IMG/VR virus record: IMGVR_UViG_3300006224_000005
Coordinates: 1-41,805 of that record
DNA from: a virus
DNA length: 41,805 nucleotides
Strand: one strand, 5' to 3'
Shown: piece after piece, positions 1 through 41,805 of the stretch
Position numbering within the stretch: position 1 is the first letter of the stretch
Layout of the letters: every line of letters starts with the position of its first letter
Notes under the pieces: generated by a model
Database searches by the model: none
What the model was told of the DNA's origin: nothing
Seen by the model: the letters and a program-made list of their open reading frames with translations, nothing else
Program-made: the position numbers and the translations under genes

Positions 1-110
1 ATAGAGTTTACAGCTATAGAGCCAGTATATGTATCTCATCAGTCTGCTCCAGTTCTCAAAAATCGGAATCATACAAAATCTCATGACTGAAGAGTTAATC
101 CGTCGTAGTA
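1..110. repeat. terminal direct repeat, left copy (circular assembly overlap)
   Basis: Bases 1-110 are identical to 41696-41805. A minus-strand reading frame passes straight through the repeat from 1430 to a TAA at 41677, so the molecule closes into a circle of 41,695 bp. The repeat is best read as assembly overlap of a circular or circularly permuted genome, not as a physical terminal repeat, because it lies inside a coding sequence. Confidence 0.95.
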
Positions 111-1430
111 TGTTGAGCTTGGAGTAATAGTAAATCCGTATTCAGCGGTAGTATTTACTGCTATTGTTGTAGTTGCAGTTGTTGCATCATCTTGATATAC
201 TACTCAAGCTCTCGTTCTTCTAAAATTATCAAAGTTTACGACAATATCTCAAGCATTTGTTGCACTTCAAGATACATTCATAATTATAGACGAAATAGCT
301 GTGACTCAATCTGGTACATTAAACCCTCACCAAAATCAAGTTGTTGCAGATGCTGAAAGTATTTTACCTTGTGACCCCATAGATGGTGCACCACCTGATA
401 TATCAACAAGGTCTGAGAATTTGAGTGTAATAACTCGTTTATCTCTCTGTAATTGGTACGCATTTACATATCGTGTTTGGTCTGTACCAGTGAGAGCCTC
501 AGCATCTGTCAGCATTTCTACTATTCCCTTGTTGGTAGCAGTAGCAAAATCCTCTGCATCGATTACAAAATTTGTTCCATCATAGTGTCCGCTTACTTCT
601 GTCAATGCTCTCAATACTCCAGATTGTGGATCGTTTCCATCTTTTGTCTTTATATTTAATACTCAAGGTCAGAAATCTACCGAACAAGCTCCAGTGTTGG
701 CAGTGGTTGGTTTGAAGTAGAGAGTTTGTCCTGCTGTATAGGCTGCGAGAGTTGGGGTGAGTGCTACCACATAGGTATCGTCACCTCCTGTATCTGCTCA
801 GTATACGAAAGTCCCTGATTGGGTGTTCTTGGCGATGTCGGAAGGTGAAACGAAGGTATATGCTCCAGTTTCTCCTGTATCTGTTGGAGTGATAGATTGC
901 GCGGTTGTTCCTTTCTCTACTCGTCAAGCTACTGTTTCACTTGCATTTACTCCATCAGAGACAGCAGCGGTTGGTCGATTTGTCCAAGTACCAGCAATAT
1001 AGTCAGTAAATGTACCTGTTGCAGTTACATATACGCTCATTCCGTTAGATGGGGCTGTAATTGTTGCATCACGAGCAGTTGTCGTAGCATATACAGCAAG
1101 TTGTCCTGTTTCTTTATCGAACTCATCAGAAGCAAATGAGGTTACAAATCCTTTTGTACCTGGTCTCCATTCTTTCTTTAGAGCAGAGTCTTCAGTAAGT
1201 GTCTGAGCTTGTGTGAGACCTCGTTTTGAGGTAGTTAGAGTCCCTGTAGCAATAGTACACTTTACAAGCTCAAATACAGTACCTTGCTCATTTATCAGAG
1301 TTACAGAAGCATCGGTCACAGCAATAGCGGAATCTCTGTGAATATCATTGGAAACTGTTACAGAAGTTCCAGACGTTGAAAGTGTCCCAGTAAGGCGAAA
1401 CTCTACGATATTTTGATTGCTATCTGACAT
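1..1430 (-). CDS. tail fibre / virion protein (N-terminal part, spans the circle junction)
   Basis: ATG at 1430. The frame continues past base 1 to a TAA at 41677-41679 on the circle, giving about 482 aa. It is rich in Thr, Ala, Ser and Gly. The segment KGIVEMLTDAEALTGTD near residues 305-325 matches the GIxELATxxEAxxGTD motif common in phage tail fibre and collar proteins, and the preceding LAAYTAGQTLYFKPTTANTG stretch is also typical of them. Several in-frame TGA codons (for example at 924, 798, 669, 336 and 327) read as Gly. A promoter lies just upstream (1451-1477) and TAAC precedes the start. It sits between the hub proteins and the large virion proteins. Role in receptor binding is inferred. 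Confidence 0.8.
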
Positions 1431-1450
1431 AATTGAAAGGTTATATTGTA

Positions 1451-1477
1451 AGTATATGATTTAAAAAGAAAAATCAA
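1451..1477 (-). promoter_or_regulatory. sigma70-like promoter, 15-nt spacer
   Basis: Minus strand reads TTGATT, 15 nt, TATACT, followed by the start codon at 1430. The same hexamers and spacer occur at 35500-35526 in front of another late gene. Confidence 0.55.
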
Positions 1478-1478
1478 A

Positions 1479-2993
1479 TTATTTGTCGGTCAATTCTTCG
1501 TATGAGCTTAGTTTCTCCTTAGTCTCGACTGTTTCAAGTGTGAAGTCCTCTCAGGTTCCGCTTCCGCTGTATTTTATTTGTAGGTATCTTCCGATAGTGT
1601 TAATGTACTCAGGTCATCGGTGCTTTGTGAAGTTTCTTAGTGTTGGTATACTCGTAGGTCATCCAGTCGCAACGCTACCGGTAGGAGCAGATCCAGTACC
1701 TCATACTATACTTTCCGCACCTACTATCGTAGAGCTGTCGATTATATCTCAGTCAAGTATTATTTCTTTCGTTATTGTCGTGCCAGAGCCTATTGTCCCG
1801 GTTGTGCTGACTCCATTATACATTTTATTGCTCGTTGCTCGTCCGTTTGCTAGGATTGCAGAGTATCTGTACCACGCTATTTCTCCACCATCGTCATCCG
1901 TTCCAAATTCGTCCTCGTAAGTAACAGAATTGAGACAACTTCCAGCGTACACTTTGTTGTTGTGATTCACGAGTATTCCGTAGAACTTGTTATCATCCAC
2001 GAGAAACGTCTTGTTTACCAAGTCCCAGATAATACACAGGTCATTTGTGAGCGAATTTTTACTTCGGACAAAGAATTTAATGAGTTTGTTCTTTTGATCG
2101 TAGAATCCAACACTATCGGAAAGGTCATCGTTCAGATTATTCATAAAGTTAGGAATCCCTACTTGTTCATCGTCCGATAGTTCACCGACTCGTATGTCGG
2201 ATATTCCTTGTACATAGTCGATAGTCTTGATCTTTTTATCCGCAGTAAGGAAGAAGATTTTATCTCCAGCACCGACCGCACAACGACTATTTGCCAGTTT
2301 TTCACCTTGAGCCATTGGGTTCGGGTAGAAGTTCAAAACTCATCCGATTGTCGTATAGGAGCTTCGGTCTATCCATTCAATAGATTTCTCAGTGAAAATA
2401 ACGAGTTTTGATAGTGTTGAAACTATTCCGAGTATATTGGACTTCATTATCATTTGCCCTGCCCCACTTCCACTCCAATCGTATGAATACTCGGGATTTG
2501 TTGCAGAAATAGGGCGAGATTGATACAGGACATTTGCAAGTGTTCCAGTTCAAGCAACCCAAGTGAAGTTTAGAAACTCCGTTCCAAAGGATGGGTTTGA
2601 AGAAGCTACATAGGTAGTAACTGCCGAAAGAGTAGTACCGTCATAGACATAAGGTTGAGCTCCTGTAAGAATAATAGTGTATTTACCGAATGTTACTATA
2701 CCAACGTCATTATCGTTCGGTAGTGTTCCTATATTCGTATAGTTTCCAGCGGTAATATCGCAGGATTTTAGTTTTGAGTCTACAACTACATAAAGAGCCG
2801 AATTATTGGAAGCCATACCTTTTACAGTAGTTCCTACAATGTCATCCACGATAGTCTTATAGCCTTTTCGTTTAGTCGTTACCTGATTGACTATACGGAC
2901 ATTCCTAAGGTCGGTAGAATATGCGTATGGCATACGGTTATCACCTGCACCATCACAGAGACCTTTTGAGAATGGAAGTTCGTATATTGCCAT
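1479..2993 (-). CDS. tail hub-like / propeller-like structural protein
   Basis: 504 aa, ATG at 2993, TAA at 1479-1481. The start overlaps the stop of the upstream gene (TAATG). Repeating short beta motifs such as YVYDGTTL, IFTEKSIEWIDR and KIFFLTADKKIKTID suggest a beta-propeller. The N-terminus (LPFSKGLCDGAGDNRMPYA ... LRNVRIV) and position recall P22 gp10-type tail hub/stabilisation proteins, but I claim this only by pattern and context. At least two internal TGA codons (2550, 1749) must be Gly to keep the frame. Likely part of the short tail. Confidence 0.65.
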
Positions 2994-4135
2994 TAGTCGT
3001 TGAAGTTAGTGTTTTTGGTAATATTTGCTCGATGTCCCCAAGATGGGCGTTTCACCATCTTTCTAAACTCCTTTACGCGTTCTGCTCATTGTCCATACAA
3101 TGACTGGAGAGAATGATATCCGTCTTGCAATAGGCTCTTTCATCGTACTCCAAGTGTATCGTCTCCGTACTGAGCGTAGAGAAGAAGTCCAGCGGTCAAA
3201 GGTATCGCCACACCTTCCATAAAAGCGTCAGATAGAGTAGAAGTATCGGAATCTGCGGACATATCTACAGATTTTGCGTAGTAATCGAGAATAAAGTTTG
3301 TATTGTCGATATTATTCACGTAGATAAACTCCTTGTCAGTCGATGAGTCGAATTTTAGAGTCCAGTATGGAGAGAAGTCTTTTTGCGCTCGATCGTCTTG
3401 GAATTTAATTGGGTCAATACGCTTGTTGTCGATGTCCCATAGATTAAAGTTCTTTCCTGCGTTTGTAGGTAGTTCGTAAATCTGCTCTACTATACTTCCT
3501 GAGTCGTGATTATATGATAGTCCTGAAACTCCTGTAATTGTTGTCGCTGTCTTTCCTGTATACGCTATAACGTCCTCGTTGATGATAATATACCCGGAAC
3601 TCTCAAAGAGTGTCGTATCAAACGATATTGTACCTCCTGTAGTCGATGCAGTGAGTTTAACAGGAGCGTGAGTCTTGAAGAAGAACTTTTTTGCAAGGAA
3701 TCGTAGAAAACCTGATTTGTAAGTAATAGCAGGATTCATTATGTTTGTAACCTGTCCAGCACAAATGTCCGCAACAACTCGGTTGAGCTTCGGAATCACT
3801 ATCGTGGAGCGGTCAAATACTGTCGAATCGGATTTAATACCCATCTTGGTATAAATACGGTCAGTTATATCTGAAAGAGTTAGACTCCCACCGCTGGGAG
3901 TGATTTCTATAGTGGTTATAATCTTTGCCAATATAACTGAACCAGTAGGAGGAGCAACCACGAAACTGATTGTAGTTCCAACGAACGTGTAATCTACACC
4001 GCTTGACTGAGCGAGACCGTTTAGAGCCAAGAAAAGCCCGTTTGTTACAGGGGCTTGTGTGATGGTGAAAGTAGTATTAACGCCGTTTATTGTTCAAACT
4101 GGTGCTTCTTCGAGGATTTGAGTATTTGAAGACAT
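2993..4135 (-). CDS. virion structural protein, head-to-tail or tail adaptor
   Basis: 380 aa. ATG at 4135 rather than the internal TTG at 4030, because the upstream segment (APV-Gly-TINGVNTTFTITQAP) matches a common phage opening motif of the form P.GxxNGxNxxFTLxxxP. The Gly is encoded by TGA. TAAC lies 9 nt before the ATG. The C-terminal part (FMEGVAIPLTAGLLLYAQYG) looks helical. The exact role is unknown; the position between capsid and tail hub genes suggests a connector or tail component. Confidence 0.6.
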
Positions 4136-4145
4136 ACTTTATAGG

Positions 4146-4431
4146 TTAGATTGCTTTAGATAGTCTTTCTTGGAGCTTTTCGAGTGAGTCAGCGTTTGAG
4201 AATCCGATACCTTTCTCTCGGAGAGTTTGTCGCATTTGTTTCATAATTTGTTTTATATCACCAGCAATTTCAGATTTTTCCACTTTAACTTCTGGCATCC
4301 ATTTTCCACTCTGAATATCTTTTGGGATTACACCTTCTTTATGTATTGCGTGGAGTTCTTCATCGCTAAACGGAACACCGATAGCCTTACATCTTCCTTC
4401 TTGAAATAATCTTCCCCAGTTTGGAGTTCCC
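4146..4431 (-). CDS. small late protein of unknown function
   Basis: 95 aa from ATG 4431 (MGTPNWGRLFQEGRCKAIG); a GTG at 4466 would add 12 residues, but the ATG has TAAC 9 nt upstream as in neighbouring genes. The second half is charged and helical (IMKQMRQTLREKGIG). It lies between the Thr/Ala-rich protein and the adaptor gene. No family recognised. Confidence 0.65.
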
Positions 4432-4466
4432 ATAGTTTGATAGTTAGTAATAAACTCTATTCCCAC

Positions 4467-4480
4467 CCCGAGTTATCGGG
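4467..4480 (-). other. small GC hairpin between late genes
   Basis: CCCGA, loop of four, TCGGG. There is no U-tract after it, so it is more likely an RNA processing or attenuation element than a terminator. Confidence 0.35.
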
Positions 4481-4495
4481 ATGAGTAAGAAACTA

Positions 4496-5317
4496 TTATG
4501 CAGCAGTTGTGAGTGCTGTCCAAGTACCAGCACCATCTGTATTTATATATAGACGGTTGTTGGTTGTTGTTCCACCTGTATTAATACAGAGTGAACCCTT
4601 AGCACGTGAATGTGTAGGTACATCTGATGTTGCTTCTACTACAAGACCTGTTGAGTAGATAGTAACTGGAGCACCAGCGGCAACTGCACCTGCTGTAGCA
4701 GGAACTGCTGTACCACTCTCAAGTACAATATCAGCAACAGATGTTACTCCTGCAGTTGCAGTGAGTAGACCTGTAACGGTTGTTGCTGGAGTAATTACTA
4801 CGGAAGTAGCATTTGTAGCACCGATTGCAAGAGCAGCAGCAGTACTTCGGTCTACTCCACCATTTGCGTAAGTAGCTCCAGTATTTGTTAGAGCTCCTGT
4901 GATTGTAGTGGCTGGAGTGATTGTAACGGCTCCTGTCGAAACAGAACCGATTCCAATTGTACCAGTACCCTTAGCGTTGATTGTAAGTGCTTCATTTGTA
5001 CCAGATGAAATTGCAGTTACTGCAACTCCTCCAGCGGCTGCCGCACCAGTAATTTCGATACCTGTTGCAACGGATGCAGTACCAGCATTTACTTTAAGAA
5101 CTGGAGCTGTTGCACCTTGTCGCCCTACAGTGAGTGCAGAAGCACTTGTAGAAGTGATAGTAGTTGCACCAGTGATGGCAGTTGTATCCGTAACAGCATT
5201 TCCGATTACAGTTGTACCTGTAGCGGTAAGGTCTTGGATTGTTTGTGTTTCTATAATCGAAGTTGTAGCTGTAATACTATCACAGACTATATCCGAAAAA
5301 TTTGATGGATTAGCCAT
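4496..5317 (-). CDS. Thr/Ala/Gly-rich virion surface protein (head fibre or decoration)
   Basis: 273 aa, ATG at 5317, TAA at 4496. About half of the residues are Thr, Ala, Gly or Val in short repeats such as TGATTITS, ATTITGALT and ATTVTGLLTATAG, the beta-helix-like style of head fibres and capsid-anchored proteins. No in-frame TGA. It follows the major capsid gene directly, which supports a capsid surface role. The C-terminus (CINTGGTTTNNRLYINTDG-GTWTAL) resembles endings seen in phage decoration proteins. Confidence 0.65.
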   Translation of the reverse strand: MANPSNFSDIVCDSITATTSIIETQTIQDLTATGTTVIGNAVTDTTAITGATTITSTSASALTVGRQGATAPVLKVNAGTASVATGIEITGAAAAGGVAVTAISSGTNEALTINAKGTGTIGIGSVSTGAVTITPATTITGALTNTGATYANGGVDRSTAAALAIGATNATSVVITPATTVTGLLTATAGVTSVADIVLESGTAVPATAGAVAAGAPVTIYSTGLVVEATSDVPTHSRAKGSLCINTGGTTTNNRLYINTDGAGTWTALTTAA

Positions 5318-5335
5318 AATTTAGAATGTTAAGAA

Positions 5336-6307
5336 TTAAGCAGCGTTTGTACCCTTTGATCCGTGAACATATGCCTGGTATCCAATACCGAGAACATATC
5401 GAGCTCGAACCTTATACTTCCAATCACCAGTTGAGTAAACTGTCTCAGGAGCAACCATTTGTGGTTTAACTCGGAAGAGAAGTTTAAGAGTTTCCTCGTA
5501 ACCTTCACCAGCAAGAAACCAGTAGTCTGAACTTCCAAGCTGAGGAATAACAACAAGCTCAATATTTGAAATAGAGTTCTTATCGTTATTTGTAGTACCA
5601 GCCATCTGAGTAGAATGGAGAATACGATCAGCGAGTCCTTTAAGTTTTGGAGAAACAATAAGTTTCTTCGCAGTAATAGGAGCAACTGTTCCATCTGGTG
5701 CTGTGTAGAGAAGCATATTATTGATTGCAGCTTCAACAGCCTCGTAAGAGAGAGCAGGATTTGTTACAGTAGCACCAGCAGTACCTGTAGCGGTAGCGAT
5801 GATATTAGAGTAAGTGTATCCAGCAACTCCACCAGCAGTATGAGAAGCAGAGAAGAGAGCAAGACCATCTGGTCAAACACTTGATACTACACTTCCGTAA
5901 GGGTTTGTGTAAGTAGTAGCATATCCTCCAAGAAGAAGGTCTGCCATATCTTGGTAAATCATTCGGTACATTGTCTTGAACTGTCCTCGTGCCTGTCCTT
6001 CAATTTGATTGTAAAGATCATCTTCTCGCATTTCCTCGGTAACTTTTACGATACCTCCGACTTTACGAGCAGTATAGATGATTGAATCACCTTCTGACAT
6101 ATCACTCTCTGGGTATTCTTCACCGTCACCTACTTCACTAATAGAAGCCTGTGGGTTAAGAACGAGATGCTCATGAGTACGTCGATCCATATTTTCTGTT
6201 CCGAATACTTTTCGGATGTCTTGTGTTGATGCAATTACCTTTTCCTCATTGAATATTGATTCAAGTGTATCGGTAAGTTTTGGGTAATCTGATACTTTGA
6301 TTGACAT
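5336..6307 (-). CDS. major capsid protein
   Basis: 323 aa, ATG at 6307, TAA at 5336. The centre reads (Gly)PDGLALFSASHTAGG followed by NPALSYEAVEAAINNM, the signature of Mu-like/HK97-fold major head subunits. The Gly before PDG is the only in-frame TGA (5873-5875); all other glycines use GGN. Position after scaffold and decoration genes fits the standard head order portal-scaffold-decoration-capsid. Expected to be the most abundant virion protein. Confidence 0.9.
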
Positions 6308-6332
6308 AGTGTGTAAAAATTAGAAGTTAAAA

Positions 6333-6734
6333 TTAAGCAATTTTCTGAACGAATCGTCCGCGTACTTTCTTGTTTGCAACAGCTCCCATAATTTGAGTAA
6401 TAAGGAACGTGTCATTTGAAGAAGCATCTGGATTTAGTGTAGAAGCAGTAGCGAGATCACATTTAGTGAAAACGTCTGTCTGAGCTGGGTTAGCGTCAGT
6501 ATCAGCTTCAAATTCTGTTTCGTTTGTTGCGTAACAAGCGATAGGAGTGTAAGTAGCAGCACCAGTTGTTACTGTTTCAGCAGCAACATAGAGTACTTCT
6601 GTTACAGCGGTTGGGCTTGCATTTGTAAGGTATCAAGCACCATCATCCCATAGAGCTTCGCCCTTAGTGATTGTGATGGAAGCAGCCATTGGAATATAAT
6701 GAAGTGCATCCACTTCTTTTACAGGTTTAAACAT
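6333..6734 (-). CDS. head decoration/stabilisation-like protein
   Basis: 133 aa, ATG at 6734, TAA at 6333. Beta-rich and Ala/Thr-rich with MAASITITKGEALWDDGA near the start, resembling the small head-stabilising proteins encoded beside capsid genes. One TGA (6633-6635) reads Gly in WDDGA-Gly-YL. TAAC lies 11 nt before the ATG. Confidence 0.65.
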
Positions 6735-6758
6735 AAGTTTTAAAAGTTATAAATAAAA

Positions 6759-7400
6759 TTACCAATCGTTTTGGTTTTTTCTTGTTTGGAATAGACCTTC
6801 TGATTTTGTCTTTGTTTCTTTAGAGTCTCCGCCAGATTTAATCTGAGCTTCAACCTCTCATCGTTTAGTTTCAAATGATTTAACTTTGTCTTCATTCAAG
6901 TCACGATATGCAGATTTTGCGAATTTCTTTACATTTACAGCATTAAAATCCTTTCCTTGCATATATTCCTCAAAGTTTGACATAAACTCGTCATTCAATT
7001 CTTTGTCTTTTGTGAGTCCAATTTTTCCAATAAATTCTTCCAATGCTTTTTCACCTTCTTGTTTTGCAATGGTTTCCCTTACTGTCCTTTCAATATCGGA
7101 AGGAACGATTGAAGTTTGTTTCTCCTTCACAAGCAGATTTCTTACATCATCTGTATCAAGTCCCTTGAGTTTTGCAATCTTCTCGATTACTCGATCAGCC
7201 ATTGCTTTATCTTTGATGTCTCCGAAATAGGAGAAATCATCGCTAATTAAAACCTTTGAGACTTCATTCATAAGCCGAGACTCATTAGATGAAGCGGAAA
7301 GTTGTGCTTGCACACGAGCCAATTCTTCTCAGGATTGGTTATTATCGTCCGAACCCTGATTGTTACCAGAGTCAGAGTTGTCGAGTTCGAGGTCTGACAT
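6759..7400 (-). CDS. capsid scaffolding protein
   Basis: 213 aa, ATG at 7400, TAA at 6759. The N-terminus is acidic and Asp/Asn/Ser-rich (LELDNSDSGNNQGSDDNNQ), followed by a charged helical middle and a basic C-terminus, the usual layout of phage scaffolds (DUF4355-like). Position immediately before decoration and capsid genes supports the call. Two TGA codons read as Gly. Confidence 0.75.
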
Positions 7401-7412
7401 AGTATATAACTA

Positions 7413-7446
7413 TAAAAAAATAAAAGACTACCAATAATGGTAGCCT
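7413..7446 (-). terminator. rho-independent terminator upstream of scaffold gene
   Basis: Minus strand: GGCTACC, loop ATTATT, GGTAG then TCTTTTATTTTTTT. It lies 13-46 bases upstream of the scaffold ATG, so it could end or attenuate transcription coming from the portal genes and tune capsid expression. Confidence 0.75.
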
Positions 7447-7540
7447 GCTATAGACAATTTAAGGAGGGGGGTAACTTAAATTGCCTATAAAAGGCTAACT
7501 TCATTGATACCCCCTCAGGTATTAATGAGCAATTTAAGTA
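7447..7540 (-). other. structured intergenic leader with three copies of a 9-mer
   Basis: The 9-mer CAATTTAAG occurs at 7455 and 7530 and in inverted form at 7475. Between them are a G6 run (7465-7470), a complementary C5 run (7510-7514), a GCC/GGC hairpin (7483-7495) and an ATACC/GGTAT inverted pair. No gene. It sits just before the terminator at 7413. Confidence 0.5.
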
Positions 7541-8041
7541 CTATTCTTCTTTCGGTTTCTTCTTCACTTCTTTCAATAGGCTTTGTAGGTTTGCCTTGAG
7601 TATCTTGAGTCATCGTATAGCACCGTCTCTATGGGCTATTCCTTCGACTACACGGATTGTCAGACTATCCTCTACTACTTGTCGCTCTACATTTGATATT
7701 AAGTTAATGAGAGCCTTTATTTGTGTTGGTTCAAAACTGTCGAGATAATCAAAGTCTATTTTAATTATTTTATCGAGTTGTTTCATACCTTCAAGTTCGA
7801 GTATACACGCTTTTAATTGTTTTTCAAGTTTATTTTCATCAGGCTTCTTTGATTCCATTTCTTCTATCTCTTTTTCCATTTCTTCGCACTCTGTTTGGTA
7901 CTGTTCGAGGAAAGCTGTCGTTGCTCTGAGTTTATGCAATAGCTTGTCACATTCCAGCTCCTTCTGTTGGTAGTGCTGGAGCTGTTCAAGTGTTATTAGC
8001 TGGAGTCATAGGCGTTGCAGTAGGCGTTGTAGGATTTGCAT
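7541..8041 (-). CDS. coiled-coil protein of the head module
   Basis: 166 aa, ATG at 8041, TAG at 7541. The start lies inside the end of the portal gene (110-nt overlap). It is strongly helical and charged, with EEMEKEIEEMESKKPDENK in the middle, and has no membrane segment. Two TGA codons read as Gly. Function unknown; position between portal and scaffold suggests a head assembly role. If the overlap is considered too long, the TTG at 7939 is an alternative start. Confidence 0.6.
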
Positions 8042-9908
8042 TGGTTTGTTCATTAGCGGATAAAGTATCTTCTATTTTAGCAGGATTGAGTTGGTCGAGA
8101 AGTCCGAGCAAGTCACCTGTTTCTTTTCGTATCTTGTCAGTCTCTGTTCTCATTTGTATCTCGTCCACATCGAATCAATATATTTCGCTCATCATCTCGT
8201 ATAGTTCTTGACTCGATACAGGAAGTGGCTCCATTGGGTTCAAGTTCTTCATTGTAACAAGATTATTTAGGTAGTCTTGGAACTCTTGCTTCTTTAGGGA
8301 TTCAAGTAGAGTCTTTGTACTTGGAGTTTCTATGTAAACGGAGAGTTCAGGTATTTCGAGATCCTTATTTTTGAATACTGTATCATTAAACTCGAAGTAT
8401 CAATAGTTTCCCGGATTGTTCTCGTAACTGATTTTCTCAGTAAAGTCTCATTGTCCTTTGATTTTCTTTTTCTTCTCGATTACTTCTTTTCCCTTAACTT
8501 GAATATCGTAATACTTTACGTCTTTGAGAGTCTTTCAGTCTACAATCTTCTCTGTTACTTCCCCGTATAGTACAGGTCAGTATGTCATAAGGTTCTGGAG
8601 CATCTTTGTGAAGCTCTTCGAGAGTGTAGAGTCAAATAGTACCTGACAAAGAAGTAGTTTGGCTTTCTTGCTCTGTTCTTGGAGTCCTGCAACGAAAGGG
8701 TTTACTCCAGAGAGTGGTTTATTGTATTCCCCAGGGTTTATACCTGTATTCTGTACAATCTCATCCTTCGACATATCCATTGCGAACTTGTGGGCATCTA
8801 TTCTTGAGTCAAGCTGTAGCTGTTGGATTTGTTTTACGTCTCCGTTGAAGTTCAGAGTAGGTATGTCTCCACCACCGCTGTAAATCTCACCGTCTACTTC
8901 TCCATTATTCCCGAGAATAAGAGGAGGATTGCTTGTAATGTATACCTTATCAAGCATTATCTCGAACAGAGAGTTCATATATGCCTCGTGGCTTCGTGTT
9001 TTGTACCCAGTGGACTTTCCATAGATAGACTTCGGGTTTTTATACATCTGGCAAATGTCGAATGGTATCTTTGAATCTTTGAAAATGTTCTTACCTACAT
9101 AAATAGGATGGGTACGGTTGGCAATAATCCAGTAATCACCAGTTGTTTCGTTGTAGTAGTGGAATAGGTAAACATTACGACCATCTCCTGTCTGTTGGTC
9201 TATATCTTTGTTTGTTTGTTCTGGGTTCTCTGAGTCTTGATCCATTGGTTTTACTGACTCGATGTAGCGAAAACCTTTCTTATTCATAAAGGTCTTGCGG
9301 AACTGCTCTATGTCCATTCGTTCACGACGAATAGCACGGCGGATATTACTTGCCTTTGTAGCTGTCTCATCAAACCACATATCCCATATAGAGACGTTTC
9401 GGATACCGATATGATACTTAGGCTTGCTTGTTGTCTTGAATGACTTGTTGTAAATATCACCTTCTCCATTCGGAACACTATTTGTACATACTGTCTCCCA
9501 GATAGAACTTTCAAGAATACCTGTTCCATAGATAGCTCTATCCATCTTAAAGTCTACAATCTCATCAACAATTTCTTCTTTTCGTACGAAGTGATCAATT
9601 AAGTATTTTGCAGTATCGAGCATATAGCTGTCTGCATTCTTTCCTTCTGGCTTAACAGATATAGGGAGAGACAATCCTTCCTCACCGAGTTGCTGTTCTA
9701 TGATGTTACGAGTCATTTGGAGCTTGATAGAAGCCTTTTGTACTCCAGAAGATTCAAGTTCTGCATCGAATTGCATTTCGTTCGTGAGCCATTCGCTTTC
9801 GTATTGGGAACGAAAGTTATTCATCGAATACATTTCATCGGTGAATTTGTCGAGGACTTTTTTATCTTCTTCTGAAAACTGTTCGTCCTTAAATTGGAGG
9901 TCTAACAT
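7932..9908 (-). CDS. portal protein
   Basis: 658 aa, ATG at 9908, TAA at 7932. It lies directly downstream of TerL and has the size and feel of podovirus portals: a long helical N-terminus (SEEDKKVLDKFTDEMYSMNN), the central IPFDICQMYKNPKSIYGKSTG segment, and a Pro/Thr/Ala-rich C-terminal tail. Eight or more TGA codons in the last third must be Gly. TAAC lies 8 nt upstream of the ATG and a promoter lies at 9934-9960. Forms the dodecameric DNA entry vertex. Confidence 0.85.
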
Positions 9909-9933
9909 TGTTGGTAGTTAGTAGTATGCTTTC

Positions 9934-9960
9934 ATTATATTTTTTTATATCTATTGTCAA
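9934..9960 (-). promoter_or_regulatory. sigma70-like promoter, 15-nt spacer, for portal
   Basis: Minus strand TTGACA, 15 nt, TATAAT between the end of TerL (9964) and the portal start (9908). Confidence 0.6.
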
Positions 9961-9963
9961 ATT

Positions 9964-11502
9964 TTAATCGTCATCATCATCACGAGTTCATCAAGTAATC
10001 CATTTTTGCTTGATAGGATCAAAGTATTTCTTTCGGAGTTGGAAGGGTTTACTATCTACAGGCTGTCGTTTTATAACCACATAGTTATCCAATACTCAAC
10101 TCAATCCATCCACAAAATCATCGTGTATTCCCTTTGTAGGGAATGCTATAAGTTGTGTCTCTGCCTCCTGTAAGTCCTTGTGACGACTTGGGAGATATAC
10201 CCTATTGGCTATGAAGTGAGGGATATGTGGCTCAAAGTGTGTTACCTTGTCGTTTGGATACTTGAGTTCTTGGATCGGAAGGCTTATTTTGTACTCTTCT
10301 TTTGCGAGCTTCTTGATCCAGAATCAGAATCCTTGGTTTGCCTTCTCATCATAGGTGAGTTTGGCGATATTTGATTGGTATTTTAGGAAAAGATTTATAA
10401 TTCCTCTCGCTTGCTGTTCCACATCGAGTCTTTCTAGGATAAAGTCTATCACATAGAAGTTTTGATCCCGTTTGCTCTCTCCGAGTACCAACCCGCAGAA
10501 GTAGTCGCTTGTGTCCTTTCCCGTATGTGTAGTGTCTGCGTGAAGATATACCTTGTCGAAGTCATCGAGATTGATATAGTCGTAATACCTCAGATGTTCA
10601 CGCTTTATGAATCCGTCCTCGTAGCTATCTATTGGGATGAGCATATAGTTTTGATTGTACGAGATAGGTCACTCGTCCTCCTTTATGTTCTCGATGGTCT
10701 GATCCGTGAAAAAATCCCATTGTTTCTCTCAGTCTATAAAAAGCGGTTGCCAAAATACTTTCCAGTTCTTTGTGCCTTTCTTTTCTTTTCTGAATCGTGG
10801 GACAATACCATCTTGATTGATCGTGTTCCCAAGGAAATAAATACGCGATTCCCCGGTCTTTGTCATTGCCCCAAATGTCTCACCAGTGATCTTTTGATAG
10901 TTCTTGTCGATCGTTTCTGGGTTTCGTACACTGTCGGAGACATCTATATCATCCACGATAAGAAGATCAGGACGGTCGCTCTTGTTGAGTGCACCACGGA
11001 GTTTCTGTCCTAGGGATGAGGCACGTACTTTTACCCCGTTGCTTGTATCGAAATTTGCCACGCTCTTTTTCTCAAGATCCTCCTTGTTTCATCCTGTGAG
11101 CTTGAGTAGTTTCCCGTAATCTTCCTCAAGTTTCCTATTGAGGAGATTCCTTGCGATATTCGTTGTGTTAGTGGTGCTGGCTACATCCTCGTAGCTCTGC
11201 CATACGACAAAGTTACAGAATCCATTTACAATCTTGTATGTGGTTACAATAAGCGTGATGGCTGTCTTCATACTACCACGGAATCCCTCGATCATTACAT
11301 TCGTGTCACCGATGAGAGCTTCGATCCAATCATAGTGAAACTCTGCAAGTTGTGTGGAGAAGTCATCTGAAAAATAATAAAACCACCAGATGAGAAACTT
11401 ATCGGGTGATTGTTCACTGAAAAAAGATTTTCTATCCTGTGGAGTGGATTTTTCCAATTCCTCAAGGATTAGTTTGAATTTTCTATCGGTTATTCGGATC
11501 AT
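9964..11502 (-). CDS. terL: terminase large subunit
   Basis: 512 aa, ATG at 11502, TAA at 9964. ATPase Walker A GFRGSMKT at residues 73-80, Walker B LLIVDD near 180-185. The C-terminal nuclease has HADTTHTGKD (first metal Asp near 323) and HDDFVDGLS-Gly near 462, where the Gly is TGA, as in the D-D-x-x-D-A-L/G endings of the family. Seven TGA codons in total. The start overlaps the small subunit gene by 13 nt. Cuts and pumps DNA into the prohead with TerS and portal. Confidence 0.95.
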
Positions 11503-11903
11503 AGCAACTCATTAAGTTTCTTAAGAGATGATGTTACTTCGTGTCTTTCGGTTGGTCAACCTGTTAGTAGTTGTGATCGTTTAAAAGCACTGTCTGTCGT
11601 AGTATTTGCCACTGATATATCATTTCTATCGAGTTCTTCCTTTTGTAGTGTCTGTTCTGTAAATTTCTTTGTAATTGCTGACATATTCCGTACACTCTCT
11701 AAGTCATTTGAGACTATTTCCTTTATTATTTCGCTTTCCGTAAGAAGTTGTGGCAAGTGTGAGTTTAGAACATCGCAAACAGTATCGTGGGAAACATCTC
11801 AGACTATCTCTTTAATGTCTCGGCTTGATAGATCTGGATTCTTTATTTTCTCCGTGATTATATTTGCTTTTTTCTTTGATGATGTCTTTTTACCTTGTGC
11901 CAT
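11490..11903 (-). CDS. terS: terminase small subunit
   Basis: 137 aa, ATG at 11903, TAA at 11490. Basic N-terminus followed by a probable helix-turn-helix (SSRDIKEIVGDVSHDTVCDV, residues 26-45), then a helical oligomerisation region. It immediately precedes TerL with a short overlap. A TTG at 11756 would lose the HTH. Called from position and HTH, not from strong sequence match. Confidence 0.75.
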
Positions 11904-12008
11904 ATACGCAAAATAACCCAAAACGGGCTTAAAATTTAAGATATTGTTTCGAATATCATTGGTACAGGACATCTATTTCACTGTCTCCTCGATCGCTGAT
12001 ATGAGTTT

Positions 12009-12035
12009 AGTATATTCATATTTTTATAATTACAA
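12009..12035 (-). promoter_or_regulatory. sigma70-like promoter, 15-nt spacer, for terminase genes
   Basis: Minus strand TTGTAA, 15 nt, TATACT about 100 bases before the TerS start. Hexamers are weaker than in the others; the 15-nt spacing matches the other late promoters. Confidence 0.4.
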
Positions 12036-12070
12036 ATTATTTTTTATTTCTTTCATTGTGCCATTGTTCT

Positions 12071-12205
12071 TTAGTTAGTTATATTACTTATAAAATTCTC
12101 CACTGATTTACCTGAAATAATTCCTTCTGTTCGAGGCTTTCAATCTTCTCTTACTCAATCTGCTATGTAGCATCATTCTATCATAGAATACCATCTATTT
12201 TCCAT
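12071..12205 (-). CDS. small protein of unknown function
   Basis: 44 aa, ATG at 12205 (MENRWYSMIEGCYIADGVRE). Three of its glycines are TGA, at regular E-G, D-G and D-G contexts, so it would not be seen with the standard code. Last of four small genes that precede the terminase promoter. Confidence 0.6.
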
Positions 12206-12211
12206 ATTATT

Positions 12212-12361
12212 TTAGTTGTTAATATTTCTATAACTTGTAACTCCTTGGGAAAATGCAATTCTATCTTGTAATTCTTCTCTTGCAAATTCTTTTCACTTTC
12301 AGTACATTGGGAATCTAACTCTCTCTGTATAGAAAGAAGAATATTCTGTGTGGTTTTTCAT
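12212..12361 (-). CDS. small protein of unknown function
   Basis: 49 aa, ATG at 12361 (MKNHTEYSSFYTERVRFPMY). Two TGA codons. Separated by 6 bases from its downstream neighbour and 4 from its upstream one, consistent with one operon. Confidence 0.55.
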
Positions 12362-12365
12362 AGTT

Positions 12366-12686
12366 TTAAAATTTATGTTTATTATCTTCTATCCAAGTTA
12401 TAAGTGCTTCAACATCCAGGTAACTATCATTGTCGTCTCAGTCATTTGTTATGAAACTGAATTGGTTTAGTTCTTTCCTTATATCGAATGATGGAGATTC
12501 TTCAAGCAATTTCCATCCATATAAATTAATGTGTTCGTCTAATGTCTTTTGACTCCAATATGATTCATCTTCAAAAAAAATATATCAATCTTTTATTTTG
12601 TATATAGTATCTATCCTATCATCTGAAGTAAGTATCTTTGTTCATACTTTCAATGTAGATATATCTGATAGTGTTTGAGTAGTCAT
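12366..12686 (-). CDS. acidic small protein of unknown function
   Basis: 106 aa, ATG at 12686, TAA at 12366. Acidic with several Trp (SYWSQKTLDEHINLYGWKLL). Three TGA codons read Gly. TAAC lies 9 nt upstream of the start. No family recognised. Confidence 0.6.
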
Positions 12687-12688
12687 AG

Positions 12689-12829
12689 TTATTTGGTTAT
12701 TAATTCTTTATGTCAGCCATCGTGTCTATCTTTCATTTGTTTCCATCATTCAGGAGACATTCACCAAGCATTTGTTACTCATAATTCAGAGTCGCAGAAT
12801 GGACAGTTTCACGCAGTTTTATAGTTCAT
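12689..12829 (-). CDS. zinc-ribbon-like small protein
   Basis: 46 aa, ATG at 12829. Contains NCPFCDSELG, with a CxxC pair and a TGA-coded Gly, and a C-terminal DRHDGGH that could supply the other ligands. TAAC lies 9 nt before the ATG. It begins directly after the structured leader at 12847-12949. Confidence 0.55.
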
Positions 12830-12846
12830 AGTTCTTATGTTAAAAG

Positions 12847-12949
12847 ATTATTCTCCCACCATCTATTCCATCTTCCCTGTTATGTATACCAGGATGGAAT
12901 AGTAGGTATTGGAAGTTTATTTCCCTGGTATACTATGACAGGAGAATAA
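12847..12949 (-). ncRNA. highly structured RNA leader with nested inverted repeats
   Basis: Three inverted repeats are visible: TTATTCTCC/GGAGAATAA (12848-12856 with 12941-12949), CCTGTTATGTATACCAGG with a near-perfect inverted copy (12876-12893 with 12924-12942), and CTATTCCATC/GATGGAATAG (12863-12872 with 12893-12902). The second and third share bases at 12893, so they may compete. No open frame. It sits between the terminator at 12955 and the gene starting at 12829. Confidence 0.55.
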
Positions 12950-12954
12950 CATTT

Positions 12955-12997
12955 TAAAAATGAGGGAGAGTTAATCGACTTTACTCGGAATCTCTCC
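12955..12997 (-). terminator. terminator of the noncoding transcript
   Basis: Minus strand GGAGAG ... CTCTCC, with an inner CGA/TCG, followed by CTCATTTTT. It ends the region driven by the promoter at 13312-13339. Confidence 0.55.
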
Positions 12998-13305
12998 ATA
13001 TACAACCACTCGAACGCGTTACCACATTCCTTATGTTGTTTATCCGCTTACCACACAATAGGTGTTGGGCGAAAGTGTTTCCTATTGTAAATAGGGTGAA
13101 TATGGCAAGGACTCGAACCTTGCAATGTCTGGCTTTCATCGGAATCCACCAGCAACCTGTTCGTTTGGAGTCTACCCCTTTCCTACATATTCACTCTATC
13201 TACAAGAAATAGAGCACGACCATTACCACTCTGCAGAGTGAACGAGAACATTGGATTTTTAGTAGTCTTACCTACATTTACCCCAACAGTTTTCACCATC
13301 GGACA
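12998..13305 (-). ncRNA. candidate noncoding RNA transcript (promoter to terminator)
   Basis: About 310 bases without a convincing gene, bounded by a strong promoter (13312-13339) and a terminator (12955-12997). Visible structure: palindrome CACTCTGCAGAGTG (13237-13250), CTCTAT/ATAGAG hairpin near 13195-13215, a tRNA-like segment (13096-13194), CCTATT/AATAGG hairpins near 13047-13095, and a second GTTCGAGT motif near 13010. I recognise no known RNA family; it lacks the conserved ends of tmRNA and the cores of RNase P RNA. Confidence 0.5.
13096..13194 (-). tRNA. tRNA-like element, anticodon not assignable
   Basis: A 9-bp acceptor-like stem (GTGAATATG with CATATTCAC) encloses 99 nt. It is directly followed on the 3' side by a T-arm, GCAAGG-TTCGAGT-CCTTGC, whose loop is the canonical TTCGANY. 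A CTGG/CCAG arm could be a long variable arm. The D-region has GGGGTAGA, but I cannot fold a normal 5-bp anticodon stem, and the acceptor plus T helix would be about 15 bp instead of 12. It is either a very divergent or decayed tRNA, or a tRNA mimic inside a longer RNA. No TCA anticodon is visible. Confidence 0.35.
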
Positions 13306-13311
13306 CTATCT

Positions 13312-13339
13312 ATTATATGAATTTATTGCTATTTTGCAA
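13312..13339 (-). promoter_or_regulatory. sigma70-like promoter, 16-nt spacer, for the ncRNA region
   Basis: Minus strand TTGCAA, 16 nt, TATAAT. Transcription would start near 13305 and run into the structured region, not into a gene. Confidence 0.65.
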
Positions 13340-13411
13340 ATATTTTGACTTGTTTTTTAGCATATTTTTACTACGGAATATAGGATTTTCATTTTTAAAA
13401 TTTGTTAAATA

Positions 13412-13603
13412 TTATTCTTCCACTTCCAAACTCCTACAATCAATCCATTTCTCACTATGCAAGGAGATAAGATCGAATACCTGCTTACCAACTCGCTCCT
13501 GAAGGGCGGAGATGTGGGTATGATAATGGAGGTTGTATTCTTCTATTACTTTGCCATCCTTTTTTAGGATGACTTTACCATAGTGGTTTCGATAGGCGTG
13601 CAT
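13412..13603 (-). CDS. duplicated small basic protein, copy A
   Basis: 63 aa, ATG at 13603, TAA at 13412. Begins MHAYRNHYGKVILKKDGKVI. Copy B at 16144-16332 is identical in protein over the first 61 residues; only the last residues differ. The DNA copies differ at five positions over 183 bp, all synonymous. Function unknown. Confidence 0.75.
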   Translation of the reverse strand: MHAYRNHYGKVILKKDGKVIEEYNLHYHTHISALQERVGKQVFDLISLHSEKWIDCRSLEVEE

Positions 13604-13604
13604 A
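13422..13604. repeat. duplicated 183-bp gene segment, copy A
   Basis: About 97% identical to 16151-16333 in the same orientation. The identity begins and ends close to the coding region. Confidence 0.9.
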
Positions 13605-13608
13605 TGGA

Positions 13609-14355
13609 TTATTTAGAAAGTAAATTAAGACGATTTATTCCTATATCGAAGTAGGATTGTTCTTTCTCTATGCAAATCCATTTGCGGTTGGTATTTTCGC
13701 AGGATATTGCAGTTGTAAACGAACCAGCTGTAAAGTCTAAAACTGTTTCTCATTCCTGAGTATAGGTTTTTATTAGATACTCTATAAGTGCTACTGGTTT
13801 TTGAGTTGGGTGTAATCCATTTTCTGTACTATATTTTAATATGTTTGTTGGATAGCCGGTTGTTGTTTGAGTAAAAGTTTTATTAAGGCAATTATAAATA
13901 TTTACTCCTTGTTTTTTAACTTTACTAACTATTTCTTTGCTCGTTGGTTTTGTACCCTGTGGGAAATATACCATCTTGTTTTTAGTGTTTTGATTTATTC
14001 CACCTTCACTAAAAACAAGTATATTTTCTGTTTTTTTTAAGGGAACATATTTTGCCATCATAAAATTGGCACAAATATTTTTCTCCCATATCCAATCATA
14101 CTTAAACATTTTAGGGTTACTCATTATCAGTGCAGAAGTGAATGGTTGTGAACCAAATAAAACTATCGCTCCGTTCTTCTTGGTTATCCGTTTTAACTGA
14201 TCCCACATTGCTCCAAAAGGAATTATAGTATCCCACGAACATTTTGTCGTTCCATAAGGAATATCTGCAATAACACAATCAATACTCCCATCGGGAATGT
14301 TCTTCATCTCTTCCAAACAATCTCAAAGTATAGCTTCTCAGTTTAGAATTTTCAT
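13609..14355 (-). CDS. DNA methyltransferase, N6A/N4C beta-type
   Basis: 248 aa, ATG at 14355, TAA at 13609. Catalytic motif IV is DIPYG at residues 31-35 (DPPY variant). SAM-binding motif I (LDFTAGSFTT) lies near residues 206-215 in the C-terminal part, the order of the pfam01555 N6/N4 class. TGA codons fall on conserved glycines: N-Gly-EAIL-Gly-DCLEEMKNIPDGS at the start and E-Gly-ETVLDF before motif I, which is strong evidence for UGA=Gly. The usual GSGTT is GSFTT here. It overlaps the HNH gene stop (TAATG). Likely protects phage DNA from host restriction. Confidence 0.88.
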
Positions 14356-14987
14356 TATTCGGAAAGTAACTTTTTAAAATAATCTATTTTGTCTTCAAGA
14401 AATTCTACAGTAACTTTCATTGGTCTATTTGCTCGCTCTTCTAAATCGTCAAAGTATTCTTGTCCTACAAATTCTATATACCATTCTCTAAATAATGCAG
14501 GTGTTCCGTGTGCTGAAAACTTTGTCGAGAATTGGTGGTGATTTGCACATAGGCACGCCCCGTTATTTTCATCCCATCTTGTCGATCTATTTTTCCTTCC
14601 AAATATATGGTGGCTATTCAATACTTTTGACTCTCCGCAGTATATACACATATCAAAAGCAATTTTCTTTACTACCAAGCTCCATAAATCATCGCATTTT
14701 TCTTCTAATTTCTTTAAATCTGTTTTTACTTTGCACCGGGAAACTTTAATTGTTACTTGTTTAGTACCCAGAAGGCTCGGTATGAAGTTTTCTACTTGTT
14801 TGCGTATCTCTTTTCGGTTTGACTCATTATCAACTCAGGAGATGCGTATAGATAGCTTTTTAGATTTCTCCTCTCTTCGTTGCTTTTCGTATTCTTTCTG
14901 GCAGGTAGGACGACAAGTTTTTTGAATAGAGTTTTGCTTCTTGTATTCTTTGTTACAGATACAGCAGAAATATTTTTTTACTTTCAT
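14355..14987 (-). CDS. zinc-finger HNH endonuclease
   Basis: 210 aa, ATG at 14987, TAA at 14355. The N-terminus has two Cys pairs (CCICNKEY and CRPTC) like NinG-type proteins. The C-terminal half has CIYCGESK, then NSHHIFGRKNRSTRW and CANHHQFSTKFSAHG, an HNH-like His-metal finger. One TGA codon. The start is chosen at the ATG giving the N-terminal zinc finger; a TTG at 14678 would remove it. Sits beside a methyltransferase, so a modification/cleavage pair is possible but not shown. Confidence 0.75.
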
Positions 14988-14988
14988 A

Positions 14989-15300
14989 TTACTTTTTATA
15001 ACGATTTAAAAGTTTTAACCCTATTGCTTCTCGGATTTCATCGCAACTTTCTTCCCAACCATTTTTATCTCAGATAAGTGAAACCATATCATTAACGAGT
15101 TGGACGATATATTTCCCGAGAAAGTTTGTTCCGATAATCATTCGGGCGTAATCTTCATCGTTTTTCGCCATTATGATTTCAGCTCGGTATGGGTTTTCTT
15201 TGTCGTTTATAAGGTCTTCGAGAATATCTTTGTATAGGTCTGTAGCATCTGCTTTATTCCATACAAGTTTTGAGTATTGTTCATCGGTAATTGGGATCAT
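14989..15300 (-). CDS. small protein of unknown function
   Basis: 103 aa, ATG at 15300, TAA at 14989. Helical and acidic (DATDLYKDILEDLINDKENP). One TGA at 15070. The downstream HNH start lies one base away. TAAC lies 11 nt before the ATG. Confidence 0.65.
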
Positions 15301-15301
15301 A

Positions 15302-15517
15302 TTATTTTCTCGTTACGAATTTAAAATAGTTCTCTAAATGCTCTATGCTTATAACTCAACATTCCCGACATTCTGCCAAATCCCATCTTGTTTCTATTTC
15401 AGAATCTATATTTCGACAGAATACTTCCCAATCATCCCATTGTTCAAGTTTTATATCTATGGTTATACCATGAGAAGCATAGACGGAATCGTATTGTTTA
15501 AGGAGTTTGAATTTCAT
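15302..15517 (-). CDS. Trp/Cys-rich small protein, family member 1 of 3
   Basis: 71 aa, ATG at 15517, TAA at 15302. Shares DSVY, W..W..FC, IETRWDL..CREC and IS.EHL..YFK with the genes at 24491-24745 and 27927-28178. This copy lacks the NTTG insertion region. The CREC pair and other Cys residues could bind a metal. Function unknown. Confidence 0.7.
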
Positions 15518-15541
15518 ATGTATTTACTTAGTTAGTAAGAG

Positions 15542-15682
15542 TTATTCTAATTCATAATTAATTGGCATATTAAATTTATTTCTGAGTGTATCTATGATAG
15601 ATATCGTATCGTCTGATATTTCTTCCTCAAATACGTATTCAATATAATCTGGTGGTCACCAATAAATTATTTTTCATTTCAT
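15542..15682 (-). CDS. small acidic protein of unknown function
   Basis: 46 aa, ATG at 15682, starting MK-Gly-KIIYW-Gly-PPDYIEYV with TGA glycines. First gene after the promoter at 15718-15745. Confidence 0.6.
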
Positions 15683-15717
15683 ATAATCTAAGTTAAAAAG
15701 TAATTATTATTTCTTCT

Positions 15718-15745
15718 ATTATACAGATTTCCTTTTATATTGCAA
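15718..15745 (-). promoter_or_regulatory. sigma70-like promoter, 16-nt spacer
   Basis: Minus strand TTGCAA, 16 nt, TATAAT, same hexamers and spacing as 13312-13339. Drives the 15682 to 13412 gene block. Confidence 0.65.
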
Positions 15746-15757
15746 AAATCTGAGCTA

Positions 15758-15937
15758 TTATTTACAAAGTTCCACACAATTATTTCTTTCCATATATGAT
15801 AGGTCTTGCATTAAGTTTGATATTGCATCACTATCGCTTTTTGCATATCGAACCCATTTTATTATATCATTTATGTTGTTGTCAGGATGATATTTATTAG
15901 GAGTTTTAGTAGAACAGGTAAAAGTAGTATATGTCAT
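15758..15937 (-). CDS. small protein of unknown function
   Basis: 59 aa, ATG at 15937, TAA at 15758 (MTYTTFTCSTKTPNKYHPDN). No TGA. Its start lies inside a 44-base leader that is repeated in front of the gene starting at 16731. Confidence 0.6.
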   Translation of the reverse strand: MTYTTFTCSTKTPNKYHPDNNINDIIKWVRYAKSDSDAISNLMQDLSYMERNNCVELCK

Positions 15938-15977
15938 ACTCTCAAAAGTTAGAGATAAATTACTTCGTGATAGGTGG
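15934..15977 (-). repeat. repeated leader with start codon, copy 1
   Basis: 24 bases (15954-15977) are exactly repeated at 16750-16773, and similarity extends through CTTTxGAGAGTATGA including the ATG. In this copy the distal part also encodes the last residues (PPITK) of the upstream gene. Confidence 0.8.
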
Positions 15978-16115
15978 TTCTGTTCTTAATATCGAGAATA
16001 TTTCTTCTTTACTATATTGTCACCATCATAATCTTCACCAGTAAAATTCTTCTGGTTCAAATTCTTCTGCATATCAGTTATTAGTACCTGTATATGATAA
16101 TCCGTATCCGTACAT
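15960..16115 (-). CDS. small aromatic-rich protein of unknown function
   Basis: 51 aa, ATG at 16115 (MYGYGLSYTGTNNGYAEEFE). Contains FYW-Gly-RLWW-Gly-QYS with both glycines as TGA. No family recognised. Confidence 0.55.
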
Positions 16116-16143
16116 AGATAAATTATTTAGTTTAAAGAAAAAA

Positions 16144-16332
16144 TTAAGATACTTCCAAACTCCTACAATCAATCCATTTCTCACTATGCAAGGAGATAAG
16201 ATCGAATACCTGCTTACCCACTCGCTCTTGTAGAGCGGAGATGTGGGTATGATAATGGAGGTTGTATTCTTCTATTACTTTGCCATCCTTTTTTAGGATG
16301 ACTTTACCATAGTGGTTTCGATAAGCGTGCAT
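16144..16332 (-). CDS. duplicated small basic protein, copy B
   Basis: 62 aa, ATG at 16332, TAA at 16144. Protein identical to copy A (13412-13603) except for the last residues (EVS instead of EVEE). All internal DNA differences are synonymous, implying selection on the protein or recent gene conversion. Confidence 0.75.
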   Translation of the reverse strand: MHAYRNHYGKVILKKDGKVIEEYNLHYHTHISALQERVGKQVFDLISLHSEKWIDCRSLEVS

Positions 16333-16333
16333 A
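16151..16333. repeat. duplicated 183-bp gene segment, copy B
   Basis: Partner of 13422-13604, same orientation, five substitutions. Direct repeats this close could recombine and delete the 2.7 kb between them, including the methyltransferase and HNH genes. Confidence 0.9.
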
Positions 16334-16338
16334 GTGGA

Positions 16339-16731
16339 TTATTGATTAGATGATATAAGTTCTATAATCTGCTTCAATGTCTCTTCGTCTTGGTCGAGTA
16401 GGTCTTTGGATGATAAGTATTTTATTTTTACTATTTTTCTTTTTAATCATTCAAAGTATGCTATTATTAAAACTTGCTCATTATTGGATATATCTCATAT
16501 TTGTATAATCATTTCCAATTTGTTTCATATTCTAAATAAGTCAGATAAAGTGGCGTGATGACCGATGATTTCTTCAATATTATCTCTCGATAGGTCTCCG
16601 TATGTATTTGTATCGAGCCTACTTCACATACTGACAATCACATCAAGTTCTCAGTATATTTTTATCCAGCATCCAAACGATAATTCCTTCCGTCCGAGTA
16701 GCTTTGTTAATTCGAGTTGTAAATCATTCAT
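16339..16731 (-). CDS. phage protein of unknown function with LSFGC motif
   Basis: 130 aa, ATG at 16731, TAA at 16339. Opens MNDLQLELTKLLGRKELSFG then CWIKIY-Gly, followed by EEIIGHHATLSDLFRI-Gly-NKLE, a pattern I associate with an uncharacterised phage/bacterial small-protein family. Five TGA codons. The leader is shared with the gene at 15937. Confidence 0.6.
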
Positions 16732-16773
16732 ACTCTCTAAAGTTTAGTAGATAAATTACTTCGTGATAGGTGG
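16728..16773 (-). repeat. repeated leader with start codon, copy 2
   Basis: Partner of 15934-15977. Here the repeat is entirely noncoding up to the ATG at 16731. Confidence 0.8.
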
Positions 16774-16774
16774 G

Positions 16775-16927
16775 TTATATATATTCTTTCACAAGTCTGT
16801 CTATAGTATCTCAAAGTATCTTGTTGCTTATTCCTGTTCCTTCACCTTCTCTTGATAGAATCATAGAAGTATCTTTATCAAGAATCTCTATTGTAGCTCC
16901 GTCAAGTTCAAATACGATTGTACTCAT
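16775..16927 (-). CDS. small protein of unknown function
   Basis: 50 aa, ATG at 16927 (MSTIVFELDGATIEILDKDT). Short beta-rich start, helical end. One TGA. Confidence 0.55.
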
Positions 16928-16968
16928 AATAGTAAAAAGTTATTTCCCGAGAACCGCTCGGTGCGGAT

Positions 16969-17346
16969 TTAGAATTTAATATGATTGTTTTCGTGTAGCC
17001 ACAGTATCATTTCTGCGAGAGCGTTTGGAATAGTTCAATTGTGATGTCATAACGATTTCCCTGGATTCATTGAATGTTCTATATATTTCACATAGAATCA
17101 CATACCATTTTCAGCAATTTCTAATCTGTATATCTTTTCATCTTCCTTTATTCTTTTTGGAATTACATCCAACATCTCCATTACAGAAGGACATAAAAAA
17201 CTTGAAACTCAATGTAGGAATCACTCTCTATTTTTAATAATATTAAAATCGTTTCATCCTCATAAGTATCATTTCTCTGTCTCTGGAAATCCAATCTCTG
17301 TAAGTTTATTGCAAAGTTCCAATGAAGGATAGTGTGGTGGATTCAT
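16969..17346 (-). CDS. phage protein of unknown function
   Basis: 125 aa, ATG at 17346, TAA at 16969. Opens MNPPHYPSLELCNKLTEIGF, a YPSxxxxxKLxExG beginning seen in a family of uncharacterised phage and Bacteroidetes proteins. Contains a TGAGGATGA stretch read as Gly-Gly-Gly and about nine TGA codons in all, so it is invisible in the standard code. Confidence 0.65.
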
Positions 17347-17349
17347 AAT

Positions 17350-17616
17350 CTATAAATTTATCAAATAAGAAAATAGTTTATTGTACTTCTCTTTCGTTTG
17401 TCCTGCATTATAGGCAATCTCTCAGGCTTCTTCCATTGTGACGAATCTTCCTGAATCTGTTATAAAGCCTTTTTGGAGCTTATCTTGTAGGATGTCTTCT
17501 TCTTTGAATTTCACTCCGTGTCGTGATGCAATTTCCATTGCCTCCGTGTGAGAAGGTCAACAGAGTTTTTCACCTGATGGGTGGATAACGCAAGCGTGGA
17601 TGATTTTTTCAGTCAT
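17350..17616 (-). CDS. small phage protein, GRFVxxxEAxxIAxxAGQ family
   Basis: 88 aa, ATG at 17616, TAG at 17350. The C-terminal KGFITDSGRFVTMEEAG then EIAYNAGQTK matches a widespread uncharacterised phage protein family whose members carry QGFxTxxGRFVxRxEAxxIA. Function unknown. Confidence 0.7.
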
Positions 17617-17627
17617 ATAGATAAGGG

Positions 17628-17827
17628 TTATCAGAAGTAACGAATAAATTCTAAATCTGATGGAAGTCTTCAAGAATCTCAAACCATATTTCTTATTCAG
17701 TCTGCTATTGTTTCTCACTTTTTTAGAAACAGTATTATTTTTCTCTTTTCTGGTTCTATACAATCTTCTAAAAGCCAATATGTAATATTTCCTTTTTAGG
17801 ATCTGTATTAGATGATAAGTTTTCCAT
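17628..17827 (-). CDS. small protein read through a -1 frameshift (or broken by an indel)
   Basis: The ATG at 17827 opens a 19-codon frame (MENLSSNTDPKKEIL...) that stops at TAG. A -1 shift at the CCT-AAA-AAG run (about 17792-17800) joins it to a clean frame, ...ITYWLLEDCIEPEKRK..., ending at TAA 17628, with four TGA glycines. The second frame has no usable ATG of its own. This is either programmed -1 slippage on A-AAG or a single-base error in an A5 run. Function unknown. Confidence 0.45.
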
Positions 17828-17828
17828 A

Positions 17829-18236
17829 TTACTGATAAATTAAGTGGTACTTATCTTTTAGAATCTTCTTTGACTTCTCTATGTTGCTTTCGCTTTTTGC
17901 TATTGTTATTTTGGCATTGTCAATCTGCTTGTTTGCTGTCCATATAATTTTATTTTCTCGCTGAATCTTGTCGATGTTTTCTTGCATTCCCCTATCATGT
18001 ATGTTGTATCCAATCAATGCTCATATGATGATAATGGATAAGATAAAGATAGCGATGGTTTTCCAGTCAAATGTAGCACTTACTACCCTTTCAGAATTTT
18101 CGTGCGAAATAGGTGGTGCTTCTGACTGTTCTTTTCAGTTTCATTGCCATACTTCTTTTACAATCTGTTCTATTTCTGGTATTTCTGTCTGTTCTCTCTC
18201 TTTTTTCTTGAGAGAGATATATTCTGATGATTTCAT
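17829..18236 (-). CDS. single-pass membrane protein with coiled coil
   Basis: 135 aa, ATG at 18236, TAA at 17829. Charged cytoplasmic N-terminus of about 65 residues, one membrane segment (AIFILSIIIIGALIGY), then a C-terminal coiled coil (NIDKIQRENKIIWTANKQID). It is two genes upstream of the lysozyme-like gene in transcription-neighbour terms. Topology resembles inner-membrane spanins, but this is only a possibility. Confidence 0.65.
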
Positions 18237-18247
18237 AAGTTTATTGA

Positions 18248-18463
18248 TTATCGAAAGTAAAGTTTTAATTCTTCTTCTGTTGGGTCTCGAGGCTTTTTAG
18301 TTTCTTCTTCTTTTACTTCTTGGAAGTATTCAGGATGGTCTCTGAAATATATTTTTTCTTTTCATTCTTTACCAATGAATGGTGGATAATCACAGCTAAC
18401 ATATGCGATAAATTCTTCTCCCTTCTTAAATCCAATTGTGTCTTTAATACATTTTACTTTCAT
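18248..18463 (-). CDS. small protein of unknown function
   Basis: 71 aa, ATG at 18463 (MKVKCIKDTIGFKKGEEFIA). SH3-like beta start with a charged C-terminus (EVKEEETKKPRDPTEEE). TAAC lies 11 nt upstream. Confidence 0.6.
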
Positions 18464-18465
18464 AT

Positions 18466-19044
18466 TTATAGGGAGTTAGTTTTAAAATAGTTTATGTAAA
18501 AGTTTCTTGCTACTATGAGTTTGTTTGGATACCAGTCATATCAACTTGTTGCTCCGTAGTGTCGAGCGTATAGACATCTCATCATCCTTTCTTCCCCACT
18601 GTCTGAGTAGTGAGAGCAGCTTCATTCTTTCTGGCTATCTTGCCTATCTCTCATCCATTCGAGCTGACTTTCCACATCGGGTGGTATTGAGTAGGAACGG
18701 AGTGTTTGTACATAACCTTTTGCATATTTATTTCCTGCGTACTCGTCAAATCCACTCTCGAAATTGACTATTGGTAGTCGGTTTATAATCATCTCGTCAT
18801 TCGGGAATACCTCTCTCCAAATTTCTATTTGTGATACAGTAGGAAGCATTATGTTTTGCCATCCTTTTCAATAAAAACAGTTTCAATTCTTTGGGAGTTT
18901 AGTTTCGAGTGTTACTGAATTTATACATCCGATTATCTTTATCTCTTCACTTGCCATTGCATCTTCATATAGAGCTATAAACCCTATAAGTAGTGATGTA
19001 AAAATAAAGGCGTTAATAGATAGTCTTACTAAGAAGTTTAACAT
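18466..19044 (-). CDS. secreted lysozyme / lytic transglycosylase-like endolysin
   Basis: 192 aa, ATG at 19044, TAA at 18466. An N-terminal hydrophobic segment (residues 5-25) ending in AMA is a probable signal peptide. The catalytic-looking Glu is E96 in IVNFESGFDEYA, followed by NKYAKGYVQTL, which parallels the ESGF...A.GLMQ pattern of the SLT/lysozyme fold. The C-terminal part (RCLYARHYGATSGYDWYPNK) has several aromatic residues. TGA glycines are needed in the middle. Followed immediately by a tiny membrane protein (19061-19174), a holin-endolysin-like pair. Confidence 0.7.
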
Positions 19045-19060
19045 AAAAAGGTTTTAAGTA

Positions 19061-19174
19061 CTAAAACTTCGGTGTAGTTACAATCAAGTAAATTACTGTA
19101 GGAAATCAAATTACAATTCCTATTGCGAGAACTCAGATTATTCAATCGAGTATTTCTTGTTTTAATTTTACCAT
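19061..19174 (-). CDS. tiny single-span membrane protein, possible holin
   Basis: 37 aa, ATG at 19174, TAG at 19061. One membrane helix (IIGVLAIGIVIGFPTVIYLIV with TGA glycines). Directly upstream of the lysozyme-like gene. Holin function is inferred from size, topology and place. Confidence 0.5.
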
Positions 19175-19350
19175 ATCCTTGTATTTAAGAAATTACAAAT
19201 ACGGGCTTCTCTTCGTTCTTGTTCTCTTACTTTTCCTCTGATGATCTTAATGTATTTTTGCTTTTGTTCGTCCGAATAATATGGAAGATATTCAAGCATA
19301 AATTCATTGTTTCATAACAGTTTTAGGAGCTTTTTATCTATTTTGTTCAT
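19168..19350 (-). CDS. small charged protein of unknown function
   Basis: 60 aa, ATG at 19350, TAA at 19168; overlaps the next start by 7 bases. Lys/Glu/Arg-rich (RGKVREQERREARIC). Confidence 0.55.
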
Positions 19351-19369
19351 ATTTGTTTTGGTTTAGAAA

Positions 19370-19723
19370 TTATCGAAATAATTTTCTGTATAGGAATTGT
19401 AGTGTGGTTTCTTTCTGTACCCGGATTGGCTCGAACATATTTGAGCAATCTTCATACTGACCGAGGTTTCTATGTTTTTTTTGGATTCTTACTGCGTGTC
19501 ATTTCTCTTGTCGGATTCCCCAAGTCTTTCCTCGGAGTTCCGGGTGTTTCTCCTGAGCTTCTCTCCATTCACGGGTAATGGTGCTTTGTATATTTGAGGA
19601 TATAAATTCTTTGTATGTACCATCGAAGAATACTTCTGCATATAGTAATGCTGTTCTTCCTGCATCATCTCTAAGATGTCTATTATCTTGTAGGAGTGCA
19701 ATTACTTCTGATCGGATTGTCAT
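19370..19723 (-). CDS. phage protein of unknown function
   Basis: 117 aa, ATG at 19723, TAA at 19370. The first 75 residues are helical (SEVIALLQDNRHLRDDAGRT); the rest is reached only by reading TGA at 19499 as Gly. No family recognised. Confidence 0.65.
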
Positions 19724-19732
19724 AATAATGAA

Positions 19733-19861
19733 TTAAGAAATACAATAAGATGAATCTTTATACTCTGGATATGTTTCTATGTACTTTGTAAACTCTGCTC
19801 TTGTGAGTGTTGCTTGGTGTCATCCTATGTTATATAGGAAATGAGTTTGTACTTTTTCCAT
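19733..19861 (-). CDS. small protein of unknown function
   Basis: 42 aa, ATG at 19861. Contains HQATLTRAEFTKYIETYPEY and one TGA (YNIG-Gly-H). Nothing more can be said. Confidence 0.5.
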
Positions 19862-19904
19862 ATAGGGAAAGTAAGAAAATAGAGTGTTTTATATAGTATA
19901 GAGC

Positions 19905-20111
19905 TTAAATTAAATCTTCTTTCTTTAGCATTTTATATGCTTTTTCTATAATTCATTCAAATGTATCAGATCTTATATCATCTGCACACATGCTGAAATT
20001 AAATATCCACTCTTCTTTATATTCATTAAATGGTTCTTCATATATAAAATTTGAAAATCAGTTTTTAAGTAGTACTTCCATTTTCTGAATTGTAGATAAT
20101 GACTTTCACAT
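19905..20111 (-). CDS. small protein of unknown function
   Basis: 68 aa from ATG at 20111 (M-Gly-KSLSTIQKMEVLLKNGF); an internal ATG at 20078 is the alternative. First gene downstream of the promoter at 20258-20285, which leaves a leader of about 140 bases. Confidence 0.55.
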
Positions 20112-20257
20112 ATATAGAAAAATAAAGAAATAGTGCTTATTATCCTTTTTATCCAGTTTCCTTCTCGCCTTAGTAGTTGAGAGAGTGTCTTATTAGGATT
20201 GTTATTATCCAGTTTGCAGGTTATCCGATTGGAATGTTTGCTTGATTGGATATATCC

Positions 20258-20285
20258 ATTATATTCGATTATTTTTAAAAAGCAA
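20258..20285 (-). promoter_or_regulatory. sigma70-like promoter, 16-nt spacer
   Basis: Minus strand TTGCTT, 16 nt, TATAAT. The sequence after the -10 (AATGGATATATCC) closely matches that after the 22212 promoter (AATGGATACATCC), suggesting a shared start-site element or operator. Confidence 0.65.
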
Positions 20286-20301
20286 ATGTTTTTACTACTT
20301 T

Positions 20302-20535
20302 TTATATATTTTCTTTTTTTATGAATCTCTTCGCTGATTTTACAATTAGTCGATTCGTGTCAGGACTTCACTTCCGTACTCTTCCATCCTCTCTTATGTT
20401 TTTATTTACAAGGGCAGATAGATAGGAGTATTGAAATCTTGAGTCGAAAGAAAAGTCTGATAGCTTCTTGTTTGATTTTATATGTTCAAGGAGAGTAATC
20501 ATATCTTCATAGATTTTGTCGGATTCTGTTTTCAT
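20302..20535 (-). CDS. small basic protein of unknown function
   Basis: 77 aa, ATG at 20535, TAA at 20302. Helical start (DKIYEDMITLLEHIKSNKK) and basic C-terminus (VKSAKRFIKKENI). Confidence 0.6.
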
Positions 20536-20576
20536 TTCTTAGGGGAGTTATATTTTATTATAGTAGTTATAAGCGT

Positions 20577-20957
20577 CTAATTTTTAAATTGTTGTATTCC
20601 TGCTCTATACTTATCTATTGTTTTTATTAACTTTTCTTCTGAAAGTTCTGTACGACTTTGTATTTTATAGTCTGAATACACTCTTTCAAGTTCTCTTTCC
20701 ATTGTTTCGTTTGCAACTTCGCAGTATTCCTGCATTACGAGAGCGAGTTGCTGTCGTAGTTTTGGGAGTGGGTCTTCTGGTGGCTTTTCTTGGAAAGGTG
20801 AAAGAACAACCGCAAATGAAGTATTCTCGAACATAAGAGCCATTCTCTCAAAGTCATCGAGAGTGTAGTCTTCTTTCTTAATCTTAATTTTAAACACAAG
20901 CTCCTGTCTACCATTTATAGAAGGAGTGAGTATTTGTGATTCTTGGAATTGGAACAT
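20577..20957 (-). CDS. protein of unknown function upstream-linked to ERF
   Basis: 126 aa, ATG at 20957, TAG at 20577. Beta-rich N-terminus (GRQELVFKIKIKKEDYTLDD) and coiled-coil C-terminus. Only 3 bases separate it from the ERF stop, so it is co-transcribed with the recombination gene. Confidence 0.65.
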   Translation of the reverse strand: MFQFQESQILTPSINGRQELVFKIKIKKEDYTLDDFERMALMFENTSFAVVLSPFQEKPPEDPLPKLRQQLALVMQEYCEVANETMERELERVYSDYKIQSRTELSEEKLIKTIDKYRAGIQQFKN

Positions 20958-20960
20958 ATT

Positions 20961-21560
20961 TTAAAATGATGGAGTTGATAAATCTACATTTCCATTTGGG
21001 TTATATGAGTTTGGTTTTGAGAACTTATCGCAAGAAGGACATTTGAAACAAGGTCAGAATTTTCCTTCAAATACCTCTGCATCTACTACTTCACCACAAG
21101 CACGGCAAGTATGTTTCTCTTTTGGTTTTGCATTTGCTACTTTAGATTTAGCTTTACCACTTGCACTTGCTCCGTCATCATCCTCAGTTTCTAGATCGAG
21201 AAGAGCTAATAGGTTATATCTTCGGTAGTAAGTAATGATAGATCATACACCCTGTGGGTCTTTATCATTGTACTCTTTGTTTTGTATATCTTTCTGGTCT
21301 TTCCATTCTCTTGTTACTTCTACTTTACCGATTTCTATAGAGCTCTCTATAAAAGAGTCATCCTCTATATCTCGTATTTGAGTGTAAACCATACCATCTT
21401 TTACGAAATGTATTGCAACAAGTTTTAGTTTCTCAAAAATAGGAGTTATTTTTGATTGTATCTGTTCTAGATTTGCATAAGAATAATTATATGCTTTTGT
21501 ATCTCGTGTAAGTGATACTTCTTCTTTCTTGAAATCAAGAAGTTTCTTGTATATAGACAT
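20961..21560 (-). CDS. erf: ERF-family single-strand annealing protein
   Basis: 199 aa, ATG at 21560, TAA at 20961. NYSYANLEQIQSKITP at residues 24-40 and DPQGV-Gly-SIITYYRRYNLLAL followed by TEDDDGA (about 101-127) match the ERF core, with the conserved Gly coded by TGA. A C-terminal zinc ribbon follows (CRACGEVV ... CPSC). Anneals single strands during phage recombination or genome circularisation. Operates with NinG encoded at 23592. Confidence 0.9.
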
Positions 21561-21572
21561 ATAGTTTTAAGG

Positions 21573-21818
21573 TTATTCAGTAATATAATTCATTCGATCA
21601 TCATCTTCTATTTCTATTTTCTCTTCTTGTGCATCATCTCGGAGCATTTGGTTTCTTTCAAATTCGCTTTCTCTTTCATTTTCCTCATCTTGTTTTCTTC
21701 TCTTTGTCCATTCAGGAGTTTGAATACTCTCTATATAATCTTGCAATAAGTCTGTTTCTTCGTACGATAGATTATTATGAATATCAAGTTTTATTCTTTC
21801 GAGTTCTTGTGATGACAT
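21573..21818 (-). CDS. small acidic coiled-coil protein
   Basis: 81 aa, ATG at 21818, TAA at 21573. Glu-rich (KQDEENERESEFERNQML), highly charged and likely helical. Directly upstream of ERF, 12 bases apart. Confidence 0.65.
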   Translation of the reverse strand: MSSQELERIKLDIHNNLSYEETDLLQDYIESIQTPEWTKRRKQDEENERESEFERNQMLRDDAQEEKIEIEDDDRMNYITE

Positions 21819-21842
21819 AATATAAAAGATAGTAAGTAAAGA

Positions 21843-22049
21843 TTAAATTTTTGATTCTAAACTAATATTACCATCTTCAATAAGGTCATCATAGCTCTCT
21901 TGCGAGTATTCTGTTATATCTCAATCATCCCAAGTAACAGTAATATAATGAACTGGGTTTACCTCAACTCTACTACTTGTTATTTTTCATCGTGAATCTG
22001 AATAATTATGTATAAATACATCATCTTCTGTAATATTTTCAATTTTCAT
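21843..22049 (-). CDS. small acidic protein of unknown function
   Basis: 68 aa, ATG at 22049, TAA at 21843. Contains VEVNPVHYITVTWDD-Gly-DIT, with TGA as Gly. First gene of the ERF operon, about 155 bases downstream of the promoter at 22212. Confidence 0.6.
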
Positions 22050-22211
22050 ATAGAAAAGATAGAAAGTAAAAGACTCGGTTTGTGGAAATAAGGTATTTCA
22101 GTTTATAGGTTTGTCAGTCTTAGCGGGTGCGTCAGATAGTTTATAAAAAGAAAAGGATATATCAGATTACATTGTTTGCTCCTCGGAGTTTCTTGTTAAT
22201 CGGATGTATCC
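22050..22211 (-). other. long untranslated leader of the ERF operon
   Basis: No open frame of note. GGATA near the predicted start can pair with TATCC at 22156-22160; a GATATATC palindrome followed by CTTTTCTTTTT could act as a weak terminator. Otherwise nothing recognisable. Confidence 0.4.
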
Positions 22212-22239
22212 ATTGTATTCTTTTTTGGCAATATGTCAA
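22212..22239 (-). promoter_or_regulatory. strong sigma70-like promoter, 16-nt spacer
   Basis: Minus strand TTGACA, 16 nt, TACAAT. The best match to the -35 consensus among early promoters. Confidence 0.7.
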
Positions 22240-22259
22240 CTAATTTACACTATTTTCTT

Positions 22260-22607
22260 TTACTTTCTTTTAGTTTTATTCCATTCTTTCCTACTTATTG
22301 AGTTTCGTACTCGTTTTACTCGGATATTTTCTTTTGCAAGATTTACAACACAGTCATCATAACAAATATCTACAGGATAATCTTCATACCATTGCTTCAC
22401 TCGGATCTCATCGGAATTGAGTCAGAGTTTATTATTCCAGTGATTTGCCCAGTCTGTACCACTTCCGCTCCATAGTATCATATAATCCCCATTTCTTTGG
22501 TGTTCAAGATATTTTGCTATATTCTCGGGGTTTCATATATCTTGTCAGGAGTCATTTGCTACTGATGGAATTATGAGTGTGTCATCTATATCAAACGCGA
22601 TTATCAT
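22260..22607 (-). CDS. HAD-superfamily phosphatase-like protein
   Basis: 115 aa, ATG at 22607, TAA at 22260. The N-terminal FDIDDTL (D6, D8) is HAD motif I; ILWSGSGTDWANHW gives motif II (Ser after a beta strand); the DICYDD region could give the acidic motif IV. Short for the family, so a minimal fold without cap. Could be a nucleotide or end-processing phosphatase; substrate unknown. Confidence 0.8.
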
Positions 22608-22618
22608 TTTACTTTAAT

Positions 22619-22720
22619 TTATATTGTAAGGACTTTTTGGATCAATTTATATGAGTATTTTCATTCTGTTTTATCTACTATAACTTTCATATTATCATAT
22701 TCCCATGTATCGTATAGCAT
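22619..22720 (-). CDS. very small protein of unknown function
   Basis: 33 aa, ATG at 22720 (MLYDTWEYDNMKVIVDKTE). Placed tightly between neighbours; supported by operon spacing only. Confidence 0.4.
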
Positions 22721-22721
22721 A

Positions 22722-23006
22722 TTATTTTTCGATAATAGTAAAATTGTAATTTACGAAACCTTTCTTAAATTCTTCAAGTTCATCACCAGATGTTCGTTTT
22801 AGAATATCTCTTATGTCCTTTATGAGTGACTTTGATTGTATTATTTGGAAAAGTTTTTCTTGTACTTCTTCCTTTGATATGTATTCATTATTTTTTTTAA
22901 TATATCTATCACGCATATATTTGTTATGATAGTGTCTATTACATAGTAATGACATATTATCAATATGTAATTTTTTTCAGCAAACAGAGCATTGTTTCGT
23001 ATCCAT
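22722..23006 (-). CDS. zinc-binding small protein
   Basis: 94 aa, ATG at 23006, TAA at 22722. The N-terminus CSVC-Gly-KKLH (TGA glycine) with LCNRHYHNKYMRDRYIKK forms a treble-clef-like Cys/His cluster common in HNH-adjacent proteins. Helical C-terminus. Confidence 0.65.
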
Positions 23007-23009
23007 ATT

Positions 23010-23387
23010 TTATAAAGAATATCAAATAAACTTGTGATAGAAACGTCGTGGTCATCGTATTTTCTTTTCTATAGTAATACTTTCGCAATCAAGTCATAGG
23101 TCTCTTCAATGTACACTCCAGCAGATATACCCATCAAGGAATTTATCCACTGGTATATTTCATTTCTTCATATTGCACCAATGACACGCCAAACAGGTAT
23201 TTTTCTCGTCTGTTTCGCTTCATCATTTGCTCCGAGCGTGTATATGGTCTATTGTTGGTCTTAGTCTGTTATTTTCAACATCGAATTTCTTATAACAATA
23301 GAAACATTTCCCGTTTTGCTTCTGCATAAGTTCCACTACGGAACGAGTGGATAACCTGTATCATCCTTTTAGTCTTTTTACTGACAT
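23010..23387 (-). CDS. HNH endonuclease
   Basis: 125 aa, ATG at 23387, TAA at 23010. CFYCYKKF at residues 28-35, then TIDHIHARSK-Gly-Gly-SETD and CLACHWCNMKK-Gly-N, an almost textbook HNH domain. Both glycines of SKGG are TGA (TGATGA) and so is the Gly of KKGN, giving independent proof of the code. The second CxxC pair closes the zinc site. Could act in packaging, homing or host DNA cleavage. Confidence 0.9.
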
Positions 23388-23388
23388 A

Positions 23389-23592
23389 TTACTTTTTATT
23401 ATTTTCTAAAGCTCTTTTCTTTTTTATGTTTTCTGATATTCTTTCCGATAATGAAATCGTTCTCTTTTTCTTTTTATAATTTCAAATGATTCCCAAATAC
23501 TCTTCCATTTGTTTTTTTATCTCTGGAAAATGTCCGTTCCATTTAAGGTGGAATAGGTATATGTTTCTCATCTTTGGATTTGGAGTGTTCAT
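23389..23592 (-). CDS. small basic protein of unknown function
   Basis: 67 aa, ATG at 23592, overlapping the NinG stop (TAATG). Lys/Arg-rich C-terminus (SENIKKKRALENNKK) suggests nucleic acid contact. Confidence 0.55.
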
Positions 23593-24143
23593 TATTCAGA
23601 AGTTAGTTTATTAAGTTTTTCAGTCCATTCCTCTATAAGTTCCTGATAATCACAAATTTTCCGTATTGCAATTTCGTTTCTAAGTTCCAGCATTTGTTCC
23701 ACGAACTTTTCTCCGTATGTTTTAATCATATATATTCGGTACTCGATAGGATTAGATCCAAGGTTAATATTGCAGTGATAACACTGAGGATGTATGTTTG
23801 ACTCGGTATACCGAAGATAGGATGACGCACCAGATGGCACAAAATGCCCTGCCTGTTGTTCTTTCCAGTGCTTAGTAGTATCACAAGTAGCACACTTACA
23901 GAAACCGTTGCTATCAGCGTATTTTTGCCTTATATATTCGCTTACTATTTTCCAAAGTTTTGATTTTAAAACTGTAACAGAGATTGCTTTTTTTTCTCTT
24001 TTAATCTTTCGCTTCTCTTTATCTCGTTGCTCTAAGTACTTTGAGTTACACCGAGGCGAGCAAGTTGTGTTGAGTGTGAATCCGCGATCGAACTCTTTTA
24101 GACAGAATTTACACTTGCGGAGTTTTATTCGTTTTTCGTTCAT
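23592..24143 (-). CDS. ninG: NinG/Rap-type recombination endonuclease
   Basis: 183 aa, ATG at 24143, TAA at 23592. Zinc pairs C11/C14 and C28/C32, a basic helix, then CKCATCDTTKHWKE, AGHFVPSGASSYLRY (about 98-112), NIHPQCYHCN and GSNPIEYRIYMIKTYGE. This is the whole lambda NinG signature, at its usual length. Expected to cut branched DNA during phage recombination, partner to ERF. No in-frame TGA. Confidence 0.93.
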   Translation of the reverse strand: MNEKRIKLRKCKFCLKEFDRGFTLNTTCSPRCNSKYLEQRDKEKRKIKREKKAISVTVLKSKLWKIVSEYIRQKYADSNGFCKCATCDTTKHWKEQQAGHFVPSGASSYLRYTESNIHPQCYHCNINLGSNPIEYRIYMIKTYGEKFVEQMLELRNEIAIRKICDYQELIEEWTEKLNKLTSE

Positions 24144-24147
24144 AGTT

Positions 24148-24339
24148 TTATTTTAAGAATTGTATATTATTGTCTATTTCGCTTTTATATAGTACTGAGT
24201 ATTTCCCTTCGTGTTCTCAGGTTGTGATTTTAAAGATAATACACTTATCTTCGTCATCTTCTCGTATTTCATCTATAACACATTCAAACTTGTCTCCGTT
24301 GGGCATAGTACATATTGCTTTTTGACCGATATGGTACAT
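24148..24339 (-). CDS. small protein of unknown function
   Basis: 63 aa, ATG at 24339. Beta-rich (HIGQKAICTMPNGDKFECVI), one TGA Gly. Four bases upstream of ninG. Confidence 0.6.
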
Positions 24340-24340
24340 A

Positions 24341-24487
24341 TTATTTTATATTAAAAAGTTCTTTGAATATAGGTGGTATCTGTTCTTTTAACTTATCTCT
24401 TACTGGGAAATGTATACAACCAGTAGGAATCTTTCAAGGAGAATCTATTATTGCTTTGTTGCATTTGGGACAGTAGAAACTTGACAT
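24341..24487 (-). CDS. small zinc-ribbon-like protein
   Basis: 48 aa, ATG at 24487. FYCPKCNKAII carries a CxxC; a further Cys and His follow (TGCIHFP). One base from the next start. Confidence 0.55.
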
Positions 24488-24490
24488 AGA

Positions 24491-24745
24491 TTATTTTTTT
24501 GTAGTTACCCATTTAAAATATTCACATAGGTGTTCTGGACTTATTATTTGACATTCTCTGCATTCGTCCAAGTCCCACCTTGTTTCTATTCCAGTGGTAT
24601 TTTCAAGTCAATTACTGGATGCCATTCTATTATTTATACAGAATGATTCCCATTCATTCCAACAATCACGATCTATAGATATTTCTACTCACCAATTCTT
24701 GTAAACACTGTCGTTTTGATTTAAAAGTATAAACTTGTTTTTCAT
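24491..24745 (-). CDS. Trp/Cys-rich small protein, family member 2 of 3
   Basis: 84 aa, ATG at 24745, TAA at 24491. Nearly identical to the 27927-28178 protein (KNW-Gly-VEISIDRDCWNE... CREC...EHLCEYFKWVTT). TAAC 9 nt before the ATG. Both copies keep TGA glycines at the same places. Confidence 0.75.
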
Positions 24746-24761
24746 ATTCAATGAGTTATTA

Positions 24762-24878
24762 CTAAAATGGAATCCCGTCGTCTTCGTATACTACACTCGA
24801 TTTTTTATTATATTCATTTCTTTTCCATTGGATAAACTCGTTGTATTCATCCATTGGGATTAGAACTTGGTGTTCCAT
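24762..24878 (-). CDS. small protein of unknown function
   Basis: 38 aa, ATG at 24878 (MEHQVLIPMDEYNEFIQWKR). Looks like an N-terminal beta strand and one helix. Confidence 0.5.
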   Translation of the reverse strand: MEHQVLIPMDEYNEFIQWKRNEYNKKSSVVYEDDGIPF

Positions 24879-24901
24879 AGATTGGTTGTTAGTATATAGG
24901 A

Positions 24902-25636
24902 TTATTTTTTAATAAACACAAATATTCTTGCTTTCATTCCAGTATATTCAAAATCTACTTCATCGTATGCTTGGTAAAAAGTGAAGTCCTCATCAATAAT
25001 CTTCGCATATTTCTCATAAAAATTTGTCGGTAGGATTGCGATAAGTTTTCCATCTTGTTCGAGATGTTCTGAGAAAAACTCTATAACTGCTTTGTCTATT
25101 ACTCAACCACGATATTTCCCGAAAGGCGGGTTACTTATAATGCACTCGTACTTCTTTTCGAGTTTATTTATAGTGAACTTCCTTGTATTATAGTCAAAAT
25201 TAAATGCTGGATGAGAAAATACATTGTATTTCTGCCCGTCATTATACTTTTGAACCTTATATTTGCAAATATCCATAAATTCTGTATTTATATCGAAAGC
25301 GTCTACATCATCATAATATCCTATAGTGAGATTTCCAGTACCACAAAAAGCATCGAGTATTTTAGGTTGCTTCGTATTTATTCCGAAGTGATAATTAAAA
25401 ATACTTCGTACTGTCTGAGTGTATTTTTCAGGAGTAAAGAAAGCATTGTCACAAAGTCCACTCTTAAACTTTTTGAAGTATTCTACATAAAACTCCTGTA
25501 TCCAGTTTGTGTCATCATAATTTCCAGTAAATGGGTATACTCAATTTTCTTCCTTGAATTTTATACAGTCAAGTGGATTCATTTTTCCCATCTTTTGACG
25601 AGCTATTGTACAAAGTGCAAATTGTTTAATTTTCAT
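24902..25636 (-). CDS. class I DNA (adenine) methyltransferase
   Basis: 244 aa, ATG at 25636, TAA at 24902. Motif I ILDAFCGTGNLTIG near residues 95-110, motif IV SNPPFGKYRG near 165-175 (TGA glycine after). NPPF indicates N6-adenine or related base methylation. Different order and sequence from the 13609 enzyme. First gene after the 25677 promoter. Confidence 0.85.
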
Positions 25637-25676
25637 ATAGTTTAAAGTTAAATAAGTAAGTTAAGTAATACAATCT

Positions 25677-25705
25677 ATTATAACCGAAAAGTGTTTTTAA
25701 AGCAA
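25677..25705 (-). promoter_or_regulatory. sigma70-like promoter, 17-nt spacer
   Basis: Minus strand TTGCTT, 17 nt, TATAAT, between the replication-associated gene end (25709) and the methyltransferase start. Confidence 0.6.
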
Positions 25706-25708
25706 TTT

Positions 25709-26272
25709 TTAGCCATCTTTTCAAGTTACTTTTGCGATAATATTATCGAAAGCTCATGGGGAACAGTCTTTGTGTTGCCTTGCTTCGTATTCTTTCTTTA
25801 TTTTCATTACTTCTTTTATTTCGAGTTCGTTTAGATTCTTGATTTTTTCTAGTATCCATTGTTCGGATATAGGTACTCTATTCTCAAATATATCAAATGG
25901 ATCTTCGTATCGTTTCTGATTCAAGAACGTCTCGGCATTCAAAATAAACTTTGGTACTATGTTCTCGACTTTTATCATTTTATTATACCTTTCGACTCAT
26001 TCCATAATCCTTTCAAATCTTCATTCCTTTACTGAGGTGTTTATTTTGTTTATTACCGAGTCAGAAGTTATACCAGATTTCTTTGGATATTCTTTATGGA
26101 ACTTTTCATATTCAGATGTCATTTCTGCTTTCTTTTCCTTTCGTGTTTTTTTAATTTCTCTATATCACACTAAAACATCTTTCACGAGAAGTTGAAATAT
26201 CCATCATTCCTTTCCGTATTCGTTTAGGTTTGATATTTCGGATAGTGGGATTGTTTTGTACTCGACTTTCAT
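25709..26272 (-). CDS. replication-associated protein (replisome organiser-like C-terminus)
   Basis: 187 aa, ATG at 26272, TAA at 25709, one frame through several TGA codons. Basic middle (KKTRKEKKAEMTSEYEKF), then RFERIMEGVERYNKM...PKFILNAETFLNQKRYED, which parallels the AL..Y......FI...TWLN..RWED ending of phage replication and organiser proteins. This is the only replication candidate in the genome. An ATG at 25978 would give just the C-terminal domain. Confidence 0.6.
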
Positions 26273-26273
26273 A

Positions 26274-26594
26274 TTAAAAAGTTATATTTATCTTTGGATT
26301 CCAAGTTTTAGAAACTATAATATCCTTTATTTTAGATGATCTAAACTCATATTCAATTCAGTCTTCTTCAAGTGTATATAAATATCATTCTTCATTCCAG
26401 TCCATAAGAACTGAGAAACATCCCCAATAATAGTCTTTAATTTGTCTAAAATCTGAGTCTATATACTTTCTATATATGGTTCAGTCTTTTAGAATTACTG
26501 TTATCAGTATATTTCTAATAATTATTCTCATATCAATAAAATTTAAAAAAATAAAGCTTTCATCTTTTATGTGTATCTTTTTAGGTTCTTTCAT
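26274..26594 (-). CDS. protein of unknown function
   Basis: 106 aa from ATG at 26594 (MKEPKKIHIKDESFIFLNFI); an in-frame ATG at 26531 is possible. Rich in Ile, Tyr and Asp; two or more TGA glycines. One base from the next start. Confidence 0.55.
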
Positions 26595-26597
26595 AGA

Positions 26598-27317
26598 TTA
26601 TGATTGTAGAATTTTAAATTTTGCAAATTCATTATTTGTTCATTTCTTCCATACGAAGTGAGCATATTCTATAGAATCTGTTCCATTATCAGGAGTAAAA
26701 CTCATTCGTTTATTATCGGCATATATTGCATATGGTGGATTATTCTTCCAGAATGGTGCTCTATCTTGGGAACCTATATAATTTAGTCGAAGAAGCATTA
26801 TTACATACCCTCACTCCTTACATACTTGTAAACTTTTTTGAATAATCTCTTGTGCGATAGCAAATGGAGGATTTGTAATTACCATATCGTAAATTCATTC
26901 TTGAGTAGCTTTTAAGAAATCAGAGTGATGTGTAGATGGAGAATCTTCCCGAAGGTCGTTACTTACTACATTCATATTCCATTCTTCCAGTACACTTGGA
27001 TACGACATATCTTTCGATTTTTGAGTACAATCAAATTTTTCTCCAGTAAAAATAACAGTATCAGCTACTTTTTCAAGATTCTTTTTTAAATCTTTTATAG
27101 TTTCTCATTCTTCTATATCTACTGAAAATTTCTTTTCAGGATTTCCTCAAGCACACGGATCGAGAATCTTTATATCATTCATCCAATTTGTTCAGTATGT
27201 AGGAAATAATTCATCATCGATAAAATCAAGCATAAATTTTCTTATTGCATCTTTTGGAGTTACATAGTAATCTGCTATATGAAAATCACGAGCATTACTT
27301 CGATTTGTTGAGGACAT
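26598..27317 (-). CDS. phage N6-adenine DNA methyltransferase (third enzyme)
   Basis: 239 aa, ATG at 27317, TAA at 26598. YYVTPKDAIRKFM near the start, motif I ILDPCAGGNPEKK, motif IV TNPPFAIA, and the C-terminal RMSFTPDNGTDSIEYAHFVW typical of phage-encoded Dam-like enzymes that use the D..PYAT..A fold. The Gly in CAG-G is TGA. Likely hypermethylates phage DNA against restriction. Confidence 0.85.
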
Positions 27318-27319
27318 AT

Positions 27320-27562
27320 TTAAAATCGTGAAGAAATATTTTTAATAACAATATCTGCATTTTTATATCCCATAATATTTACTAGTTCTTCTTTAATTTC
27401 ATCATCAATTAACTCGTCTACTTCAAGTAGATTTTTTCAATCGACTACTCAAAACCATACTTGGTCTCAAATACATCAATCTTCTGGTAGAACATCCACT
27501 TCGAACATCTTATAAGAACTTCATTGTTCTACATATCATAGTTTTTCAATAACTGTTATCAT
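27320..27562 (-). CDS. small acidic protein of unknown function
   Basis: 80 aa, ATG at 27562, TAA at 27320. Begins MITVIEKLG with many TGA glycines (about seven). Acidic C-terminal helix (EVDELIDDEIKEELVNIMG). First gene behind the attenuator-like leader. Confidence 0.6.
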
Positions 27563-27587
27563 ATAACTAATAGTTTAAATAATAAAT

Positions 27588-27656
27588 AACCCACCTAATC
27601 TATCAGAATTAAGTGGGCTTGATATTTATTCCAAGTCATAAACTGGTTCTGATAGC
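27588..27656 (-). promoter_or_regulatory. attenuator-like leader with two competing helices
   Basis: In transcript sense, CTATCAGAA (27655-27647) can pair with TTCTGATAG (27608-27600). The latter lies in the loop of the hairpin CCCAC...GTGGG (27617-27613 with 27594-27590), which is followed by a U/A-rich run. The two structures compete or form a pseudoknot, as in transcriptional attenuators. It precedes the gene at 27562. Confidence 0.5.
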
Positions 27657-27674
27657 TACCAATTTACAGATATA

Positions 27675-27702
27675 AGTATATGGATTTTTTGTTAAAAAGC
27701 AA
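27675..27702 (-). promoter_or_regulatory. sigma70-like promoter, 16-nt spacer
   Basis: Minus strand TTGCTT, 16 nt, TATACT, just upstream of the attenuator-like leader. Confidence 0.6.
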
Positions 27703-27720
27703 ATCCTGATAGGAGATTTT

Positions 27721-27927
27721 TTAATTATCTTTACTCCATACTTCTTTTCATTTATATTCCGTACATATCCAACAATTTACTTCTCAATCATATACTTTAT
27801 CATATGGGAATTTCCCTCAACAATCTAAATGAAAACACGCTCATTCCGGTGCTTTTATAATTATTACTTCATTCCAATCAAATTTCTTGGAACAAATTAA
27901 GCATTTTTCTGATACAGTGAATTGCAT
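27721..27927 (-). CDS. zinc-finger-like small protein
   Basis: 68 aa, ATG at 27927, TAA at 27721. Cys/His pairs CLIC, CFHLDC and CWIC are spaced as for a two-zinc or LIM-like fold. Three TGA glycines. Start overlaps the upstream stop (TAATG). Confidence 0.65.
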
Positions 27928-28178
27928 TATCGAGTAGTTACCCATTTAAAATATTCACATAAGTGTTCTGGACTTATTATCTGACATTCTCGGCATTCAT
28001 CCAAATCCCATCTTGTTTCTATACCAGTCGTGTTTTCTATTCATTTACTGGATTGTATTCGATTATTTATACAGAATGATTCCCATTCGTTCCAACAATC
28101 ACGATCTATTGATATTTCTACTCACCAGTTCTTGTAAACTGAATCGTTTTGATTTAGTAGTTTAAATTTGTTTTTCAT
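27927..28178 (-). CDS. Trp/Cys-rich small protein, family member 3 of 3
   Basis: 83 aa, ATG at 28178, TAA at 27927. About 90% identical to 24491-24745 and related to 15302-15517. TAAC 10 nt before the start. Conserved W, C and the CREC pair suggest a folded metal-binding domain. Confidence 0.75.
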
Positions 28179-28528
28179 ATTCTTGTAAGTTATATAAGTA
28201 AAGTTATTGTTTAGTATATCCCGAGTATCCTGTGTTGCCTTTTATTGCTATCCCTCTGATATTAAAAGAAAGATATAAGAATAGATAAATAGTATCTAAA
28301 CAATATCACCACACAGAGTGCAGATTATCTTTTACAATCAGAGGAGCAAAGGCAAGATACCCGAGTGTACATCCCGATATAACCTTGTGAGCCTTCCCAT
28401 CTATTATCCCCCCAGAGTTTCCTCTGCGTCCCTTGTGATACATATAAGATGGTTGCCTATGTATCGGAACTCGATTCTGTTCTTTAGGAACATAAAATAG
28501 AGCCTATAAAGACTCTACATTTATATTT
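28179..28528 (-). other. region with an inverted repeat and an uncertain open frame
   Basis: A minus-strand frame without TAA/TAG runs from about 28500; its first ATG is at 28443 (MYHKGRRGNSGGIIDGKAHK, then a hydrophobic YLAFAPLIV stretch). I could not fix its end with certainty between 28250 and 28205. The sequences around 28211-28260 and 28333-28366 form a long imperfect inverted repeat (ATCAGAGG...GCAA...GGCAA...ATAC.CG). GC content is higher than in the neighbours. It may be a small membrane protein, a structured RNA, or both. Confidence 0.35.
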
Positions 28529-28666
28529 CTAACGATCTTCTGAAATACGTTTTACATTTTCAGCTGTAAGACTTCTATCTCCTCCTGAAAGTGGAACTAC
28601 TACTATATCTGCAACCATACTTACTGGAAGAGTAACGATATTTCCAAGTGTATTAAATAGACCCAT
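28529..28666 (-). CDS. small hydrophobic phage protein
   Basis: 45 aa, ATG at 28666, TAG at 28529 (MGLFNTLGNIVTLPVSMVAD). A hydrophobic middle followed by GGDRSLTAENVKRISED, resembling small phage proteins found near capsid or replication genes. Its start lies 10 bases after the terminator of the pseudoknot leader, so its expression is probably controlled by that leader. Confidence 0.65.
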   Translation of the reverse strand: MGLFNTLGNIVTLPVSMVADIVVVPLSGGDRSLTAENVKRISEDR

Positions 28667-28675
28667 AATATAATA

Positions 28676-28713
28676 AATTAAAAAATAGTGTTAACCTTTC
28701 GGCTATCACTATT
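28676..28713 (-). terminator. intrinsic terminator in the 28.7-kb leader
   Basis: AATAGTG ... CACTATT stem enclosing AGCC-GAAA-GGTT (GNRA tetraloop) and followed by TTTTTT. It precedes the start codon at 28666 by only a few bases, the geometry of a transcription attenuator. Confidence 0.8.
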
Positions 28714-28788
28714 TCGATTTACTCAGGCATTTACTTGAGGGCTGTCGTTCCCAAGTGACAGCCTGAGAAGTTGATTTTATATTAAATC
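28714..28788 (-). promoter_or_regulatory. riboswitch-like pseudoknot leader
   Basis: Transcript-sense P1 is CUCAGGC/GCCUGAG (28767-28761 with 28728-28722). Inside it, hairpin GCUGUC...GACAGC has loop ACUUGGGAAC, whose ACUUGGG can pair with CCCUCAAGU just 3' (28741-28733). This makes an H-type pseudoknot, directly followed by the terminator at 28676-28713. P1 and the inner hairpin share the bases GC. I do not recognise a known riboswitch class. Confidence 0.6.
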
Positions 28789-28794
28789 CCTGAT

Positions 28795-28822
28795 AGTATA
28801 CTCTTTCTAAAATAAAAATCAA
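28795..28822 (-). promoter_or_regulatory. sigma70-like promoter, 16-nt spacer, for early leftward genes
   Basis: Minus strand TTGATT, 16 nt, TATACT. It initiates just upstream of the pseudoknot leader and diverges from the plus-strand promoter at 28881-28908. Confidence 0.65.
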
Positions 28823-28880
28823 ATCTTTTTTTTCTTTTCTTCATCTCCCATAGGAAAACAGGAATTAAAAGTGAATAGAT

Positions 28881-28908
28881 TTGCAATTTACTATGTATAG
28901 GATATAAT
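28881..28908 (+). promoter_or_regulatory. sigma70-like promoter, plus strand, 16-nt spacer
   Basis: TTGCAA, 16 nt, TATAAT. The only promoter on the plus strand, for the short rightward unit 28936-29288. Confidence 0.7.
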
Positions 28909-28935
28909 GGGTGAGTATTATTTAACTATAAAAAT

Positions 28936-29094
28936 ATGATTTATAAAGTTTCTTGAAGAAATACAGAGGATACAGTATGATTCAACGATATTTGGAAAAA
29001 CTGATATTTCAATTTAATAATAAGTATTTTTTTATTAAAATTAAAAAGACGACCCGCAACTATTTTTAATATAGAAATAATCATTAACAAATAA
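28936..29094 (+). CDS. possible small protein of the rightward unit
   Basis: 52 aa, ATG at 28936, TAA at 29092 (MIYKVSGRNTEDTVGFNDIW with two TGA glycines). Ends 6 bases before the next ATG. Hydrophobic middle (NLIISIFLLKLKRR). Support: position after the plus promoter and TGA-coded Gly at plausible places; otherwise weak. Confidence 0.4.
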
Positions 29095-29099
29095 ACTCT

Positions 29100-29288
29100 A
29101 TGAAAACAATAATTTTAATGACAAACGATAACAAACTTCTTTTATCGAAGGATGAAACATCAGAAAAATTGATTATAGATTCAAGTTTAGAAGTTGAGTT
29201 TGATGGAGATAATTTGATTGTTAAACTTAAAAATGATTATAAAAATTATTGAAATGTAACAGTTGTTAAAGATTGATTTGAATTATAG
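29100..29288 (+). CDS. small protein of the rightward unit
   Basis: 62 aa, ATG at 29100, TAG at 29286. MKTIILMTNDNKLLLSKDET opens a beta-rich protein; EVEFDGDNLIVKL follows. Two TGA glycines near the end. TAAC lies 11 nt before the ATG, and a terminator follows directly. A divergent, separately terminated single unit is a common arrangement for a phage regulator or moron, but no DNA-binding motif is visible. Confidence 0.65.
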
Positions 29289-29294
29289 AAGTAA

Positions 29295-29331
29295 AAAACA
29301 AAATCCCCTTGCTGTGTAGGGGATTTTTTAT
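29295..29331. terminator. bidirectional terminator closing the rightward unit and the late operon
   Basis: AATCCCC...GGGGATT stem with T-runs on both sides (plus: ATTTTTTA; minus: ATTTTGTTTTTT). It ends rightward transcription after 29288 and leftward late transcription after 29338. Confidence 0.85.
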
Positions 29332-29337
29332 GTCTTT

Positions 29338-29463
29338 TTACGAGTGTAAACGGTCGTAGGGATTCCAATTTTTACGATTCCTTGCTACGTCAGTAGTTAT
29401 ACCGTCTCTTTCGAGGCGTTTTTCATCTATTTCATTTTGTGGTAAAAATTTTGGTTCGTTCAT
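29338..29463 (-). CDS. small protein of unknown function
   Basis: 41 aa, ATG at 29463 (MNEPKFLPQNEIDEKRLERD). Last gene of the late operon, next to the terminator. The terminal NWNPYDRLHS is Trp/Tyr-containing. Confidence 0.5.
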   Translation of the reverse strand: MNEPKFLPQNEIDEKRLERDGITTDVARNRKNWNPYDRLHS

Positions 29464-29552
29464 AGTTTTTTCTTAGAAAGTAATTCTATATTTTTTTCGT
29501 GGATGTAATCAAATGGATCTTCTGTCATTGGTTCTGGTTCGATTTCAAACAT
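29427..29552 (-). CDS. small acidic protein overlapping the next gene
   Basis: 41 aa, ATG at 29552, TAG at 29427. With TGA as Gly the frame runs 37 bases into the 29463 gene. Acidic start (MFEIEPEPMTEDPFDYIHEK). Could instead end functionally near the TGA at 29464 if UGA termination occurs. Confidence 0.45.
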
Positions 29553-29560
29553 AGATATTT

Positions 29561-30343
29561 TTAGGAATAAAAGTTTTTCCTTTTCGATAACATTTCTTTA
29601 TATTCTTTGATTTTATCAGCATTGAAAGTTATATCAGGTCTTTCGTCTTTCCATTTGTCTTTAAGAAGTGCTATTTGTGCATCCATAGCATCGCTGGCGA
29701 ATAGGTATAGGTAGTAGGAAGGGAAAGTTATGTCGGAGTCTATAAACGCTTCAAAATCAGCGATTTTATAGGTGTTGTGTGTTTTTACTCACTTGTAGTT
29801 ATCAACAACAAATTCACCATCTATAAACTTCACAGTTGTGAAGTGTCCGTATGTAGTTTTTCAAATATCCACTGAGTCAAGAACACCATCGGAAGCATCA
29901 AGATTATATGCAGAGTTACCACGATATCCGATAATAGGTCTATGCCCCTTTATGAGAGCTTCCATAAATTGCTCTTTCGTTAGGTTGAATTGCCGGATTT
30001 GATTGTTTGGATTTGCATCGTTCCACCAGTGGCGTACGCAATTCACTCAAACTACTCAGTATCCACCAATGCTTGCATCCCAGTCATCCTCTGATGTTCT
30101 TTTTTTACAAAGTTCTTCTCTATCAGCTCATTCTATAAATCTCCCAATTAAGTCAGATAGCGAGCCAGTAGGTCAATAAAGAGTGCATAGATTATTTCAG
30201 AAAATCTTTGAAAATTCGAGCTGATTGTATTCGTGAGTTTCAGTATTGAAAGCCTCTGGGATTTCTATACCAGTATCGCCACCGAGTTTATAATCTCTCG
30301 GGTCTTCTTTATGAATAGCACCATAGAATCACTGTTGTTCCAT
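29561..30343 (-). CDS. C39-like / papain-like cysteine peptidase
   Basis: 260 aa, ATG at 30343, TAA at 29561. A Cys in FGNNLCTLYGPTGSLSDLIG (about residue 52) fits the nucleophile region; GHFTTVKFID-GEFVVDNY (about 170-190) fits the His and Asn/Asp part of the peptidase C39 family. Q in NQLEF could be the oxyanion residue. About ten TGA glycines. Placed between the holin and the terminator, it may cleave peptidoglycan cross-links or mature virion proteins. Confidence 0.65.
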
Positions 30344-30344
30344 A

Positions 30345-30446
30345 TTATACTTTTTTAGTTTTAGAAGGCTTCGCAACTGTTCGTCTCTGTTCTCTACGAG
30401 TTGCTGGTTTTAGTGGAGTGTATTTTATAATGAGTTTATTAGCCAT
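30345..30446 (-). CDS. very small basic protein
   Basis: 33 aa, ATG at 30446. Lys/Arg-rich (TRREQRRTVAKPSKTKK), possibly nucleic-acid binding. TAAC lies 8 nt upstream. Confidence 0.5.
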   Translation of the reverse strand: MANKLIIKYTPLKPATRREQRRTVAKPSKTKKV

Positions 30447-30448
30447 AT

Positions 30449-30610
30449 TTAGTTGTTAGGTTGTAATTCTAAACTATTCACTTGGTTATCTTCAAACATA
30501 GAAATAATGTGCATATTTGCTCTTACTGAGAAGTATACGCCTATACTTACCACTACCATTATAAACAGTAGAGTTATAGCTATAAGTATCTCGATGTTTT
30601 CTCTTTTCAT
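30449..30610 (-). CDS. small single-span membrane protein
   Basis: 53 aa, ATG at 30610, TAA at 30449. Membrane helix ILIAITLLFIMVVVSIGVYF after a short charged N-terminus. Next to the holin, it may be an antiholin or spanin component; this is inference. Confidence 0.6.
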   Translation of the reverse strand: MKRENIEILIAITLLFIMVVVSIGVYFSVRANMHIISMFEDNQVNSLELQPNN

Positions 30611-30613
30611 ATA

Positions 30614-30952
30614 TTATTTTTTAGTAATATCATCTTTTCTTCGTTCTTCCTTCATATCTACTCAAAGATATTTCAGAACCAAATCCGCCCCTTTCTCTTC
30701 GAGAATTGCAAGGATAGGGAATGAAGAGAATCCAGAGATTGCAAGGATTCCATCTCTCATTCCACCTTCAGGAATAAATTTACCAACCGTATACCCTACA
30801 AATCAGGCGAGCATAATATTGAGACAGAACAGAGCAATAGTAAATTTACGACCTTTTCTCATAAGATAAAGGTTATGTCAGAATCATCCGACCATTGCTA
30901 TCCCTGCTGTCGATCCAAGTTCTATAACTTTTTGAAGGTATTCGTTCGGCAT
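30614..30952 (-). CDS. holin, LydA-like
   Basis: 112 aa, ATG at 30952, TAA at 30614. Two to three membrane segments (TAGIAMVGGFGHNLYLM, FTIALFCLNIMLAGFVGYTVG, and GILAISGFSSFPILAIL) and a charged C-terminus fit the LydA family of phage holins. Three TGA glycines. In the late operon near the C39-like peptidase. Confidence 0.75.
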
Positions 30953-30954
30953 AT

Positions 30955-31272
30955 TTATTTTTGTTTATGATAATTAAAATAATTGTGTCAGAACTTATCT
31001 ACTCAAATGTAGTATACACAACTTGCGAAAATTGCAAATATATTTCTTCAACTCGCCTTCACGCATCCTTTCAAAAACTCATTGTCTGCTTCTTCTCGGT
31101 CTTTCTCAGTAGTTCACCAGCAGTAGGCTATATCGTGAAGGAGTCATTGATTGTAGAATCTTCATTGGAATGGTATCAGTAGTCTCCACATACCCCACGA
31201 ATTAGGTCAAATCCCATTGCTTCACTTTCTGAGATCGTGTCAGGTTATCCATATAGAAAGAGTCTTGAGCAT
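30955..31272 (-). CDS. DUF1353-like protein with HD motif
   Basis: 105 aa, ATG at 31272, TAA at 30955. LLHDIAYCW-Gly-TTEKDREEADNEFL matches the HDxxY...DREEADxxF pattern of DUF1353 and of phospholipase A2-like folds. At least eleven TGA glycines, so it is shredded in the standard code. C-terminal hydrophobic segment (FAIFASCVYYIG). Found near lysis genes; a membrane-active role is possible. Confidence 0.6.
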
Positions 31273-31724
31273 TATACGATAGTTAAATACTTTTCAGGTA
31301 CTATTTCCCCAGTAATTTCAGTATATTCGGGATGAATAAGGAAATTTCAAGGAGTTTCCTCGATTAAGTTTGTATTAGCAAGAATCCAAGTAATAGCTTC
31401 TTGGTTGGTTGCGAATACATCAATCTGAAACTCTGCCCCTACCTTTGCAATAGAGTTTGCAAAATCCACTCCATTAACATAGGCTTCATTATATTCCCCA
31501 ACAATAAAGCGGGTGAGTTTAGGAACTCAAGGTACAAGTTCTGCCGTATAGCGTTCCTCGGGAATCTCCATATCGAGAGTTTTTGTAAGTCCTGCCTTCT
31601 CGTAGTCAGCGAACTGATTTGAAAGAAAGAATGACGGTGTATAAACCCCGTTCAATGAAGTGTTCTGTTCGAGTACGAAAGGGTTTACTATTCGTTTGCT
31701 TCTGTATGTTCAGTATAGTCTCAT
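31272..31724 (-). CDS. late protein of unknown function
   Basis: 150 aa, ATG at 31724, TAA at 31272. Contains TAELVPGVPKLTRFIVGEYN and an IDVFATNQEAITWILANTNL helix. Between the LamG fibre and the holin block; the stop overlaps the next start. Possibly a fibre chaperone or small virion protein. Confidence 0.6.
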
Positions 31725-31735
31725 AATAGTTATGA

Positions 31736-32512
31736 TTAATGAAGTAATTTAAGTCATTCCATATATAAGGATTGGATTTCTTTTGTGGATAATATATGGT
31801 CATATTTTCTACAAAGTTGTATATTTCAATTTGTTGGTAGATTTCAAGAATTACGGGAACCTATTCAGAAATCAGCGGATGTAGAAATAGATTTAGTTCA
31901 TAATGTATCTATTGTGCTTCAGGCATCATATCATTCTACAGTATTAATAAAAATTTTAATTCAAGCAGCAGTTTTGCTTCAGTCATATGTTCATACAATA
32001 TGATACCATACTCAGGTTGTTATTCAATTAAATGTTGTACTTTTATTTGCTTGACCAAATGTACTATCATTAGAAACAAGAGACATAGAAATAAAATCTC
32101 TGGTTGGAGCTGTTAATCGTTGTTGCCATAACATAAATCATCAAAAACTTCAACTATTTAATTGTTTTCAATAAATCATTTGGCTTCAAAGGCTTGTAAA
32201 TTTAACCCAACAAGAAAGCGAGAAAGGATTTGCACCAGTTTCATCAAGAATATTTCAGCAAGCTATTTTCGATGTACTTCAATTGTGTACTGATGCCTGA
32301 GCTTGGTATCATATATCTGTACTTGCATAAGTTACATTAGTAGCAGTTCCATTGTTTCAGTAACCGCTTGAATCCAAAGCGTCTCAATTTAAAATCCATT
32401 CTCCTACGAGTCAATTTCTTGGAATAGGATAGCGACCAGAAATTCACGACTGATGTGAACCAATCGTGAAGTCTCTTTGTACTATCTGTCGAGAGCGAGT
32501 ATTAAGAATCAT
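31736..32512 (-). CDS. LamG/concanavalin A-like adhesin, probable receptor-binding fibre tip
   Basis: 258 aa, ATG at 32512, TAA at 31736. VGEWILNGDALDSSGYGNNG, then FSLSCWVKFTS, WYHIVGTYDGSKTA and IFINTVEGYDAG are the core strands of a laminin-G-like jelly roll. About two dozen glycines are TGA and only about eight are GGN, the highest TGA density I see. Expected to bind host surface glycans. It follows the 117-aa virion protein in the late operon. Confidence 0.85.
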
Positions 32513-32522
32513 TTTTCGGAAA

Positions 32523-32876
32523 TTAAGCAGTATATTCGTTTACTTCACCAGATACACGGAGTTTATTTGTTGTGGATGCGAACACATTTACAAGTGGTGC
32601 GGTTGCATTTCCTTGAATACGAATTTTCTCGGTAACGCTTCCAGATTTTACAGGTACAGTACCATATGCTACTATTGTTTGTGTACCAGATACTCCGACT
32701 TCCACAGTGTAGTCGTAAGCGACTGCATCTACTGCGGTGATTTTTAGGTAAATATCCTGAAATGTAGTTGTCGTGGTAGGTCAAGTATGCACGAGAGTAT
32801 TCCCCGTTGCTGTACCTGCAATAAGTATTGATTCTCCTCGTGTCTGTGTCGATAATAGTTTCGGTGCGAGTGCCAT
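32523..32876 (-). CDS. small virion protein, beta-rich
   Basis: 117 aa, ATG at 32876, TAA at 32523. Alternating beta pattern (GESILIAGTATGNTLVHT, VPVKSGSVTEKIRIQG). TAAC lies 10 nt upstream. Between the large fibre and the LamG protein, hence a probable tail fibre component. Confidence 0.65.
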
Positions 32877-32893
32877 AATAAAAAAGGTTATAA

Positions 32894-34942
32894 TTATAAA
32901 AATATACGGTTTGCAATGTACGCGTCTGCTGTGTTTATAAGTGGTACTCCTCCAACTGTTGGCATATTCGTACTCTCTATATCTGTTGCCCAGACTTTCG
33001 TTGCTCTTGCTCCTGTTGCTCCGATAGAACCTGTGAGAGTTAAGGAACCAGTACCAAGTGCAACGGATGTAAATGTTCATTTACCATTTCCATCAATGCA
33101 GGATGTTTGTGAACCTGCACCGTTTAGCCCCTCGATGATACAATCTGTATCGGCTGCACTTCCACGCTTGATTGATAAAGCTCAGCGAGTTGCATCTATT
33201 ACTATCTCTGGCGTAGTAGAATTATCGTATGTCTGCTGTAGATTTGATGTCCCCAGTGTTGAACCAACGCTTCCACCAATGAAAGGTCGTATATCGACAA
33301 TCTTATTTATATTTACTGCACTCTTTTGTACAATTATCTCTGCTACAGCTACAAGTCACGATGTAGCCTGGTCTATGAAAACCCCGTAAGAAGGAAGAGC
33401 CGCCTCGGCATCAGCCTGAGAAGCATATTCAGCTTGAGAGTATACAAAGAAGAACTCATCGCTATTCTTCGGACTTTTTAGAATGGTGTGCGATGCCCAC
33501 TTGTTATTTGAAAGTGTTGTGAGATTAGTTAGATTGTCATATTGCAATACATCTACCACAAGCGTTGCCTTTGTTGATGTAGTCCAAGCACCACCAGAAT
33601 GGTATACCTTAATTGCCTGTATATTTGAACTTCCCGATATAATCTGTCTCTTTCTCTGAGCATCATAAAATACACCAGCAAGTTCGCTCACCTGTAATGG
33701 AGTAGCACTTTCATAGATAGTTCCGCCAGATGCGTAGAGTACTCCAATCGCTTCCTCCTGCCAAATCCTTTGAAGATACCCAATTTCACTAATCAGAAAT
33801 CTTGTATCAAGAGGTGGAATCATCGCACTTCCAGCACCAGTACTACCCTGAACAGTATTTACTCGTGCTATAGGAAGAATTGTTTGCTTCTGTGTATTTG
33901 TAAAGTTCGTTGCCTGTTGCACCAAACCACTAGAATCAAGTCCAAACCTTCTCGAATTTTGACCAACTCCAAATGATGGGGATAACCCCGTTATTCCTGC
34001 GTATGTATATTTTACTCCCTGTATGTAGTATACAGCAGGAGATATGTCTATCTTTGTTGTATCTACATTTAATGAAGGAACACCTCCAGAAATTATTCCA
34101 GTAAGGAGTGTAATAGCAGCGACATCATTTGCAAATGTACTCAGCGACTTGTCACCCCTGATATACTGCGATGTTGTACCGGTGGTAATTACTGGTTCTT
34201 TCTCAGTATCGAGTTCATTTATTGCTGCCTGAACTGTAGTTGCTGCGATATTACCTGCTGGAGTGTTTGAAACTGTTGTTGCTGTTTGGTCTCCAGTATT
34301 CGCTCCTGAAACCGTAGTAGTACCAGTAACTGCAAGAGTAGGAGTAGAAGTACCTGAAATAGCAACTGTGTTGTATTTACCTGCTGTAATATCCCCGGTG
34401 GTGTCTGCGATAGTCGCAGCACTGTTCTGTATGAGTTTTCCTGTTGTGGAGTCGAAACGAGCGATTGCGTTGTCTGTTGCGGAAGCTGGTCAGACTACAT
34501 CACCTGATCATTTTGCGTTGATTTGTGTCTGAATGGATGATGTAACTCAGTTAAGATATTGAAATTCCGCAGAGGAAACAGTACCGTCTGCTATTTTTGA
34601 AGCATCGAGAGCCGATATATCGAGTGTAATTGCTGGAGTTGTTGTAGATGTTGCAATTGTTCATGAAATCCCGTTGGCGGTAACTACTGAAATATCAGTT
34701 ACTGTTCAAGTTCCTGAAATAGCAATATTTCCACTTCATAGAAGAGAAGTAGAGTTTATAGTTTTTATATTGGTTCAGGATACAAGTGTTTCTTGTTTTC
34801 CAGAAAGTGAAGTATTTGTATCGCTTGGTACATTATCTAGTTTCGCTTGATCGGCTGCACTCAAAAACAGGTTAACAGACCCCTCGGTTATATCATCCGA
34901 AGTTCCTGATGTTTGAGTCCCGAGAGGTACTTTTGTTACCAT
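32894..34942 (-). CDS. large tail fibre protein
   Basis: 682 aa, ATG at 34942, TAA at 32894. Contains STSLLGSGNIAISGTV and DISVVTANGISGTIAT, both typical of trimeric phage fibres, then repeated Thr/Ala/Gly beta-helix segments and VQAAINELD coiled-coil heptads. The last third (IKRGSAADTDCIIEGLNGA) is a globular tip. Several TGA glycines. Confidence 0.85.
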
Positions 34943-34944
34943 AA

Positions 34945-35277
34945 TTATGAGAGTTTAAGAAATTTGAAGTTTAATGCTCCATCAGAACCATCCCGAACGA
35001 TATAAATATTTTCCATTCCAGAACATCCTATAGTCTCCTTGATGTTTGCTTTTAGAAGGTCATAGGTAGTCATACCGACAATATCACTGATACGCATATC
35101 AGTTGTAGGCATAAGAGTAACCTGAACAGCCTCTTTTGGTACCTTAATTGTTATTACAGCGTTAGTATACGAAAGCGGTGACACTTTAGGAGTAGTAGCT
35201 GTTTCGTCCTGAGTAGTAAATGAAGTCATTACTTGCATTACTTCTCCTTCTGCTGATTTAAAGGCTTTATTAGACAT
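34945..35277 (-). CDS. small late protein of unknown function
   Basis: 110 aa, ATG at 35277, TAA at 34945. The first half is disordered-looking and polar; the second half has VPKEAVQVTLMPTTDMRISD. No TGA. TAAC lies 10 nt upstream. Between the 56-aa basic protein and the fibre. Confidence 0.65.
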   Translation of the reverse strand: MSNKAFKSAEGEVMQVMTSFTTQDETATTPKVSPLSYTNAVITIKVPKEAVQVTLMPTTDMRISDIVGMTTYDLLKANIKETIGCSGMENIYIVRDGSDGALNFKFLKLS

Positions 35278-35303
35278 AGTGTAAAAAGTTATTGATAAAT
35301 AAA

Positions 35304-35474
35304 TTATTTCTTCTTGAGTTTATCGAGCTTCGCCATATTAAGTGCGATTGCAAGAATCTGTTTGCGTGGACGTTCTTTTCATCCCATTCATTTTTCTTTT
35401 CCTTTCTTCTTGTTATCTGCAACAAGTTCCGATATGTTTCGTCCGATATTTCATTTACCTTTAATAAGTGCCAT
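35304..35474 (-). CDS. small basic protein, DUF6496-like
   Basis: 56 aa, ATG at 35474, TAA at 35304. MALIKGK ... NISELVADNKKKGK ... RPRKQILAIALNMAKL has the layout of the DUF6496 family (MPLIKGKS...NI.E.....P.KQAVAIAL). Commonly found as a small protein in phage late regions. First gene after the promoter at 35500. Confidence 0.65.
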
Positions 35475-35499
35475 AGTTTGGTAGTTATGGGATAAGTTT

Positions 35500-35526
35500 A
35501 GTATACTTTTATTTGTGGAAAATCAA
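35500..35526 (-). promoter_or_regulatory. sigma70-like promoter, 15-nt spacer, for the fibre operon
   Basis: Minus strand TTGATT, 15 nt, TATACT, identical in hexamers and spacing to 1451-1477. Confidence 0.55.
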
Positions 35527-35598
35527 ATTTATTATAAATGGTTTAACCTGATTACTTCTTCAAGCGTAGAATAGTTTTAGAAAGTGTTGCATAGTGGT

Positions 35599-38500
35599 TT
35601 ATTTAATCGGTGTAAAAATAAAATCTCATTCTCGTACTTTTTCGACCTTAAATTTTTGTCATATAGGGAATAATACTTCATCTTCCTTAAACGATCATCA
35701 TTTTTGAAATGCCGAATACTTAGATATATCTTTCCCTCATCTCTTTACCTTAATAAATACAGGATTTTTCATTTCAGGGTTATAATTCATATATCATATG
35801 GCTTCTTCCCTATTTTTAGATGTAGATAATATTCTCTTAATAGTATATTCAAAACCATCACTGAAATTTAACTCACTTAATTGGTCATTTGTTAATTTTA
35901 ATCAGCTGTACACCTCATCTTTATTATCAGGAAGTTTTTTTATCGCTTCGCTTACTTTCTTTTGCTCTGAAATACCCATTGGTCTTGATGTTCCTCCTCA
36001 GCTATTCGTATATTTAAATATAATATCTGATTCAGCTTCTGATAACTCATCTGGCACTTTCCCTATCCCTACACTCTCTCCTATTGCTTTAGGCTTTAGG
36101 ATAGAGGGTTTATTTATAACATACTTTGGCTCAACGAGTATTTCTGCATCGTACGGACTCCAAGCTCTTATTCATTTTGGATCTATTTTTACAGTATTGA
36201 CTTTTAATCCTCAAAAATCTTTATATCCACCAGTTGGAATACCTGGTGTTCCTGATGGCATTATATCAGTTCCTTGATTGGAGAAAGTCTTTGCCATTCA
36301 TTCACTTAATGTATAACTTTGTGCTCATTCTTCTCCTATATTTCCAATACGATAAGCATTTATAGTTCCATCTTTATTTTTTGGAAGTGCTTCTATTATT
36401 TTAGATAAGTGTTTTTTTCAAGTTTCTGTCTGGAAAGATTCCAGTAAACTATCTCTTAATTGTCTGTTTGATATAGTTGGTTCTATCCATTCTTGCAAAT
36501 CACTATTCCAAGTATCTTCGAGTTGGTATCCATTAGAATCTAATGCTTGTTTTCATTTATCATCAAAATATTTATGACTTTTCATCTCATATATATTTTT
36601 AGCTGGAATTTCATCATATTGTCAATAATTTTGCCAATTTATTGAAGAAGAAAATACATCAGGTGGGATTTCTTCTTTCATCCCATTTGGATTTTTGCTT
36701 TTTCTCAAAATACCAGTTTCAAATAACTCAGGTTTTGTTTTTTGTAATTCAGTCCAATTACTTGGTTCTTTCTTCACCAACCCTAAATCCTGTCAGATTG
36801 CTTTAGGAGATATGAAACCTTTTTTATTTTGGCTCATATCGAGTTTGCTTGTGAAGTTTGGTTTTAAGGTTTCTTTGATAGGTTTGACACTATCAGGAAT
36901 ACTATTGCTATCCATTGTAGTAGTTCAAGAAGGTTCATTTTTTGAAAGATTAGTGATAGTATCCTTTGGAGTTTCCTTTATAGCCTGTGCCATAGTTTGT
37001 TGCTCGGCTGATGAGAGCGGTTTACCTCCGACTATTTTACTTTTAATACTGTTTATTTTCTCGATACTGATATTTTTAATCTTTCCGTATGTTTCCAGTA
37101 CCTTTGCTGAGATAGGTGGGTAGGTTGCTATAAAAGTTGCGAGAGCTGGTAGGTTTAGTGATAATGCCGAACCTCCTATTAGTACTCATCGTGCGTATTG
37201 TCCGACCTTTCATTCCATAGACTTTTGCAAGTCTTCGTATGCTTTCAATGCGTTTACTTGCATCTCAGTTCCGGGTGCTACAGATTCTATTTTTGCGAGT
37301 TTTCCTTCTTTCCCGAGATTAGTAAGATTCGCAATTATGGATTGTGCGTTATCTTTAAGATTTCCTTTCGAGTCAAATATCTGTTTCTTTGCATCTTTCA
37401 GTATTTTAACCTCTGGTCAGTATATCTCGTCAAGTGCTTTTAGTTCTGGTATTTGTTCTTTTCCGAGTGCATCATAGGTTCTTCGGAGATCTTGTGATAT
37501 ACGAGTTGGTATATCTGTTTTACCTGCTTCCCATTTACTCATATTGTCGAGAGCTTTTCTGGTATTCAAGAAAGCATTCCCAGAAAGATTTGATTGATTC
37601 CCATATTGTCATACGAAACTTTCTATCGCGGATATATCGCTGTTTGACAAAGGAACTGACTCAGCAGATACTACAACCTTTCATTTACCATCAAGAGAAA
37701 TTCAGTATTTATTCAATACTTCCTGTACTGTACCTTTCGGAACGGTAACTATGTTATTTCACTTTCGTATAGCCTCATAACCCTTTCCAGTTTCGCTTAG
37801 GTTATCTATTCTATCGTCTATTGATTTTACTACGTTCTGAGTAAGTTTCTCACGTGTGATTTCGCCTTTCTTTGCTTTTGCGAACTCCTCTGGGAATTTC
37901 TTTATAAATTGCTGTGTTTCTCGTTCTAATCCAGTTGCAAGTTTTGTTGCATACTCTGTAAGTGGAGTGACTTTGCTTGCTCCGTATTTAATCGGAGCGG
38001 TAACAAGTTTAGCCTCCTGTTTCAGTACATTGATAGGATTGATAACACTTTGCAATTTATCAATCTTATTCGCTGTTTCTATGAATCCGTTTGCTTTTGC
38101 AACCTTACTCACACCTCAGAGAATAGGCATAAAAGTAATGAGTGTATCAGCTGGATTTTCTACGAGAGCCTTTTTGAATTTCCCGAGTGTTCCGTATTTC
38201 TCTTTGATTCCAGAAGCCATTTGGTCAATCATCTCTGCTTCTTGTGTTGGTGACACCTCTTTACCTCCGAACTGTCGAACGATACCATTAAGCGTTGCAT
38301 ATACCGCTTTATCACTTAATCCCTTTGCTGTTTTAACTATTCCTGTTGTTGTTTGTACTGGGCTTGTAACTGCATCCCATATACCACCTATTACCTGTGC
38401 AGAATCGGCTGGAACATTTGCAAAGAATTTAAGTACGTCCTTCGCTCATTCGGATACTGAAAAATCCTCTGAAGATTTAAATTTTAGGCTGTCGAGCATT

Positions 38501-39105
38501 CATTCTTGTGGTGCTGTTTCACTCGGTGCTGTAGTAGTACTTCCAAATAACTCAGGGTATGCTTGTTTTATTTCTGGTATAGTAGCATCTCATTTCATAT
38601 CTACTGATAGCTGGTTTATAAGTTCAGTATTACCAGAAAACTCAGGGTATGCGTTCATTATTTCTTCTGCTGTAGCACCACCTTTTACATCTATAGACAT
38701 CTGGTTTAGTACATCGTCAGTTATTGACTCTCCAGCACTTACTTTAGGAACTATAGAGTCCATTATACCTGCTTTCGGTATATTCTTTCTTCATTCCATG
38801 GAAGCAACAGTTGGTTTCTCTGCCATAGGAATTGGTGCTTTCATTTCACTACCTGTTCAAACTCCACTCATCGCACCTGTCTCTTTCGGAGCGTTAGCTG
38901 TATCGAATTGGAATTTTGTCCAGTCAAAAGCATCCTTTGTTGGAGGAGTGTATTTTGTGAAGTCGGTTTTACTTCCAGTTGTCCCGTCTTTGAAAGTAAA
39001 CTGGTTTCCGTTTATACCAGTTGCGAACTTTGGGGTAGTTATCGGAGAAGTTCCGAAGGTTCAAGGCATTCGGAAAGGTTGATTTTCTGGTAATATTGGA
39101 GCCAT
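35599..39105 (-). CDS. 1,168-aa virion protein with two C-terminal ADP-ribosyltransferase-like domains
   Basis: ATG at 39105, TAA at 35599. Residues ~110-190 hold two tandem ~37-aa repeats (Q.SxDxKGxATxxEIxxAYPE). A long helical middle follows, typical of ejected internal proteins. Domain 1 (about 915-990) has AYRIGNIGEEG, SYTLSEGMAKTF and YDAEILVEP: R, S-x-S-like and D-A-E. Domain 2 (about 1060-1165) has VYSGLKL, ILSTSKNREEA and FKEDEVLFPIGQKFKV: STS and E-D-E present, but the usual Arg of YRG is Ser. The glycines in YSGL, KGGSF and FPIG are TGA. Compare T4 Alt, an injected mono-ADP-ribosyltransferase. Confidence 0.8.
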
Positions 39106-39115
39106 AGTGAATTAA

Positions 39116-41656
39116 TTATTTAATACGTCATCCTGATTGTTTCAATGTTGGTGTTGTCGGTGTTGTTTTTGTTGGTGTAGTATAAAACTCAGGGAATATC
39201 TTTGGTCATAAATCTTTTTTAAATCAAAGTTTTGTGTTTATTGCTGTCTGAGCCCTACGATCTGCTATATTTGAAAGATTATCGAGAATAGTTGTATTAA
39301 ATTCGTCTATATTCTTTATCTTTGGCATACTATTTATAAGTCGTGCGACTTCTTTGTCACTTGCCGCCGTTCCTGATATAGCTCTGATATAGTCGGCAAC
39401 GAGAACACCGAGTTGATTATTTGCTTTTGCAAGCTCATCACTCGTCGTTCTACCGAAATAGTTTGCGACCGTCTCAGCCATATTTGTAAGAACCCCAGTA
39501 TCACCTCCACTTGTTTTATATTCAGACAGTATATTTTTAAGATTTCCGAGACCAGATTTTAAATCAGCATTATCCATTACAATATCGTTCACACGTTTGT
39601 CATTTAGTATATTACCCCTGAACATTTGGTATACTGTATCAGTATCTCAGGAATCAGCATATTCATTTACTATCTTCGTGAAATTTGCAGCATCTTCATT
39701 TGAGAATCAAGGTCATCTTGGCTGGGTATCAGCCATATATTTTGCAAGTTTCTGGATATCAGTTTTACTTTCTGTTTTTCATACTCAAATACTACCGCTA
39801 AAACCTTCGTGTTTTGCCATTGCACTTGCAAGCTCTGGGAGTCTATCAGTAAGATTTTTAAGTGGTTCATCTGGTGAAATACCCATTTGTTTTGCTACTG
39901 CTTGTGCATAACTATTTGGGTCGTTCTGATCTTCAGCAGGAGCATATACACTTATCATTTCTTTTAGCGTGTTTGCCTGTCGTCAGAGCTTATTTATAGC
40001 TGCCTGACTCTGTCCATTTACCTTTGCCGATATGTCATTTATCATTGAATTAAATCCAGTATTCGCATCTGGGAATATAGTGAATCATTTATCGTCTACA
40101 CCATACCCAACATCTCCAATCTTTACATTTCAAGGATTATTATTTCTATCTGCTCGTGTTCATTTTGTTCCAGCTGTTACTTCGGAAGTTCCAGTTGAAG
40201 TAGTAGGTGTTTTGAATGTCCCAGTTTCAGGGTCATATACAGCACTTCATTCTCATACTACAAATGGTTTTTCTTGTTTTGTTTCAGCATCTTTCTTCTG
40301 CTGTTCTCGTACTAAAATGAGTCCTTTTATAGTTCCGTTGTCCAAGTCCATATCCTGCCCGAGATTCATAATATCCTCATCTGTTAGACTTGTGAGGTCG
40401 CCTTTCTGGATAAGTGCGAGTTGTTCTTTTTGTTGGTCTCTTGTAATGGATTCTTGGTCTCTTACGTCTTTTTTGTAGTCGAGTAGTTTCTTATAGTTGA
40501 AATCCATCATTTTATAATCCTTTTCCCACTGTTTATCGAGCGAGTCGAAATACTCCTTTGCAACGTCTTTGATTGCGAGGAGTCATTCCTTTGTAGCCTT
40601 TCCTTTCTCTGCATCTATCTTCTGAATCTGAGTGACTACAGAGTTATATCTGTCTTGTAGTGCCTTTTTACTGTCGGCTTGGATAGTAGTAATAGTGTCG
40701 AGGTATTCTATATCGAGTTTTGCATCGGCATCCTTGTATTTGGAAAGCATAGACTCTCTCTCACCTTCGAGACTGGTGATAGCTTGGTTTCCTTCATCAA
40801 TTATATTGTTTATACCTTGAATACCTCCGCTTGTGAATCATACACCAGTAATAGCGGCGATTTTCTGAGCGTTTATAAGAGCAAGGTCATTGGCTTTTCT
40901 TGTACGGTCAATTGTCGTGTTGTATCGGTCTTTTAAATCTGCTTGCTCACGACTAATAGCCTGAGCATTTATATCCTTGAGCTTCGTAACCTTATCAAGA
41001 AACTGTTCGTATGGTTGGAGGGTTGTCTTCTGATCCTCAGCTGATAATGCCCCTGTTTTAATAGAATCAGCCAAATCCTGTTTCTGTTTGTCAAGGTTCG
41101 CGAGTTCGTTCTTGAGATTTGTTTGTAGGAACTGTGAAGTAGACGAAAGAAAATCTTGTTGCCCTGTTTTACCAGTTGTTGGAATAACTCCAGCTCCTAT
41201 TTCGGCTGTAGCACCTTTATTCTCAAGTGCTGTAAACTCTTGGTTTCTTTTATCGAGTTCGGCTTGTTTTCTTGCTGTTTCTTCTTGTGCGAGTTGAAGA
41301 GGTGTTTTTACTGGTGCTTCACCTATACCAGAAAGAGCCTGATTATTTCGTGCTATAGAATCAGTAGGTTTTGTCCCGAGTGTTCCACTTATGGCAGTTG
41401 GAACATCCGGGTTATAATCTGGGCTATAAGTACGCATTACATCCGTGTTTATCTTCACAGTTGGTTCTACAGGAGCAACACCGCCAGATTTGAAATTACT
41501 CTTGAGAGTTTCAAAGACATTTGCACCGCCCGCAGTTGTAGCACCTTGAAGAGTCGATTTAATACTCGCAGTTGCATCCGCTGTGGATTTTCCCTGAGAT
41601 TTCAATATGTCGTATTGCTTTTGTAGATCCTCGTTTTGTTTAGCGGTTATTGCCAT
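39116..41656 (-). CDS. 846-aa virion protein with peptidoglycan-hydrolase-like domain
   Basis: ATG at 41656, TAA at 39116; one frame through many TGA codons. The N-terminal 480 residues are mostly coiled coil (ELANLDKQKQDLADSIK). A domain from about residue 500 to 610 contains ADRNNNPGNVKIGD, FTIFPDANTGFNSMINDI, MISVYAPAEDQNDPNSYAQA and MGISPDEPL, the layout of phage-structure lysozyme-like domains (NNPGN...F..F....G..A....YAP..DNNP..Y...V...LG). The Gly of NNPGN is TGA. Probably an ejection protein that opens the host cell wall. Immediately upstream of the ART protein. Confidence 0.8.
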
Positions 41657-41676
41657 AGTGAGTTACTTATTGTGAA

Positions 41677-41805
41677 TTAAGCTAATGTTATTACTATAGA
41701 GTTTACAGCTATAGAGCCAGTATATGTATCTCATCAGTCTGCTCCAGTTCTCAAAAATCGGAATCATACAAAATCTCATGACTGAAGAGTTAATCCGTCG
41801 TAGTA
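41677..41805 (-). CDS. tail fibre protein, C-terminal end of the gene starting at 1430
   Basis: This is the continuation of the 1430 gene across the circular junction. The last residues end ...NSIVITLA with TAA at 41677-41679. The next gene downstream starts at 41656, only 20 bases on, so the two are probably co-transcribed. Confidence 0.8.
41696..41805. repeat. terminal direct repeat, right copy
   Basis: Exact copy of bases 1-110. It should be collapsed with the left copy when the genome is circularised. Confidence 0.95.

Follow-up and report, generated by a model that had tools for sequence, protein, structure and literature searches.

We favor, by a modest margin over even chances, the view that a 113-nt leader on the minus strand of this phage genome (28788-28676) controls a small phage gene by transcription attenuation. 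The window, i.e., the complete stretch of DNA analyzed, is a 41.8-kb virus record. In minus-strand order, a promoter-like site is followed by the folded leader, an intrinsic terminator, a 45-codon ORF, and a second terminator; as an attenuator demands, an intrinsic terminator is thus found between the promoter-like site and the start codon. The site TTGATT-16-TATACT (28795-28822) had been called a clear promoter in the initial annotation. Its position does make a promoter role plausible, and transcription would be expected to start near 28788, but it scored only 9/12 in the consensus scan, where the number of such sites alone is not distinctive (35 per 5 kb, compared to 26.6 ± 5.7 expected). 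The terminator hairpin (28714-28683) consists of 8 bp, an A.A mismatch, and 5 bp closed by the GAAA tetraloop that had been noted previously, and its run of six U residues occupies 28685-28680. The ATG of the presumed regulated gene (MGLFNTLGNIVTLPVSMVADIVVVPLSGGDRSLTAENVKRISEDR, 28666-28529), identified by ORF call and start context, is close downstream as originally described, although it lies 13 nt past the U run rather than about 10. Because the terminator scan placed a terminator (28518-28497) directly 3' of this ORF, the leader-ORF unit is monocistronic; because the promoter scan found no well-placed promoter between the leader terminator and the start codon, expression of the ORF should require readthrough.

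All pairings described initially for the minus strand, namely P1, an inner stem, a loop complement, and the terminator, are present in the sequence. P1 is formed by segments A (CUCAGGC, 28767-28761) and E (GCCUGAG, 28728-28722). The inner stem joins GGCUGUC (28763-28757) to GACAGCC (28746-28740, segment C), and since its GGC is also part of P1, the two helices compete for shared bases, just as had been proposed. P2 pairs ACUUGGG (28756-28750) with segment D (CUCAAGU, 28739-28733) through 7 bp, one of them G-U. Segment B (GGCUGUCACU, 28763-28754), the putative 5' strand of an antiterminator, can pair with segment C, enter partly into P1 and P2, or pair with segment F (AGUGAUAGCC, 28710-28701), which is both the terminator 5' arm and the antiterminator 3' strand. 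These pairings are mutually exclusive and are in excess of chance. The minimum free energy of the whole leader is -37.7 kcal/mol, compared to a mean of about -16.8 for shuffled sequences (z of -6.6 to -6.7), and a value as low was reached in 0/200 and 0/1000 shuffles. The 58-nt core alone is less extreme (z of -3.95; 2/1000 shuffles), but its alternative fold, which has no pair in common with the best fold, has an energy of -15.1 versus -7.6 ± 1.8 for shuffles; as none of 1000 shuffles was this low, the overlap of competing helices is not accidental.

The loop complement had been taken as one stem of an H-type pseudoknot. The complementarity of ACUUGGG and CUCAAGU stands, but UGUC adjoins ACUUGGG without a linker, and GACA is only three bases from CUCAAGU (none if the inner stem runs to GACAGCC). 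Judged from these lengths, linkers of 0 and 0-3 nt could not span two full stems, where up to 11 base pairs would have to be crossed, which makes a pseudoknot with both stems complete sterically doubtful. Hairpins that exclude one another are a better fit to the pieces, and a partial pseudoknot, UGUC:GACA plus ACUUG:CAAGU, may form.

The original comparison of this architecture to a transcriptional riboswitch or attenuator is strengthened by a competing antiterminator that had been missed. Segments B and F are complementary over 10 contiguous bp, and with small bulges, the pairing grows to 17 bp via the upstream CU and AACUU, reaching both the 5' arm and the loop of the terminator. The energy of this duplex, -20.2 kcal/mol, was equaled in only 1/5000 shuffles of the upstream sequence (-9.3 ± 2.2), and it ranked first among 1128 minus-strand stretches, being matched only by those that contain the leader. 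A softer control, in which only the arm was measured, covered 50 terminator-like hairpins from this phage and related ones; one other had an upstream complement as strong, so chance can produce a match of this kind. In prediction, GGCUGUCACU is an antiterminator that pairs with the terminator 5' arm and loop to the exclusion of the terminator, and the leader, as modeled, holds the full attenuator set of sequestering stem, antiterminator, and terminator.

Folding was predicted by thermodynamic calculation on growing transcripts, treated as naked RNA at 37 °C. Hairpin B:C is predicted to dominate at 50-62 nt, with a probability above 0.99, and P1 together with P2 to take over from 64-66 nt. The antiterminator competes only in the range of 90-96 nt, where its probability is 0.30-0.74, and the terminator closes from 98 nt, exceeding 0.99 from 102 nt. 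Leaving B:C is estimated to cost ~10 kcal/mol, whether the path leads to P1/P2 or to the antiterminator; the path estimates from P1/P2 to the antiterminator are 16-18 kcal/mol, and from the antiterminator to the terminator state, 16.5-19 kcal/mol. These barriers were calculated for direct paths and are upper bounds; at such heights, each late state would be kinetically held, which suggests that the choice of fold is made early and then kept. For the full-length transcript, the terminator state is predicted to be ~10 kcal/mol better than the antiterminator state, and readthrough would then need active input or a timing effect.

In the mechanism we propose, RNA polymerase would start near 28788 and the nascent RNA would first make hairpin B:C, to be followed by P1 (A:E) together with P2 (B:D). 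Both B:C and P1/P2 would sequester segment B, and since both hide the antiterminator strand, termination is probably the default outcome: with B unavailable, the terminator would form and transcription would stop to give an RNA of ~105-110 nt. An input that freed B, or that unfolded P1/P2 before the terminator 5' arm was made, would allow B to pair with this arm and on into the loop, and polymerase would then read into the 45-codon ORF. Candidate inputs are a phage or host protein, an RNA acting in trans, polymerase speed, and a metabolite. Presumably, these pairings form in cells and the 45-aa gene is their target.

The same features can be accommodated in other ways. The strongest rival, and a live one, is that the locus encodes a stand-alone phage small RNA of ~105 nt that is always terminated, in which case the ORF would be expressed by leakage or never and the B:F pairing would be incidental. 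We consider this a minority possibility of real substance. It is consistent with a final structure of two stable hairpins ending in a strong terminator, with a thermodynamic preference for termination of ~10 kcal/mol, and with a subthreshold likeness to a small RNA-plus-terminator model, STnc400 (27.6 bits versus a gathering score of 80). A small RNA, however, has no need of alternative folds far better than those of shuffled sequences, nor of an unusually good upstream partner for its terminator arm, and the ORF that follows starts in a proper context and is closed by a terminator of its own. The initial annotation went further in the direction of regulation and proposed a new riboswitch. In such an arrangement, P1 and the internal pairing, perhaps as a partial pseudoknot, would be the aptamer, and a ligand would lock B away to cause termination, making an OFF switch; the core, which is compact and GC-rich and contains several helices that overlap, and the complete terminator/antiterminator platform after it would suit this role. 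Riboswitch aptamers are usually widespread, but neither an aptamer conserved in several genomes nor a known class was recognized here: Rfam gave no match at gathering thresholds, as had been anticipated, and no other copy was detected in the window, in related phages, in ~730 Patescibacteria genomes, in phage and plasmid records, or, by exact and gapped patterns, in viral contigs. The downstream gene also gives no hint of a ligand. A metabolite riboswitch is thus improbable and the label of new riboswitch unsupported; the underlying observation of the leader is real, having been slightly undersold as a switch and oversold as a new riboswitch. We think it similarly improbable that the leader represents a new, single-copy class of ligand- or protein-sensing switch in phages of bacteria using genetic code 25, in which the 5' strand of the aptamer doubles as the antiterminator and controls a small phage protein.

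Two further readings were weighed. A polymerase-modifying antitermination RNA like put of phage HK022 would bind the transcribing polymerase and let it pass the adjacent terminator; as with putL just downstream of PL (PMC9378689), a structured RNA directly follows a phage promoter and is ahead of a terminator. HK022 put works by contacting polymerase, and its effect extends to terminators 10 kb or more away (PMC9378689), whereas a base-pairing exchange suffices to account for the terminator here without such contact, and the second terminator ends the unit only ~150 nt on. In addition, put is described as two stem-loops of ~70 nt, and the leader core is one compound stem plus a terminator. We therefore consider a put-like role very unlikely. 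Less credible still is a DNA-level element, an operator or recombination site, for which the core would be the imperfect inverted repeat CTCAGGC-N4-ACTTG/CAAGT-N4-GCCTGAG. An RNA model of the core matches the opposite strand too (19.6 bits), a consequence of that dyad, but a DNA element leaves unexplained the B:C hairpin, the B:F pairing, and the placement of the terminator, and no recombinase gene was recognized nearby. Two other candidates were tried and rejected. For a ribosome-mediated leader peptide, the only frames available were ATG-CCT-GAG-TAA and a 7-codon frame starting with TTG, neither of which has the start context of this phage. A type III toxin-antitoxin RNA (ToxI-like) would be expected as tandem repeats ahead of a ToxN-type nuclease, but the folded RNA is single copy, and the downstream 45-aa ORF had no Pfam match above cut-off and none in PADLOC.

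Relatives of the leader RNA were sought at several distances. Rfam matches at E ≤ 10 were all subthreshold, the best being STnc400 (RF02058; E of 8e-4); membership was rejected because the score is 52 bits under threshold and reflects a generic hairpin-plus-terminator fit. In viral contigs, which were scanned by exact or gapped patterns only, neither the exact core nor the antiterminator pair had any match. The pattern CTGTCACTTGGGN{1,6}GACAG had four, none with the leader architecture, and the P2 pattern had 66, none accompanied by P1, the inner stem, and the terminator. Phage and plasmid records yielded no usable match in nucleotide searches at either near or distant range. A terminase search located one relative phage (L002/G001; 40 kb) with a terminase ~59% identical and little else in common, and the leader RNA is absent from it. 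On the minus strand of this related phage (L003, near 5200), the exact 10-mer AGTGATAGCC is found in an intergenic stretch that is rich in hairpins, with a strong complement upstream; it was discarded as a relative of the leader, as it resembles the terminator arm and the rest of the leader is missing.

Host genomes were approached through a GTPase motif carrying an in-frame TGA for a glycine codon, a pattern that matched five Patescibacteria-type genomes. Starting from one of these, the search was widened to 353 genomes of its class, queried with the terminase, the RNA model, and the 45-aa protein, and to 380 genomes of its phylum, queried with the RNA model. Across these ~730 genomes, the RNA model gave no match above background. 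The model was built from one sequence and has a short reach, and strict filters were used in the large searches; absence of the leader RNA beyond close relatives is thus weakly shown. In the class search, terminase relatives were present, one at an E value of 5e-86, and matches to the 45-aa protein were only doubtful. One terminase in this class of TGA-reading Patescibacteria (L047, G123:C39, 18434-19150) is 55% identical to that of the window, and next to it, at the beginning of L048, is a related DNA methyltransferase; the locus is possibly a prophage or a binned phage relative.

As far as can be read from its sequence, the leader acts like a transcription attenuator, and membership of a named family is not supported. 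Terminator/antiterminator attenuators include the leaders of Bacillus subtilis rplJL and of T-box genes. With these, the leader shares an antiterminator that excludes an intrinsic terminator and, upstream, a structure in which the antiterminator strand is sequestered; it differs in having no recognizable T-box, r-protein site, or leader peptide, and no homologues were found. A T-box reading was set aside in the absence of any Rfam match. The glnA and Downstream-peptide RNAs (RF01739 and RF01704) are also structured leaders ahead of a short-peptide gene, the ORFs that follow the Downstream-peptide motif being typically 17-100 aa long (PMC2864571), but this cyanobacterial and marine family numbers hundreds of copies, whereas the leader here is single copy and has no Rfam match. 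Phage carriage is a feature in common with the manA and wcaG RNAs, which are candidate cis-regulatory RNAs with a defined structure that also occur in phages (PMC2864571); in contrast, those RNAs accompany sugar or photosynthesis genes of cyanophages. The order of hairpin then terminator common to STnc400 and the leader is compatible with a generic small RNA shape only. If it works as predicted, the leader would be a small RNA switch, complete in itself, carried by a phage of uncultured bacteria, and little is known of how these bacteria control their genes. The model predicts four successive folds and specific mutations that would flip the outcome, all testable in vitro, and the leader alone would not open a new class of mechanism.

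The 45-aa protein has a hydrophobic stretch, a match to phrog_33676 (E = 0.012), a family whose function is unknown, and a weak DUF1375-like motif below cut-off; there was no Pfam match above cut-off. The start context of its ORF agrees with that of other genes of the phage, which are without Shine-Dalgarno motifs. Such a motif precedes only 1/66 minus-strand start codons of the window, compared to 16% before any ATG. Instead, T is found at -1 in 56/66 of these starts, and TAA and TAAC lie 8-19 nt upstream of 53/66 and 26/66, respectively, compared to 25% and 6% before any ATG. The upstream TAA may in part be stop codons of the preceding gene, but TAAC and the T at -1 stand out. On one side of the leader, the late genes reach their lysis end (holin-like, 30614-30952); on the other is a long stretch of small genes. 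A compact, terminator-bounded divergent cassette (28497-29327) comprises the minus-strand leader-ORF unit and a plus-strand ORF (29100-29288), which has promoter-like sites upstream and a two-way terminator (29300-29327) behind it. The cassette looks like an inserted accessory ("moron"-like) module.

Most genes in the window have an open frame only if TGA codes for an amino acid. PHROG scores were higher with glycine than with tryptophan for the terminase (196.9 versus 182.4 bits), the Erf-like annealing protein (88.7 versus 81.0), two methyltransferases (156 versus 137.7 and 243.8 versus 231.1), and a tape-measure match (61.5 versus 43.9). These sequence comparisons assign the phage to genetic code 25 (TGA = Gly). 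This code is found in Gracilibacteria, Absconditabacteria, and phages thought to infect them (PMC10746230), and the host is therefore probably a member of one of these two groups. As no tRNA was found in the window, the host would have to supply the tRNA that decodes TGA. Other features of the window include two ORFs 2.7 kb apart (13412-13603 and 16144-16332) that have the same protein start (MHAYRNHYGKVILKKDGKVIEEYNLHYHTHISALQERVGKQVFDLISLHS) and, from that identity, are judged to be a recent duplication. Three paralogous small genes (MKxKFxLLxQxDSVY...; 27927-28178, 24491-24745, and 15302-15517) are scattered in the accessory region. Finally, the tape-measure-like protein encoded at 39116-41656 also matches a family annotated as endolysin, which suggests an embedded wall-cutting domain.
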